Shown here: positions 1-64,000 of the stretch, piece after piece
How the letters are laid out: every line of letters begins with the position of its first letter
How positions within the stretch are numbered: the first letter of the stretch is position 1
Source of the DNA: Candidatus Binatia bacterium
GTDB taxonomy: Bacteria > Desulfobacterota > Binatia > UBA12015
Direction of reading: 5' to 3'
Assembly (NCBI GenBank): GCA_029243485.1
Contig: JAQWRY010000007.1
Span: forward strand, 124,001 to 188,000
DNA: 64,000 bases
Program-made: the position numbers and the translations under genes
The notes under the pieces: generated by a model
What the model was told of the DNA's origin: nothing
Databases searched by the model: none
Seen by the model: only the letters and a program-made list of their open reading frames with translations

Positions 1-1068
1 TTCAACTCGACGCGCGCGGAAAAGGAGAAGCTCGGCCACCTCTTCCGACTCGAGGGGAAGAAGCAGGTGGCCGTCACGGAGGCGGTTGCGGGAGACCTCG
101 TCGCCGTCGCGAAGCTCAAGGTCGGCAACACCGGCGACACCCTGTGTGATGAGAAGGTGCACACCTACTATCCGCTGCTTCGCAGCTTCGAGCCGGCCAT
201 CTCTTTTGCACTCGAGGCGAAGAACAAGGGCGAAGAAGACAAGGTCATGGTTGGCCTCCAGCGACTGCAGGAGGAAGATCCCGCGATCCACCTCGACCGT
301 GATCCGGAGTCGAAGGAGATCATGCTCGGCGCAATGGGCCAGCTGCACGTCGACCTCGTCGTCGAGCGCTTGAAGCGGAAGTTCGGCGCTGAGGTGCTCC
401 TTTCGGCTCCGAAGATCCCGTACCGCGAGACCGTCCGTTCGCGCTCGCAAGCCGAGGGCAGGCTCAAGAAGCAGACCGGAGGACACGGCCAGTTCGCGCT
501 CGCACAACTCGAGATCGAGCCTCTGCCCCGCGGGGCGGGCTTCGAGTTCGTCGATAAGGTCGTGGGCGGCTCGGTGCCGCGGAACTTCATCCCGGCGGTC
601 GAGAAGGGCGTCATCGAGACGATGCGCAAAGGCGCGCTCGGTGGGTACCCGGTCGTCGATGTGCGCGTCACGCTCTACGACGGGAAGCACCACGACGTGG
701 ATTCGTCCGAGATGGCCTTCAAGCTGGCCGCGGCGATGGGCTTCAAGGCGGCATTCGAAAAGGCGAAGCCGGTGATTCTGGAGCCCATCATGGCCATTGA
801 CGTGAGTGTGCCCGACGAGGCCATGGGCGATGTGCTCGGCGACGTGAATTCGAGGCGCGGCAAGGTGCAGGGCGTCGAGCCCAAAGGGCATGGTCAGGTC
901 ATCAAGGCGATGATTCCGATGGCTGAGATCCTGACCTACGCGCCGGATCTGAACTCCATGACCGGCGGCCGGGGTTCGTTCCACGTGGAGTTCTCGCACT
1001 ACGAAGAACTCCCGTCGCACTTCGCAGAGAAGATCGCGTGGGCTAAAAAGCAATCGGAAGGTTCTTGA
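1..1068 (+). CDS. Elongation factor G-like GTPase, C-terminal part (5' truncated by window edge)
   Basis: The reading frame is open from the first base, so the gene begins upstream and its GTPase domain is not visible. The visible 355 residues cover the end of domain II and domains III to V. The C-terminus contains the EF-G-type segment GHGQVIKAMIPMAE followed by LTYAPDLNSMTGGRGSF. The family acts in the cytoplasm as ribosomal translocase or as a translocase-like paralogue. The ending in a short KKQSEGS tail and the lack of neighbouring rpsL/rpsG/tuf suggest the stand-alone FusA paralogue (EF-G-like) rather than the str-operon EF-G, but this is inference. The stop overlaps the TTG start of the next gene by three bases, so the two are probably co-transcribed. 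Confidence 0.9.
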   Translation, partial: FNSTRAEKEKLGHLFRLEGKKQVAVTEAVAGDLVAVAKLKVGNTGDTLCDEKVHTYYPLLRSFEPAISFALEAKNKGEEDKVMVGLQRLQEEDPAIHLDRDPESKEIMLGAMGQLHVDLVVERLKRKFGAEVLLSAPKIPYRETVRSRSQAEGRLKKQTGGHGQFALAQLEIEPLPRGAGFEFVDKVVGGSVPRNFIPAVEKGVIETMRKGALGGYPVVDVRVTLYDGKHHDVDSSEMAFKLAAAMGFKAAFEKAKPVILEPIMAIDVSVPDEAMGDVLGDVNSRRGKVQGVEPKGHGQVIKAMIPMAEILTYAPDLNSMTGGRGSFHVEFSHYEELPSHFAEKIAWAKKQSEGS

Positions 1069-1622
1069 GCAATCCGCCGCGGCCGGGCTCGCTTGGCGCG
1101 CCGGCGGACCCCATGGCGAAGGACCCCGAGGTCGTCGCAGTGCTCGAAGGGCGGGACACGATCCAATTGGATTCCGAGTTGGTCACCGAGCCGGCTCCCC
1201 CCGAACGCAAGGAGTCCGTATTTGGGCGCGTGCGCAAGATGTCGGTACCCGAGCGCCTGAAACTCGCTATGTCGGGGAACAAGGAGGCGCGGCAGGTCCT
1301 GGCGCGGGATCCGGTCCGGATGATCCAGACCGGTGTGTTGAAGAATCCGCGGGTCACTCTCGAAGAGGCGCTCGCGATGGCGAAGAACCGAAGCCTACAC
1401 GGCGACCTGCTTCGGATCATCGCGAACCACCGCGAATGGGTCCGACACTACGCCGTGCGGTTGGCCCTCGTGCAGAATCCGAAGACACCTTTGCAGATCG
1501 CGCTCACGTTGCTGAGCGGCATTCGTGAGCGCGACATGCGGCTGCTTGCGCGCTCGAAGAACGTCGCGTCCGTGTTGCAGCAGCAGGCGAAGCGGAACCT
1601 GCTGCGGAAAGGCGGGAAGTAG
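1065..1622 (+). CDS. Conserved hypothetical protein, alpha-helical repeat-like
   Basis: This 185-residue protein has no function I recognise. It starts at a TTG within the stop of the EF-G-like gene, preceded by GGAAGG at 1056-1061; an ATG at 1113 is an alternative start. The N-terminal 50 residues are Pro/Glu-rich and probably disordered. The rest is predicted helical, with leucine- and arginine-rich segments such as VRHYAVRLALVQNPKTP, reminiscent of HEAT-like repeats in short proteins of delta-type bacteria. There is no signal peptide or membrane segment. It ends seven bases before the convergent lipoprotein gene. Confidence 0.7.
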   Translation: MSNPPRPGSLGAPADPMAKDPEVVAVLEGRDTIQLDSELVTEPAPPERKESVFGRVRKMSVPERLKLAMSGNKEARQVLARDPVRMIQTGVLKNPRVTLEEALAMAKNRSLHGDLLRIIANHREWVRHYAVRLALVQNPKTPLQIALTLLSGIRERDMRLLARSKNVASVLQQQAKRNLLRKGGK

Positions 1623-1628
1623 GGCGCG

Positions 1629-2198
1629 TCAAGGCGTCGGCGTTGCCTCCGTCGATGGCGTCGGCGTGGCGGTGGGGGACCGGAAGGTTCGAATGACACC
1701 GGCCGTCGCCGTCTGGGTCTCGAAGTCGATGTCGATGCCCGAGATCGACGCGGTCCAGCCGCGTAGGATGTCCTGCAGCTTGTTGTCCGGGTCGGACAAC
1801 TGGGCGAACTCGTCGCCCGGTTCGATCCTGCCGCACCGGCCTTCGTTCCTGCGGCAAATCCAGAAGGCCAGGTCGAGAGAGGACGTCGCATCCACCGTGA
1901 TCCGGAAGTCGAAGTTACCCGCCGAATCGGGGTAGGCCTCACCGGTTGGAAGGCAGCTCGTGAACTCTTCGGGTGGCGCGTCGCTGGGCAGGTCGATGCA
2001 GCCGATCGAGAGGATGGACTCGATCGGATCGCGGGTGTCGAAGCTGAGGATGTTTCCGCTCACAGTGAGGACCTGGGGTGCACCCGGCGTGGGTGTCGGG
2101 ACCGCCTCGCAGTTCAGGCAAATGTCGTCGCCGCCGCACTGAACAATCGCCAGCGCGAGAAGCGCCAGCCCGACTACCTGCCCCAAAATCCGCATCAC
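1629..2198 (-). CDS. Putative lipoprotein with Pro-Thr-rich linkers
   Basis: The protein is 189 residues, with a GTG start at 2198 or ATG at 2195. The N-terminus is a hydrophobic signal (VGLALLALAIVQC) followed by GGDD. This looks like a lipoprotein signal, although the lipobox (I-V-Q-C) is not the canonical L-A/S-G/A-C. The mature part begins with a short VPTPTPG linker, continues as a probable beta-sandwich domain with paired cysteines, and ends in a low-complexity Thr-Pro tail. Its function is unknown; a cell-envelope location is inferred. It is a lone minus-strand gene between two plus-strand groups. Confidence 0.75.
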   Translation of the reverse strand: MMRILGQVVGLALLALAIVQCGGDDICLNCEAVPTPTPGAPQVLTVSGNILSFDTRDPIESILSIGCIDLPSDAPPEEFTSCLPTGEAYPDSAGNFDFRITVDATSSLDLAFWICRRNEGRCGRIEPGDEFAQLSDPDNKLQDILRGWTASISGIDIDFETQTATAGVIRTFRSPTATPTPSTEATPTP

Positions 2199-2211
2199 CT
2201 GAAAACTCTAG

Positions 2212-3279
<1,068 letters not shown>

Positions 3280-3303
3280 GTCTCCAGCGCGGGGGCCGAG
3301 TCG

Positions 3304-4146
3304 ATGGATTGCGCAGCGATCGATTTCGGAGGCTCGGTCACCGACGTGGTCTTGCGTCGTGGAGACGGGTCGGAGGTGCTCCGGGCCGAGCAGGCGGTGG
3401 AACGCCCGACGGCGGCTGATGTCCGTCGCCTGCTCGAGGGCGTGTCCGCGGGGGCGGTTCCGCCGACGCTCGTGGCCGTCACTGGTGGTCGTTCCGGCGC
3501 GCTGACCGAGGATGTCGACGGCATTCCTCTCGTCGCGGTCGACGAGGCGGCCGCCACGGCGGTGGGTGCGGTACGCACGGGGATTGCGACGCCCGCGGTT
3601 GTCGTCAGCCTCGGCACGGGAACCGGGATCGTCCTGGCGCGCCCGCCCAAGGAGCCCGAGCGCCTGATCGGAAGTGGTGTCGGTGGGGGGACGTTGATCG
3701 GCCTCGCTCGACTGCTTCTCGGCACCGAGAATGTCGAAGAGATCGGCGCGCTCGTGCAGAAAGGCGACCCTGCCCGCTGTGACCTAAGCGTGGGGGACAT
3801 CGTGGGGCAGGGCGTCGGCCCGGTTCGCGCCGACGCGACGGCCGCGCACTTCGGCCGGCTCACGCGTTCGGATGGTTCGACGCGTCCCGAAGACGTGGCG
3901 GCGGCCCTGGTGCGGCTGGTCGGCCAGACCGCCCTCAGACTCGCGATCGACTCGGTCCTGATGCACCAGGCCGTCGGCATCGTTCTCGTCGGTCACGTAC
4001 TCGATATTCCCGGCTTCCGCGAGTCGATTCTGAGCACACCAGGGGTCGAATCGAGTTTCGTGCACATGCCCGCGGATCCGGGCTTCGCCGTTGCGCAGGG
4101 AGCGCTCGACGTGGCGCTCGCCGGGCGTCCCGACCTGGCAGGCTAG
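3304..4146 (+). CDS. coaW: Type II pantothenate kinase-like (CoaW/Fumble) protein
   Basis: This 280-residue cytoplasmic ASKHA-fold protein resembles type II pantothenate kinases, which phosphorylate pantothenate in CoA synthesis. The phosphate-1 loop is AIDFGGSVTDVVL at the N-terminus. SLGTGTGIVL near residue 105 is the second phosphate-binding loop. SGVGGGTLIGLARLLLG near residue 125 is typical of the Fumble/CoaW family. A C-terminal VLVGHVLDIPGF segment matches the adenosine-binding region. It lies between mdh and sucCD, whose product is succinyl-CoA. Type II enzymes occur mainly in staphylococci and eukaryotes, so its activity here is inferred. Confidence 0.8.
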   Translation: MDCAAIDFGGSVTDVVLRRGDGSEVLRAEQAVERPTAADVRRLLEGVSAGAVPPTLVAVTGGRSGALTEDVDGIPLVAVDEAAATAVGAVRTGIATPAVVVSLGTGTGIVLARPPKEPERLIGSGVGGGTLIGLARLLLGTENVEEIGALVQKGDPARCDLSVGDIVGQGVGPVRADATAAHFGRLTRSDGSTRPEDVAAALVRLVGQTALRLAIDSVLMHQAVGIVLVGHVLDIPGFRESILSTPGVESSFVHMPADPGFAVAQGALDVALAGRPDLAG

Positions 4147-4197
4147 AGGGGCGTATGCCATGAGACACGAGGTTCAGCTCACAACGGTCGAGGCGAC

Positions 4198-5361
4198 ATG
4201 AACATCCACGAACATCAGGGCAAAGAGATCCTCGCACGCTATGGCGTCGCGACGCTGAAGGGCGTCATGACCACCTCGGCGCAAGGGGCACGCGAAGCGG
4301 TGGAAGCGATCGGCGGCGATGGTCCGTGGGTCGTGAAGGCGCAGATTCACGCAGGCGGTCGAGGGAAGGCCGGTGGCGTCAAGCTCGTGAAGAGCGCAGA
4401 AGAAGCGGAGACCTTTGCGGCTTCCCTTCTCGGCAAAACTCTCGTCACGCACCAGACCGGTCCCGAAGGGCGCGTCGTTCGACGCCTCTTCGTGGAGCAG
4501 GGCTGTGCCATCGATCGCGAGCTGTACCTGGGCTTCGCGCTCGATCGCGACACGAGCCTCGTCACGGCGATTGCGTCGGCCGAGGGCGGAGTCGAAATCG
4601 AAGAGGTCGCCGCAAAGACGCCGGAGAAGATCCTGCGCGAGGCCATTCGCCCCGAGGTCGGCTGTCAGAGCTATCAGGGCCGCAAGATCGGCAAGGCTCT
4701 CGGTCTGCCGCAGAAGAGCCTCGGCAAGTTCGCCAAGTTCCTCTCGGCTCTCTACGAGGCGTACGTTGCGACCGACGCGGCGCTGATCGAGATCAATCCT
4801 CTCGTTCTCACGAAGGATGGCGACCTCGTCGCTCTCGATGCGAAGATGGGCTTCGACGACAACGCGCTCTTCCGCCACGCGGACCTTCGCGAACTGCGTG
4901 ATCCCGACGAAGAGGATCCCCGCGAACAGCAGGCGCAAGAGTACGATCTCTCCTACATCGCGCTCGACGGTTCGATCGGCTGCATGGTGAACGGCGCCGG
5001 TCTCGCGATGGCGACCATGGACATCGTGAAACTCGCCGGTGCGGCGCCTGCGAACTTCCTGGATGTAGGGGGCGGCGCGGACGCGAAGAAGGTCGCAGCG
5101 GCCTTCCGGATCATTCTCGCTGACACGAGCGTCAAGGCGGTTCTGATCAACATCTTCGGTGGCATCATGCAGTGCGACGTCCTCGCGACCGGTGTCGTGC
5201 AGGCCGCCAGCGAGATGAAGCTGGCCGTGCCGGTCGTCTGCCGGCTGGAAGGCACCAACGTCGATGAGGGCCGTAAGATCCTCGCCGATTCCGGACTCAA
5301 CATCATCACCGCGGCCGACATGGCCGACGCGGCGAAGAAGGTCGTCGAGGCGTCCAAATGA
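4198..5361 (+). CDS. sucC: Succinyl-CoA synthetase (ADP/GDP-forming) beta subunit
   Basis: This is the 387-residue beta subunit of succinyl-CoA ligase in the TCA cycle. It begins [17 protein letters not shown], the standard start of the family. An ATP-grasp domain fills about residues 1-225, with the glycine-rich [13 protein letters not shown] loop near residue 50 and ALIEINPL near residue 200. The CoA-ligase domain, with [18 protein letters not shown] and NIFGGI, follows. Length matches the usual 388. Its stop overlaps the sucD start (ATGA), indicating translational coupling. Confidence 0.97.
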
Positions 5362-6230
5362 GCATCCTCGTCGGAAAAGACACCAAGGTCGTTACCCAGG
5401 GTATCACCGGGTCGACGGGGCAGTTTCACACGCGCACCTGTCGCGACTACGGCACCCAGATGGTCGCCGGAGTCACGCCCGGCAAGGGCGGCGGCGACTT
5501 CGAGAGCATTCCGATCTACGACACGGTAGGTGAGGCCCGCGAAGCGACCGGCTGCAATGCCAGCGTGATCTACGTCCCGCCGCCCTTCGCGGCGGACGCG
5601 ATCATGGAGGCGGCCGACGCGGGCGTCGAGCTCGTCATCTGCATCACCGAGGGCATTCCAGTCCTCGACATGGTGAAGGTGAAGCGCTTTCTCGCCGGCT
5701 CGAAAACGCGCCTCATCGGGCCGAACTGCCCGGGCGTCATCACGCCGGGCGAGTGCAAGATCGGCATCATGCCGGGCTACATTCACCAGGCCGGCAAGAT
5801 CGGCGTCGTGTCGCGTAGCGGCACGCTCACGTACGAGGCTGTGCATCAGCTCACTCAGCTCGGCATCGGGCAGTCGACCTGCGTCGGCATCGGTGGCGAT
5901 CCGGTGAACGGCACGGGCTTCATCGACGTGCTCGAGCTCTACAACGCTGATCCGGATACCGACGGCGTCATCATGATCGGTGAGATCGGTGGTTCGGCCG
6001 AAGAAGAAGCGGCGGAATACGTAAAGCGAGAGATGAAGAAGCCCGTCGCGGGCTTCATCGCCGGCCAGACCGCTCCCGAGGGGAAGCGGATGGGGCACGC
6101 CGGGGCGATCATCTCCGGAGGCAAGGGAACCGCCGCGGACAAGATCGAGGCGATGAACGCAGCCGGCATCAAGGTTGCGGCGAGCCCGGCCGATCTCGGC
6201 ATCACGTTGAAGGAAGCGATGGGCGCCTGA
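5358..6230 (+). CDS. sucD: Succinyl-CoA synthetase alpha subunit
   Basis: The 290-residue alpha subunit binds CoA and carries the phosphohistidine. The N-terminal CoA-binding domain has [13 protein letters not shown] near residue 15. The phospho-histidine in [14 protein letters not shown] is His247. [10 protein letters not shown] near residue 123 is also characteristic. It overlaps sucC by four bases and is followed 28 bases later by ndk, so sucC-sucD-ndk is probably one transcript. NDK can rebalance GTP/ATP made by this ligase. Confidence 0.97.
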
Positions 6231-6258
6231 GCGCCTCGCGATTCAAAGGACCAGACTC

Positions 6259-6675
6259 ATGGCGGACAGAACTTTTTCAATCGTAAAGCCGGACGCGGTT
6301 GCCAAGCATGGCATCGGCCCGGTCCTCGCACGGATCGAAGAGGGCGGCCTTCGCGTGGTCGCCGGCCGGATGACGCGCCTCACGCGCGCGCAGGCCGAGT
6401 CATTCTATGCGGTTCACAAAGAGCGTCCGTTCTACTCGGACCTCTGCGACTTCATGACCTCCGGCCCCGTGTTCGTTTCGGTGCTCGAAGGCGACAATGC
6501 CATTGCGCGGTACCGTGAGATCCTCGGCGCGACGAATCCGGCGGATGCTGCGGCTGGAACCGTTCGTGCCGACTTCGGCACCGACGTCGAGAAGAACGCT
6601 GCGCACGGCTCGGACGGACCGGATACCGCGAAGGAGGAGATCAGCTTCTTCTTTCCGGCCGCCGATCTGAGCTGA
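6259..6675 (+). CDS. ndk: Nucleoside diphosphate kinase
   Basis: The product is 138 residues, the usual bacterial length. It transfers gamma-phosphate among NTPs and NDPs through a phosphohistidine. The start [11 protein letters not shown] and the active-site NAAHGSD (His116) are both present, as is a terminal EEISFFFP. It sits between sucD and rlmN in the same direction. Confidence 0.97.
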
Positions 6676-6703
6676 ACCGAAGCCCGTTTCACGGGAGGCC
6701 CCG

Positions 6704-7789
6704 ATGCAGCCCGTCCACGCGCTCGATCCCAATTCCGCGGAGAATCTCGTGGCCGAGTTGGGTCTTCCGCGTTATCGGGCGGGCCAGCTCCTCTCCTGGG
6801 TCTACCGCCGCGGGGTCGCCGACCCCGAGGAAATGACTGACCTACCGGCCGCCGCTCGCGCGACTCTGCGCGAGCACCTGAGCGGGGCGGCGGTCTCGTC
6901 GCCGGACGTCCAGGAGTCCTCCGACGGGACGCGCAAGCTGGCGGTGCGTCTCGCCGACGGCGAGGTGATCGAGAGTGTGCTGATCCCCGACCGGGAACGG
7001 CTCACGTTGTGTGTCTCCTCCCAGGTGGGTTGCGCGATGGGGTGTACGTTCTGCGCGACCGCTCGTCTCGGGTTGAAGCGTCATCTGCGTGTGGAGGAGA
7101 TCGTCGGTCAGATCGTACTCGCGCGCGAAGTCGCCGCGACCATGGGGCCGGAGGGGAGGCCTCTCACGAACCTCGTCTTCATGGGGATGGGTGAGCCGCT
7201 GCACAATCTGGACGCCCTCTTGCCGGCCATCGAGATTCTCACGTCGCAGTGGGGCCTCGGTATCTCATCGCGGCGGATAACCGTATCGACTGTCGGACTC
7301 GTCCCTGAGATGCGTCGCCTCCTCGAGAGCACGAAGGTCAGCCTCGCCGTTTCGCTCGGCGCGACGACCGAGGAGAAGCGTCGCGAACTCATGCCTGTGA
7401 CGCGCAAGTACAGCTTGGCCCAGCTTCTCGATGCGTGCCGAAAGCTCCCGCTGCCGCGCCGAAAGCGCATTACCTTCGAGTACACCCTGCTCACGGGCGA
7501 GAACGACGCAGACGAGGACGCGCGTCGCCTGGTGGCCTTGCTCCACGGCATCCGAGCGAAGGTGAACCTCATCTACTGGAACCCGTTCCCGGGAGCTGAC
7601 TACGTACGCGCCACCCGTGACCGGACGCACCGATTCCAGCGGATCCTGCTCGATCACGGCGTCCACGCGAGCATCCGTGAGAGTCGCGGCCCGGACATCG
7701 CAGCCGCGTGCGGCCAGCTGGCCGCGCAAAGCCCTGCGGAGCCCTCGGGGGCGACGCCAACCCCGGAAGGCGTGGACCCGTCCTCCTAA
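6704..7789 (+). CDS. rlmN: 23S rRNA (adenine2503-C2)/tRNA methyltransferase RlmN, radical SAM
   Basis: This 361-residue protein methylates A2503 of 23S rRNA and A37 of some tRNAs. The radical SAM cluster motif CxxxCxxC is at Cys110, Cys114 and Cys117 within QVGCAMGCTFCATARLGLKRH. The second conserved cysteine that forms the methylated intermediate is Cys336, in AAACGQL. NLVFMGMGEPLHN and the KYS-type segment are also family features. The last 20 residues are a Pro/Ser-rich tail. A good ribosome binding site (GGGAGG) precedes the ATG. Confidence 0.96.
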   Translation: MQPVHALDPNSAENLVAELGLPRYRAGQLLSWVYRRGVADPEEMTDLPAAARATLREHLSGAAVSSPDVQESSDGTRKLAVRLADGEVIESVLIPDRERLTLCVSSQVGCAMGCTFCATARLGLKRHLRVEEIVGQIVLAREVAATMGPEGRPLTNLVFMGMGEPLHNLDALLPAIEILTSQWGLGISSRRITVSTVGLVPEMRRLLESTKVSLAVSLGATTEEKRRELMPVTRKYSLAQLLDACRKLPLPRRKRITFEYTLLTGENDADEDARRLVALLHGIRAKVNLIYWNPFPGADYVRATRDRTHRFQRILLDHGVHASIRESRGPDIAAACGQLAAQSPAEPSGATPTPEGVDPSS

Positions 7790-7828
7790 TTGCCCCACCT
7801 GGGGCCTTGTGCGAAAGCTCGACAACTC

Positions 7829-8698
7829 ATGTCAGAAGATACGCGCGCGACCCTCGGGGTCATCGGTGGAAGTGGTCTCTACGATCTGGACGATTTGTCG
7901 GACGTCCGGCGTGTGCGTCTGGCGACGCCTTTCGGAGATCCGTCGGACGAATTGGTGCTCGGTACGATCGGTGACGTCGAATTGGCGTTCCTCCCGCGAC
8001 ACGGGCGGGGGCACCGTATCCTGCCCAGCGAGCTGAACTTCCGGGCAAACATTCACGCGATGAAGCAATTGGGCGTGACCCAGTTGTTGTCGGTGGGCGC
8101 GGTGGGCTCGCTGAAGGAGGAGATTGCGCCGGGGCACGTCGTCGTGCCGGATCAGTTCATCGACCGCTCGGTCGGACGTACGGCGACCTTCTTCGGGGAA
8201 GGTATCGTCGCACATGTGCAGTTCGGTGATCCGGTCTGTGCCGCGCTTGCGGACGCGACCGCGGGCGCCGCGCGCGGCGCCGGGGCCGAGAACATCCACG
8301 TCGGCGGCACGTACGTGAACATGAATGGACCGCAGTTCTCCACCCGCGCAGAATCGAATCTCTATCGCTCGTGGGGCGCGTCGATCATCGGCATGACGAA
8401 TCTGCAGGAGGCGAAGCTCGCCCGCGAAGCCGAGATGTGTTTCGCGAGCCTGTCGCTCTGCACCGACTACGATTGCTGGCACGAGAGCGAGGAAGAGGTC
8501 GACGTCAGCGCGATCCTGGAAGTGCTGCGCGCGAACGCGCGTCTCGCCGCGAAGACGGTCGGCGAGTTGGCGGCCACGCTGCCGGCCGGTGATTGTGCTT
8601 GTCGACACGCTCTGGACGGCGCGATCATCTCCGATCTCGCTGCGATTCCCGCCGAGGCGCGCGAGAGGTTGCGCGTGATCGCCGGGAAGTATCTATGA
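7829..8698 (+). CDS. mtnP: S-methyl-5'-thioadenosine phosphorylase
   Basis: The 289-residue enzyme phosphorolyses methylthioadenosine to adenine and methylthioribose-1-phosphate in methionine salvage. I chose the ATG at 7829 because GVIGGSGLYDLDDL follows ten residues later as in the family; a TTG at 7790 is in frame. LPRHGRGHRILPSE lies near residue 55. NMNGPQFSTRAES and the MTAP-type TDYDCWHE distinguish it from ordinary purine nucleoside phosphorylases. It ends in a four-base ATGA overlap with the glycosyltransferase that opens the polysaccharide block. Confidence 0.92.
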   Translation: MSEDTRATLGVIGGSGLYDLDDLSDVRRVRLATPFGDPSDELVLGTIGDVELAFLPRHGRGHRILPSELNFRANIHAMKQLGVTQLLSVGAVGSLKEEIAPGHVVVPDQFIDRSVGRTATFFGEGIVAHVQFGDPVCAALADATAGAARGAGAENIHVGGTYVNMNGPQFSTRAESNLYRSWGASIIGMTNLQEAKLAREAEMCFASLSLCTDYDCWHESEEEVDVSAILEVLRANARLAAKTVGELAATLPAGDCACRHALDGAIISDLAAIPAEARERLRVIAGKYL

Positions 8699-9687
8699 CG
8701 GGGGGCGTGGCACAGAGCACCTGCGATTTGTCGGTCGTCGTCCCCTTCTACGAAGAGGAGGAGGCGATCGAGCCCTTCTTCTCCGAACTCCTGTCGGTGC
8801 TCGATCGTTTGGACACCAAGTCCGAGGTCGTGGCGGTCGACGATGGTTCGCGCGATCAGACCTTCGAGCGGCTCCGTACCGTTCATGAGGGGGATCCCCG
8901 TGTGCGGGTCGTCCGGCTGCGCCGGAATTTCGGTCAAACGGCCGGCCTGGCGGCGGGCTTCGAGCACGCGCGCGGGCGCGTCGTCGTGACGATGGACGGC
9001 GACCTCCAGAACGACCCTGCGGACATCCCGCGGCTTCTGGCCGAGTTAGATGCCGGCGCCGACGTGGTCTCGGGGTGGCGCCACGACCGCAAGGACGCGC
9101 AGTTGCACCGCGTCCTCCCGTCCAAGGTCGCGAACTGGATCATTTCTACGGTCACCTCGGTGCACCTGCACGACTATGGCTGCGGCATCAAGGCGTACAA
9201 GCGGGATGTCGTGTCGGAGCTGCGCCTCTACGGAGAGATGCACCGATTCCTTCCGGCCATCGCCGCCGACCTCGGTGCGCGCGTGACTGAGCTTCAGGTG
9301 AATCACCGTGCACGCACTCTGGGGAAGTCGAAGTACGGTCTGACCCGCACGATCCGTGTGATCCTGGACCTGGTCACCGTGAAGTTCCTCTCGGACTTCT
9401 CGACGCGACCGATTCAGGTCTTCGGACTTTTCGGCCTCGCCGTCACGCTGGCCGGCGGGTTGCTGCTCGCGTTCCTCGGGCTCGAGCGGATCTTTCTCGG
9501 CGTCGAACTCGGTGGACGCCCGATCGTTCTCCTCGCCATCGTACTGCTGATCACCGGCCTGCAGTTCATCACGTTCGGGTTGCTCGGCGAGATGCTCGCG
9601 CGGACCTACCACGAGTCGCAGGGGAAGCCGGTCTACGTGGTCGGTGAGACTCTCGACCCGGACCGGACGCCAGGCTCGGAGACTTAG
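8695..9687 (+). CDS. Family 2 glycosyltransferase, DPM/GtrB/ArnC-like, with two C-terminal membrane helices
   Basis: This 330-residue enzyme likely transfers a sugar to undecaprenyl phosphate at the inner membrane. The ATG at 8695 overlaps the mtnP stop. A GT-A domain runs over about residues 1-230 with VVVPFYEEEEAI at the start, and MDGDLQNDP holds the metal-binding DxD. Two hydrophobic segments occupy about residues 240-300. The C-terminus GEMLARTYHESQGKPVYVV is typical of polyprenyl-phosphate glycosyltransferases. The actual sugar cannot be read from sequence. It opens a run of polysaccharide genes. Confidence 0.88.
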   Translation: MTGGVAQSTCDLSVVVPFYEEEEAIEPFFSELLSVLDRLDTKSEVVAVDDGSRDQTFERLRTVHEGDPRVRVVRLRRNFGQTAGLAAGFEHARGRVVVTMDGDLQNDPADIPRLLAELDAGADVVSGWRHDRKDAQLHRVLPSKVANWIISTVTSVHLHDYGCGIKAYKRDVVSELRLYGEMHRFLPAIAADLGARVTELQVNHRARTLGKSKYGLTRTIRVILDLVTVKFLSDFSTRPIQVFGLFGLAVTLAGGLLLAFLGLERIFLGVELGGRPIVLLAIVLLITGLQFITFGLLGEMLARTYHESQGKPVYVVGETLDPDRTPGSET

Positions 9688-9690
9688 GCT

Positions 9691-10821
9691 TTGCCGCGGA
9701 TCGGGCTCGATGCTCGGATGCTCCACAACGGTGGCATTGGGCGATATATCGGAGAGTTGCTCGAAGCCTATCCGGGTCTCGTGCGGAACGAGGAGATCGT
9801 CGTGTTCGCGCACCCACGCGACCATGTCGAAGTACGGCGGCGGGCACCCGGCATCGAGATCGTTCCGGTCACGGCCCCGATCTACTCCCTGCGAGAACAC
9901 GTAGAGGTCGCGTGGCAGGTGCGTCGCGCGGAGTTGGATCTCCTGCACGTTCCCCACTATGTCCCACCGCTCGGAGTGAACTGCGCGATGGTCGTGACGA
10001 TCCACGACCTGATCCACATGCAGTTCCCGCGGTCGCGGATCCACTCGTTTTACTGCCGGCGGATGATGGCCGAGGTTCGCAGGCGGGTGGCTCTGGTCCT
10101 GACCCCGTCTCTGGCCGTGGCCCACGACGTCGAAGAGTTCGGCGGGATTGAGCCCGACCGGATCCGGGTCGTCTACAACGGCGTCTCGCCGGGTTGGGGA
10201 GCCCCGAATTCCGGCCCCGAGGTGGACGCGTTCCTGCGGCGCCTGCGACTCGAGCCCCCCTACGTTCTGAATGTGACCAATGGGCTGCCTCATAAGGGCC
10301 TGCGAACCCTGCTCGCGGCGTTTCGGGACCTGCTCCCGGAGGCGGTCCGGGCCGATCCGCGGGGACTGCGGCTCGTCCTGGCTGGGCAGGGCTCCGATCG
10401 CCCCGAAGTACGGGAGGAAATCGCGGAGTGCGGGCTCCCGCCCGACACGGTCCTGCCCCTCGGCGGCCTGTCCGAACGAGAGATGCGCTTGGCCTATGCT
10501 TCCGCCACGGCAGTCGTTGTGGCCTCGGAACATGAGGGGTTTGGCCTCCCGGCCCTGGAGGGCATGGCCGCCGGCGTGCCGGTGGTTGCCTCGGATGCCG
10601 GGGGACTCCCCGAGGTGGTCGGCGACGCCGGCCTCCTGTTTCCCTCAGGATCGGTTGCCCACCTGCGAGAGGCGCTCTATACAGTAGCCTTCGAGCTCCA
10701 GGGGGATGAGCGCGAAGAGCTGGTGCAATGTGGATGGGACCAAGCCGACCGATTCACATGGGAAGGCACCGCCCGAGCAACGCTGGCCGCCTATGAGCGC
10801 GCACTCGCGAGCGTGACGTGA
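9691..10821 (+). CDS. Family 4-type glycosyltransferase (GT-B fold)
   Basis: This is a 376-residue cytoplasmic or membrane-associated glycosyltransferase. It starts at TTG three bases after the previous stop; RIGLDARMLHNGGIGRY is the typical N-terminus of the wcaI/pimB-like GT-B group. The C-terminal donor domain contains SEHEGFGLPALEGMAAG near residue 285, with the E-x7-E pattern that binds the nucleotide sugar. It probably adds a sugar to a lipid-linked intermediate made by its neighbours; specificity is unknown. Confidence 0.87.
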   Translation: MPRIGLDARMLHNGGIGRYIGELLEAYPGLVRNEEIVVFAHPRDHVEVRRRAPGIEIVPVTAPIYSLREHVEVAWQVRRAELDLLHVPHYVPPLGVNCAMVVTIHDLIHMQFPRSRIHSFYCRRMMAEVRRRVALVLTPSLAVAHDVEEFGGIEPDRIRVVYNGVSPGWGAPNSGPEVDAFLRRLRLEPPYVLNVTNGLPHKGLRTLLAAFRDLLPEAVRADPRGLRLVLAGQGSDRPEVREEIAECGLPPDTVLPLGGLSEREMRLAYASATAVVVASEHEGFGLPALEGMAAGVPVVASDAGGLPEVVGDAGLLFPSGSVAHLREALYTVAFELQGDEREELVQCGWDQADRFTWEGTARATLAAYERALASVT

Positions 10822-10831
10822 ACCAGACACG

Positions 10832-12301
10832 GTGGCAACAGGGAGCCCGCGGCATCCGCCGCGCGATCGGGCCTCGGGGACGGTTCTGCCCGTGCTGAAA
10901 GAGCGTCGACAGCTGTTCAGCGGGCTCTTCGTGGGTGCTGATCTGCTCATGATCGGTCTCTCCTTCGTGGTCGCTTACGCCCTGCGCTTCTACGTCCCGC
11001 TCGTGCCGGTGACCAAGGGAGTTCCGCCCGCCGAGAACTACCTCGCCTTGTTGCCTGTCGTCTTCGCGATCTGGGGGCTCGTCTTCCAGGCGCACGGTCT
11101 CTACGACCCAATGCGCGGAGCGAGCGAATCGTCTGAGCGTCGTCTGATCATCCGGGCGTCGTCTCTTGCAATGTTGATCTTCACCGCGGTGAGTTTCCTC
11201 GGGATCGAGAAGGCTTTCTCGCTCTCGAGGCTAACGCTGCTGTTTTTCTACGTCTTGGTGACCGGAGCGGTCGTGCTCGAGCGTGCAGCCCTGCGCGAAG
11301 TTCTGCGGGAGGCGCGCCGGTGTGGATACAACCTGCGCCACGTCCTGATCGTGGGGGACGGCGAGTTGGGCCGCGCCGTCCAGGAGCGGATGGTCCGTCA
11401 TCCGGAGTTCGGGCTCAAGGTAAGGGGGTTCCTGGCCGAAGATCATCTGAGGGTCGGTGGGTTCGTGGGCTCGACCCCGATCTGCGGACAATGGGACGAG
11501 TTGGAGGAGATCGTAGAGCGAGACGACATCGATCAGGTGGTGTTTGCGATCCCGTTCGAGTCCCTGCCGGAGTTGGGCGGACTGATCAAGAAACTCGACG
11601 AGGCCGCCGTGGACGTCAAGGTGGTTCCGGACGTCGATCGCTTCGTGAGCTTGCGGAGCGGCATCGAGGAGTTCGGTGGTCTTCCGCTGATCTCGTTGCG
11701 TGCGACGCCGCTCATGGGTTGGAGTCGGGTGGCGAAGAGAGCGATGGACTTCTGCCTCGCGGTGATGGTGTTGGTTCTCTTATCGCCGTTCCTCCTTCTG
11801 ATCGCGGCGGCCGTGAGGCTGTCGACGCCCGGCCCGGCCTTGTTCGCGCAGGATCGGATGGGTTTGGACGGACGCGTCTTCCGGGTTTGGAAGTTCCGCA
11901 CGATGGGGGTGGACGCGGAGGCCGACACTGGCCCCGTCTGGGCGACGGAGAACGACCCGAGGCGGACGACGGTGGGACGCGTTCTGCGACGCTTCTCCCT
12001 CGACGAGCTGCCACAGCTTTTGAACGTGCTTCGTGGCGAGATGAGCCTGGTTGGCCCCCGCCCGGAACGGCCCGTGTTCATCGAGGACTTCCGCTCTCGC
12101 GTTCCGAAGTACATGCTTCGCCACATGGTTCAGGCCGGAATGACCGGCTGGGCTCAGGTGAATGGCTGGCGCGGAAACACATCGATCGAGCAGCGGATCG
12201 AACACGACTTGTATTACATCGAGAACTGGTCGCTGCGCCTGGATCTGAAGATTCTGGTGCTGACCTTCGTACGCGGGTTCGCTGGCAAGAACGCGTACTG
12301 A
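10832..12301 (+). CDS. Undecaprenyl-phosphate sugar-1-phosphate transferase (WbaP/WcaJ family)
   Basis: This 489-residue polyprenyl glycosylphosphotransferase starts polysaccharide repeat-unit synthesis by moving a sugar phosphate onto undecaprenyl phosphate. Four to five N-terminal membrane helices are followed by a Rossmann-like CoA-binding-type domain (HVLIVGDGELG near residue 170). The C-terminal bacterial sugar-transferase domain starts near residue 290 and shows WKFRTM, LDELPQLLNVLRGEMSLVGPRPE and GMTGWAQVNGWRG. The start may be GTG at 10832 or GTG at 10892; the latter begins directly at LKERRQLF. Likely membrane partners are the surrounding glycosyltransferases. Confidence 0.93.
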   Translation: MATGSPRHPPRDRASGTVLPVLKERRQLFSGLFVGADLLMIGLSFVVAYALRFYVPLVPVTKGVPPAENYLALLPVVFAIWGLVFQAHGLYDPMRGASESSERRLIIRASSLAMLIFTAVSFLGIEKAFSLSRLTLLFFYVLVTGAVVLERAALREVLREARRCGYNLRHVLIVGDGELGRAVQERMVRHPEFGLKVRGFLAEDHLRVGGFVGSTPICGQWDELEEIVERDDIDQVVFAIPFESLPELGGLIKKLDEAAVDVKVVPDVDRFVSLRSGIEEFGGLPLISLRATPLMGWSRVAKRAMDFCLAVMVLVLLSPFLLLIAAAVRLSTPGPALFAQDRMGLDGRVFRVWKFRTMGVDAEADTGPVWATENDPRRTTVGRVLRRFSLDELPQLLNVLRGEMSLVGPRPERPVFIEDFRSRVPKYMLRHMVQAGMTGWAQVNGWRGNTSIEQRIEHDLYYIENWSLRLDLKILVLTFVRGFAGKNAY

Positions 12302-12371
12302 GCGAGGCGGCGGACACCCCGCCGATCAAGCTTCCCCCTGACGGCGGCATTGCCCGCTGGGAGATTCGTGA

Positions 12372-13691
12372 ATGAGGATCTGTGTAGTTGGGACCGGCTA
12401 TGTCGGTCTCGTGGCAGGAACATGCTTCGCCGAGTGCGGCAACGACGTCATCTGTGTGGACGTGGTGCCCGAGAAGATCGCTGCGCTCGAGCGGTGTGAG
12501 ATCCCGATCTATGAGCCGGGGCTCGAAGAACTCGTCCGTCGAAACAGCGAGGAGCATCGCCTCTCGTTCACGATCGATCTGAAGACGGCTGTCCAAGCGT
12601 CGGAGATCTGCATCATCGCGGTGGGTACCCCGATGGGTCGTTCCGGGGCCGCGGACCTGTCCGCGGTGATGGCCGTTGCGAAGTCGATGGCCGAGGCTGC
12701 GAACGGCGACAAGGTCGTTGTGATCAAGAGCACGGTTCCCGTGGGTACTGCCGACCGGGTGCGTCGCGTTCTCGAAGAGAACACGAGCCACTCGATGGAA
12801 GTCGTTTCGAATCCCGAGTTTATGAAGGAAGGCGCAGCGATCGACGACTTCATGAAGCCCGACCGTGTCGTCATCGGTGGGCGCGACGAAGCCGCTCTCG
12901 GAAGACTGAAGGAGCTCTATTCTCCGCTCGTTCGCACGGACAATCCGATCCTTTCGATGGACAATCGCTCCGCCGAGATGACGAAGTACGCGGCCAACGC
13001 GCTGCTCGCGACGCGAATCTCGTTCGTGAACGAAATGGCGAACCTCTGTGAAAAGGTTGGCGCGGATGTCGGGATGGTTCGCCGAGGCATCGGTCACGAT
13101 CGCCGGATTGGTCATCACTTCCTGTTTCCGGGTGTCGGGTACGGGGGGAGTTGTTTCCCAAAGGACGTCCAGGCGGTCATCAGCACCGCGCAGGACTACC
13201 AGATCGACTTCACGCTGCTTCGGGCCGTGGAGGACGTGAACGATCGTCAGAAGCGGCTTCTGGTCGGCAAGGTTCTCGACCACTTCGGTGGCGACGTGAC
13301 CGGCAAGCGCTTCGCGATCTGGGGATTGGCGTTCAAGCCTCGGACCGACGACATGCGCGAGGCGCCTGCGGTCATCATCATCGAGCGCCTGCTCGCCGCG
13401 GGAGCGGAGATCGCCGTTCACGATCCGGAGGCCATGGACGAAGCGAAGAAGATGTTTGGAGATCGGCTGACGTATCACCGGCTGAACTACGATGCGCTGG
13501 AGGGCGCGGACGCACTGATAATCGTGACGGAGTGGAATGAGTTCCGGCGTCCCGACTTTGCCCGTATGAAGAAGGCTCTTGCTTCCCCGGTCGTGTTTGA
13601 CGGGCGGAACATTTACGAGCCGGACCAGATGGCGGAGCAGGGCTTCACGTATCACTCGGTGGGCCGCTCTGCGGTTTCCGCTGAGGCCTGA
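12372..13691 (+). CDS. ugd: UDP-glucose 6-dehydrogenase
   Basis: The 439-residue enzyme oxidises UDP-glucose to UDP-glucuronate with NAD. The N-terminus [20 protein letters not shown] is the NAD-binding fold. EGAAIDDF near residue 155 and the catalytic cysteine Cys261 in [13 protein letters not shown] are intact, and the C-terminal half binds the nucleotide. The next two genes decarboxylate or epimerise nucleotide sugars, so the three together plausibly make UDP-GlcA and UDP-xylose for the polysaccharide. A 70-base gap separates it from the sugar transferase. Confidence 0.94.
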
Positions 13692-13696
13692 ACCAA

Positions 13697-14656
13697 ATGA
13701 GAATCCTGATTACGGGCGGCGCCGGCTTCATCGGGTCGCACCTCGCGGATCGGCTGTTGGCCGAGGGACATTCCGTCATCGCGATCGACAACCTGGCGAC
13801 CGGCCATCCGCGGAACATCGAACACCTGGCAGGCAACGAACAGTTCCGTTTCATCAAGCATGACGTCGTCGACTATCTCTACGTCGAGGGTGAGCTCGAC
13901 GTCGTGTTGCACCTGGCTTCGCTGCCCAGTCCTGTGGACTACCTGAAGAAGCCGATCCCGACGCTGAAGGTCGGGGCGCTGGGGACGCACAAGGCGTTGG
14001 GCCTAGCGAGGGCCAAGGGCGCGCTGTTCATGCTCGCGTCGACGTCGGAGGTCTACGGAGATCCGCTCGTCCATCCGCAGCCCGAGGACTACTGGGGGAA
14101 CGTGAATCCGGTCGGCCCGCGCGGCGTCTACGACGAGTCGAAGCGCTTCGCCGAGGCCATCACGATGGCCTATCACCGCTACCACGGGCTCGACACGCGT
14201 ATCTTCCGGATCTTCAATACCTACGGTCCGCGGATGCGGCCCGACGACGGGCGTGTGGTGACCAACTTTATTGCGCAGGCGCTGCGCGGGGAGGCCCTCA
14301 CGATCTATGATGACGGGTCCCGCACGCGGAGCTTCTGCTACGTGAGCGACCTCGTCGATGGGATCCTGCGGCTGCTCGCGTGCGATGAAGCCGAGCCGGT
14401 GAATCTCGGGAACCCGAATGAGATGACGATCCTCGAGTTCGCGCAGACGGTCCAGAAGCTGACCGGCGGCGGCTCGGAGTTGATCCATGTGACCCCCACC
14501 GACGAACGCACGAAGGATGATCCTCAGGTTCGGCGGCCCGACATCGGGCGTGCCATGGAACGCTTGGGGTGGTCTCCCCAGGTCGCTCTCGAAGACGGGC
14601 TGAGCAAGACGGTCGACTACTTCCGCGAATTGCTCTCGCGCGATCGATCGAACTGA
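13697..14656 (+). CDS. UDP-glucuronate decarboxylase (UDP-xylose synthase type)
   Basis: This 319-residue SDR most resembles UXS enzymes, which convert UDP-GlcA to UDP-xylose. [11 protein letters not shown] is at the N-terminus, [14 protein letters not shown] near residue 115, the YDESKRFAE catalytic YxxxK near residue 145, and IFNTYGPRM near residue 175. The sequence [20 protein letters not shown] is the signature that separates UXS from ordinary epimerases. It starts five bases after ugd, whose product is its substrate. Confidence 0.88.
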
Positions 14657-14687
14657 CGCGGTGGCGTCCGCGGGCGCGGGGGGCGGA

Positions 14688-15614
14688 ATGAAGATCCTGG
14701 TAACGGGCGGAGCTGGGTTCATTGGATCGAACGTGTCGGACGCGTTGATTGCCGAGGGCAACGACGTCGTCGTGGTGGACGATCTGTCGGGCGGCAAACG
14801 TCATCAGGTTCCGGACGCGGCGACGTTCCATCAAGTGGACGTACGTGATGCGGCGGGCATTCGTGAGGTCTTTGCGAAGGAGAGGCCCGAGGTCCTCGTG
14901 CACCATGCCGCGCAGATGGACGTGCGACGCTCGGTGGCCGATCCGCCCTTCGACGCGCAAGTGAACGTTGTCGGTCTGCTGAACCTTCTCGAAGCCGGGA
15001 GGGGGAATGGGCTGCGTCGCGTGCTCTTCGCTTCGTCGGGTGGGGCGGGCTATGGCGAGCAAGACGAGTTTCCCGCTCCCGAGACGCACGAGATCGCGCC
15101 CGTGAGTCCGTACGGCGTGAGCAAGATGGCAAGTGAGCTCTATCTCTCGTGCTACAAGGCGATGTACGGCCTGGAGTACGCGGCGATGCGCTACGCGAAC
15201 GTCTACGGGCCCCGTCAGGATCCGCATGGCGAAGCCGGCGTCGTGGCGATCTTCACGCAGCGCGTACTCGCGGGAGAGTCCTCGACGATCAATGGCGACG
15301 GGAAGCAGACCCGTGACTACGTGTTCGTCAGTGACATCGTCCGTGGGAACGTGTTGCTCAGCAAGAGCAACTGGTCCGGCTCGGTCAACTTCGGAACGGG
15401 AATCGAGACCGACGTGAATCAGCTCTACGCGGGGATCTGCGAGGCGTGTGGCAAGGACCTCCCTGCCGAGCACGGGGCCGCCAAGCCCGGGGAGCAGAGC
15501 CGTAGTGCGATTTCCCCGAAACTTGCGGGCGAGGTGCTCTCTTGGCGCCCCGAGACGTCGCTCCCAGACGGGCTCCGGCAGACGGCGGAGTTCTTCCGAA
15601 ATCGAGACGCCTGA
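14688..15614 (+). CDS. UDP-glucose 4-epimerase-like NAD-dependent epimerase
   Basis: This is a 308-residue extended SDR. I take the ATG at 14688, which has a GGGGGGCGGA ribosome binding site just before it and begins [15 protein letters not shown]. The catalytic YxxxK is in SPYGVSKMASELY and the FASSGGAGYGEQ loop carries the serine. It is shorter than Gram-negative GalE and closer to the GalE-like proteins of polysaccharide loci. Substrate could be UDP-glucose, UDP-xylose or a UDP-uronate; it is not decidable from sequence. Confidence 0.85.
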   Translation: MKILVTGGAGFIGSNVSDALIAEGNDVVVVDDLSGGKRHQVPDAATFHQVDVRDAAGIREVFAKERPEVLVHHAAQMDVRRSVADPPFDAQVNVVGLLNLLEAGRGNGLRRVLFASSGGAGYGEQDEFPAPETHEIAPVSPYGVSKMASELYLSCYKAMYGLEYAAMRYANVYGPRQDPHGEAGVVAIFTQRVLAGESSTINGDGKQTRDYVFVSDIVRGNVLLSKSNWSGSVNFGTGIETDVNQLYAGICEACGKDLPAEHGAAKPGEQSRSAISPKLAGEVLSWRPETSLPDGLRQTAEFFRNRDA

Positions 15615-15683
15615 GATGCCGCTCGGCTCTCGCGGGAGGGGTCGGGCGCACGGCGGGCTCGTCTGGTAAGGATTTCGGTTTCG

Positions 15684-17479
<1,796 letters not shown>

Positions 17480-17483
<4 letters not shown>

Positions 17484-18142
17484 GCGCGTCCGGCTCGGGC
17501 AAGCGCAAGGGCGCCCAGGCCCCGGAGGCGTCCGGACCGAAGGTGAAGTCGACCTTTCGCGAGTACGCCGAGGCACTGATCGTCGCCCTGGCGCTGGCCC
17601 TGTTCATCCGGACCTTTTTCGTCCAGGCCTTCAAGATCCCCTCGGGGTCCATGCTTCCGACCCTCCAGATCGGCGACCACCTCCTGGTCAACAAGCTCCT
17701 GTACGGGATTCGGGTCCCGGTCATCGGAACCCGATTCCTGAGCTTTTTTGAACCGGAAGAGGGGGATATCATCGTCTTCGTCTACCCGGAGGACCGCGAC
17801 AAGGACTTCATCAAGCGAATCGTGGGAGCGCCGGGCGACGTCATCGAGATTCGACAAAAGCAGCTATACCGGAACGGAAAAGCGGTCGATAGATCCGACG
17901 AACCCTATGCCCAGTATACGAAGGGGGTGGAACCCGGTGTCCGAGACAACTTCGGCCCGGTTACGGTGCCCGAAGGGCACGTTTTCGTCATGGGCGACAA
18001 TCGCGATCATAGCTTCGACTCGCGGTTTTGGGGCTTCGTCCCGTTTGAGGACATCAAGGGTAAGGCATTCATCATCTATTGGTCATGGAACGGCGAGGAG
18101 ACCTGGGTACGCTTTGAGCGCCTGGGTAGCCTGGTTCGCTGA
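17480..18142 (+). CDS. lepB: Signal peptidase I
   Basis: This 220-residue inner-membrane serine protease removes signal peptides from exported proteins. It starts with TTG overlapping the lepA stop. A Lys/Ser/Pro-rich cytoplasmic tail of about 25 residues precedes one membrane helix ([17 protein letters not shown]). The nucleophile Ser57 lies in [10 protein letters not shown] and the general base Lys112 in [11 protein letters not shown]. The [14 protein letters not shown] box is complete. The close pairing with lepA is widely conserved. Confidence 0.97.
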
Positions 18143-18196
18143 ACGTGCGCCGGCCGAGCGGGATTTCATCCGCGAACGGAATTGCGGGAGGACGAA

Positions 18197-19549
18197 ATGC
18201 AGCTGAGTGAAAAGCTAACGTCGCGAAGTGCGAAGGTCGCAGTCATCGGCCTGGGGTATGTCGGGCTTCCCCTGACGATGGAAATGGCCGAAGCCGGCTT
18301 CACCGTGGTGGGCATCGATGCCGACCCGCGTAAGGTCAAAGAGATCAACGAGGGGAACTCGTACATTCCGGACGTTCCCACTGAGGTCCTGGCCAAGCAC
18401 GTCAGCGAGGGGCGGCTCTCGGCGACGACCGACCCTTCGGCGCTTGCCGACGTCGACACGATCAGCATCTGTGTTCCGACGCCGCTGTCCAAGACCAAGG
18501 ACCCCGACGTCTCGTACATCCTCGACGCCGTCGCCTCGATCAAGAAGCACCTCCGAGCGGGCCAACTCATCGTCCTCGAGAGCACGACGTATCCGGGTAC
18601 GACGGACGAGCTGATCCGCGCAGAGCTCGAAAACGATCAGCTGAGGGCTGGTCGCGAGTTCTACCTCGCGTTCTCGCCCGAGCGCATCGACCCAGGCAAC
18701 AAGACGCACGGCACGCGCAACACGCCGAAGGTCGTCGGTGGGATCACGCCGCGCTGCACCGAACTCGCAGTGGCGCTGTACTCGCAGTTCATCGAGACGG
18801 TCGTTCCGGTTTCGTCGGCGCGCACCGCCGAGATGGTGAAGCTTCTCGAGAACACGTTCCGCAGTGTGAACATCGCCCTGGTGAACGAACTCGCGTCGAT
18901 GTGCGACGTCCTCCGCGTGGATGCCTACGAGGTCATCGACGCCGCGGCCACGAAGCCGTTCGGATTCCTTCCGTTCTACCCGGGACCCGGTCTGGGCGGT
19001 CACTGCATTCCGATCGATCCGCACTACCTCGCCTGGAAGCTGAAGGCGCACGACTTCACGGCCCGCTTCATTGCGCTCGCCGCAGAGGTTAATCAGCAGA
19101 TGCCTCAGCTCGTGGTCGAGAAGGTCACGGCCGGCCTCAATCATCACGGCCGATCGGTAAAGGGCTCCCGGATTCTCGCGCTCGGTGTCGCTTACAAGAA
19201 GGACGTGAGCGACATGCGTGAGTCGCCGGCCCTCTCTGTCATCAAGCTGCTCGAGGACCGTGGCGCGCGTGTGAGCTATCACGATCCGTACGTCCCAGAG
19301 CTGGTGTTGGAGTCGGGTTCGATGGCCTGCGTACCGCTCTCGGAGGATACGCTGCGGCTCGCGGACTGCGCCGTGATTTTGACGGACCACAACGCCTTCG
19401 ACATCCCGTGGATTACTTCGTGCTCGCGCCTCGTGGTCGACACGCGGAACGCTACGCGCGGGCTGGAAGGCCGTTTTTCCGAGCGCATTATCAAGCTCGG
19501 TGCGCCGGATCCATTCGCGAATCCGGTAAAGCTCGCCGAGTCCGCCTGA
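18197..19549 (+). CDS. UDP-N-acetyl-D-glucosamine/mannosamine 6-dehydrogenase (WbpA/TviB type)
   Basis: The 450-residue nucleotide-sugar dehydrogenase probably makes a UDP-N-acetyl-hexosaminuronate for polysaccharide. I use the ATG at 18197, with GGGAGG seven bases upstream. The NAD fold is VAVIGLGYVGLPL, CVPTPLSKTKDPD is near residue 95, and the catalytic Cys270 sits in GPGLGGHCIPIDPHYL. CVPTPL and GGHCIP favour the WbpA group over Ugd. It stands between lepB and an S1 protein, away from both polysaccharide blocks. Confidence 0.88.
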   Translation: MQLSEKLTSRSAKVAVIGLGYVGLPLTMEMAEAGFTVVGIDADPRKVKEINEGNSYIPDVPTEVLAKHVSEGRLSATTDPSALADVDTISICVPTPLSKTKDPDVSYILDAVASIKKHLRAGQLIVLESTTYPGTTDELIRAELENDQLRAGREFYLAFSPERIDPGNKTHGTRNTPKVVGGITPRCTELAVALYSQFIETVVPVSSARTAEMVKLLENTFRSVNIALVNELASMCDVLRVDAYEVIDAAATKPFGFLPFYPGPGLGGHCIPIDPHYLAWKLKAHDFTARFIALAAEVNQQMPQLVVEKVTAGLNHHGRSVKGSRILALGVAYKKDVSDMRESPALSVIKLLEDRGARVSYHDPYVPELVLESGSMACVPLSEDTLRLADCAVILTDHNAFDIPWITSCSRLVVDTRNATRGLEGRFSERIIKLGAPDPFANPVKLAESA

Positions 19550-19579
19550 TCGAGGGGACCAGGCTGGTAGGAGGACCGG

Positions 19580-20821
19580 ATGCCCGCAGACAAGGGTCCA
19601 ACAGAAGCAGCCGGCCCGCAGATCGTGCGGGGTCGGATTGCCGGCTTGGTAAAGGGCGGCTTCGAAGTCGAGACCGACCGCGGCCCCGGGTTCTGTTCGC
19701 TCTCGCAGATCGATGCGAGGCGGGTAACCGATGCGTCCTCCTTCCTGCATCGAGAGTTCGATTTCGCGGTCCTCGGCACGCCCGACGATTCGTCGCGGCT
19801 GAAGCTCTCTCGACGCAAACTCCTCGAGCGCGAGGCGCGTGAGCGCACGAGCGATCTGCGACGTCAGATCGTCGCCGGGGCGGTCCTGAGTGGACGCGTC
19901 TCTCGATTGACCGACTTTGGCGCCTTCATCGACCTGGGCGGCATCGAGGGAATGGTCCACGTGTCCGAGGTCTCCCATCGGCGGATCGAGAAGCCGGCGG
20001 ATGTGCTGGAGGTCGGCCAGGTGGTCGACGTTCGGGTGCTTCGCGTCGGCAACGACTCGAAGGACCAGAAGGACCAGAAGGACTCGAAGGACCAGAAGGG
20101 CGGGAAGGACCAGAAGGGCGGGAAGGGTGGGAAGGGGCGCCGAGCGGGGCGGTCCACAGGGCGGATCGGGCTCAGCATCAAAGGGGCACAGGAAGATCCG
20201 TGGACCCGCGCCGCCGATCAATTCCAGCCGTGGCAGGTGGCCGACGGTCGGATCCTGCGGGTCTCGGAGTTCGGGGCGTTCGTAGAGCTGGCTCCGGGGC
20301 TGGAGGGCTTGCTGCACGACAGCGAGCTCCCGAAGGGCGCTCTGGCTAAGCTGGAAGAGGCCTCGAAGGGCGGCGCGCTCATGGCTGTCCTGGTCCTCGA
20401 CGTGGACCTGGTACGTCACCGGATTTCGCTCGCGCCGGCGCCCGGAGGGCTGGCTGCCGGCGAGCGGGTAGAGCCGCTGCCGCTGAAGGCTGGCACGAAC
20501 GTCACCGGTCGAGTCGAAGAGGTCCAGGCCGGGGCCGTTCTTGTACGGTTGGGGCCCGGCCAACTCGGCGTGATCCCGAATGCGGAGATGGGTACGCCGC
20601 GTGGGGCGGACCACAAAGCCGAGTTCCCGCGCGGGACGGAGATCGAGGCCGAGGTCGCGCGAGTCGAAGCCGGCGGGCGGCGCGCGCGCCTTTCGCGCAA
20701 GCGGGCCCAACGCCGGGAAGAGCAGGAGGAGATCGCGCGCCACTCTCAGAGTCAGTCCATCGAGAGTCTTTCCACGTTTGGCGACCTGCTGCAGAGCGCC
20801 CGGGCCAAGAAGGGGAGTTGA
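19580..20821 (+). CDS. S1 RNA-binding domain protein (ribosomal S1-like) with lysine-rich insert
   Basis: This 413-residue protein appears to hold about four S1/OB RNA-binding modules: residues about 15-80, 95-205, 215-290 and 300-380. GRVSRLTDFGAFIDLGGIEGMVHVSEVS is the clearest S1 core (residues about 100-130). The second module is interrupted at residues about 158-187 by a low-complexity run of Lys-Asp-Gln-Lys and Lys-Gly-Gly repeats, after which its last strand (RIGLSIKG) resumes. The C-terminal third ends in a charged Arg/Glu helix. It may be an S1 paralogue in RNA binding or translation; full-length S1 has six modules, so this is not RpsA itself. Confidence 0.85.
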   Translation: MPADKGPTEAAGPQIVRGRIAGLVKGGFEVETDRGPGFCSLSQIDARRVTDASSFLHREFDFAVLGTPDDSSRLKLSRRKLLEREARERTSDLRRQIVAGAVLSGRVSRLTDFGAFIDLGGIEGMVHVSEVSHRRIEKPADVLEVGQVVDVRVLRVGNDSKDQKDQKDSKDQKGGKDQKGGKGGKGRRAGRSTGRIGLSIKGAQEDPWTRAADQFQPWQVADGRILRVSEFGAFVELAPGLEGLLHDSELPKGALAKLEEASKGGALMAVLVLDVDLVRHRISLAPAPGGLAAGERVEPLPLKAGTNVTGRVEEVQAGAVLVRLGPGQLGVIPNAEMGTPRGADHKAEFPRGTEIEAEVARVEAGGRRARLSRKRAQRREEQEEIARHSQSQSIESLSTFGDLLQSARAKKGS

Positions 20822-20837
20822 TTCCGGCTAGTCCGCG

Positions 20838-21546
<709 letters not shown>

Positions 21547-21549
21547 GGA

Positions 21550-22557
21550 ATGCTGTTCGAAAGACCGCACCTGCTCGGGCTCGAGGGACTGACGGCGGAC
21601 GAGCTGACGTTCCTCCTGGATACCGCCGAGTCGTTCAAGGAAGTCTCGGAACGCGAGATCAAGAAGGTGCCTGCGCTCCGTGGGCGCACCGTCGTGAATC
21701 TCTTCTACGAGCCGAGCACGCGGACGCGCACGTCGTTCGAGATCGCCGCGAAGAGGCTCTCTGCCGACACCGTGAATCTGAGCGTAGAGGCTTCATCGAC
21801 GGCCAAGGGCGAGACCCTGAGCGACACGGCGCGGAATCTCGCGGCGATGCGCCCCGATGCCATCGTCGTTCGGCACCCGTCGTCTGGTGCGCCGGACTTG
21901 CTTGCGCGACACGTGGACTGCCCGATCATCAACGCGGGCGACGGCCAGCACGAGCATCCGACGCAGGCGCTTCTCGACCTCCTCACGATTCGCGAGCACA
22001 AGGGCCAGATCGAAGGGCTCACGGTGGCGATCGTCGGCGACCTTCTCCATAGCCGAGTCGCGCGATCGAATCTGCACGGACTTCGCACGATGGGAGCGCA
22101 CGTTCGCTTCGTCGGGCCGCCGTCGCTCGTCTCGCCGTATTTCGCGGACCTCGGCGCCGAGTTGGTGCACGATCTCCACGAAGGCGTGCGCGGGGCCGAC
22201 GTCATCATGATGCTCCGCATCCAGCGCGAACGCATGACCGGGCGGTACTTCTCCTCGCTCGACGAGTACTCCCGCCTCTACTGCCTGTCGGCGGACGCCG
22301 TTGCGAAGGCGAAGCGCGACGTCATCATTCTCCACCCCGGTCCGATGAACCGCGGCGTGGAGATTTCCAGCACGGTCGCGGACGGTCCCTATTCGGTAAT
22401 CATGGACCAGGTCACCAACGGCGTCGCGGTCCGGATGGCGACCCTGTACGTCCTGGTCGGCCGTCGCCGGTCCGGTTCCAGTGAAAGCGACGACGAAGCG
22501 AGCGCCGAGGCCACGTCTGAGGCGAGCGTGCTGCAGAGGGCGGCGACTGGTGAGTGA
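21550..22557 (+). CDS. pyrB: Aspartate carbamoyltransferase catalytic subunit
   Basis: The 335-residue enzyme makes carbamoyl-aspartate from carbamoyl phosphate and aspartate. The carbamoyl-phosphate loop [11 protein letters not shown] is near residue 55, [11 protein letters not shown] near 137, and [11 protein letters not shown] near residue 260. A 30-residue Ser/Glu/Ala-rich tail follows the normal end. No pyrI regulatory subunit is present, consistent with PyrR control. It starts three bases after pyrR and its last bases overlap the pyrC GTG start by eight. Confidence 0.97.
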
Positions 22558-23884
22558 TACGGGCAGCAGGCCGATTCGGATCGTCGGCGGGACCGTCGTG
22601 GACCCGAGAAAGCTCAAGGAGACGCAAGCGGACGTTCTCGTCGAGAACGGCACCGTGACCGCGATCGGCGACGGCGTTCCCGATGCCGGCGACGGGATCG
22701 AGACGATCGATGCGACGGGCCTTCTCGTGTTGCCCGGCGCCGTCGACATGCACGTGCATCTCCGCGAGCCCGGGTTCGAGTACAAGGAGACCATCGAGAG
22801 CGGGGCGAAGGCCGCCGTCAGCGCCGGCGTCACCAGCGTCGCCTGCATGGCCAATACGCGCCCGGTCAACGACACGCCCGCGGTCACACGCTTCATCTTG
22901 GAGCGGGCACGGGTCGCCGAAGGTGCACGGGTGTATCCGATCGGCGCCGTTTCGATCGGACTCGAAGGGAAGATCCTCGCCGAGTTTGCGGGCATGCACG
23001 ACGCGGGCATCGTCGCGGTGTCGGATGACGGCCGCCCTGTCGCGGACGCTGAGCTGATGCGGCGGGCGCTGGAGTGCGCGAAGCTCTTCGACATTCCGGT
23101 CATCGACCACGCGGAGGATCCGGCGCTGGCCGCGGGCGGCGTCATGCACGAGGGGGCCGTTTCACTTCGCCTGGGCCTCCGGGGTATCCCGGCCGAGGCG
23201 GAAGAGGTGATGGTTGCGCGGGACATCGCGCTCGCGCAGCTGACGGGCGGGCGCCTCCACATCGCCCACGTGAGTGCGGCGGGCTCCGTTCGTCGTGTAC
23301 GCGCCGCACGGGCGGCGGGTGTCCAGGTGACGGCGGAGGTGACCCCGCACCATCTGTGGCTCACGGACGAAGCGGTTGGGCACTACGACACCAACGCGAA
23401 GATGGCTCCGCCGCTGCGGACAGAGCTCGATCGGGATGCCCTGCGCGAGGGGCTGCGGGACGGTACGATCGATGCGATCGCGACCGACCATGCTCCGCAT
23501 CACCGAGACGAGAAGGATGTGGAGTTCGACTGCGCTCAGCACGGGGTGGTAGGGCTGGAGTCGCTGCTGCCGCTGACGATGCGGCTGGTCCGCGAGGGCG
23601 TGCTTGATTTGCCGACCGCGGTCGCGAAGATTACGAGCGAGCCGGCTGGAATTCTACGGCTGCCGGGGGGCCGCCTGGAAGTGGGGGCTGTCGCGGATGT
23701 CGCGGTGGTCGACCCCGAACTGGAATGGACGTTCGATCCGATGTCACTGAAGAGCAAGAGCAGGAACACACCGTTCGGCACCTGGCCGATGCGCGGGCGC
23801 GCTCTCGTCAGCCTCGTTGGCGGCCGAGTCGCCCACGATGGCCGCCAGGCGGTGAGTTCGGTCGGACAGAGGAGAAGCGCTTGA
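22550..23884 (+). CDS. pyrC: Dihydroorotase, class I
   Basis: The 444-residue zinc amidohydrolase cyclises carbamoyl-aspartate to dihydroorotate. I place the start at GTG 22550, inside the pyrB end, because [18 protein letters not shown] follows immediately; the frame is open further upstream. Metal ligands are in [29 protein letters not shown] and ATDHAPHH. Length and motifs fit class I (PyrC of Gram-positive pyr operons) rather than the shorter E. coli type. Confidence 0.96.
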
Positions 23885-25026
23885 GTCTGGGATTGGCAGC
23901 GAACCGCACTCCGGCGATTCTCGCGTTGTCCGACGGCCGCGCGTTCCGCGGGCGTGCGTTCGGCGCGACCGGGGAGGTATCGGGCGAGGTCGTGTTCAAC
24001 ACGTCCATGGCCGGATACCAGGAGATCCTCACGGACCCGTCCTACGAGGGCCAACTCGTCGCGATGACATACCCGGAGATTGGCAACGTTGGCGTGAACG
24101 ACGAGGACGTCGAGTCTGGCAAGCCGCACGTCGGTGGGTTCATCGTTCGCGAGTACTGGCCGCAGCCGTCGAGTTGGCGCGCACAGCAGTCACTCGACGC
24201 GTACATGCGTGAGCACGGGATCGTGGGCATCGAAGACATCGACACTCGCGCTCTCGTTCGGCACATCCGGGATGTGGGCGCGCAGCCCGCGATCATCTCG
24301 AGCGGCGACTACGACGAGGCAGACGTGCTCCGCCGCGCGGCGGCCGTCCCGGGGCTCGAGGGGCAGGACCTCGCTTCGCGCGTGACCTGCACCGAGCCCT
24401 ACGATTGGGACGAGGGGGGCTGGACCCTCGGGGCTGGCTACCGTCGTGGCAAGGATCTCGAGCGCTTCGTCGTCGCCTACGATTTCGGGCTGAAGAGAAA
24501 CATTCTGCGCAATTTGGTGGATGCCGGCTGCCGTGTGCGCGTGGTTCCGGCGGCGACACCCGCTCGAGAAGTTCTCGAGATGAAGCCGGATGGCATCTTC
24601 CTGTCGAATGGGCCTGGTGACCCGGCCGCCGTGGAGACGGCGCGGGGAGAGATCGCGGAGTTGGTGGGCGCGGTCCCGCTTTTCGGGATTTGCCTCGGCC
24701 ACCAGGTTCTCTCGCTGGCTCTCGGTGGTCGGACCTTCAAGCTTCCGTTCGGTCACCACGGGGGAAACCACCCGGTGCAGGATCTTTCGACGGGCAAAGT
24801 GGAGATTACGTCGCAGAACCACGGATTCGCGGTAGACGCCGAGTCTCTTCGCGGTGTTGGTGCGGTGAGTCACCTGAACTTGAACGACGGTACCGTAGAG
24901 GGGCTCGCCCACGAGGCGTTGCCGCTCTTTTCTGTGCAGTATCACCCCGAGGCCTCGCCCGGCCCACGGGAGTCGGCGTACCTCTTCGCGAGGTTTGCCG
25001 ACATGATCGACCGGGCGAAGGGCTGA
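23881..25026 (+). CDS. carA: Carbamoyl-phosphate synthase small (glutaminase) subunit
   Basis: This 381-residue class I glutamine amidotransferase delivers ammonia to CarB. The TTG at 23881 overlaps the pyrC stop and follows [25 protein letters not shown] is near residue 40. The glutaminase domain has the nucleophile in GICLGHQ and the His/Glu pair in [10 protein letters not shown] near the C-terminus. Length matches E. coli CarA. Confidence 0.97.
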
Positions 25027-25030
25027 CAGC

Positions 25031-28000
25031 ATGCCGCGGCGCGACGACATCAAAACCATTCTTCTGATCGGTTCCGGGCCGATCGTTATCGGCCAGGCGT
25101 GCGAGTTCGACTACTCGGGCGCCCAGGCGTGCAAGGCTTTGCGCAGCGAGGGTTACCGCGTCGTGCTGGTGAACTCGAACCCGGCGACGATCATGACGGA
25201 TCCGGATTTCGCGGACGCGACGTACGTCGAGCCGATGACTCTGGAGATCCTCGAGAAGATCATCGAGCGCGAACGCCCGGACGCGGTGCTGCCGACGATC
25301 GGTGGGCAGACCGGTTTGAATCTGGCCCTCGAGATCGCCGAAGCCGGGATTCTGGACAAGTACGGCGTCGAGATGATCGGGGCGAATACGGCCGCGATCA
25401 AGAAGGCGGAAGACCGGGACCTCTTCAAGAACGCGATGCACGCGATTGGCCTCGAAGTGCCGCGCTCGGGTTACGCCCGGACGTTGGCCGAAGCTCAGGC
25501 GGTGCAGCGCGATCTCGGTTTTCCGGTGATCATTCGACCGTCTCGGACACTCGGTGGCATGGGAGGCGGATTCGCTTCCGATCAGAAGGCGTTCGACGAG
25601 CTCGCGGCCTGGGGCCTCGATCTCTCGCCGCACAGCGAGGTCCTCGTCGAGGAGTCCATCGCCGGGTGGAAGGAGTTCGAACTCGAGGTGATGCGAGATC
25701 ACGCGGACAACGTCGTGATCATCTGCTCGATCGAGAACCTCGACCCGATGGGCGTTCATACCGGCGACTCGATCACGGTCGCGCCGATTCAGACGCTCAC
25801 CGACAAGGAATACCAGATCCTGCGTGACGCCTCGATCGCGATCATCCGAGAGATCGGGGTCGACACTGGCGGCTCGAACATCCAGTTCGCGACGGATCCC
25901 AAGACCGGTCGCATGGTCGTCATCGAGATGAACCCGCGCGTGTCGCGCAGCTCGGCCCTCGCCTCGAAGGCGACCGGTTTCCCGATCGCGAAGATCGCGG
26001 CCAAACTCGCCGTCGGCTTCACGCTCGACGAGCTCAAGAACGACATCACGCGAGAGACACCGGCGTCGTTCGAACCCTCGATCGACTATGTCGTTACGAA
26101 GATTCCCCGGTTCACGTTCGAGAAGTTCCCGCAGGCGGACGATCACCTGACGTCTCAGATGAAGTCGGTCGGCGAAGCCATGGCAATCGGTCGCACGTTC
26201 AAGGAGAGCTTGCACAAGGCGCTTCGCTCGATGGAAATCGGGATCGCCGGCCTGGAGCCGACGGCCGGCGACATGACCGACGAGACTTTGCGCGATCGCC
26301 TGCAGGTGCCGAACCCGCAGCGGTTGCTGCTCGTCGCGGATGCATTCCGCCGCGGTTGGGGGCAGGAGGAGATCCACGATCTCTCCCGCATCGACCCCTG
26401 GTTCTTGCGCAACATCGAGGATCTCGTCACGGCAGAGGCGGAGATCGGCGAGCTGGGTCTCGCGGGCCTCGAGCGCGACGGAGCGGCCGGGCTGGCCGCG
26501 GCGAAGCGTCTGGGCTTCTCGGATCGCCGCCTCGGGGCGCTCCTGGGAACGGACCGGCACGTGATCCGAAAGACTCGCGAGCGCCTCGGTATCACCCCGG
26601 TCTACAAGACGGTGGATACGTGCGCGGCGGAGTTCGCAGCGTACACGCCGTACTTCTATTCGGCGTATGAGCCGGGAGAGTGCGAATCGTCGCCGACCGA
26701 TCGGCGTAAGATCATGATCCTCGGCGGCGGGCCGAACCGGATCGGGCAGGGCATCGAGTTCGACTACTGCTGCGTCCACGCGGCGTTCGCACTGAAGGAA
26801 GACGGGTTCGAGACCATCATGGTCAACTGCAACCCGGAGACCGTCTCCACCGACTACGACACGTCGGACAAACTGTACTTCGAGCCGCTCACGCTGGAGG
26901 ATGTCCTGGCGATCGTGGAGAAGGAGAAGCCCTACGGTGTCATCGTGCAGTTCGGGGGCCAGACCCCCTTGCGGCTGGCGGTGGACCTCGAGCGGGCGGG
27001 CGCGCCGATCATCGGGACGAGTCCCGACGCAATCGATCGCGCCGAAGATCGCGAACGCTTCAAGGAACTCTTGGAGAATCTGGGACTCCACCAGCCCGAG
27101 AACGGAACCGCCCGGTCGGTCGAGGAAGCGTCCGTCATCGCGAAGAGGATCGGCTATCCGGTCCTTCTGCGACCGAGCTACGTGCTGGGCGGTCGCGCCA
27201 TGGAGATTGTGGCCCACGAAGAGGGGCTTCGATCTTACATGGACCGCGCCGTCAGTGCCTCGCCGGACCACCCGGTGCTCGTCGACAAATTCCTGAACAA
27301 TGCGATCGAGATCGACGTCGACTGCGTCTCCGATGGGACCGACGTAGTCATTGGCGGGGTCATGGAGCACATTGAGCCTGCGGGAGTTCACTCCGGCGAC
27401 TCGGCGTGCGCACTTCCGCCGCAGCGTCTGTCCGCGGACACCCTTGCGGAGATTCGTCGTCAGACGGTCGCGCTTGCCCGAGAACTCGAAGTCATCGGTC
27501 TGATGAACATCCAGTTCGCCGTGCAGGCGGACACCGTTTACGTTCTCGAGGTGAACCCGCGCGCTTCACGGACGGTGCCGTTCGTTTCCAAGGCAATCGG
27601 ACGACCCCTGGCGAAGGTGGCGGCCCGGGTCATGGGTGGGAAGTCGCTCGCCGAGCAGGGCGTGACGGAGGAGATCATTCCCGAGCACGTATCGGTGAAG
27701 GAGTCGGTGTTTCCGTTCCTGAAGTTCCCGGGCGTGGACACGCTGCTCGGACCCGAGATGAAATCCACCGGTGAGGTGATGGGAATTGATCGCACGTTCG
27801 CGCGAGCCTTCTTGAAGGCCGCCGACGGTGCGAGCAGTGAGCTTCCCGCGTCGGGTACTGTCTTTGTGAGCGTTCGCGAAGAGGACCGAGATCGCATTCT
27901 GCCCGTTGCGCGGCGGTTCGCCGAAGCGGGTTTCCAACTCCTCGCGACGCACGGAACCGGAGGGCATCTGCGCGCCGCCGGCGTCGAATGCGAAGGGGTG

Positions 28001-28270
28001 AACAAGGTGCACGAGGGCTCGCCGCACATCGTCGACGCGTTGCGCGATGGCCGCGTCGCACTCGTGGTGAACACGACGTCGTCGCCGCAGTCGATCGTCG
28101 ACTCCTTCTCGCTGCGGCGCACGACCCTCGAGACCCGGACGCCCTACGTGACGACGATCGAAGGAGCGGTTGCCGCGGCTGAGGCGAGTGCGGAGCGCTC
28201 CGGTGGTCCGCTCGAAGTTCGAACGCTCCAAGAGTACCACGCGTCCGCCGCGAGAGCGCGAGGCGCCTGA
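25031..28270 (+). CDS. carB: Carbamoyl-phosphate synthase large subunit
   Basis: The 1079-residue protein makes carbamoyl phosphate for pyrimidines and arginine. Two ATP-grasp halves are visible: [20 protein letters not shown] opens the first and [21 protein letters not shown] near residue 563 opens the second. [19 protein letters not shown] and [17 protein letters not shown] mark the equivalent metal loops. The MGS-like allosteric domain fills the last 140 residues. It starts four bases after carA and ends three bases before recG. Confidence 0.98.
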
Positions 28271-28273
28271 CCC

Positions 28274-30820
28274 TTGCCGAGCGACCCGCTCGCCGACCTG
28301 GTTTCAAGTGCCGCGCGGCCGCTGAGTTTCCTGCGCGAAGCGGATGCTGGTCAGCGCGCGCGGACGCGTCTGCCGGTTGCGGCCTGGCTGAAGCGGATCG
28401 AGACTCTGGAATCCGCCGAGCCCCGGCTCGCGGAACTGGCCGACATCCTCAGGCGCCTCGACGACGCCGAGGCGCGTCAGGAGACGAAGCTCCTCGATCG
28501 TGCGCTGGAGCTACTGCGCACGATCGCAGGTGACGACGCTGGACCGCCGCAACCGACGCCCGGGCCGACCGCTACGCCGACCAAGCCAGCGCCGGGGCCG
28601 GCCACGTCCACGGCGACGAGAGTGGCAGCGGCCACAGCGACGAGCGCAGCTGAGGCCCCGGTTCGGGTGGAGCATCAGCGCGTTGCGCCGGCATCGGAAG
28701 GCGCGATCGACGCGTATCTGGCGGCTCTCGCACTTCCGGTGACGAGCTTGTCCGGGGTGGGTCCGGCGCGGGGGAAGGAGCTGTCGAAGTATGGTCTCGA
28801 GACGGTTGAGGACGTCCTGTACCACCTCCCGTTCCGTTACGAGGATCGCAGGAAGCTGGCGCTGGTCGAGGACCTCCGCGAAGGGGAGGCGGCTACCACC
28901 ACGCTCACTCTCTCGGGTGTCGACGATCGCTCGTTCGGTCGGCGCGGACGCCGCGTGCTCCGCGCGATCGGCCGGGACGAAACCGGCGTGGTCGAGCTCG
29001 TCTGGTACCACCAGATCCGGTACTTCCGGTCGCGGCTGAAGGAGGGATCGCGTTGGCTCGTCCACGGGCGCGTCGAGCGAGGACACGACGTGTCTCTCCG
29101 AATGGTGCACCCCGAGATGGAGGCCGCCGACGAAGGAGAGAGCAGCTCCGCCCCGCGCATCGTGCCGGTGTACGAGAAGCCGACGGCGATGCCGGCCTCG
29201 GCCATGCGGCGGATCGCTCACGCTGCCATCCGCCAGCATGCGAAGACGATCCCGGACACGCTGCCGGTCGCACATCGCGAGCGTCTGGGGCTCCGGGATC
29301 TGACGGACGCGTTCGAGTGCGTGCACGCACCCGAAGGAGAGGAGGACGTCGAGGACCTCGCCCGCGGTGGCTCGGCCTGCCACCGCGCGATCATCTTCGA
29401 CGAGCTGTTCTTCGTGCAGCTCGGCCTCTTGCTGCGCAAGGCGACGGTAGCCCGGCAGGCCGGGATCGGGTTCTCCGTACCGGGGGTGTTGGCGGACCGA
29501 TTGCTGTCGGAGCTGCCGTTCGCCCTGACGGGCGCGCAAGAGCGCGTTCTGAGCGAGATCCGTGCGGACATGGAGGCCGCGCGGCCCATGCACCGCCTTC
29601 TGCAGGGCGACGTCGGGAGCGGGAAGACCGTCATCGCGGTCGCGGCCGCGCTGCGTGCGATCGAGGCGGGCTACCAAGCGGTCTTGATGGCTCCGACCGA
29701 GTTGCTCGCGGAGCAGCATTGGCGGACCGTGCAGAAGGTCGCCGGGGGCCTCGACGTGGGGTTGTGGACGCTCACCGGTGAGACCCCGACCACGGAACGG
29801 CGGGCGGCGCTCGCCGAACTTGCGGAGGGGCGGCCAGGGCTCGCGGTTGGAACGCATGCGCTGATCCAGGATCAGGTTCGATTCGGGCGGCTCGGCCTCG
29901 CGGTGATCGACGAGCAGCACCGCTTCGGCGTGATGCAGAGGGCCGCGCTCTCCAAGGCGGAGGGGGAACTTCCACCAGACGTCCTTCTCATGACTGCCAC
30001 TCCGATTCCGCGGACGATGGCTCTGAGCGTCTACGGTGATCTCGACCTGTCGACGATCGATGAGCTGCCGCCTAGTCGAAAGCCGGTCACGACTCAGTTG
30101 TTCGGTGCATCGCATCGCTCGCGTGCCTACGAGACGGTTCGCGACGAGGTCGCGGCAGGGCGTCAGGCGTACGTCGTGTACCCACTCGTCGAGGAATCCG
30201 AGAAGACCGACCTGCGGGATGCGACGTCCGCGGCGGAGGAGCTTGCGAGCGGTCCGTTTGCGGACTTTCGTGTTGCACTTGTGCACGGCCGGATGGCATC
30301 GGCGGCACGAGACGCGGTCATGCGCGCCTTCCGCGATGGCGAGTACGACATCCTCGTCGCCACGACCGTCATCGAGGTTGGGATCGATGTGCCGAATGCG
30401 AGCGTGATCGTCATCGAGCACGCGGAGCGGTTCGGCTTGTCGCAACTGCATCAGCTCCGCGGTCGCGTCGGCCGGGGGAGCGATGCAGCGTACTGTATCC
30501 TCATCGCCGACTATGCCCAGTCGAACGAGGCGAAGGAGCGTCTGCGCGTGATGACCGAGACCAGCGATGGTCTGCGGATCGCGGAGGCCGACCTCGAGAT
30601 CCGCGGACCGGGGGCGCTCCTCGGGACACGGCAGGCCGGGGTTCCGGATTTCCGGGTGGCCAGTCTCCTGCGCGACGCGGGGATCCTCCGAGACGCCCGT
30701 GGGCTCGCCGAGGAGATCCTGAAGGGGGACCCCACGCTCGGCGGAGAGTCCTCCCGGGCGATCGCGAAGCTCCTGGACGCGCGCTGGGCGGGGCGTCTCG
30801 GGTTGGCCCGGGTCGGGTAG
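28274..30820 (+). CDS. recG: ATP-dependent DNA helicase RecG
   Basis: The 848-residue branched-DNA helicase reverses stalled forks. It starts at TTG. Residues 1-95 are a helical domain, followed by a disordered Pro/Thr/Ala-rich linker at about 97-130. The wedge OB domain begins near 155 ([26 protein letters not shown], written in two parts in the family as GVGP and L-Y-H-L-P-F-R-Y). Helicase motifs are GDVGSGKT (Walker A), [15 protein letters not shown] and QLRGRVGRG. It is longer than E. coli RecG (693) because of the N-terminal extension, common in delta-type bacteria. Confidence 0.96.
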
Positions 30821-30903
30821 CCGGGGGCCGCTTCCGAGGGGTTCGAAACGCTGGTGCGGTAGGCCTTTTTCCGGGAACAGAGCCGTGTGCTAACGACTGG
30901 GCT

Positions 30904-32130
30904 ATGGATTTCCCGCGAATCAAGCGGTTGCCGCCCTACGTGTTCGACGTGATCGGAGGTCTCAAGGTGGCGGCGCGAGCCCGTGGGGAGGACATCGTCG
31001 ATTTCGGGATGGGGAACCCGGATCAGCCCACGCCGCCGCACATCGTCGAGAAGCTCATCGAGGCGGCTCAGAAGCCGCAGAATCACCGCTACTCGGTGTC
31101 GCGCGGGATCTACAAGCTCCGTCTCGCGATCTGCGATTGGTACCGCCGTCGCTACAACGTAGATCTCGACGCGGACAGCGAAGCCATCGTGACGATCGGA
31201 TCTAAAGAGGGGATCGCGCATCTGGCGCTGGCTGTCCTCGGCCCGGGCGACGTTGTTCTCGCCCCGACCCCGACTTACCCGATTCACCAGTACGCGGTGA
31301 TCATCGCCAACGGCGATCTGCGGTCGGTTCCCCTCGGGCCCGGGCAAGACTTCTTCGAGAACCTCGTCGAGGCCACGCGTCAGACGTGGCCGCGCCCGAA
31401 GTTCCTCATCTTGAACTTCCCGCACAACCCGACGACCGAAGTCGTCGACCTCGATTTCTTCCAGCGAATCGTCGATTTCGCACGCGAGCACGAGATGTAT
31501 GTCGTGCATGACCTCGCGTACGCCGACATCGTCTTCGACGGATACGAGCCGCCGAGCATTCTGCAGGTGCCCGGGGCCAAAGAGATCGCCGTCGAGTTCT
31601 TCTCTCTGTCCAAGAGCTACAGCATGCCCGGTTGGCGCGTAGGTTTCGCAGTCGGGAACCCGGAACTCATTGCCGCGCTTGCTCGGATGAAGAGCTATCT
31701 CGATTACGGTATCTTCCAGCCGGTGCAGATCGCGGCGATCGCGGCCCTGAACGGGCCGCAGGAGTGTCTCGATGAAATTCGAGGCGTGTATCGTTCCCGT
31801 CGCGACGTGCTGTGCGACGGGCTCACCCGTTCCGGATGGAACGTGCCGCGGCCGCCGGCCACGATGTTCGTCTGGGCGGAGATCCCGGACGAGTGGAAGG
31901 AACGTGGTTCCCTGGAGTTTTCGAAGTTCCTCCTGAGCGAGGCGAAGGTGGCCGTGTCACCGGGGATTGGCTTCGGTGAATACGGAGATCATTACGTGCG
32001 TATGGCGCTCATTGAGAACGAACACCGGACCCGTCAGGCGGTCCGAGGCATGAGGCGGGCACTGGGGCTCGGTGGCGCGCCGCAGGCGAACTCGATTGCG
32101 GACGAGGCGGAAGACCATGGCAAGAGCTGA
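30904..32130 (+). CDS. Class I/II aminotransferase, alanine/aspartate type (AlaC-like)
   Basis: This is a 408-residue PLP enzyme. The family start [15 protein letters not shown] followed by [16 protein letters not shown] is typical of the AlaC/YfdZ group. [13 protein letters not shown] holds the cofactor-binding Asn, YADIVFDGY the Asp and Tyr, and [15 protein letters not shown] the PLP lysine. It overlaps the homoserine dehydrogenase start by 14 bases, suggesting a role in amino-acid synthesis (alanine, or transamination in the aspartate family). It is preceded by an 83-base gap with no clear signals. Confidence 0.9.
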
Positions 32131-33475
32131 TCGGAGTCGGCGGGCACCGTCGGGAAAGCCGGGTCAGCGTCGTGTGCGCGTGGCACTCATCGGCTGGGGC
32201 ACCATCGGATCGGGTGTGATCAAGATGATGCGAGGGTCACACGACGCACTCTCGGATCGTCTCGGCGCACCGTTGGAACTGGCGCGGGTCGCGGATCTCG
32301 ATCTCACGAGCAAGCGCAGCGTGCGGGTTCCGAAGAGCCTCCTCACCAAAGATACGAAGGCGGTCCTGAAGGACCCGGACATCGACATCGTGGTCGAGCT
32401 GATCGGCGGCCTGGAGCCGGCCCGGACCTTTGTCCTCGAAGCCATCGCGAACGGCAAGGCCGTCGTGACGGCGAACAAGGCGCTTCTCGCGCATCACGGT
32501 CGCGAGATCTTCACCGCGGCCGAGGCGGCGGGTGTCGGGTTCGGTTTCGAGGCGAGTGTGGGGGGCGGCATCCCGATCATCCGCACGCTGCGTGAGGCGC
32601 TCGGGGGGGATCGTCATTCCGCAGTCTTCGGCATCATGAACGGGACGTCGAACTACATCCTGAGCACGATGGCGGCGAAGGGAGATGGGTTCTCCGAGGT
32701 TCTCGCGGCCGCTCAAGCGTCCGGCCTGGCTGAAGCCGATCCGACGTACGATGTCGACGGAATTGACGCTGCGCACAAGCTGGCGCTCCTCGTGCAGCTC
32801 GCCTTCGGCGTGCACATCCCCCTGGACGCGATCCACACCGAGGGGATTCGCGAGGTCGATGAGCTGGACATGGCCTACGCGAAGGAGCTCGGGTACGAGA
32901 TCAAGCTTCTCGCGATCGCGAAGCAGCTCGACGACTCGATCGAAGCCCGCGTGCACCCGACCATGATCCCGACCAGCAACCTGCTCGCGGGCGTCGACGG
33001 TGCGATGAACGCGGTCTGTCTCCACGGGGACGCACTGGGCCCGAGCATGTACTACGGCGCAGGTGCGGGCATGATGCCTACAGCGACGGCGGTCGTCGGC
33101 GACATCCTGGACCTGGCCCGCGATCGGTTGGGCCTCGGCGGCCCGCGGCTTCCTCCGCTCGGCTTCGCCGCTCGGGACCTTCAGAAGGCCCGCGTGCGGC
33201 CGATCGGCGACGTCGTCAGCGAGTACTACCTGCGGATCCAGGCGAAGGATCAGCCGGGCGTGCTCGCGGAGGTCGCCGGGCATCTCGGTCGGGCGGGCAT
33301 CTCGGTGGAGTCAGTAGTGCAACGGGGCCGAAAGAGCGACGGAGCCGTTCCGATGGTGTTCCGCACGCACGAGACGCGTGAGCGAGACCTACGTCGCGCG
33401 CTTGCGAAGGTCGCCGCTCTGAAGACGATCAAGGGGACGCCCGTGGCCATCCGGATCGAAGAAAATCCGGGCTAA
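32117..33475 (+). CDS. hom: Homoserine dehydrogenase
   Basis: The 452-residue enzyme reduces aspartate semialdehyde to homoserine for threonine and methionine. The ATG at 32117 lies inside the end of the aminotransferase gene; a basic 18-residue leader precedes [34 protein letters not shown] and [12 protein letters not shown] are the NADP/active-site segments; [13 protein letters not shown] is the homoserine site. A C-terminal ACT domain ([20 protein letters not shown]) implies feedback by threonine. Its stop overlaps glpX by one base. Confidence 0.95.
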
Positions 33476-34422
33476 TGGATCGCAATCTCGCAATGGAGGT
33501 CGTCCGCGTCACCGAGGCCGCGGCGCTCGAGTCGGCGCGGTTGATGGGTCGCGGGGACGCGGCGGCGGTGGATGCCGCCGCCGCGCAGGCGATGAGGAAA
33601 GCCTTCGGCGCGATCAACGCGGAGGCCGTGATCGTCATCGGAGAGGGGCAGGAGGGCGATCTCCACGTCGGTCAGCACATCGGTGGCGGGTCCGAGACCG
33701 TGTCGATCGATGTCGCCCTCGACGCGCTGGAAGGCGCGACCGTCTGTGCGACGGGTGGGGCCAATGCGCTTTCCCTAATTCTGATTGGGGAGCGTGGCCG
33801 GATTCTCAGCTGTCCCGAAACGTATATGGAGAAGCTCGCCGTGGGCCCGGCGGGGCGGCGGGTGGTCGACCTCGATCGCTCACCCACAGACAACCTGCAG
33901 GCCCTCGCCGAAGCGAAGGGCGTGTACGTGCAGGATCTCACGGTGGTTCTCCTCGACCGACCGCGCCATTCGCGGTTGATCGATGAGGTCCGGAGGGCGG
34001 GAGCGCGTGTCCAGCTGCTGGCCGACGGCGATCTGTCCGCGGCCATCGCGACCGCTCGACCCGATTCGGGCATCGACATCGTGATGGGAATCGGCGGCGC
34101 GCAGCAGGGCGTCTTGGCAGCCGGGGCGTTGGAGTGTCTCGGAGGCGAGTTCCAGGGACGGTTCAAGCCGATGACCAGCGACGAGGTGATGGGTCTCACC
34201 GATGCCGGAATCACGGATCAGGCGCGAATCTTTCGCGCACCCGATTTGATCGGGGAGAACGTCATGTTCGCGGCCACCGGCGTCACCAACGGGCACCTTC
34301 TGAAAGGCGTGCAGTTCCAGCGGGGCGGCGCGACGACGAACTCGGTCGTGATGCGATCGCAGAGCCGAACGGTCCGCTGGATCGAGGCCTTCCACCACTT
34401 CGATTTGAAACCCGAGTACTAG
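33475..34422 (+). CDS. glpX: Fructose-1,6-bisphosphatase, class II
   Basis: The 315-residue Li-sensitive phosphatase family member acts in gluconeogenesis. GEGQEGD near residue 60 and the metal-binding DVALDALEGAT near residue 78 match the GlpX signatures, though the usual D-P-L-E-G-T reads D-A-L-E-G-A-T here. YMEKLAVGP and GIGGAQQGVLAAGAL are conserved. It starts on the last base of the hom stop codon. Confidence 0.92.
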   Translation: MDRNLAMEVVRVTEAAALESARLMGRGDAAAVDAAAAQAMRKAFGAINAEAVIVIGEGQEGDLHVGQHIGGGSETVSIDVALDALEGATVCATGGANALSLILIGERGRILSCPETYMEKLAVGPAGRRVVDLDRSPTDNLQALAEAKGVYVQDLTVVLLDRPRHSRLIDEVRRAGARVQLLADGDLSAAIATARPDSGIDIVMGIGGAQQGVLAAGALECLGGEFQGRFKPMTSDEVMGLTDAGITDQARIFRAPDLIGENVMFAATGVTNGHLLKGVQFQRGGATTNSVVMRSQSRTVRWIEAFHHFDLKPEY

Positions 34423-34433
34423 GAGTCCGCCCC

Positions 34434-35207
34434 ATGGGAAACGCAAGCCTCGAGCGCAGCGGCGATATCGCCACGCTCCGGATCGATCGGCCGCGCGCGA
34501 TGAACTCGCTCGACGCCGAAACCTTGTCGGAACTGCGCGTGCACGTGCAGACGCTCGCGCGTGAGCCGGCGCGAGTCGTTCTCGTTCGCAGCGCGGGTGA
34601 CCGCGTGTTCGTCGCGGGCGCCGACATTGCTGCGATGTCGAAGATGAGCCCCGAGGAAGCGAGGACGTTCTCGGAACTCGGGCATGAAACGTTCGATGCG
34701 CTCGAGGCGTTGCCGAGTCTTCAAGTGGCGGTCGTCCAGGGCGCCGCGCTCGGCGGCGGCTGCGAACTCCTGCTCTCTTGTGATCTCGCGATTGCGAGCG
34801 AGAAAGCTCGGTTTGGCCAACCCGAAACCAACCTGGGCCTTCTGCCGGGTTTCGGGGGCTGTTCCCGCCTGGTCCGTCGGATCGGTCTCGGCGCGGCGCG
34901 GGATCTCATCTACAGCGGCCGACTGATCGGTGCGCAGGAAGCCCTGGCCGCGGGCCTCGTGAACAAGGTGGTTGCTCCAGAGGAACTCGATGCCGGTGCC
35001 TCTGCCTGGGCTGCGGAGTTGGCCAGCCGGCCGCCCTTGGCCGTGCGGCGAGCCAAGGCGGCGATGGCGGCGGCAGAAGTGAGTGATGCTCGCACCGCCG
35101 CGCGAGTCGAGATCGAGGGCTTCGCTGGCGTGTTCGCTTCCGACGATTGTCGGGAAGGTCTGAACGCGTTTCTCGAGAAGCGCACGCCGACGTTCCAGGG
35201 ACGCTGA
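34434..35207 (+). CDS. Enoyl-CoA hydratase/isomerase family protein
   Basis: This 257-residue crotonase-fold enzyme starts at ATG 34434 after an AGGAG. The oxyanion-hole segments are [10 protein letters not shown] (about 60) and [19 protein letters not shown] (about 103). Both catalytic glutamates of true hydratases are present, in GGGCELL and [15 protein letters not shown]. It likely hydrates short-chain enoyl-CoA. It overlaps the next B12-binding gene by one base and is grouped with a thiolase gene. Confidence 0.9.
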
Positions 35208-35623
35208 TGATGAAGAGCCAAACGAAACGTCCGCTTCGAATACTGGTCGCCAAGCCCGGCCTCGATGGCCATGACAGGGGGGCGAAGATCATTGCTCGCG
35301 CCCTGCGCGACGCCGGGATGGAGGTCATCTACACCGGTCTCCACCAGACGCCGGAGATGATCGTGGAGGCAGCCCTCCAGGAGGACGTCGACGCCGTCGG
35401 GCTGTCGGTTTTGTCGGGCGCCCACCGGGTGCAGTTCCCGGCGGTCATCGAGCTACTCGCCGCGCGCGACGCCGCAGACATCGTTGTGTTCGGTGGAGGG
35501 ATCATTCCGGTGGACGACATCACCGCGCTGTCGAAAGAGGGGGTGTCCCGTATCTTCACGCCTGGTGCGACGACTGACGAAATCGTGGAGTGGATTCGCT
35601 CGAACGTCCGCACGCGCGGCTGA
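35207..35623 (+). CDS. Cobalamin-binding (methylmalonyl-CoA mutase C-terminal type) small subunit
   Basis: The 138-residue protein consists only of a B12-binding Rossmann domain. The cobalamin signature [12 protein letters not shown] near residue 15 contains the DxHxxG histidine that replaces dimethylbenzimidazole; LSVLSGAH and [10 protein letters not shown] complete the site. It would need a separate catalytic mutase subunit, not present in the window. Start ATG at 35207 (or 35210) overlaps the hydratase stop. Likely part of an acyl-CoA mutase (methylmalonyl-, ethylmalonyl- or isobutyryl-type). Confidence 0.9.
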
Positions 35624-36765
35624 TGGCGGAATCCGTCGAACAGCGTGACATCGTCATCGTCGGGGGTGGCCCCGCCGGTTCGGGGACGGCGCTGGCTCTA
35701 CAGAAAGCGGCGCCGGAACTTGCTGCGAGGGCGCTGATTCTCGACCGAGCCGAGTTCCCGCGCGACAAGACCTGCGCGGGTGGGCTGATTCCCATGACGC
35801 TCGGCCTGTTGGAAAGCGTCGATCTGTCGCTGTCGGTGCCGGCGGTCCGGGTTGACCACGCGCGGGTCGAGGCCGGCGGAGGCGGTGCGATCGAAGTGGC
35901 CGCGGGTGGGTGCTGCTGGGTGATCCGACGCCGGGAGTTCGATGACATGCTCCTGTCTGCGGCACGGGATCGCGGGACCGAGGTGCGCACCGGCGTGCGA
36001 GTGCGCGGCGCGGAACGCCGCGGTGACGTCATCCGCCTCGACACGAGTGACGGCCCGATCGATGCGCGTGCGGTCGTCGCGGCCGACGGCGCGGGGAGCC
36101 TTCTCCGCCGACGGCTCGTCGACCCGGACGAAGGCTGGGTGGCGCGCGCGATCATGTGCGACGTTCCCATTGCGGGGGACGTGGCGCCGGACATCTACGA
36201 GTTCGATTTTCGTGACGTGCCCGACGGCCTGGCCGGGTACGCCTGGTCGTTTCCGTGTTGGATCGACGGCCGGCCGCATTGGAACGTTGGAGCCTATTCG
36301 GTCCGCCGCCGAGGCGAGGGCGAGCGGCTGGCCGGGATCCTCGACGGTCGCAGTGGTGGGATCGCGGACCGCAAGGCGCACCCGATACGCCTGTACGAGG
36401 CTGGACGTCCGCTGGCGGCCCCCGGCGTCCTGCTGGTGGGCGATGCGGCCGGGGTGGATCCGCTCCTGGGGGAGGGGATCTCCTTCGCCCTGGAATACGG
36501 CCAAATGGCCGCCCGGGAGCTCCAGGAGGGCTTCCTCGCGGGCGATTTGCGCTTCTCCCGGTATCAGGCCCGGGTGGCGGGATCGCCCCTGGGAAAGAAG
36601 TTGCGAAGGCTCGCTCTGGCCGCGAGACTCTTCTACGGCCCGAGAAGCGATCTCTGGTTCCGGGTGGCTCGCCTCAGCCGGACTGCGCAGCGAATCGGGA
36701 TGAATTGGTACAACGGTGTAGGGCTCTGGAATCCGACGGTTTCGGCGCCCCCGGAGGCTCCCTGA
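35623..36765 (+). CDS. Geranylgeranyl reductase family FAD-dependent oxidoreductase
   Basis: This 380-residue flavoprotein starts at ATG 35623 inside the stop of the B12 gene. DIVIVGGGPAGSGTAL is the FAD-binding fold. FPRDKTCAGGLIP near residue 45 and LLVGDAAGVDPLLGEGISFALEYG near residue 275 are typical of geranylgeranyl reductase/GGR-type enzymes that saturate isoprenoid or quinone side chains. A short hydrophobic C-terminal part may associate with the membrane. The exact substrate is unknown. Confidence 0.87.
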   Translation: MAESVEQRDIVIVGGGPAGSGTALALQKAAPELAARALILDRAEFPRDKTCAGGLIPMTLGLLESVDLSLSVPAVRVDHARVEAGGGGAIEVAAGGCCWVIRRREFDDMLLSAARDRGTEVRTGVRVRGAERRGDVIRLDTSDGPIDARAVVAADGAGSLLRRRLVDPDEGWVARAIMCDVPIAGDVAPDIYEFDFRDVPDGLAGYAWSFPCWIDGRPHWNVGAYSVRRRGEGERLAGILDGRSGGIADRKAHPIRLYEAGRPLAAPGVLLVGDAAGVDPLLGEGISFALEYGQMAARELQEGFLAGDLRFSRYQARVAGSPLGKKLRRLALAARLFYGPRSDLWFRVARLSRTAQRIGMNWYNGVGLWNPTVSAPPEAP

Positions 36766-36826
36766 AGGGGCGGCCACGGGGACGGTGGCATCGCTCTGGG
36801 GCCCGCGCCCGATCTTGGAGGACAAC

Positions 36827-38008
36827 ATGGCAGACGCAGTGATCGTATCGGCAACACGAACCCCCATCGGAGCCATGGGCGGCTCGCTTTCGACCCTTCC
36901 CGCAACGAAGCTGGGCTCGATCGCCACGAGCGAGGCCCTGCGCCGCGCCGGCGTCGAGGGCAAAGAGCTCGGAGAGGTCGTGCTGGGTCACGTTCTTGCC
37001 GCGGGCCTCGGCCTCAATGCAGCGCGCGTCGCCTACCTCGATGCCGGGATCCCCAAAGAGGTTCCGGGCTACGGTGTGAACATGGCTTGCGGATCGGGCC
37101 TGAAGGCCGTTGCGAACGTCGCCTCGGGCATCCGCAACGGGGACTATGACATCGGCCTCGCCGGCGGCATGGAGAACATGTCGAGTTCGCCGTACCTGCT
37201 CGAGAAGGCCCGCTACGGGTACCGTCTCGGTCACTCGCAGGTCTTCGATTCGATGATCAAGGACGGGCTCACGTGCCCGATGACCGACGTTCACATGGGG
37301 GTCACCGCGGAGAACATCGCCGCTAAGTACGAAATCTCCCGCGAAGAGCAGGACGAGTTCTCGGCGGGCAGCCAGAACAAAGCTGGCGCTGCGATGGAAG
37401 GCGGCAAATTCAAGGCCGAGATCGTCCCGGTCCAGGTCCCCGGCAAGAAGCGTGGCGAGACCGTTGAGTTCGCCGTCGACGAGTTCCCGCGTCCGGGCAC
37501 CAGCGCCGAGAAGCTCGGCGGCCTCCGCGCGGCCTTCAAGAAGGATGGCACCGTGACGGCGGGCAACGCATCGGGAATCAACGACGGTGGCGCCGCTCTC
37601 GTGGTCATGAGCGAGGACGCCGCAAAGTCGCGTGGCCTGAAGCCTCTCGCGAAGATCCGCACCTGGGCGTCCGCCGGCGTCGATCCGTCGATCATGGGCA
37701 TGGGCCCGTGGCCGGCGTGTGAGAAGGCCCTTGCTCAGGCGGGTCTCACCAAGGACCAGATCGACCTGTGGGAACTCAATGAGGCGTTCGCGGCGCAGTC
37801 GCTCGGCGTGCTTCGCGAGCTCCAGATCGACCGTGACCGTGTGAACGTCAACGGTGGCGCGATCGCTCTGGGCCACCCGATCGGCGCCAGCGGCGCGCGA
37901 GTGCTGGTCACCCTGCTGCACGCCATGCAGGACCGCGACAAGAACCTCGGTGTCGCCTCGCTCTGCATCGGCGGCGGTCAGGGCATCGCGATGATCGTCG
38001 AGCGGTAG
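36827..38008 (+). CDS. Acetyl-CoA C-acetyltransferase (thiolase)
   Basis: The 393-residue thiolase begins at ATG 36827, with GGAGG five bases upstream. The acyl-binding cysteine is in [11 protein letters not shown] near residue 88. The histidine is in [19 protein letters not shown] and the second cysteine in [12 protein letters not shown]. Length and motifs fit biosynthetic acetoacetyl-CoA thiolase, working with the neighbouring hydratase in acyl-CoA metabolism; degradative use is also possible. Confidence 0.95.
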
Positions 38009-38018
38009 AGAGCATTCG

Positions 38019-38696
38019 GTGGTGGGCCGCACGGCAGCGTTCTTCGACATCGACGGAACGTTGCTGGCGGTCCACTCCGCTCCGCACTACGCCCGGTACA
38101 TGCGCAAGCACGGACGGGCCCGTCGTCGCGATCTGCTTCGTACGGCGTACTATCTGCTCCAGTACCGGTTGAATCTGCTGGACATGGAGGGTGCGCTCGA
38201 ACGAGCGAGTGAACTGATCGTCGGTCAGGAAGAGGCCGAGGTCGCCGCGTTCTCGCTCCGTTGGTACGAAGACGTCATGCGTGAGCATCTCGTGCCGGTC
38301 GTGTGCGATCTGCTCGCGCAACACCAACGGCGTGGCGATACGGTTGCGCTGTTGAGCACCACGACGAGCTATCTCGCCGACCCCATCGCCCGCGACCTGG
38401 GTGTCGACCACTCTCTGGTGACGCGCCTGGAAGTCGAGGACGGCCGGTTTACCGGTCGAGCCGATGGTCCGATCTGTTATGGCCGCGGAAAGGTCTTCTG
38501 GGCGAAGAAGTTCGCAGAAGAGGAAGACGTCGACCTTGCGCAGAGCTACTTCTACACCGACTCCGTGACGGATGTGCCGGTGCTCGAGTTGGTCGGCCAC
38601 CCGCGGATCGTGCAGCCGGACCGCCTGCTGAGACGCGAAGCGCGGCGTCGCGGCTGGTCGGTGGTGCCGACCGACGGTGCGCCGCAGACATTGTGA
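38019..38696 (+). CDS. HAD-IB family phosphatase (SerB-like)
   Basis: The 225-residue cytoplasmic hydrolase starts at one of two adjacent GTG codons (38019, 38022). AAFFDIDGTLLAVHS holds the nucleophile Asp, STTTSYLADP is motif II, the lysine is in GRGKVFWAKKFA, and YTDSVTDVPVLELVG is motif IV. This arrangement is that of HAD-IB enzymes related to phosphoserine phosphatase and to phospholipid-linked phosphatases. Substrate unknown. Confidence 0.85.
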   Translation: MVGRTAAFFDIDGTLLAVHSAPHYARYMRKHGRARRRDLLRTAYYLLQYRLNLLDMEGALERASELIVGQEEAEVAAFSLRWYEDVMREHLVPVVCDLLAQHQRRGDTVALLSTTTSYLADPIARDLGVDHSLVTRLEVEDGRFTGRADGPICYGRGKVFWAKKFAEEEDVDLAQSYFYTDSVTDVPVLELVGHPRIVQPDRLLRREARRRGWSVVPTDGAPQTL

Positions 38697-38716
38697 GGAG
38701 AAAGCGACCGGCGCAC

Positions 38717-38744
38717 TTGCACCCGCGTGTCGGTTGGGTCTAAT
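38717..38744 (+). promoter_or_regulatory. Candidate promoter upstream of dnaB
   Basis: TTGCAC (38717-38722) and TCTAAT (38739-38744, five of six matches to TATAAT) are separated by 16 bases. They lie in the 126-base gap between the HAD gene and dnaB, about 80 bases before the dnaB start. The -35 is weak. Confidence 0.35.
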
Positions 38745-38822
38745 TGCGTTCGCGACCGTCGTTTCGTCGGTTGCGCTTCATCTACAGGAATCCGATCGCT
38801 GGGCGGTCGCGGGAGGCAGAGT

Positions 38823-40220
38823 GTGACGACGAACGGGCTGGCGGCGGCCCCGGCGACGGGCGGGCGGGTTCCCCCGCAGAGTATCGAGGCCGAAGAGGCC
38901 GTGCTCGGCGGGATCCTTGTCGACAACCGCGCTTTGGACCAGGCGATCGAATCCCTCAACGCCGAGGATTTCTATCGCGAGGCGCACCGCCGGATCTTCC
39001 TGGCGTTGATCGACCTCGATGAGCGCGGAGAGCCCGCCGACGTCATCACGATCACCGAGGCGCTCAAACGTCGCGGTGATCTCGAGGCTGTCGGGGGCGC
39101 ATCGAGCGTCGCGGAATTGGTGGACCGCACGGCCACCGCGTCGAACGTCGGCTTCTACGCGAAGATCGTCCGCGATAAATCCATCTTGCGTCGCCTCGTC
39201 GAAGCCGGCAGCGACATCGCGCAGCGCGCGAGCTTGGGTGCGGCGGACGTGGGCGAGTTGCTGGATCAGGCTGAGCAGGGCGTCCTGGACATAGCGAATC
39301 GCCGAATGCGGCCGTTTGCGCGCCTCGAAGAGATCATTGTCACCACGGTCGGGCAGATCGAGGAGATGTACAAGAACCCCGAGGCACTCACGGGGATTCC
39401 GACCGGTCTCATCGAGCTCGACAAACTGACGGCCGGGTTTCAGCCGGCCGACCTGATCATTCTCGCGGGACGTCCGTCCATGGGGAAGAGTGCCCTCGCG
39501 ACGAACATCGCGCAGTATGCCGCAGCGAACACCGGCAAGGCCGTCGGGCTGTTCTCGCTCGAGATGTCGAAGGAATCGCTCGTCATGCGCATGCTCTGCG
39601 GCACGGCGCGGATCGACAGCAACAAGATCCGGACGGGGACGCTCACCGACGAGGACTTTCCGCGCCTCGCGATGGCCGCCGGCCAGCTGGCGGACCTTCC
39701 ATTCTTCATCGACGATACACCGGGTCTGTCGGCCCTGGAGCTCCGGGCGAAGGCGCGTCGTCTCAAGCGCGAGAACGGCGGCATCGGTCTGATCGTCGTG
39801 GATTACCTGCAGCTGATGCAGGCGCACCGGCAGGTCGACAACCGCGAGCAGGAGATCTCGATGATCTCTCGCTCGCTCAAGGCGCTGGCGAAGGAGCTCG
39901 AGGTGCCCGTCCTCGCGCTCTCGCAGCTCAACCGGGCGGTGGAGAGTCGCGCGGACAAGCGGCCCATGATGTCCGATCTCCGTGAGTCCGGTGCGATCGA
40001 GCAGGACGCCGACGTGATCGCCTTCGTCTATCGGGATGACTTCTACAACAAGGCCTCGCCCGATCAGGGCGTCGCCGAAGTGATCATCGCGAAGCAGAGG
40101 AACGGTGCGACCGGCACGGCGCGTCTCGCGTTCCGCAAAGAGTTCACGAGCTTTGAGAATCTGAGCTCGCGAGACGACGACCCCGGCGGGGACGCGGACT
40201 ACGACGACTACGATCTGTAG
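38823..40220 (+). CDS. dnaB: Replicative DNA helicase DnaB
   Basis: The 465-residue hexameric fork helicase is of normal length when started at GTG 38823, which has GGGAGG (38811-38816) seven bases upstream; the frame is open to 38727 but that extension is not DnaB-like. The N-terminal domain starts at PPQSIEAEEAVLGGIL. Walker A is AGRPSMGKSALATNIA near residue 220, Walker B VVDYLQLM near 325, and SQLNRAVESRADKRPMMSDLRESGAIEQDAD is the H4/arginine-finger region. It ends 13 bases into the convergent thiE gene. Confidence 0.96.
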   Translation: MTTNGLAAAPATGGRVPPQSIEAEEAVLGGILVDNRALDQAIESLNAEDFYREAHRRIFLALIDLDERGEPADVITITEALKRRGDLEAVGGASSVAELVDRTATASNVGFYAKIVRDKSILRRLVEAGSDIAQRASLGAADVGELLDQAEQGVLDIANRRMRPFARLEEIIVTTVGQIEEMYKNPEALTGIPTGLIELDKLTAGFQPADLIILAGRPSMGKSALATNIAQYAAANTGKAVGLFSLEMSKESLVMRMLCGTARIDSNKIRTGTLTDEDFPRLAMAAGQLADLPFFIDDTPGLSALELRAKARRLKRENGGIGLIVVDYLQLMQAHRQVDNREQEISMISRSLKALAKELEVPVLALSQLNRAVESRADKRPMMSDLRESGAIEQDADVIAFVYRDDFYNKASPDQGVAEVIIAKQRNGATGTARLAFRKEFTSFENLSSRDDDPGGDADYDDYDL

Positions 40221-40846
40221 CCGTTCAGCTGCAGCAGGGACGTCGCGAGCCCGACCGGGTCGGGTGCGCTCGCGAGGGCGCCGATCATGGCGACGGCGTT
40301 CGCGCCCGCGGACAGGACGCCGGACGCCGTGGCCTCGGTGATACCGCCTATCGCGACGATGGGCAGGCCGACCGCAGCCCGCACGGCGCCGAGTGCGCCG
40401 TTTGCTCGGGGGGGGAGCGCGTTCGCCTTGCTCGACGTCGGGAACATCGGTCCGAATCCGATGTAGTCGGCGCCGCCGGCCTCCGCCGCACGGGCCTGAC
40501 CCACGTCGTGCGTGGAGATACCGATCACGAACTCGGGGTGGTTTGCGACAAACCGAGCGGCGGTGAGCGGGAGGTCGTCCTGGCCGAGGTGCACGCCGGC
40601 GGCACCGCTTGCGAGCGCGACATCGAGGCGGTCATTCACGATCACGCGCGTGCCGTGGGGCCTCGCCAGTCCGATGAGCCGCTCCGCGATCGCGACGTGC
40701 TCACGACTCGGCGTGGATTTCACGCGGAGCTGCAGCCAGGGTACGCCTGCAGCAGCGAGCTTCTCGCCGAGAGCCAGCGGTTCGGCGGCTTCTCCGCTCA
40801 TGACGTCGACGATCGCGTACAGAGGAGCCGGTAGGAAGCGCGCCAC
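40208..40846 (-). CDS. thiE: Thiamine-phosphate synthase
   Basis: The 212-residue TIM-barrel enzyme joins HMP-PP and thiazole phosphate. I place the start at GTG 40846, giving VARFLPAPLYAIVD; the upstream open frame is low-complexity. WLQLRVKS near residue 40, VIVNDRLDVALASGAAGVHLGQDDLP near residue 75 (in two conserved blocks) and YIGFGPMFPTSSKA near 140 are diagnostic. VAIGGI and GANAVAMIGAL bind phosphate. It is alone, without thiC/thiG/thiD, and converges on dnaB. Confidence 0.93.
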   Translation of the reverse strand: MARFLPAPLYAIVDVMSGEAAEPLALGEKLAAAGVPWLQLRVKSTPSREHVAIAERLIGLARPHGTRVIVNDRLDVALASGAAGVHLGQDDLPLTAARFVANHPEFVIGISTHDVGQARAAEAGGADYIGFGPMFPTSSKANALPPRANGALGAVRAAVGLPIVAIGGITEATASGVLSAGANAVAMIGALASAPDPVGLATSLLQLNGYRS

Positions 40847-40882
40847 GAACGCAAAGGTGCCTTTCGAGTCCCCAAACGGCAA

Positions 40883-40913
40883 GCGGGGGCCACGCGAAGT
40901 GGGCCGCCCCCGC
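40883..40913 (-). terminator. GC-rich hairpin after the interrupted exported-protein gene
   Basis: GCGGGGGC (40883-40890) is complementary to GCCCCCGC (40906-40913), with a smaller inner CCAC/GTGG pairing. It lies just past the minus-strand stop at 40927. Only a short T-containing stretch follows on that strand, so intrinsic termination is plausible but not certain. Confidence 0.35.
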
Positions 40914-40926
40914 CCCGGGGAACCGA

Positions 40927-41970
40927 CTATCGGCGGACGCCGAGCGCTCTCTTCATGCTGGGCGCGATGCGATCGCCGGCACGTTCCGGCAAGAGCGTGT
41001 CGATCAGCCCGGACTTCTTGGCCCAGGGGTGTTTCTGCGTGGGAGCCTCGGTAGGCGTCGGCGGGGTGAACGGCTGGGTCGGGACGGAGGTCGGCGGGAT
41101 GAACGGCTGGGTCGGGGTGGGGGTTGGGAAGTTCGGTGTCGGCGTGACCTGAGGTGTTGGCGTGGGCTGAGGCGTCGCCGTCGGCAGGCAAGACTTGCGG
41201 GCACCAATCCACATTTGGAAGTCGAGGATCTCGCCGCTAGTCGCGGCCAAGATGTTGCTCTCTTGGGTGTGGACGTTCTCCCGAATGTGGATCTGAACCG
41301 GGCCGTTGGCGGTGACGCTCGCGAACTTTTGGATGTCTCATTTGGTGAAGTTGTACGTGCCGGTCTCGAGGAACACGGTCGAGTTCTGTCGGGCGAGGCG
41401 CTCTCCGTAACAACCGGGGGGGAGGGTCAACGAGCCGCCGGGAGAGACGACGAAGTTGGCTCCGCTGAGCGTACAGTTGTTGCAGACGTGTGCCGTGGGG
41501 AAGGTCGGAAGGCTGAGGCCGAGCGGGAAGCTCGTGGGTTCGGTGGTGCCGCGCACTTTGCCGGTGGGGTTCCCTGTGACTATGTTCGTGTACGCGTTGG
41601 CCTCAGACGCGACGGCTGCGAGGTTGAGCGTGTCCGCGGCGACGAACGGAGGCGGAGCGTCATCGAGCTGGTAGGTGTTCCGCCCGAGCTCCAGAGTGCC
41701 CCCGGCCGCCCACGTCGCGAAGTTCCCCGAGAGGTTCAGGTTCGCACCGATGTCCAGCCGGTTCTCCGCGATGATGGTGAAGTCCAGCCAATTGGTCGTC
41801 GGCAGCGTTGCGGCGGCGCGACGAGCGCGCATCGGCAGGCGGCGGCTCCAGGCCAGGCTCGGCGACAGGGCGGCGGCTACGAACAGGACCACGAGTGCGA
41901 GATGCGCTGGTGCCCTCGGGTTTCGATTCTTCTCTCGCTTTTGACGATGATCCGTGGCGGACTCGCCCAT
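40927..41970 (-). pseudogene. Exported cell-surface-type protein with Pro-Thr tail, interrupted by an in-frame TGA
   Basis: One continuous reading frame of about 347 codons is broken by a single TGA at 41338-41340. Before the stop there is a signal peptide (HLALVVLFVAAALSPSLA) and a beta-rich domain with repeated NLSG, LELGRNTYQL and CNNCTLSGANFVVSPGGSLTLPPGCYG segments. After the stop the same frame continues with DIQKFASVTANGPVQIHI, a TSGEILDFQMWIG segment, then a Thr-Pro repeat tail (about 41040-41195) and a basic end. The ATG at 41970 is my start; 42009 and 42021 are alternatives. It could be a nonsense mutation, a sequencing error, or recoding. Function unknown; related exported proteins are common in soil delta-type bacteria. 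Confidence 0.7.
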
Positions 41971-42115
41971 GGCAGCGCAGTGGCTGTCGGGTGCTGGTCG
42001 ACAGAGCATGGAAAAGGCCACGAAGGCCTAAACAGACGTCGGAAAAGCGAGCCTCTTTCGGCCTCTGAACGTGCATTCCGGCTTGGAACGTTGCACGGTG
42101 CGGTCCTACTGCAGT

Positions 42116-42135
42116 GACTTGGGACCCCGCAAGTC
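42116..42135. repeat. Short inverted repeat in the 41971-42152 gap
   Basis: GACTTG (42116-42121) and CAAGTC (42130-42135) form a six-base inverted repeat with an eight-base spacer, between two minus-strand genes. It could be an operator or the end of the upstream transcript. Nothing else recognisable lies in this gap. Confidence 0.3.
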
Positions 42136-42152
42136 GGGTCATATCGGCGATG

Positions 42153-42863
42153 TTATGCGTGCCTCTGGGGCCGGGGTGGAACGGGATCGAAGCCGAGGAG
42201 GGCCGGCACGAAGTAGCGGATGGCATAGAATCCGAACTTCAATGCCTCGAGCGTGACCCGCACGATCGAGCGCTCTCGCGTCCACCACAGGGGCCCGTAG
42301 ATCGTCCCGCACCGGTAGACGCGAATGCCATCCCCCAGGTCGCCCAGCGAAAGCCAGAGCGTCAACTGGGCGCGGCGCGAGTGGGTCGGTGAGGTGACGG
42401 CGATTACCTCGCGCACGTCTGCGGAGCGCATCCAGGCGCCGAGGGCCAAGGCATCCTCCCAAGTGCTCGAGCCCGCGTGAAGGAGAACTTCGGCCTCGTC
42501 TGGCACTCCATGGTCGTGAGCGATGCGGGCGTTGAGCGTCGCATCGTCGATAGGGTGCCCGATGGCCGCGAGTTCCGTGTCGACGCGACCGCCGGAGAAG
42601 ACCACCTTCGGGGCGACGCCTTGCCGGTAGAGTGCGGCCCCGCATTCCGCGCGTTCGGGGACCTGGCCCGGGAAGACGTAGATTGCCTGGGCGGAGGATG
42701 GAATCTCGCCGGAGATCGCAAGGAACTGCGGTACAAGGCACACAAGGCCCACGGCCAGCACACAAGCGATGAGCCATAGGATCCGCTGCGGGCCCCGCTT
42801 GCGAACCTCGGAGTCTCCGCCGATGATCGAAGGATGCTCTCTTTCGGGTGGTCCTGGATTCAT
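42153..42863 (-). CDS. YdcF-like DUF218 membrane-anchored protein
   Basis: This is a 236-residue protein with one N-terminal membrane helix (ILWLIACVLAVGLVCLVPQFL). The DUF218/YdcF domain follows: AIYVFPGQVPERAECGAALYRQG is the opening strand and loop, VVFSGGRVDTE follows, and VIAVTSPTHSRRAQLTLWLSLG is the conserved C-terminal core (two segments). The family includes ElyC and SanA, linked to envelope and undecaprenyl-carrier metabolism, but biochemical roles are poorly known. Its 5' end overlaps by 30 bases the divergent beta-helix gene. Confidence 0.82.
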   Translation of the reverse strand: MNPGPPEREHPSIIGGDSEVRKRGPQRILWLIACVLAVGLVCLVPQFLAISGEIPSSAQAIYVFPGQVPERAECGAALYRQGVAPKVVFSGGRVDTELAAIGHPIDDATLNARIAHDHGVPDEAEVLLHAGSSTWEDALALGAWMRSADVREVIAVTSPTHSRRAQLTLWLSLGDLGDGIRVYRCGTIYGPLWWTRERSIVRVTLEALKFGFYAIRYFVPALLGFDPVPPRPQRHA

Positions 42864-44099
42864 CGAACGCGCATCCTCTCGCTGGTTCTACTGACCTTCG
42901 CGGTCGTCGGGCCCGTAGGCACGGCGGACGCACGTGAGTGCGGTGGGCGGAAGGTGTGTCGGTGTGGCGACCATGTTGCGCAGAACTACGAGCTCGTCGG
43001 CAGCCTCGGGCCTTGCAAGAAACACGGCCTGACGGTTCGCGGGGGCGTCACGCTGGAGGGGGGCGGGCACACGCTGCGTGGAAGCCGTGCGCGGTCGAGC
43101 AGCGGTGTTGTCCTGGACGAGAAGTCGTCGGGCGCCGTCGTCCGAAACCTCGAGGTGACCGGTTTCGAACGCGGGATTCGGCTCGCCGGCGTCGATGGCG
43201 CGCGCGTCGAGAACGTCGAGTCGCATCACAACGGCGACCCGGTCGCACACAAGGGGTACGGCATCGACGTGGCGCGTGGCGCATCGAACAACGTCATTGA
43301 GAACGTGTATGTCCATCACAATGCCGACGAGGGCATTCATATCGGGAACGACGCGCGAAACAACCGTGTGAGCTCCTCGCGCTTCGAGGAGAACTACCGG
43401 GAGAACGTCTATTTCCTCGAGAACGACGGGAATAGCCTTGAGAGCTCGACCCTCCGCGGGGGGGGCGCTTCGTCGGTTTTCATCAAACACGCCCGGAACG
43501 TGCGGGTCGAGGGCAACACGATCGACGGTCGCGGGATCCAGGTTCGCGGCGAGTCTTCCGGGGTGAAGCTGATCGGCAACACGGTGTCGGGCCAGGGCCT
43601 CACGATTCAGCCCTACAACAAGGGCCCCCGCGGTAAGACCGTGCCTCGGGACATCACCGTGTCCGGTGGCAAGATCAGCAGCTCCAAGCCATGTGTGCGG
43701 CTGATCGAAGCGCGTTCCGTTCGGCTTGAAGGCGCCGGGTTGGATTGCGGCACATCGCTCGAGCTGAATGCCGACAGCGATCTGACCGCGGTCAATACTC
43801 TTCTGCGGCGCGTCGAGTGCAAAGGCGCGGGGGTGGCTCGGGTGGAGCAGCGAGTGGACGTTCGCTTCGTCGATGCCGCGGGTGCGGCGGTTGCCGGCGT
43901 GGAGGTGGTGACCTCCGGAGGCCAGGTCGCCGGGACCTCGGGAGCGGATGGGGCCTGGAAGGGCACACTCTCGCTCGAGACGATCCGTTGTCCGGGACCG
44001 CGCCGCGCGGGGTCTTCGGAGGTGACTCTTCGCGTGGCCGCTTGGTCGCGGCAAATCACCGCACGCGATCTCGCCGGTGACGTCCGCGTCGGCGGCTGA
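42834..44099 (+). CDS. Exported right-handed parallel beta-helix repeat protein
   Basis: The 421-residue protein has a signal peptide (ILSLVLLTFAVVGPVGTADA). A small Cys-containing region (CGGRKVCRCGDHV) resembles the start of NosD-like proteins. From residue about 65 to 290 there are repeated beta-helix coils: VVRNLEVTGFERGIRLAG, NVIENVYVHHNADEGIHIGNDARNN (in two coils), VRVEGNTIDGRGIQVRG and VKLIGNTVSGQGLTI. The C-terminal 80 residues look like an Ig-like domain (GAAVAGVEVVTSGG). Such folds are seen in polysaccharide lyases and C5-epimerases, but no catalytic residues can be assigned. It is the only plus-strand gene beside the exopolysaccharide locus. Confidence 0.82.
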   Translation: MLSFGWSWIHRTRILSLVLLTFAVVGPVGTADARECGGRKVCRCGDHVAQNYELVGSLGPCKKHGLTVRGGVTLEGGGHTLRGSRARSSSGVVLDEKSSGAVVRNLEVTGFERGIRLAGVDGARVENVESHHNGDPVAHKGYGIDVARGASNNVIENVYVHHNADEGIHIGNDARNNRVSSSRFEENYRENVYFLENDGNSLESSTLRGGGASSVFIKHARNVRVEGNTIDGRGIQVRGESSGVKLIGNTVSGQGLTIQPYNKGPRGKTVPRDITVSGGKISSSKPCVRLIEARSVRLEGAGLDCGTSLELNADSDLTAVNTLLRRVECKGAGVARVEQRVDVRFVDAAGAAVAGVEVVTSGGQVAGTSGADGAWKGTLSLETIRCPGPRRAGSSEVTLRVAAWSRQITARDLAGDVRVGG

Positions 44100-44103
44100 G
44101 AGA

Positions 44104-46101
44104 CTATTCCTGGCCGAGCTTGAGGGCGATGCGGTAGTCGCTCGGGCGCTCGCCGAGGCGGACCTCGGTCCCGATACCGATGCCGAGGAGGCCCCAGAAC
44201 AGCAGCTGGATCGCGATGTTGTCGAACGGGTCAAAGCTCTGCATCGCGACCAGGAAACCCACCACGGAGAAGAGCACGGCCCAGAGCGCGGCGCGCAGTC
44301 CAGGGTCGGCCATCGTTTGCTGGCTGCGGTAGAGCGACACCAGGGCGGCGCCGAGGATCCAGAGCATCGCGCCCCAGCCGAGGAGCCCGTTCTCGAGTAG
44401 GAGCCTCAGGTTGCCGTTCGCCTGCAGGAGGGCGGCATCGCTCGCCGGGGAGCCCGGAGGAACCAACTCGCCGAGCGTGCGGGGCCCGAGCCCGAGCAAC
44501 AGCTCGCGGGCGGGAAGCTTCGTCAGCGCGGTGCAGGCCTCGGTGGCCTCACCGCAGAGCACGGACTGCCAGTTGAGATTCCCCGCAGGGAGAGCGGTGT
44601 ACACCGAGAGGTACGCAAAGGGCGCGAGGAGGATGAGCGCCGCGAAGGCCCAGCGAATGCTGAGGTGACGCCAGAGGTAGGCGCTGGCGATCAGGGCGAG
44701 GGTAATGAGCCCAGCCGGGTGACGGGTGAGTAGGATCCCGACGAGGCAAATCGTAGTGGAGGCGACCCAGAAGTCTCGCATCTCCCTTGTGTGGGCGCGT
44801 GACAAGCTGCAGAGCACGCAGGGCACGCCCAGGAGCAGGTACGTTGCAAGGGCGATTGGACTGCCAAGTGTGGATGAGATCGCGCCCGGTACCATGCCGA
44901 ATTGGTTTCGGATCGGCGAATCCGGAGCGAGGTAGTCGGAGACGAGAAGTTCCAGGAGTCCCATGCCCGAGATCGCTACGGAGATCAGCGCGACCGCGTT
45001 GATTGCACTGCGAACGAATTGGCGCGTGAATGTGCCGTTGATCACTGCGAGCATCACGATGAAGCCGGTGATGAGGTAGTATGTCGCGCCGCGAATGGCC
45101 TGTACCGGCGAGTCCGACAGGAAGGCCGACGCGAGCGACAGCAGAAGGAACGCTGCGATCGGCAAGTTGAGCGGCGTTCGGTAGAGGCTGATCCGGTCTC
45201 GCGGCGCGTGCCGCAAGATCATCCAGAGCGCGCCGAACGCGATCACCCCGTGTAGCGGGTTGACCTTGGCACCGCCCAACTCGATGTACAGATCCGAGAT
45301 CATCCCGGCGGGGATGAACGAAACGAAGAGGAGAAGCACCAGAAGGAACGCCCCGAGGGTGATCCAGCGGTTTAGTACTTTGAGAGCGGTGAGGCCGACG
45401 AGCTGCGCATCGAGAAACAGGGTTCGATGCGAAATGTAGAGTCGGTCGTACCGCAGCTTGTTCTGCGGAGAGGTGAAGTAGCCACCGCGGACCTGCGCGA
45501 GTCCGGTCATGCCGGGCGCGACGCGGAACCGATCGGCGTAGTGTGCGATCTCGTCGAGATAACGCTCGAGAAAGACTGGTCGCAGAGGACGCGGCCCTGC
45601 GAAGTTCATCTCGCCGCGGAGGACATTGATGAGCTGCGGAACTTCGTCGAGCTTCGAGCGCTTCAGGAACTTGCCGATCGGAGTGTAGAAGTCGTCCTGC
45701 GCGCTGAGCAGTCGACCGCCGATCTGTCGTTCCGAACCCTCACGAAGGGTCCGGAACTTGTACATCGTATAGAGCTTCTGGTTCCTGCCGACGCGCACGC
45801 CGGCGTAGAACAGGGGGCCTGGGCTGCTGATCTTCACGGCGAGTCCGACGGTCAGTAGGATCGGTGAAAGCAGCAGGAGAGCAGTGAGGGAAAGTGTGGC
45901 CTGCACGAGGTACCGGATCGAGGACTCGGGGACCTCGGGCGGGACGACGCGCGCCGGCGCTTGGCTGGTCGCCCCGGTTTCCTCCGATATTCCCGGGGGC
46001 TCTGCGGGATTGGGCACGGCGCGCAAGGTTACGGGTCTCGACAAGTTGGTGGCTCCAGAACTTCTATCGGCAGAATGCACGACGGGTAAGAATGCCGTCA
46101 A
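44104..46101 (-). CDS. Fusion of an initiating sugar transferase and an O-antigen ligase/polymerase-like membrane protein
   Basis: This 665-residue protein has a disordered 60-residue start. A sugar-phosphate transferase domain follows (about 62-245): one membrane segment, then YKFRTLREGSE, SKLDEVPQLINVLRGEMNF, AGPRPLRP and APGMTGLAQVRGGY. From about 255 to 650 there are roughly ten hydrophobic segments with a periplasmic loop and ANGNLRLLLENGLLG, as in Wzy/WaaL-type proteins. It starts at TTG 46101, overlapping the asparagine-synthase stop (TTGA); GTG 46080 is an alternative. It may both start repeat units and polymerise or ligate chains. No stop or frameshift separates the halves. Confidence 0.85.
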   Translation of the reverse strand: MTAFLPVVHSADRSSGATNLSRPVTLRAVPNPAEPPGISEETGATSQAPARVVPPEVPESSIRYLVQATLSLTALLLLSPILLTVGLAVKISSPGPLFYAGVRVGRNQKLYTMYKFRTLREGSERQIGGRLLSAQDDFYTPIGKFLKRSKLDEVPQLINVLRGEMNFAGPRPLRPVFLERYLDEIAHYADRFRVAPGMTGLAQVRGGYFTSPQNKLRYDRLYISHRTLFLDAQLVGLTALKVLNRWITLGAFLLVLLLFVSFIPAGMISDLYIELGGAKVNPLHGVIAFGALWMILRHAPRDRISLYRTPLNLPIAAFLLLSLASAFLSDSPVQAIRGATYYLITGFIVMLAVINGTFTRQFVRSAINAVALISVAISGMGLLELLVSDYLAPDSPIRNQFGMVPGAISSTLGSPIALATYLLLGVPCVLCSLSRAHTREMRDFWVASTTICLVGILLTRHPAGLITLALIASAYLWRHLSIRWAFAALILLAPFAYLSVYTALPAGNLNWQSVLCGEATEACTALTKLPARELLLGLGPRTLGELVPPGSPASDAALLQANGNLRLLLENGLLGWGAMLWILGAALVSLYRSQQTMADPGLRAALWAVLFSVVGFLVAMQSFDPFDNIAIQLLFWGLLGIGIGTEVRLGERPSDYRIALKLGQE

Positions 46102-48008
46102 CCCACGAGTCGCGGCTGAGCGTCGGCCGGGGTGGATTGGCTCAGTGCGTCGTGCCAGCTCTGGAACATGAGGAGGGTCCAGATCTCGCGGCTATTGTCG
46201 CGTTCCTTGGTCTCGTGGCCCTGAATGAGGTTCTGGACGGCATCGGCATCAAAGAAGCCGGCCGCTCGGATCCGGTCGGGCGCCAGGGTGTCGCGGACCC
46301 GCTCCCGCAGGGGGCCGACGAGCCAGCTCGGGATCGGGACGTTGAAGCCTTGTTTCGGGGCGTGGAGCGTCTCGTGGGGGAGGCGGTCCTCCATCGCTTT
46401 GCGCAGAAGGTACTTCTTCGTTTGGCGCTTCATTTTGAGGCTGCTGGGGATCGATGCCACGAGTTCGACGAGCGGGTGGTCGAGCAGGGGGACCCGACCT
46501 TCGAGAGAGGTCGCCATGGTCATCCGGTCGGCCTTCACCAGCATATCGCTCTCGAGCCCGATCCGGGTATCGATCGCAAGAAGCTGGGCCAGGAGGTCGC
46601 GCTCGTCGACGTCTCCGGCCGCCTCCTGGTACAAGCGCAGTGTCTCCTCGATGCCGTCGGGCTGTGAGGCGTAGAGTTCGCGCTTGGCGTCCTCGTCCAG
46701 GATGGCCTTCCAGGAGAGGTGGGCCTCGAGCGGGTCACGGTCTGCTCCCGCGACGAAGCGTTTGGCCATGTAGTCGAAGCTGACTTTGCCGTGGGATACG
46801 GGAAGCTGTCCCACCATGCTGGCGAGGAGCTTCCGTGCCGGTGATGGGACGAGGCGTCTATACCACCCGGCCAGGAGGGTTGCGGAGTACGTCTTGTAGC
46901 CGGCGAAGATCTCGTCGCCGCCTTCGCCCGAAAGCGCGACGGTCACGTGTTCGCGCGCGAGACGCGAGACGCAGAGGACCGGGATTGCCGACGAGTCGGC
47001 GTATGGCTCATCGAACGACGCCATGAGGTCGGGGACCAGCGCCACGGCGTCGGGCGTGACCACGAGCTCGTGGTGGTCGGTTTCGTACTTCTTTGCAGCG
47101 ATACGCGCGCGATCCAGTTCGCTAAACGTCTTCTCTTCGAATCCGATCGAAAACGTCTTGAGCTCGCCGGTGTGGAACTTGCGCATACACGCAACGAGAG
47201 TGGCCGAGTCGACGCCGCCGGAGAGAAAGACGCCGAGAGGCACGTCGGAGACGAGGTGGCTTCGAACCGCATCGTCGACCGCGTCGCGCACGGCGTCGAG
47301 AGCGACGCGCTCGTCGGCGAGAGCCGGGTTCGGGGTCAGGTCGAGTGTCCAGTACCGCTCGATCGTCGTGTTGCCATTCTCGACGATCATCCGATGGCCC
47401 GGCGGGAGCTTGCGCGCATCACGAAAGATGCTGGCCGGTGCGGGGATGTGGGTGAGCGTCAGGTAGTCGTGAAGCGCCTGTCGGTCGATGGCGCAGTCCA
47501 GGCCGGCCGCAAGCAGACTCTTCAACTCGGAGCCGAAGAGAAGACGCCCGCGCGAATGGCCGTAGTACAGCGGCTTGATGCCCAGGCGGTCACGCGCCAG
47601 CATCAGCCGGCGTCGGGGTGCGTCCCAGATGGCGATGGCGAACATGCCGCGCAGTTTCTCGACGCAGGCGGTTCCGTACTCCTCGTAAAGGTGGACGATC
47701 GCCTCGGTGTCACTGTTCGTCTCGAACTTGTGACCCTTGCTCTCGAGTTCCTCGCGGAGCTCGCGGAAGTTGTAGATCTCGCCGTTCTGAACGACGCCGA
47801 TCGTGCGATCCTCGTTGTAGAGCGGCTGGTGGCCGCCCTCGAGATCGATGATGGAGAGGCGCCGCATGCCCATCGCAAGCGGCCCGTCGACGAGGAAGCC
47901 CTGATCGTCGGGGCCGCGGTGTACGATAACGTCGCACATCGGCTGAACGTCGGCTTGGTTCAGAATCGCGGTGGGGTCGAGGGAGAGCTGTCCTGCAATT
48001 CCGCACAT
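46098..48008 (-). CDS. Asparagine synthase-type glutamine amidotransferase (XrtA-locus amidotransferase-like)
   Basis: The 636-residue product begins MCGIAGQLSLD, so Cys2 is the processed N-terminal glutaminase nucleophile. HRGPDDQG, RRLSIIDLEGGHQPL and VQNGEIYNFRELR are the class II amidotransferase motifs. The synthase domain has FLSGGVDSATLVA (PP-loop) near residue 260. The length and the exopolysaccharide context fit the amidotransferase of XrtA/PEP-CTERM loci, which probably amidates a uronic acid in the polymer. It is not necessarily a free asparagine synthetase. GGAGAG lies ten bases before the ATG. Confidence 0.9.
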   Translation of the reverse strand: MCGIAGQLSLDPTAILNQADVQPMCDVIVHRGPDDQGFLVDGPLAMGMRRLSIIDLEGGHQPLYNEDRTIGVVQNGEIYNFRELREELESKGHKFETNSDTEAIVHLYEEYGTACVEKLRGMFAIAIWDAPRRRLMLARDRLGIKPLYYGHSRGRLLFGSELKSLLAAGLDCAIDRQALHDYLTLTHIPAPASIFRDARKLPPGHRMIVENGNTTIERYWTLDLTPNPALADERVALDAVRDAVDDAVRSHLVSDVPLGVFLSGGVDSATLVACMRKFHTGELKTFSIGFEEKTFSELDRARIAAKKYETDHHELVVTPDAVALVPDLMASFDEPYADSSAIPVLCVSRLAREHVTVALSGEGGDEIFAGYKTYSATLLAGWYRRLVPSPARKLLASMVGQLPVSHGKVSFDYMAKRFVAGADRDPLEAHLSWKAILDEDAKRELYASQPDGIEETLRLYQEAAGDVDERDLLAQLLAIDTRIGLESDMLVKADRMTMATSLEGRVPLLDHPLVELVASIPSSLKMKRQTKKYLLRKAMEDRLPHETLHAPKQGFNVPIPSWLVGPLRERVRDTLAPDRIRAAGFFDADAVQNLIQGHETKERDNSREIWTLLMFQSWHDALSQSTPADAQPRLVG

Positions 48009-48023
48009 GACGCAGATTCTCTC

Positions 48024-48860
48024 CTAGACCGCGGCCTGTTGGCCGGGGCCGTTACGCAACCACGCGCGCGCGCCGTGAAGAAGGTCGAAGCTGCCTTCGA
48101 TCTTGTGGCGAAAGTCGCGCAGGGAGTCGTCGTTCGCGATGAACGTTCGGCGAAGGCTGAACGGATGCGTTTCTTTGGTGACACAGCCCTCCATCGTGGT
48201 GCAGGCCAGATCGTATCCGGCCTCTCTTACGACGTCCTTCACTCGGTCGTCGAAGTCGCCCCGCGGATAACAGAAGGTTCGAACCCGGACGGCGGTGCGT
48301 TCCTCGATTCGATCACGACATTCGGTGACCTCGCGGCGAAGTGCTTCGTCGTCGAGGTCCGTGAGGTTCGGGTGGGTGAGCGTGTGCGCGCCGAGTTCGA
48401 CTCCGTGGTGCGCCATCTCGCTTACTTGAGCCCAGTCGAGCGGCTTCACGCCGCTGCGATCTCGCAGCACGGGGAGCTCGTCGGTGCCGATGAAGTCCGC
48501 CGTGAGGAAGAGCGTCATCGGGATCGATTCGCGTTGCAGGATCGGAAACGCGTTTTGGTAGTTGTCCGCGAAGCCGTCGTCGAACGTGACGATGACTGTC
48601 CGATCGGGGAAGGGCCGCTTCGTGTCGAGGTGCTCACGAACTGCGCTGAGGGGGAGAAGATGGTATCCCTCCCGTCGCAGGAGCGCCATCTGCTCGGCAA
48701 ACGCGCTCGGCCGCACGCAGGAGCGGTGCGTTTCTTCTTCGATGCGGTGGTAGTACAGGACTCGCGCCGTGCCCGACCGGCTCGGCCTTACGCGGCGCGC
48801 CACCGCCGCCGCTTCGCCGGCGACGGTTCGGAGGCTGCGGGAGAGCCGGGACCGGACCAT
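48024..48860 (-). CDS. Polysaccharide deacetylase (NodB homology, CE4)
   Basis: The 278-residue protein has a short basic N-terminus without a clear signal peptide. VIVTFDDGFADNYQNAF is the CE4 motif 1; the zinc-binding HxxxH is in GAHTLTHPNL. TFCYPRGDFDDRV is the following motif. The family removes N- or O-acetyl groups from glycans. Its start shares one base with the previous glycosyltransferase stop (TGATG), so it is co-translated with it. Confidence 0.88.
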   Translation of the reverse strand: MVRSRLSRSLRTVAGEAAAVARRVRPSRSGTARVLYYHRIEEETHRSCVRPSAFAEQMALLRREGYHLLPLSAVREHLDTKRPFPDRTVIVTFDDGFADNYQNAFPILQRESIPMTLFLTADFIGTDELPVLRDRSGVKPLDWAQVSEMAHHGVELGAHTLTHPNLTDLDDEALRREVTECRDRIEERTAVRVRTFCYPRGDFDDRVKDVVREAGYDLACTTMEGCVTKETHPFSLRRTFIANDDSLRDFRHKIEGSFDLLHGARAWLRNGPGQQAAV

Positions 48861-50065
48861 CAGGCGGCCTCTTTCTGCGTGGCCGTTCGGAATGTGCGAA
48901 CGAGCTCGGCGACGGTTTGTTCCATGTCGAAGTGCTCGACGACGCGGCGACGCCCTTCCTTTGCCATCCGATCGGCGCGCTCCGGGTCGGCGAGAAGCTC
49001 TCCCAGGGCGTCCGCCAGGGCGGCGGGGTCACGCTCGGGTACGAACAGGCCACTGGCGCCGTGCTCCACGAGTTCGGCGAGCGACGGGAGTTCGGTGCAG
49101 ACCACCGGCGCGCCCGCGGCCAGTCCTTCGATCAAGATGTTCGGGATGCCGAAATGATCCTCGTGGTGCGCGGGCAGGGCCACGACCGCTGCGGTTTGAT
49201 ACGCGGGGATCAGTTCCTCTTGCGGGCGATAACCGGGGAGGCGCACCCGGTCCCCGAGATTCAGGGAGCTGATCAGATTCTCGAGAGCGCTTCGCTCTTC
49301 GCCTTCGCCGACGATTTCCAGTTCGGCGTCCGAGCCGCGATCGCGAAGCAGGCCGATCGCGCGAATCAGATCGTCGTAGCCCTTGCAGGTGCGCAGCGTA
49401 CCGGCGCTCAGCACGAGGCGCGGATGCCTCGGCGCGCCGGTCGGTGCGAACGCCGGCAGGTCCACGCCGTGGTACACGGTGCGGATCCGGTCGGCGTGCT
49501 CCGGCGCGATCTCGGCGAGGTAGGTGCGGTTGAACTTCGTACACGTAATGACGAACTGCGCGGCTTCGATCTTCTCGCGCAGCATCGCGTGATGGACGAA
49601 GATGTCCGTCGCATGTCCCGAGAAGCTGTAGGGCAGTCCTGTCAGTTCGGAGATGACCATGGCGGCAGTCGCAGGATAGGTCGCCCAGTTCGCGTGGATG
49701 TGGCGCACGCCGCGTTCCTGCATCTCGCGCGCGAATGCGAGGCTCTGCGGCAGGATTGCCATCGACTTCGCAAGGGCCGCTGGCATCGAGCGGTGGCCGG
49801 CGGCGACGCGGGCCGCGATTCCCGCGGTCTGTGCGGGGTGGCGGGCCAGCTGAGCTAGGGTCTGTCCGCCGAGCGCTGTGGGAGCGGGCGGATAGATCGT
49901 ACGCTCGAGCAGGGGGCGAGCGTCCTCGTGAATCTTCCAGCCCTTCGGCGCGGGGAGGAGAGAGTAGATCCCGAAATCGAGGCCGCTTTCGAGCAAGCCG
50001 CGTAGTTCGCGAAGGAAGTACGCGTCGACCTGGCGCGGGAACTGATTGACGATGAAGGCCAGCAT
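48860..50065 (-). CDS. Family 4 glycosyltransferase
   Basis: The 401-residue GT-B enzyme starts at ATG 50065 (MLAFIVNQFPRQVDAYFLREL), a WcaL/AmsK-like N-terminus. SFSGHATDIFVH near residue 150, VLSAGTLRTCKGYDDLIRA near 220 and HFGIPNILIEGLAAGAPVV near 300 are GT4 features. It starts two bases after the neighbour's stop. It presumably adds one sugar of the repeat unit. Confidence 0.88.
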   Translation of the reverse strand: MLAFIVNQFPRQVDAYFLRELRGLLESGLDFGIYSLLPAPKGWKIHEDARPLLERTIYPPAPTALGGQTLAQLARHPAQTAGIAARVAAGHRSMPAALAKSMAILPQSLAFAREMQERGVRHIHANWATYPATAAMVISELTGLPYSFSGHATDIFVHHAMLREKIEAAQFVITCTKFNRTYLAEIAPEHADRIRTVYHGVDLPAFAPTGAPRHPRLVLSAGTLRTCKGYDDLIRAIGLLRDRGSDAELEIVGEGEERSALENLISSLNLGDRVRLPGYRPQEELIPAYQTAAVVALPAHHEDHFGIPNILIEGLAAGAPVVCTELPSLAELVEHGASGLFVPERDPAALADALGELLADPERADRMAKEGRRRVVEHFDMEQTVAELVRTFRTATQKEAA

Positions 50066-50067
50066 GT

Positions 50068-51291
50068 TCAGGCCGCCGCTTTCAGGCGCTCCGCGAGGCT
50101 CCGGTAGAGTTGCTCGGTGTGGGCGACCATGGAGGCCACCGCGAAGACGGTCTCGACCCGCTCTTGTCCGGCTCGTCCGAACTTCTCGCGAAGTTCCTTG
50201 GAACCGCACAGGCGCGCGAGGGCATTGGCGAGGGCGGGCGCGTCGCGGGCCGGGACCAACAGTCCGGTTTCTTCCTGGATGATCACCTCGGCGTTCCCGC
50301 CGACGTCGGTCGCGGCGATCGACCGGCCGGCCGCCATGGACTCGATGACTGAGTTCGAGAGTCCTTCCTTCACCGAGGAGAGGACGGAGAAGTCGAGGCT
50401 CTGTAGCCACTCGGCTGCATCGGTACGGAACCCCGTGAAGTGGACGCGGTCGGCGATGCGGAGCTCGCGCGTCATGCGTCGGAGGCGCTCTTCTTCACTT
50501 CCGCCGCCGACCACGACGAGGTGCAGCTTCGGCGCACGGTCGCGGATCAGCGACATGGCCTGCAGGAGCGTGCCGTGGTCCTTGGCGGGCTCCACGCGAG
50601 CCACGACTCCGGCGAGGATGCAGTCGTCCGGTACGCCGAGTTCCTGGCGGCGAACCTGAGGATCGCATGGGGCGCGAAAGCGCTCGAAATTTACCCCGTT
50701 GTAGATAGTGAGCACCTTGTCCGGGTCGAGTCCGCCTCGGTCGAGAAGGTAGGTTCGTACCGCCTCGGAGTTGGCTACCACGCAGTCGGTCCTGCGCGCG
50801 AGCCACCGGCCGATGACGCGCTTGTAGGCCTCTTCCCAGATGTCGACGTTGCGCTCGGATGCGACGATGATGGGCACGCCGGCCAGTCGGGCCGCGAGGC
50901 GGCCCCAGGTATTGGCGGTCCAGAGGTAGGTCTGGACGATGTCGAAGCGCTCGCGCTTCATCAGACTGGCGAGCCGCAGAATCAAGCCGGGGTCGGCCCT
51001 CATGCGCTTGGGTTCGTGGTGGACCGGGACGCCGAAGGACGCGATTTCCTTCGCCTTCCGGCCGTAGCGGAAGCAGCACACGTGGGGCTCGAAGCGCTCT
51101 CGGTCGATTCGTTTGACCAGCTCGAGAATCTGCTGCTCGGTCCCGCCGATGTCGAGTTCATCGATGATGAACAGCACGCGGAGCGGGGGCCCCGAGGGGC
51201 CCGCCGTCTGCGGGAGACCGGAGCCGGAGCGCGGTCGCCACTGCAGGACCTGTGCACCGCCTTGGCTCGGCGAAACCTGATTTTCGTCCAT
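50068..51291 (-). CDS. Family 4 glycosyltransferase
   Basis: The 407-residue protein starts at ATG 51291 with AGGAT seven bases upstream. After a 35-residue Gly/Pro/Ser leader comes LRVLFIIDELDIGGTEQQILEL, the donor-domain start VVARVEPAKDHGTLLQA near residue 225, and VKEGLSNSVIESMAAGRSI near 300 with E-x7-E. It is transcribed just before the previous GT4 with a two-base gap. Linkage and sugar cannot be told. Confidence 0.88.
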   Translation of the reverse strand: MDENQVSPSQGGAQVLQWRPRSGSGLPQTAGPSGPPLRVLFIIDELDIGGTEQQILELVKRIDRERFEPHVCCFRYGRKAKEIASFGVPVHHEPKRMRADPGLILRLASLMKRERFDIVQTYLWTANTWGRLAARLAGVPIIVASERNVDIWEEAYKRVIGRWLARRTDCVVANSEAVRTYLLDRGGLDPDKVLTIYNGVNFERFRAPCDPQVRRQELGVPDDCILAGVVARVEPAKDHGTLLQAMSLIRDRAPKLHLVVVGGGSEEERLRRMTRELRIADRVHFTGFRTDAAEWLQSLDFSVLSSVKEGLSNSVIESMAAGRSIAATDVGGNAEVIIQEETGLLVPARDAPALANALARLCGSKELREKFGRAGQERVETVFAVASMVAHTEQLYRSLAERLKAAA

Positions 51292-51344
51292 GAAAGCGAT
51301 CCTGAAATCGAATATCCGACGCGGCGCAGGCCACGTCGGAGGGG

Positions 51345-52349
51345 TCAGCGGGAGTTGTCCGTCGAATCGTCGGGCGTCGTGGGGCTCTTCATGCTGTCGA
51401 CGCCGGCGGTGAGGTCGAGGATTGGTTCCCACCCGAGTTGGTCGCGCGCCGCGCTCGTGTCGTATCGCAGGCTCTCGGTGGCTCGCTTGAGCTTGTACCG
51501 CGTGAGCGGAAGGGAGCGACCGGTGAGACGAGTCGCCAATTCACAGCCCATGGCGATCGGGGTGAAAAGTGCCGAGGGGACGTACGTGGGACGGATCGGT
51601 GCGACGCCGGAGGTGGCCAGTAGCGCGAGGTAGTCGCCCTGCGAGGTCGTGCCGTCGACTACGTTGTAGGTTCCGCCACGCGCACCGCGCTCGCCGGCGA
51701 GCACTATCGCGTCGCAGGCGTTGTCTACATGGGTGAGGGGCAGCAGGTTGTTGCGTGACCCTACGACGATGCGTCTCCCACGGCCGCGTGGGACCGGGAA
51801 GCTGAGGCGGCCGAGGAAGGGCTTGGCCTCGGACCCGTACAAGAGCCCCGGGCGGATGATGACGACCTCGACGTTCGAGTTCTCGCCGAAGCGTCGCACC
51901 CGGTCGTCTGCCCGGGCTTTGGACCAGGCGTACGCGCCGCGCTGTTCGATCGAGGGATCGAGGGGCGTGGTCTCGTCGATGTCGCCGGACGCGGCGTCGG
52001 AGCCATAGATGCCGGCCGAGCTCACGTAGACGAACCGTTTCACGCCGGCAGCTTCCGCCGCTTCGAGAAGGTTCTCGGTGGCGGTTACGTTGTCGCGTTC
52101 GAAGGCATCCCGAGAGCCACCGGAACTGACACGCGCCGCAACGTGGAACACGGTGTCGATCGCGTGGGTGGCCCGGGCGAGCGCGGCGGGGTCGTCGAGT
52201 CCGCCCCAGACCGTCTCCTGGATCTCCTCTGGGATTCGCTTCAAGTCCGTTCCAACCCGTACCAACGCGCGCAGCGTGCGGCCTTTGGCCGCGAGTCGCG
52301 CAGACAAGTGGCGTCCGAGGTATCCCGTGCAACCCGTCAGGAGTTCCAT
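51345..52349 (-). CDS. NAD-dependent epimerase/dehydratase (extended SDR)
   Basis: This is a 334-residue Rossmann protein. TGCTGYLGRHLSARL is the cofactor motif, YVSSAGIYGSDAASGD the serine loop, and the catalytic YxxxK is in GAYAWSKARADD. It resembles SDRs acting on nucleotide or lipid-linked sugars. Its start is within the end of the Gfo/Idh gene (13-base overlap), pairing two redox enzymes. Confidence 0.85.
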   Translation of the reverse strand: MELLTGCTGYLGRHLSARLAAKGRTLRALVRVGTDLKRIPEEIQETVWGGLDDPAALARATHAIDTVFHVAARVSSGGSRDAFERDNVTATENLLEAAEAAGVKRFVYVSSAGIYGSDAASGDIDETTPLDPSIEQRGAYAWSKARADDRVRRFGENSNVEVVIIRPGLLYGSEAKPFLGRLSFPVPRGRGRRIVVGSRNNLLPLTHVDNACDAIVLAGERGARGGTYNVVDGTTSQGDYLALLATSGVAPIRPTYVPSALFTPIAMGCELATRLTGRSLPLTRYKLKRATESLRYDTSAARDQLGWEPILDLTAGVDSMKSPTTPDDSTDNSR

Positions 52350-53446
52350 GAGTCCTCGCCATTCGTGATGTGGCCCGTGCCGGTCTCGGCGCGTGCGACG
52401 GTAGAGAAGTGGTTCTCGATCTCGCGGAGCAGCCAGACGTTCTGGCGGCCGGCGGCGCCATCCACCGGTGCGGGGTCGCCCTGATCGAGGCTCTTGTAGA
52501 ACCGTCGAATGTTCTGGCCGATGCCCGGGTACGTCTTCATTCGGCGCAGCGCCACGGCGAGGACAGTCTCGACCGTGGACCCGACGAGTTGCGCAGCCGG
52601 TTCCAGGTTAGAGGTGAACTTCGCGACCATCTTCGGGAGCTTGCGCACCTTCTCGACGGTCATCGCCATGGTGTTCAAGTTGGCCCGCAGCGTTCCCTTC
52701 GTTCCGAACACGTTCACGTGGTTCAGGTAGGGCTGGGCGCCCATCGAGAACGTCACGTAGCCGTAGGTTCCGTTCGATTCGAGAAGAACCCGGATCTCCC
52801 GCAGCAGGCCGTCCGCGCCGATCGGCTGCCCGACGATCTGCACGCCGTCGACCGGGCCGAGGAAGTGCGCGGCCAGGTACAGCGGGTGGGGTCCGAGGTT
52901 GTAGAGCGGGGCGAAGGGGTCCGCGACGCTCCAGTGAGCGTCGCCGGTCGGCGCAGGGCCACCGTCGACGGGGTTCACACCCTGGAGCGCTTCCACGGAG
53001 ACGATCTCTCCGAGGGCGCCGCTGTCCACAAGGTTGCGTGCCTTCAAGATGACGGGGTCGAACAGTCGGTTGTGGTCGACACAGATCCGCCGACCGTACC
53101 GCTCCGCGGTCTCGATCATCTGGTCGCAGTCCTCGACGGACATCGCCATCGGCTTCTCGACAAGGACGTTGGCCCCGTTCTCCATCGCGGCGACGGCAAG
53201 CCTCGCGTGTGTCGCGGGCGGGGTCACGATGTGCACGATGTTCGGCTGCTCTTTGCGCAGCATCTCCTCGATGTCGTCGTAGAACGCTGGGATGTTGCGC
53301 TGCTGTGCGAACTCCTCGGCGGTGTCGCGGTCGGCATCGCACACCGCCACGACCTGGGCGTTTGGCACATTTTTGGCGTAGCCGTGGTGGACGGCGGCGA
53401 TACGGCCGGCGCCGACGAGGGCTACCCGATGGGAACGCTCACTCAT
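52337..53446 (-). CDS. Gfo/Idh/MocA family oxidoreductase
   Basis: The 369-residue enzyme starts at ATG 53446. VALVGAGRIAAVHHGYA is the NAD(P) fold and VLVEKPMAMSVEDCDQM has the EKP motif. CVDHNRLFDPVI and the catalytic-type segment PHPLYLAAHFLGP follow. Members oxidise or reduce sugars and nucleotide sugars (WlbA-type 3-dehydrogenases). It lies between the radical SAM gene and the SDR in the modification cassette. Confidence 0.86.
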   Translation of the reverse strand: MSERSHRVALVGAGRIAAVHHGYAKNVPNAQVVAVCDADRDTAEEFAQQRNIPAFYDDIEEMLRKEQPNIVHIVTPPATHARLAVAAMENGANVLVEKPMAMSVEDCDQMIETAERYGRRICVDHNRLFDPVILKARNLVDSGALGEIVSVEALQGVNPVDGGPAPTGDAHWSVADPFAPLYNLGPHPLYLAAHFLGPVDGVQIVGQPIGADGLLREIRVLLESNGTYGYVTFSMGAQPYLNHVNVFGTKGTLRANLNTMAMTVEKVRKLPKMVAKFTSNLEPAAQLVGSTVETVLAVALRRMKTYPGIGQNIRRFYKSLDQGDPAPVDGAAGRQNVWLLREIENHFSTVARAETGTGHITNGEDSWNS

Positions 53447-53468
53447 GATGATGAAAAGCTCGCTGAGA

Positions 53469-54668
53469 TCAGCCGAAGGTCGGCAGGTAGCGCCAGAAGT
53501 CGTTGTTGAGCGCGCAGCACTTCGCACACTTCGGGAAGAGGCGGCGCTCCTTCAACGTCCGGCGGAAGGTCTGGTAGGCATCGTTGTTCCAGATGTCGAT
53601 CACGCTCGAGTCGAGAACGTTGCCGAAGGCGACGTCGATCGAACATGAGTACACGTCACCATACGGGCTGATGCGGAACGTCTTCCATGGGTAGAAGCAC
53701 TTCTCGACGAAGGCGTATTCGTCATCGAGGAAGCGACGCTCCATCTGCTCGGGCGTCGTGAGCGGCGGCCCGAATCCGATCGGAATGCCGTACTCCTCGC
53801 TCTTCTTTTTCGCCTTCTCCGATTCCTCAAACAGCGTCTGGCCGTTGACCTGACGGAGGTACATCGGAAGGTCCTGGTCCTCTTCCTTTGAGGCGACCGG
53901 AAGCGGCACGAGGTCTTCGGTCTCCCGGTCGTGCTCGGGGGTGGTGTAGAACATGTAGTCGAAGTCGACCGTGTCGACGCCGGTGTCCTTCAACCAGTCG
54001 AGAACCTCGCTGTAGCGATGCTGGTTCAGGGCCGAGACGGTCACGGTGATGCCGATCTTCGGCCGCCGGACGCCCAACTCCTTCTTGGCGTCCTGGATGT
54101 TCTGGATGCCCTCGAGCAAACGGCGGAAACTGCCCTTTCCGCGGCGGATCTCATCGTGCAGATCGTCCGGGCCGTCGACCGAAATCGACAGTGCATGCGG
54201 CTTCAGGGCGACGAGTCGACGGGCTTCCTCGGGGCGGAGGAACCAGCCATTCGTGTTCACGCAGAGGTGAATCGGCGTCTTCGTGATGTGCTCGATGATC
54301 TCGAACGCGTCCTTGCGCAGGAAGACCTCACCGCCGGTGATCGTCATGTCCTCGACGCCCATCTTCGCGATGTCGTCGATGACCTTCTTCACTTCTTCGG
54401 TGCTGAGTTCGTGGCCCTGGCGGGACTTCACGTGCTCCCCGTCGGTCTTGTTGTGCATCATGCGGGGCAGATCGAGTGGGCACATCTGGCAGGACAGATT
54501 GCAGCGTAGGGTCAGCTCGAAGGTGACCGACTGCGGCGTCCATGCCTTACCGCCGGCGACGGTGTACGGAATCCAGTACTTGTAGGATTTCAGGTTGCTC
54601 TTGGTGAGACCGCGGTCTCGCAACCATCCCTTCATGTCATCGGCTACGGAATTTTCGTCGTTCGTCAT
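53469..54668 (-). CDS. Radical SAM protein with SPASM-like C-terminal domain
   Basis: The 399-residue enzyme binds a 4Fe-4S cluster through Cys56, Cys60 and Cys63 (LRCNLSCQMC). TITGGEVFLRKDAFEI is the GGE motif and LSISVDGPDD the following strand. The C-terminus has CFYPWKTFRISPYGDVYSCSID (split as CFYPW and GDVYSCS) and a CAKCCALN cysteine group, as in SPASM/twitch domains with an auxiliary cluster. No peptide substrate gene is nearby, so a role in sugar modification in this locus is more likely than peptide maturation. Specific reaction unknown. Confidence 0.88.
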   Translation of the reverse strand: MTNDENSVADDMKGWLRDRGLTKSNLKSYKYWIPYTVAGGKAWTPQSVTFELTLRCNLSCQMCPLDLPRMMHNKTDGEHVKSRQGHELSTEEVKKVIDDIAKMGVEDMTITGGEVFLRKDAFEIIEHITKTPIHLCVNTNGWFLRPEEARRLVALKPHALSISVDGPDDLHDEIRRGKGSFRRLLEGIQNIQDAKKELGVRRPKIGITVTVSALNQHRYSEVLDWLKDTGVDTVDFDYMFYTTPEHDRETEDLVPLPVASKEEDQDLPMYLRQVNGQTLFEESEKAKKKSEEYGIPIGFGPPLTTPEQMERRFLDDEYAFVEKCFYPWKTFRISPYGDVYSCSIDVAFGNVLDSSVIDIWNNDAYQTFRRTLKERRLFPKCAKCCALNNDFWRYLPTFG

Positions 54669-54709
54669 GGCGTGTGCGCTCCGGCGGATCGGGAATGGAA
54701 ATGGGTTCC

Positions 54710-55498
54710 CTAAAGGAACCGACGTCCCTGCTGGCGCAGACGGAGGCCGTCGGCGCGGGTAGGAAATGAGAAGTACGTTGCTTGGCTGCGATCGTTGGGC
54801 TGCGTGCTGGCACTGCCACCTTCGAGGCGATCGATCGCCTCGATGATGAGCCGCGCTCCGGCAGCCTTGGTCTTCCGGATTACCGTGTCCTGCGTGTCCG
54901 CGTCGCCGATCTCGACGGTCTCCTGTAGGAGGATGGGGCCGTCGTCGAGCTCCTCGTTCATGAAATGCACCGTCGTGCCCGTTTCCTTCTCGCCGTTCGC
55001 GAGAACCCAGAAGCTGGGAAGCCGCCCGCGGTACCGGGGAAGGAGAGCCCCGTGCACGTTGATGCAGCCCAAACGGGGCAGGGCGAGGATCTCGCTCTTG
55101 AACTTCTGACTCGCGTTGATCGAGATGATGACGTCGAGGTCGAGACTTCGGAGGAAGTCGAGGTACTCCTTCGAGTTGACGCTCTCGGTCGGGTGCAGAG
55201 GGAGATCGTACGCCTTCGCGACGCCTTGGACCGAGTAGTGTCCTGGAAGCGGCACGTACTGCTCTAGGATCGCGAGCGCGCGTCGCGATGCGTAGCGCAG
55301 CCCCTGCCGGAAGAACTGAACCAGGCCGTAGACGGCCAGGTGATCGCGCATCGTCGTGGTCCAGGTCTGCTTGGGCATCAGCGCCGGCAGAATCGTCATC
55401 CCGGCGAGGTTCGCCCGCCGGTGTCGAAGCACCGTGTGGGTGAACTGCGGCAGATACAGGCAGTCTTCCTGGGTGATGATGAAGGCTTTGAGTGGCAT
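54710..55498 (-). CDS. Formyltransferase family protein (methionyl-tRNA formyltransferase-like)
   Basis: The 262-residue protein starts at ATG 55498 after AGGAA. The formyltransferase active site is intact: Asn147 and His149 in CINVHGALLPRYRG, and Asp185/Asp186 in NEELDDGPILLQ. It lacks the C-terminal tRNA-binding OB domain of true Fmt, and the context is a polysaccharide locus. I therefore infer N-formylation of an amino sugar from 10-formyl-tetrahydrofolate. Confidence 0.85.
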   Translation of the reverse strand: MPLKAFIITQEDCLYLPQFTHTVLRHRRANLAGMTILPALMPKQTWTTTMRDHLAVYGLVQFFRQGLRYASRRALAILEQYVPLPGHYSVQGVAKAYDLPLHPTESVNSKEYLDFLRSLDLDVIISINASQKFKSEILALPRLGCINVHGALLPRYRGRLPSFWVLANGEKETGTTVHFMNEELDDGPILLQETVEIGDADTQDTVIRKTKAAGARLIIEAIDRLEGGSASTQPNDRSQATYFSFPTRADGLRLRQQGRRFL

Positions 55499-55551
55499 TG
55501 CGTTCGTTCCTACACTCGATCGGTCATTCTGAGGGTGTGGCCGGTTATAAA

Positions 55552-55566
55552 CAAGTTGCAAACTTG
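55552..55566 (-). terminator. Possible intrinsic terminator between the XrtA-type deacetylase and formyltransferase genes
   Basis: On the minus strand, CAAGTT-TGC-AACTTG forms a perfect six-base-pair hairpin followed by TTTATAA. It is two bases past the stop of the deacetylase gene and in the only sizeable gap (70 bases) of the downstream half. The stem is short and AT-poor in T-run, so termination may be partial. It may instead mark the start of a second transcript. Confidence 0.4.
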
Positions 55567-55568
55567 AG

Positions 55569-56447
55569 TTAGGAGGCCAGCCAGCCCCGTTCGGCCAGGA
55601 TTTGGCTCATCGGGGCGAAGCGGAACTCGGAGAGGAGGCGGCGGAGCTTTTCCTCCATGGCCTCCAACCGGAGGTAGTGGGTCGAAAAGCCCCGTTTTCC
55701 TCGGGTTTTGATCCGGGGCTGCTCCGGGTCGATTTCCCACGGGTGGAGATAGACCAGTGCGGGCTCGCCCTCCCGGTTCACCCGGCGCATGCCCCACCGC
55801 ATATAGTGGTAGGGCAGGAGGCGAAGGTAGGCCCCGCCGCCCAGCGGCAGGTTCTTGTTCCCGACCTTGGCGGTCGTCATAGGAAACTCCACCAGCCGGC
55901 GATCGCCGGATTGGTGGATCACGAACGGAAACCGTAGGGCTCCCGGCATACCGTACAGGGCGTCCTGGACCGGGAAGATGCTCGAATCGTACTCGAGGCC
56001 GGCCTCGAGCATGACGTCGAGGGCCCACATCGAGCGTGACGTCACGGAGAAGGACGGCGCTCGATAGCCTTTCACGGGCGTCCCGAGGATTCCCATGAGG
56101 ATCTCCTGCGAGCGTTCGAGATCCTGCTTGTAAAGGTCACGCCCCTGCTCGTAGACAAGCCGGTGCGCGTAGCCGTGGGTCGCGACTTCGTGCCCGTCGG
56201 CCGCGATTTCTTCGACCAGGCCGGGGAAGCGCTCGGCGTTCCACGTCAGAATGAAGAACGTGCCTTTGACGTTGAACTCGGCCAGCATCCGCAGCAGGCG
56301 CCGCGTGTTCTCGACGACCCGGCTCTCGTACTTGTCCCAGTCTTCGAGTCGGACCTGCTCCTCGAAGTCAGAGACCTGGAACCAGTCTTCGACGTCGACG
56401 GAGAAAGCGTTCGTGATCTCGGAGGAAGCCATCTCAGTCGCTGCCAT
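55569..56447 (-). CDS. Polysaccharide deacetylase of the XrtA/PEP-CTERM type (DUF3473)
   Basis: The protein is about 292 residues, starting at ATG 56447 (MAATEM); ATG 56432 and 56468 are alternatives. NAFSVDVEDWFQVSDFE is the hallmark opening of XrtA-locus deacetylases, with Asp/Glu in place of the usual TFDDG. The metal site continues in VATHGYAHRLVY, and GYRAPSFSVTSRSMWALD is typical. LPLGGGAYLRLLPYHYMRWG and YLHPWEIDPEQPR complete the DUF3473 part. This gene is the best single marker that the locus belongs to the exosortase-A group. Confidence 0.9.
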   Translation of the reverse strand: MAATEMASSEITNAFSVDVEDWFQVSDFEEQVRLEDWDKYESRVVENTRRLLRMLAEFNVKGTFFILTWNAERFPGLVEEIAADGHEVATHGYAHRLVYEQGRDLYKQDLERSQEILMGILGTPVKGYRAPSFSVTSRSMWALDVMLEAGLEYDSSIFPVQDALYGMPGALRFPFVIHQSGDRRLVEFPMTTAKVGNKNLPLGGGAYLRLLPYHYMRWGMRRVNREGEPALVYLHPWEIDPEQPRIKTRGKRGFSTHYLRLEAMEEKLRRLLSEFRFAPMSQILAERGWLAS

Positions 56448-57636
56448 CCGACGCGGACGGTGCCACATCGCTGCCGGTCTCGAACGGGCGGTCCGCGGTA
56501 TTCCAGCGGCCGAGCTCGGAGCCCGTGAGGACCTTCCACCAGCCCATCGTGGCGGCGAGGTTCGCGATGCCGAAGTACACGGCCGGCGAAACCAGCCGCT
56601 GAAGCCGTCCTTCGGGCAAGAGCTGGGCGACCGGAATCGCTCCGTAGGCCAGGACCTGCGCGGCGAAGGCGAGCTGATAGAACAATCCCAGTCCTGTCGC
56701 GAGTCCAGATCCGATGAAGATCATCAGGAACCAGACGGGCGTCAAGTAACGAAGACCCTTGCGGGAGAGGAGCTCGAGTCCGAGGAGTTTGGCGCGCCCG
56801 CGGACGATGTCCGGCCAGACGGCTAAGATCCCCCGGATGCCTCGACCGATGATGCGCGACCGGCGCTTCAGCTCGTCGTCGAGATCCTTCGAGCCGGCCT
56901 CGATCGAGAGCGCTCCCGGCTCGTACAGGCACTTATGTCCGGCGGCTCCGACCCAGATGGGCTGCACCATGTCGTTGCAGGTGTCATTGGGTATGGGGCG
57001 GCAGAGCGTTGTCCGGACGCCGAAGATCGACCCGTTCGCTCCGAGAAGTGTGCCGAGGTCGCTCTCCAGACGCTTCTGCATCTGGTCGAGCTCCCAGTAC
57101 CGGTTGTAGCCCTCGGCAATCGCGTTCTCGTTGAAGTTTCGGTACACGAGCTCGCCGCACACGCTGCCGACGGTGGCGTCGGCGAACGGTTGCACGAGCT
57201 TCTTCATGGCGTCGGGCTCGTACATTCCGTTGGCGTCGGTGAAGACGGTGATGTCGCCCCGCACCCGAGGCATCGACTCGTTCAACGCGAGGTTCTTCCC
57301 GCGGTTCTCCGTGTACTCGTGAAGGACCACCCCGCGATCGGCGAAGCTCTCCGCGATCTCGGTGGTCCGGTCGGTGGAGCCGTCGGAGACGACCACGATC
57401 TCGAGACGCTCCTTGGGGTAATCGAGCGCGACCGCATTCTCGAGCTTCCGGTCGAGCACTTCCTCCTCATTGTACGCCGAGATGATCAGAGTCACGGAAG
57501 GCAGCTCGTCATCGCTCGCGTACGAGCCGCGCTCGACGTCGGGTCGGAGCCGGGCCAAGAGCGACAGGAGGAGGGGGTATCCGACGTACTGGTAGACCAG
57601 TGTCAGAACTCCACCCCAAAATAGAAATGCTCCCAT
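56434..57636 (-). CDS. Family 2 glycosyltransferase, processive/membrane type
   Basis: The 400-residue protein starts at ATG 57636. One N-terminal helix (FLFWGGVLTLVYQYVGYPLLL) precedes a GT-A domain: VTLIISAYNEEEVLD, VVSDGSTDRT, and VFTDANGMYEPDA with the D-x-N/D-type metal site. Three or four C-terminal helices run from residue about 295 to 375. It resembles hyaluronan-synthase-like or EpsH-type GT2 enzymes. The 14-base overlap with the XrtA-type deacetylase gene suggests coupled translation. Confidence 0.88.
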   Translation of the reverse strand: MGAFLFWGGVLTLVYQYVGYPLLLSLLARLRPDVERGSYASDDELPSVTLIISAYNEEEVLDRKLENAVALDYPKERLEIVVVSDGSTDRTTEIAESFADRGVVLHEYTENRGKNLALNESMPRVRGDITVFTDANGMYEPDAMKKLVQPFADATVGSVCGELVYRNFNENAIAEGYNRYWELDQMQKRLESDLGTLLGANGSIFGVRTTLCRPIPNDTCNDMVQPIWVGAAGHKCLYEPGALSIEAGSKDLDDELKRRSRIIGRGIRGILAVWPDIVRGRAKLLGLELLSRKGLRYLTPVWFLMIFIGSGLATGLGLFYQLAFAAQVLAYGAIPVAQLLPEGRLQRLVSPAVYFGIANLAATMGWWKVLTGSELGRWNTADRPFETGSDVAPSASDGSD

Positions 57637-57641
57637 CGTCG

Positions 57642-58832
57642 TCAATTCGGAACCACCCTCTCGCCCGGAGCGCTCCCTGGGGACTCTTCGACATTTTTGG
57701 TCTCTGCCTTGAGGCCGGCGGCAGCCATCTCCTTGCAATACAGCTGATCGAGCGCTGTGAGCATGGCCTTCTCGCTGAACTGCTCTTTCACCCGGCTCGC
57801 AGCACCCCGGGAGATGCGCTCGGCGAGGAGCTGGTCCGTCAGCACGCGTTCGATGGCGTTCGCTAGGGCGTCCGCGTCGCGCGGGGGAACGACCATTCCC
57901 GATTTCCCATCGATCGCGACCTCCGAGCTGCCTCCCGCGGACGTCGTCACGACTGGACGGCCGAGCGCCATCGCTTCCAAGAGCGCGTTGGGCATCCCCT
58001 CGATGACCGACGAGAGAACGTAGCAATCGAACCCGCTCATCCGACGGGCAACGTCGGTCTGCTGGCCCAGGAAGCGCACCGTAGAGGCCAGGCCGAGCTG
58101 CTGGACTTGCTCTGCGAGCTCATCGCGCAGGTCGCCGTCCCCGACGATGTCGACGCGGAGGCCCGGGATGCGATCCCGGAGCTGGGCGAAGGCTTGCAGG
58201 GCGTATTCATACCCCTTCTTCCAGCCGAGTCGGCCGACCATGCCGACGAGCGGCCCGTCGCCTCGCGGATCGACTTCGGGCTCGGCTGCCTCCGGTAGGT
58301 TCAGCGGGTCGGGGAGAGGGACGCCGTTCGGAATGTGTTCGATGACGGCGGGCGAGCAGCCTTCGTGTTCGAGGACCACATTGCGCACGGAGATCGCATT
58401 CACGAGGACCCGGTTCGCAGTGCGGTTGCACCACCACGCGGCCGCGCGGCGATCGAATCGATCGTAGCGATCGAGGCTTCGCTTGCTGATCAGGACGACG
58501 GGGCGCTTCGAGAGCTTCCCGGCGATCGTGCCGAGAAGATTCCCCTCAAAGAGGTAGGCGTGCACGATGTGGATGTCGCGCGCGCGCCAATCCTGCGCGA
58601 CCCGGCGGCAGGCCTGGAGGGTTTTCGGGCTCATGAGCGTGGACTCGATCTCGAAGCTTCGAACGGGGACACCCATGGCTTCGAAGTCGGCCGCCAGCTC
58701 GCCGCGGCTGGCGGAGGTTGTCCACATCTCCGGCGCGTAGCGGCGGCGATCTAGCCCGTGCACCACTTGCAGGAGGTGGCGCTGGGCGCCGCCCATCCGG
58801 AGGTGGTCGATGACGTATGCGATCCGGATCAT
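57642..58832 (-). CDS. Family 4 glycosyltransferase
   Basis: The 396-residue GT-B enzyme starts at ATG 58832, four bases inside the ligase stop region. RIAYVIDHLRMGGAQRHLLQVV is the acceptor-domain start, VGMVGRLGWKKGYEYALQA the donor-domain start near residue 205, and IEGMPNALLEAMALGRPVV near residue 290 carries E-x7-E. Sugar specificity unknown. Confidence 0.88.
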   Translation of the reverse strand: MIRIAYVIDHLRMGGAQRHLLQVVHGLDRRRYAPEMWTTSASRGELAADFEAMGVPVRSFEIESTLMSPKTLQACRRVAQDWRARDIHIVHAYLFEGNLLGTIAGKLSKRPVVLISKRSLDRYDRFDRRAAAWWCNRTANRVLVNAISVRNVVLEHEGCSPAVIEHIPNGVPLPDPLNLPEAAEPEVDPRGDGPLVGMVGRLGWKKGYEYALQAFAQLRDRIPGLRVDIVGDGDLRDELAEQVQQLGLASTVRFLGQQTDVARRMSGFDCYVLSSVIEGMPNALLEAMALGRPVVTTSAGGSSEVAIDGKSGMVVPPRDADALANAIERVLTDQLLAERISRGAASRVKEQFSEKAMLTALDQLYCKEMAAAGLKAETKNVEESPGSAPGERVVPN

Positions 58833-60400
58833 GATTCGGGTTGTCGGTACAACGCGCGGGAGGCCGCGCGTTGCGCTCCGGGTGTCCCGGCGACGACGCC
58901 GGGAAGTCCGCGCCCGCGAAGCTCGTCCTCTTCCGCCCAACGAGACAACACGATCGAGAAGGCGACGATGAAGTACAGGTGAACCTCGATCCAGACATCC
59001 GCGAAGATGGAGAAGAAGAAGAACAGGACCATGTACAGATGGAGCCAATCCGCCAAATACGGCAGCGTTGGATGGTTCCTGAACTTTGGTCTTAATTTTT
59101 GGATTCGTGTGAACAGGAAGCCGAAGAGCATCAAGTACATCACGAGCGCTGGTATTCCTCCCTCTGCAGCGGCCCAGACGTAGGAGTTGTGCGGCGGCTT
59201 ATACGAGTTGTTCATCAGCGCGTTGACCCAACGAAACTTCGAAAGGCCCACGCCCGTCAGTGGGTACTTCGCGATCACGATGAACGCGTTTTCCAGGGTG
59301 CTCACACGCTGCTCGGTCGAGCGCGATCCCTCCTCGCGCGGACCGGCGTTCACGTCTGTGGTGGCGAACGGGTTGATGTTAAGCAGGCGCTCTCGGTGCG
59401 CATCCGTCAGGACGAACGAGAACGCGAGGACCGCCATGGCGAGGCCCGCCATGGCGGAGCCGATCTTCCAGCGGCGCGGAATCTGCCCACTGCGCAGCAT
59501 CAGGACGGCGATCAACCCGAGGCCGATGAATCCACTGCGCGAGGCAGAGAGCAGCACGAGCGGCATACTGACCGCGGCACACGAGAGGAAGACGAACTTC
59601 CAGAAAAATGGTCTGACGATATTGGCGAGATAGATGAAGAGCGCGATGCCGACGTTCATCATGAACGCGAAGCGGTTCAGGTTCACCGCCCAGCCAACCA
59701 CCTTCGACGTGATTCGATACTCGGCTTCACCGCGGGTCATATCCGGGCCGAGTGTGGGCAGCACGGACGCAACGCAGAAGGCGAACAGGAACAGCGCCCA
59801 GCGGAGCTGATTGGGCGTGCGAATCCACTGCAGAAAGAAGATGACAAAGACGAGCCGTGAGACGAGTTCGAAGACCCATCTCGCCGTATCGTCGTTGTTG
59901 CCGTAGAATGCGGGGCCGGTGACCTTCGCGCGCGAAACCGCCGGGAGAAGGCGCTTGTCGGGCAGGAACAAGTCACTGACCAGGGCGATCGTGATCATCC
60001 AGAGCGAGATGATCACGAGGAGCCGGATCTCGGGCTCGCGCAAGAACCAGTAGTCGTGTGTGCGGTAGGTCTCGAAGACGAGGAGCGTGAGCAGGATCGC
60101 CCCGAGCATGTTGTTGATGGTGAACGGGCTGACGCCCTTCAGGGCATCCGGGTAGGACATCAACATCGTCGACATGATGATGAAGACGCCGATGTGCGGC
60201 TTGTAGAAGACCAGCGCACCGCCGAAGAGGCCGACGACGAGAGCCGCACCGACGAATACCGCGCGATCGTCTACGAGCGCAGCGAGGCCGAGAGCGATCG
60301 CCGCGATGGCGAGACCGCCCAGCGCCCACGCGGGGAGGGCGGCTACTTCGCCGGTGCGCCGGGTGGTGGCGCTTCCGGCGGGGAGTGGGGATGCGGTCAC
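58829..60400 (-). CDS. O-antigen ligase/polymerase family membrane protein
   Basis: The 523-residue integral membrane protein starts at GTG 60400. About eleven hydrophobic helices are visible. The largest periplasmic loop (about 330-420) contains TLENAFIVIAKYPLTGVGLSKF (as G-V-G-x-x-x-F) and PPHNSYVWAAAEGGIPAL, the Wzy_C/WaaL hallmark with an invariant-type histidine. It would polymerise or ligate the polymer on the periplasmic side. The terminal 35 residues are a polar cytoplasmic tail. Confidence 0.87.
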   Translation of the reverse strand: MTASPLPAGSATTRRTGEVAALPAWALGGLAIAAIALGLAALVDDRAVFVGAALVVGLFGGALVFYKPHIGVFIIMSTMLMSYPDALKGVSPFTINNMLGAILLTLLVFETYRTHDYWFLREPEIRLLVIISLWMITIALVSDLFLPDKRLLPAVSRAKVTGPAFYGNNDDTARWVFELVSRLVFVIFFLQWIRTPNQLRWALFLFAFCVASVLPTLGPDMTRGEAEYRITSKVVGWAVNLNRFAFMMNVGIALFIYLANIVRPFFWKFVFLSCAAVSMPLVLLSASRSGFIGLGLIAVLMLRSGQIPRRWKIGSAMAGLAMAVLAFSFVLTDAHRERLLNINPFATTDVNAGPREEGSRSTEQRVSTLENAFIVIAKYPLTGVGLSKFRWVNALMNNSYKPPHNSYVWAAAEGGIPALVMYLMLFGFLFTRIQKLRPKFRNHPTLPYLADWLHLYMVLFFFFSIFADVWIEVHLYFIVAFSIVLSRWAEEDELRGRGLPGVVAGTPGAQRAASRALYRQPES

Positions 60401-60407
60401 GCCCCCC

Positions 60408-61415
60408 TCACGCTCCGATCTTGCCCCGTTCGATATCTAGAGTGAACTCAGGGAGCGCTCCGTGGCGGTTGTAGATGCCGATGCGCTTGAGCGCGAACGG
60501 GTCGTCGCCGATCTGCACGCTGCCCGTCACGGAGGTCGTCGCGGAGTCGAACTTCGCGTCGCGGACCATGCCCTTCACTGCCTCGGTGAGGTGCGCACTG
60601 CCTCGGCCGTTCGGGTACGAGAAGTGGCGGATGGGTTCGTTGATCTGTTCTGCCAGAGCCTTGCCGGAACCATCGATCTCTCGCTGCGCCTCTTCCGGCG
60701 TGGCGTTAGGTAGGTTTGGGTGGGTAAGGGTATGCGCGCCGAAGATCATTCCGGCCTTGTGCATCTCGCGTACCTGGTCCCAGGACATCATGATCCCACT
60801 GAGGGCCGAGGTATCGTCGATCTCGCCGGCGACACGAACCGCTTCGAGGAGTTCCAGGCGGCGGGCTGTCGGGACGTTCTTCATCGTCACGACCAGTTTG
60901 GTGAACGCCTCTTTGCGCTCCTCGGGGCTGCCGAGGGGGAGCCGGAAGGCCATCGGTTCGTGCGTCTCGAGCACGGGCACCTCGGTCGTGAAGACGACGA
61001 AGCGCAGGAGGCCGGTCCAGAGAATCTCCTCGTTGTCGATGCAGTTGGTCGTGACGTAGAACGTCGCGTTCAAACCGTGCTGCTCGAGAATCGGGAAGGC
61101 TTGCGTGTAATTGTCCAGGTAGCCGTCATCGAAGGTGAGGGCGACGGCCTTGGGGGGGAGCGGCTTTCCCTCGATCAGTCGGGTTACCATCTCGTCGAGC
61201 GAGATCACGTTGTAGTGCCGCGCGAGGTAGGCGCACTGGCGGTCGAAATGCTCTGGGCGGACGGCGAGGCCGGGATCCAGGCACAGGTGGGTGCCATCGG
61301 CCGCGGTGCTCACGGAATGGTAGCGAAGAATGACGGCGCGGCCTGCAAGGCAGGCGCGGGCGACGGAGGAGATCCCTCCATGGTGGATCGCCAGCTTGGC
61401 CAGATTGCGGATCAC
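60408..61415 (-). CDS. Polysaccharide deacetylase (NodB homology, CE4)
   Basis: The 335-residue protein has FGAHTLTHPNLPNATP with the zinc-binding HxxxH, ALTFDDGYLDNYTQAFPI motif 1, and FSYPNGRGSAH. I use the GTG at 61415, giving VIRNLAKLAIHHGG. The only good Shine-Dalgarno (GGAG at 61431-61434) is better placed for an ATT at 61424. It is the third deacetylase of the locus and follows the Wzz gene in transcription order. Confidence 0.85.
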   Translation of the reverse strand: MIRNLAKLAIHHGGISSVARACLAGRAVILRYHSVSTAADGTHLCLDPGLAVRPEHFDRQCAYLARHYNVISLDEMVTRLIEGKPLPPKAVALTFDDGYLDNYTQAFPILEQHGLNATFYVTTNCIDNEEILWTGLLRFVVFTTEVPVLETHEPMAFRLPLGSPEERKEAFTKLVVTMKNVPTARRLELLEAVRVAGEIDDTSALSGIMMSWDQVREMHKAGMIFGAHTLTHPNLPNATPEEAQREIDGSGKALAEQINEPIRHFSYPNGRGSAHLTEAVKGMVRDAKFDSATTSVTGSVQIGDDPFALKRIGIYNRHGALPEFTLDIERGKIGA

Positions 61416-61476
61416 ATTGGAAATGGTCGTCTCCTGTGGAAGATACGCCGGCCGTACAGCATCGTCGCGGGGACGA

Positions 61477-62904
61477 CTAGCTCGGGTGAATGTCGGAGAT
61501 GAGGCCGAGAACCGGCAGTTCCAGCTCGCGTTCGATGTCGGAGCCGAAGTGGTAGGTTTGGTAGAGGTATTCGAGGCCGAAGGCGCCCGCGATACCGAGC
61601 GCACCGCCGGCGATGAGGGCGACGATGATGGTCAGCATCGTATTCTGCCCGCTCGGTTTGTTCGGCGGGTAGGCACGGTCGACGATGCGGACGGTGTCCA
61701 ACTTGTCCGCACTCATTTCCATTGAGAGGGATGCTTCGTGGTTGTCTTCTATCGCGCGATTGAGTGCGATACGCAGCTGCTCGACGGTGTTCCCTAGCGA
61801 GCGCAGTTTGGATCCGTGCTTGTCGATGTCCTGGATCCGCTCGTTGTACGTCGAGACGGTGGCCTGGAGCGAAGCCTTCTTGGCGAGCATCGCTTCGCGG
61901 TTTGCGCGTGCGCGGTGCAACTCTTCTTCGAGGTTTTGCCGGATCGGGTTTCGTTCGAAGCGCTCGGTGCCGATGATCCGCTGCGGCTGGCCGGCCACCT
62001 GCGCGCGGAGCTCGGAGATCTGTCGCATTTTGTCTTGAACACGACGGTCGACGCCCGTGTACTTCTGGCGGAGATCGGAGAGCTCGACGGTCAGGATCCC
62101 GATGCGCTCCTCGAGCGCGCGGGCAACCGGGTTGTTCACCATGTTCACGTCGCTCGCGACGCGTTCGGGCTCGTTTGTCAGCGTGGCTTCGAGCTCGGTG
62201 ATCAGCTGGTTGCTCTGAGCGGCGAGGGCGGAGGTCTCGTCGATCGCGAGTTCGTTGGCCATCATCTGGCGAACACTCTCATCCAACTGCTGGTCGAGGT
62301 CGATGATGCCCGTCTTGTGCTGGTAGTGGTCGAGGTCCGCCTCGGCGGCGATCAGCTTCGTCTCGAGATCCTTCTTCCGCTTCTCGAAGAAGACGGCGAT
62401 CTCCGGCGACTCGTACAAGCTCGGGTGATACTCGAGGTATGTGTCGACGAGGGTGTTCACTACGGCTGCCGCGAGGTTCTTGTCGGGGTGAACGAACGCG
62501 ATCTCGATCATCGGCGACTTTGGAAAGGCGCTTACCTGTAGGCCCTTGCGCATGGCGGCGGCGGTGCGAGAGGCGCGCTTGTCCGGATCGGCTGGCGCGT
62601 CGTCGATGATGTCGACCTGGAGCCGGCGTGCGGCGGCGAGGAGGAACGAGCGGTTCTGGAGGTTCTCGATCTCGGCGAAGATGACCTGTGCTTCGGGAAT
62701 CTGCGTCGTCTTGCGCGTCTCCTGCGGGGAGAGGTGCATGTAACTACGACTGCCGATGACAAGGAGCTTCGCCCGCGCGACGTACTTCGGGGGACGAACC
62801 AGCGTGAAGGCGATGATGGGGATCGAGATCGCAAGAAAAGCGATCACGACGAACCGCTTACGCTTGAACAGAATATGGAGGAACTCGCGTACGGCTTCGT
62901 TCAT
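61477..62904 (-). CDS. Wzz/GumC-type polysaccharide chain-length regulator
   Basis: The 475-residue inner-membrane protein has helices at about 17-37 and 423-445 with a long, largely coiled-coil periplasmic region between. PPKYVARAKLLVIG is the first periplasmic strand, and PSLYESPEIAVFFEKRKKDLETKLIAAEADLDHYQHKTG starts the coiled coil (seen as FFEKRKKDLETKL). The C-terminal helix and GLEYLYQTYHFGSDIERELELPVLG tail (in parts) fit PCP proteins of XrtA/GumC type. It overlaps the kinase-like gene by four bases (ATGA), a classic Wzc-split pair. Confidence 0.9.
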   Translation of the reverse strand: MNEAVREFLHILFKRKRFVVIAFLAISIPIIAFTLVRPPKYVARAKLLVIGSRSYMHLSPQETRKTTQIPEAQVIFAEIENLQNRSFLLAAARRLQVDIIDDAPADPDKRASRTAAAMRKGLQVSAFPKSPMIEIAFVHPDKNLAAAVVNTLVDTYLEYHPSLYESPEIAVFFEKRKKDLETKLIAAEADLDHYQHKTGIIDLDQQLDESVRQMMANELAIDETSALAAQSNQLITELEATLTNEPERVASDVNMVNNPVARALEERIGILTVELSDLRQKYTGVDRRVQDKMRQISELRAQVAGQPQRIIGTERFERNPIRQNLEEELHRARANREAMLAKKASLQATVSTYNERIQDIDKHGSKLRSLGNTVEQLRIALNRAIEDNHEASLSMEMSADKLDTVRIVDRAYPPNKPSGQNTMLTIIVALIAGGALGIAGAFGLEYLYQTYHFGSDIERELELPVLGLISDIHPS

Positions 62905-64000
62905 CGAGGCTCCTCGGGCCCGGGCACCACGGCGACCTCGATGAGCTCCTGCGGATTCGTGAGGCGGGCGAGAAGCTCCGGAATGTAGTTTTGGGTCCGG
63001 TTCAGGACGGCGCCGAGAACATGCGCGCCAACCCGCTCGAGTTCACGAAGCGAAACCGCGGGGGCTCCAGTCGGAGTAGACTCGGCCTGCACGACGAGGA
63101 TGGTGCCGTCGGCGCGGGGTGCGAGGTAAGAGCTGTCCGCGTACATCTCCATCGGCGCACCGTCGATGAGGATGGAGTCGAACTCCTTGCGAACGGAGGT
63201 CACGACGTCGTCGAGTCCACGTCCTTCAAACATGTACGGAACGCGCGTCGGGCCCTGGCCGGTCGGCATGAAGTACAAGTTCGGGATTTCCGTCGCGTGA
63301 TAGTGCTCGGACGTGGCGCCGCCGTCCGCGAGTGCTTCGCAGAGGCCGGGCGCGTGGTCGCCGCCGAAGATTCGGGTCAGCCCTGGCGTTCGGAAGTTCG
63401 CGTCGATCAGCAGGCAGCGGCCGCCCTGGGACATCGTGGACCCGAGTAGGGCCGTGGTGGTCGTGGCGCCTTCGCCGTGCCGGGAGGAGACGAGGAGGAT
63501 GAGCTGCAGGGCGCGGGGCGCCTTGGTCGCCATGATGTTCTTGCGGAGTTGCTGGAACTCTTCAATCGTCGTCGGAGGGACGTCGAAGGTGAATGTGCGG
63601 TAACCGCTTCCGTTGCGGTAACCGTTCCCACGCCAGCCGTTCCCGTTCCCGCGGCCGTTTCCATTGCCGCCGTTTCCGCGACCGTTTCCATTGCCGCCGT
63701 TCCCGCGGCCGTTTCCGAAGAAGCCGTTGCCGCGGAAGCCGCCGTTGCCCTGGCTCTCGCGGAACCGGTAGGGCGCACGGCCGTTGCCGTTCCCGTTGCC
63801 GCGCCAACCGTTCCCGTTCCCGTTGCCGCGCCAGCCGTTTCCGTTTCCGTTCCCGTTGCCGGCGCGCGGGTAGCCGTTTCCGTTTCCGGTGCGCGGGTAG
63901 CCATTGCCGTTGCCCTGGCGCGGGTAGCCGTTGCCGTTGCCGGCTTGCGCGTGACCATTGCCGTTGCCGTTGCCGGCTTGCGCGTGACCATTGCCGTTGC
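62901..64000 (-). CDS. BY-kinase/CpsD-like ATPase with N-terminal Gly-Asn repeat (5' end beyond window)
   Basis: The frame is open to the right edge. The ATPase part has the EEFQQLRKNI helix, VSSRHGEGATTTTALLG, LLIDANFRTPGLTRIFG (Walker A') and FDSILIDGAPMEMYAD (Walker B). Walker A has alanine where kinases have lysine. The C-terminus (PGPEEPR) has no tyrosine cluster. Upstream of TFDVPPTTI there is no ATG, GTG or TTG in frame, so the Gly-Asn-rich repeat coded from 63606 to the edge must be translated if EEFQQLRKNI is. It lies next to Wzz, its expected partner. Confidence 0.85.
   Translation of the reverse strand, partial: NGNGHAQAGNGNGNGHAQAGNGNGYPRQGNGNGYPRTGNGNGYPRAGNGNGNGNGWRGNGNGNGWRGNGNGNGRAPYRFRESQGNGGFRGNGFFGNGRGNGGNGNGRGNGGNGNGRGNGNGWRGNGYRNGSGYRTFTFDVPPTTIEEFQQLRKNIMATKAPRALQLILLVSSRHGEGATTTTALLGSTMSQGGRCLLIDANFRTPGLTRIFGGDHAPGLCEALADGGATSEHYHATEIPNLYFMPTGQGPTRVPYMFEGRGLDDVVTSVRKEFDSILIDGAPMEMYADSSYLAPRADGTILVVQAESTPTGAPAVSLRELERVGAHVLGAVLNRTQNYIPELLARLTNPQELIEVAVVPGPEEPR
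63606..64000 (-). repeat. Coding low-complexity repeat: Gly-Asn with Tyr-Pro-Arg/Trp-Arg interruptions
   Basis: The minus-strand frame reads units such as NGNGYPRQG, NGNGYPRTG, NGNGYPRAG, NGNGNGWRG and NGNGHAQAG, then a more irregular GNGRGNGG part and GFRGNGFFGNG. The DNA is built from gccgttNCC-type hexamers (GGN AAC codons) in about 24-27-base repeats. It continues past the right edge. Confidence 0.85.

Follow-up and report, generated by a model that had tools for sequence, protein, structure and literature searches.

A stand-alone BY-kinase-like protein with an Asn-Gly-rich linker as a putative scaffold in a Binatia polysaccharide export locus

BY-kinase folds serve PCP-2 polysaccharide machines both with and without catalysis. 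In M. xanthus, EcpK binds EpsV and is required for EPS, and the available text of PMC12004946 presents a model in which the PCP C-terminus lies within the groove of this pseudokinase. Phosphorylation of the Tyr tail of Wzc dissolves its octamer (PMC8285477). For CapB1, no in vitro activity was detected in the work described in PMC3795738, where ExxRxxR is given as an oligomerisation motif. Here we analyse a gene that crosses the right edge of a 64,000-nucleotide stretch of Candidatus Binatia DNA (the window, G000:C7:124001-188000), in which a BY-kinase-like domain is preceded by a long Asn-Gly (NG) repeat.

Gene extent and the surrounding locus

The window is part of a longer contig, and the gene can therefore be read past the edge on that contig. 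Inside the window, the minus-strand frame 62901-63998 is open up to the edge. Its first ATG, GTG or TTG is an ATG at 63533, right behind the EEFQQLRKNI helix, so the original statement that no start codon separates this helix from the edge holds. Read further to the right, the frame runs on to a GTG at window-equivalent position 64382, 382 bases past the edge, and this start is found at the same position in 11 of 11 family orthologues. The resulting 493-residue product confirms that the repeat is an in-frame part of a protein, joined to a domain of the BY-kinase fold. The order of parts is an N-terminal helix (MGKTYEALKRAEAER; residues 1-16 are MGKTYEALKRAEAERK), a Thr/Pro-rich stretch, a W-R box (SERRWFRFGRQ, residues 62-72), the Asn-Gly array and the BY-kinase-like domain, with PPTTIEEFQQLRKNI (residues 269-283) lying between array and domain. 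From its extent (Table 1), about two thirds of the array lies inside the window.

Table 1. Features on the minus strand, in window coordinates
Feature	Position	Strand	Basis or remark
Putative BY-pseudokinase gene, in-window part	62901..64000	-	Frame reading; GTG start shared by orthologues
Asn-Gly array, in-window part	63603..64000	-	Whole array 63603-64166, residues 73-260
EEFQQLRKNI helix, ExxRxxR counterpart	63534..63563	-	First Arg is Gln, second retained
RHGEGATTTT, Walker A without lysine	63453..63482	-	Alignment
LLIDANFRTP, Walker A′	63384..63413	-	Second Asp replaced by Asn
ILIDGAPMEMY, Walker B region	63141..63173	-	Asp retained
C-terminal RLTNPQELIEVAVVPGPEEPR instead of Tyr cluster	62904..62966	-	Orthologue comparison
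PCP-2-like chain-length protein, 475 aa, without kinase domain	61477..62904	-	Best NCBIfam model TIGR03007
XrtA-type polysaccharide deacetylase	55569..56468	-	TIGR03006, 354.9 bits, cut-off 276.2

A frameshift or missed upstream start was ruled out by reading the full gene beyond the window. The N-terminal helix and the domain share one frame, their order is identical in 10 other family genomes, and the frameshift within the repeat that had been raised as a possibility is not seen. That the array is an assembly or frame artefact is hardly credible. Metagenome assemblies can mis-size repeats, and one family contig ends inside the neighbouring PCP gene; against this stand the identical in-frame architecture in 11 genomes and the synonymous variety of the array codons, leaving as uncertain only the exact NG copy number, which rests on an assembly of 88 contigs. 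When the last 1501 bases of the window were searched against their own genome (E <= 0.001), only the pseudokinase gene and the continuation of the array were found among the best 40 of 138 candidates scored.

The gene is present in 11 of 14 family genomes. Of the three others, G001 has a contig that breaks off within the PCP gene (its locus of 2126 bases consists of 1500 of flank, 624 of match and 2 more), and G002 (87% complete) and G011 (70% complete) lack a PCP match as well. Records with family members carry titles such as Deltaproteobacteria bacterium and Candidatus Binatia bacterium. A locus of this family, with 72% domain identity, also stands in a record titled 'MAG: Klebsiella pneumoniae isolate LH-02apr19-159' (L038, CAMBZJ010000012.1), a title that looks wrong.

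The PCP-2-like gene overlaps the pseudokinase gene by 4 bp. Its product matches GNVR at 28 bits (Pfam cut-off 27.7) and TIGR03007 at 124.5 bits, below the cut-off of 278.85, and scores 13.6 bits against the EpsV model (cut-off 800). In each of the 11 family members a PCP-like frame lies no more than 25 bases from the matched domain. Across class Binatia, such a frame stands in the fetched flank (~1.3-1.5 kb) at 43 of 48 loci; none was found within that flank at the remaining five (L015, L031, L068, L069 and L070; the single member of family f2 and all four of f11). The pseudokinase gene comes after an OPX export gene (Poly_export 71.6 bits, cut-off 28) and a TIGR03015-like ATPase gene (267.4 bits, below the cut-off of 324.5). 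The TIGR03015-like ATPase at L003:4677-6827 has 716 residues and a long Ala/Pro-rich middle, a further long low-complexity linker at this locus. Downstream of the pseudokinase lie glycosyltransferase-like genes and the TIGR03006 deacetylase. EPS genes extend across 50068-61604 of the window, TIGR03088-like glycosyltransferases among them scoring below cut-off. No exosortase (TIGR02602) scored above cut-off in the 14 family genomes; weak matches occurred in four, none of them the window's genome. With TIGR03006 above cut-off and no exosortase match, we read this EPS locus as one of the XrtA type that lacks a detectable exosortase.

A BY-kinase fold without catalytic residues

For comparison across the class, 48 of 148 genomes had a match at E <= 1e-26, a cut-off that omits weaker stand-alone frames (e.g. 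in G028 and G035); one row was kept per genome and duplicate loci were removed. The window's protein has Ala at the Walker A lysine position and one Tyr within its last 30 residues. In all 48 rows the Walker A lysine (GK[ST]) is missing, the second Walker A′ Asp is Asn, and the last 30 residues hold 0-2 Tyr, whereas GK[ST] and Asp are present in 18 of 18 comparator domains, five of which were supplied by genomes of the window's family; one more comparator, L053, is a fragment without the Walker columns. A 100/100 branch sets the 48 class members off from 10 comparators in a tree that left out the other eight comparator domains and L053. The first Arg of ExxRxxR is retained in 4 of the 48. Where kinases carry a Tyr cluster, a C-terminal motif RL[TSA]NPQ[ED] is present in 11 of 11 family orthologues.

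An active BY-kinase is ruled out on these residues. With neither the Walker A lysine nor the Walker A′ Asp nor a Tyr cluster, the protein is best read as a pseudokinase; of the earlier label 'BY-kinase-like ATPase', the fold stands, and the ATPase or kinase activity is not supported by these residues.

The fold was modelled with AlphaFold2 on an orthologue (L034, VGTG01000046.1) that is 90% identical in the domain, from a shallow alignment of 16 sequences, seven of them orthologues (mean pLDDT 67, pTM 0.56). The domain and a helix at residues 3-30 (block pLDDT 79-93) are confident; residues 34-43, 45-139 and 141-161 and the last 30 fall under 50. This low-confidence linker is probably disordered, as judged from the model. 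The predicted structure has the BYK fold, with VIA-align matches to 4jlv (CapA1B1, Z 27.7), 4jmp (27.5) and Wzc and VpsO (~27); Foldseek ranks CapAB and Wzc at the top, and the best PDB sequence matches of the domain are likewise BY-kinases (CapA1B1, E 3.2e-20). The next structures outside the BYK group are MinD/Soj, at Z ~17.

Loss of the catalytic residues has not erased the P-loop region. The Walker A core is HGEG in 44 of the 48 class members, HGDG in two, HSEG in one and SGTG in one. The HGEGxT core is strongly kept (His in 47 of 48), and the Walker B Asp is kept as well. A pure scaffold could do without the HGEGxT core, so the domain may still bind nucleotide. There are lysine-less nucleotide switches among the MinD/ParA-superfamily proteins whose P-loops are altered. 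The domain might likewise bind ATP through HGEGxTTT without tyrosine kinase activity, a reading to which the retained core and Asp, the MinD folds among the structural matches and a weak resemblance to BcsQ (PF06564, 19.4 bits, cut-off 21.3) lend something. We nevertheless regard it as unlikely, since lysine and Walker A′ Asp are both gone in every class member and the Tyr substrate tail is missing.

Beyond the class, 66 of 297 phylum genomes match the family profile at E <= 1e-40, many as long, Wzc-sized frames. Twenty places in the phylum, picked for high score or short frame, were aligned. The Walker A lysine is missing in 19 and retained in L112 (GEGKT); the Walker A′ residue is Asn in 15, Asp in three (L109, L113 and L117) and another residue in two; and His before GEG is not typical. 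Lysine loss is thus widespread in the phylum, in line with a survey cited in the available text of PMC12004946, and members of the class typically combine HGEG with an Asn in Walker A′. Fused pseudokinase forms also occur in this sample, with a PCP-like part and a lysine-less domain joined in one frame of 591-633 aa (L103, L104, L105, L106, L108 and L117).

The linker and its Asn-Gly array

The N-terminal helix is found by a loose pattern in 47 of 48 class members and by eye in the 48th (L059), commonly as [MVL][SG]K[IT]YEALK with the first codon as translated. Between the conserved ends, 47 linkers (L059 excluded) measure 22 to 257 aa, a comparison that supports the original suggestions of a linker and of a length-variable region. 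Aligning homologues and counting repeats places NG-rich linkers in two families. In f1, the window's family, all 11 orthologues have them (74-257 aa, 2-48 NG), so the repeat is not peculiar to one genome; in f8, all four members do (57-69 aa, 7-11 NG). The remaining 32 of the 47 hold 0-2 NG, and the array is therefore not needed for basic function.

The W-R box precedes the first NG in 11 of 11 f1 linkers, whereas most NG precede the box in f8 (three of four by pattern, L020 by eye). In f6, which the tree places as sister to f8 (support 99/91), all six members carry the box and 0 or 1 NG. The tree needs two NG-state changes over the 47 rows. Grouping f1 with f8 as one clade was rejected by the AU test (p 0.0147, with a tool warning on long branches), and a grouping of f1, f6 and f8 was not (p 0.21), which leaves room for a single NG gain with loss in f6. 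From the differing position relative to the W-R box, we favour two independent NG expansions, in f1 and f8, as a reading short of proof.

The array of the window's protein has 188 residues, among them 48 Asn and 72 Gly, and every Asn precedes a Gly; it also holds 14 Arg, 5 Tyr, 3 Trp and 4 Phe. The whole 257-aa linker contains 48 NG dipeptides; 2000 shuffles averaged 14.0 (sd 2.8) and never exceeded 23.

These data bear on whether the repeat matters in itself. The array could be without a function of its own, an (AACGGC)n tract that slipped and expanded in a permissive disordered linker of which only some length is required. We hold this to be quite possible, although we lean against it, and it is compatible with a scaffold role for the protein. 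Several observations point that way: the 32 members that do without an array, a 33-bp unit that the window's genome repeats six times in almost the same form, single NG dipeptides in the linkers of f5, f6, f11 and f13 that could be seeds, and two near-identical genes (L007/L008, from genomes G012/G008) whose differences are a single base and one NG unit of 6 bp. The last of these fits slippage, or a one-unit assembly difference. Other observations speak against it: NG-rich linkers in every f1 and f8 member; 162 of 184 f1 linker Asn preceding Gly, with NG in the folded domains of f1 proteins appearing 0 times in eight and twice in three; and the placement of most NG behind the W-R box in f1 and ahead of it in f8. 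Third codon positions of the NG units are ~30% diverged from AACGGC, yet the array is still 51% NG against ~24% expected under equal drift, a crude estimate confounded by recent duplication.

That the repeat drives condensation (phase separation) or contacts glycan, both of which had been suggested, is improbable. A low-complexity array interspersed with Arg, Tyr, Trp and Phe would suit such a role, but family members exist with only two NG (L012) or few array aromatics (e.g. L009). A cytoplasmic protein, moreover, would not meet exported glycan, and the glycan-contacting idea in particular is made unlikely by the lack of any membrane segment or signal visible by inspection.

A still more speculative idea, and a very improbable one, is that the array is a chemical timer by which a kinase-less machine is dissolved or retired through spontaneous deamidation instead of phosphorylation. 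Asn-Gly is the fastest-deamidating dipeptide in unstructured peptides, with a half-life of the order of days (available text of PMC4682632), and the idea draws on this chemistry and the array composition alone. Were it true, the tether, with as many as 48 NG sites, would go from a net positive to a strongly negative charge as the protein ages. The distribution of isoaspartate repair (PF01135) lends the timer no support: every one of the 14 family genomes and of the 14 controls scores above cut-off; the PF01135 matches in G007, G008 and G012 are only weak (best E 4.7e-6, 2.3e-8 and 9.8e-5), and the arrays are still present there.

Proposed function and comparison with known systems

We think it probable that, in an XrtA-type EPS export locus, the stand-alone BY pseudokinase serves on the cytoplasmic side as a scaffold for the PCP-2-like protein encoded next door, which has no kinase domain, and that it is held by a slippage-tuned tether. 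Docked on the PCP's short cytoplasmic C-terminus, the folded domain would aid PCP assembly with no need for tyrosine phosphorylation. The conserved N-terminal helix would bind a second partner or a neighbouring subunit, and the linker, W-R box included, would form a flexible tether. How far it reaches would depend on how many NG units it has, a number that would change by hexanucleotide slippage. Adding helix and tether would let the anchored domain reach its partner. By its composition, the W-R box may touch the membrane, which is a guess. Under the usual scaling of disordered chains, a 22-aa linker spans ~3 nm and a 257-aa linker ~15 nm. The 15 NG-rich members form a natural length series from 57 to 257 aa, so that the effect of tether length versus NG chemistry on polysaccharide export is directly testable.

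If this scaffold reading is right, the phosphorylation-independent PCP-2 kind would extend to a class whose 48 aligned members share a lysine-less P-loop and a Walker A′ Asn. It would also gain an architecture of anchoring helix, tether and domain that the available text of PMC12004946 does not discuss; the main text of that paper uses neither 'linker' nor 'disordered'.

In the open-access literature, none of the matches listed describes an Asn-Gly tether in a stand-alone BY pseudokinase. Nothing turned up there on a BY-kinase with degenerate Walker A together with polysaccharide or on a disordered tyrosine autokinase together with exopolysaccharide, and no 'disordered linker' among the matches listed for bacterial tyrosine kinases and exopolysaccharide. 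The strings EALKRAE, HGEGATT, HGEGTST, HGEGTTT and YEALKKAE were not found there, and NGNGNGNG occurred only in papers that, from their available text, seem unrelated. Repeat names returned, among the matches listed, mostly LGN proteins, plus shell matrix proteins and macrocyclic peptides.

Tyrosine autokinases of the XrtA-associated (TIGR03018) and polysaccharide biosynthesis (TIGR01007) kinds occupy a comparable place in EPS loci. The profile resemblance of the window's protein to them lies below the curated cut-offs (72.9 bits against 230.65 and 96.1 bits against 108.05, respectively). For CapA1B1 of Staphylococcus aureus, we know of no N-terminal helix or array. CapA1B1 is the best structural match (PDB 4jlv; 199 aligned, 25% identity); CapB1, unlike the window's protein, retains the Walker A lysine in the alignment and has a Y-cluster shown in the available text of PMC3795738. 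Wzc shares with the window's protein a BYK domain of a PCP-2 machine, octamer-forming in its case, and differs in being fused to its PCP and in carrying a Walker A lysine (K540) and a Tyr tail (PMC8285477).

Another close likeness is to EcpK/EpsV. As described in the available text of PMC12004946, that system also combines a stand-alone BY-kinase fold lacking catalytic residues and Tyr tail, a kinase-less PCP-2 partner and an EPS locus. EcpK has none of the Walker motifs, whereas the window's protein retains HGEGxT and the Walker B Asp; the available text mentions no Asn-Gly array for EcpK, and EcpK is compared here by its description. HfsB/HfsA of Caulobacter crescentus, compared by its description in PMC12004946, similarly has a stand-alone pseudokinase that is needed with a PCP-2 protein. 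By position, fold and lost residues, the window's protein fits the EcpK kind and, judged from sequence, looks like a stand-alone BY pseudokinase of the EcpK/EpsV and HfsB/HfsA type. Stand-alone BY pseudokinases are already known from EcpK and HfsB.
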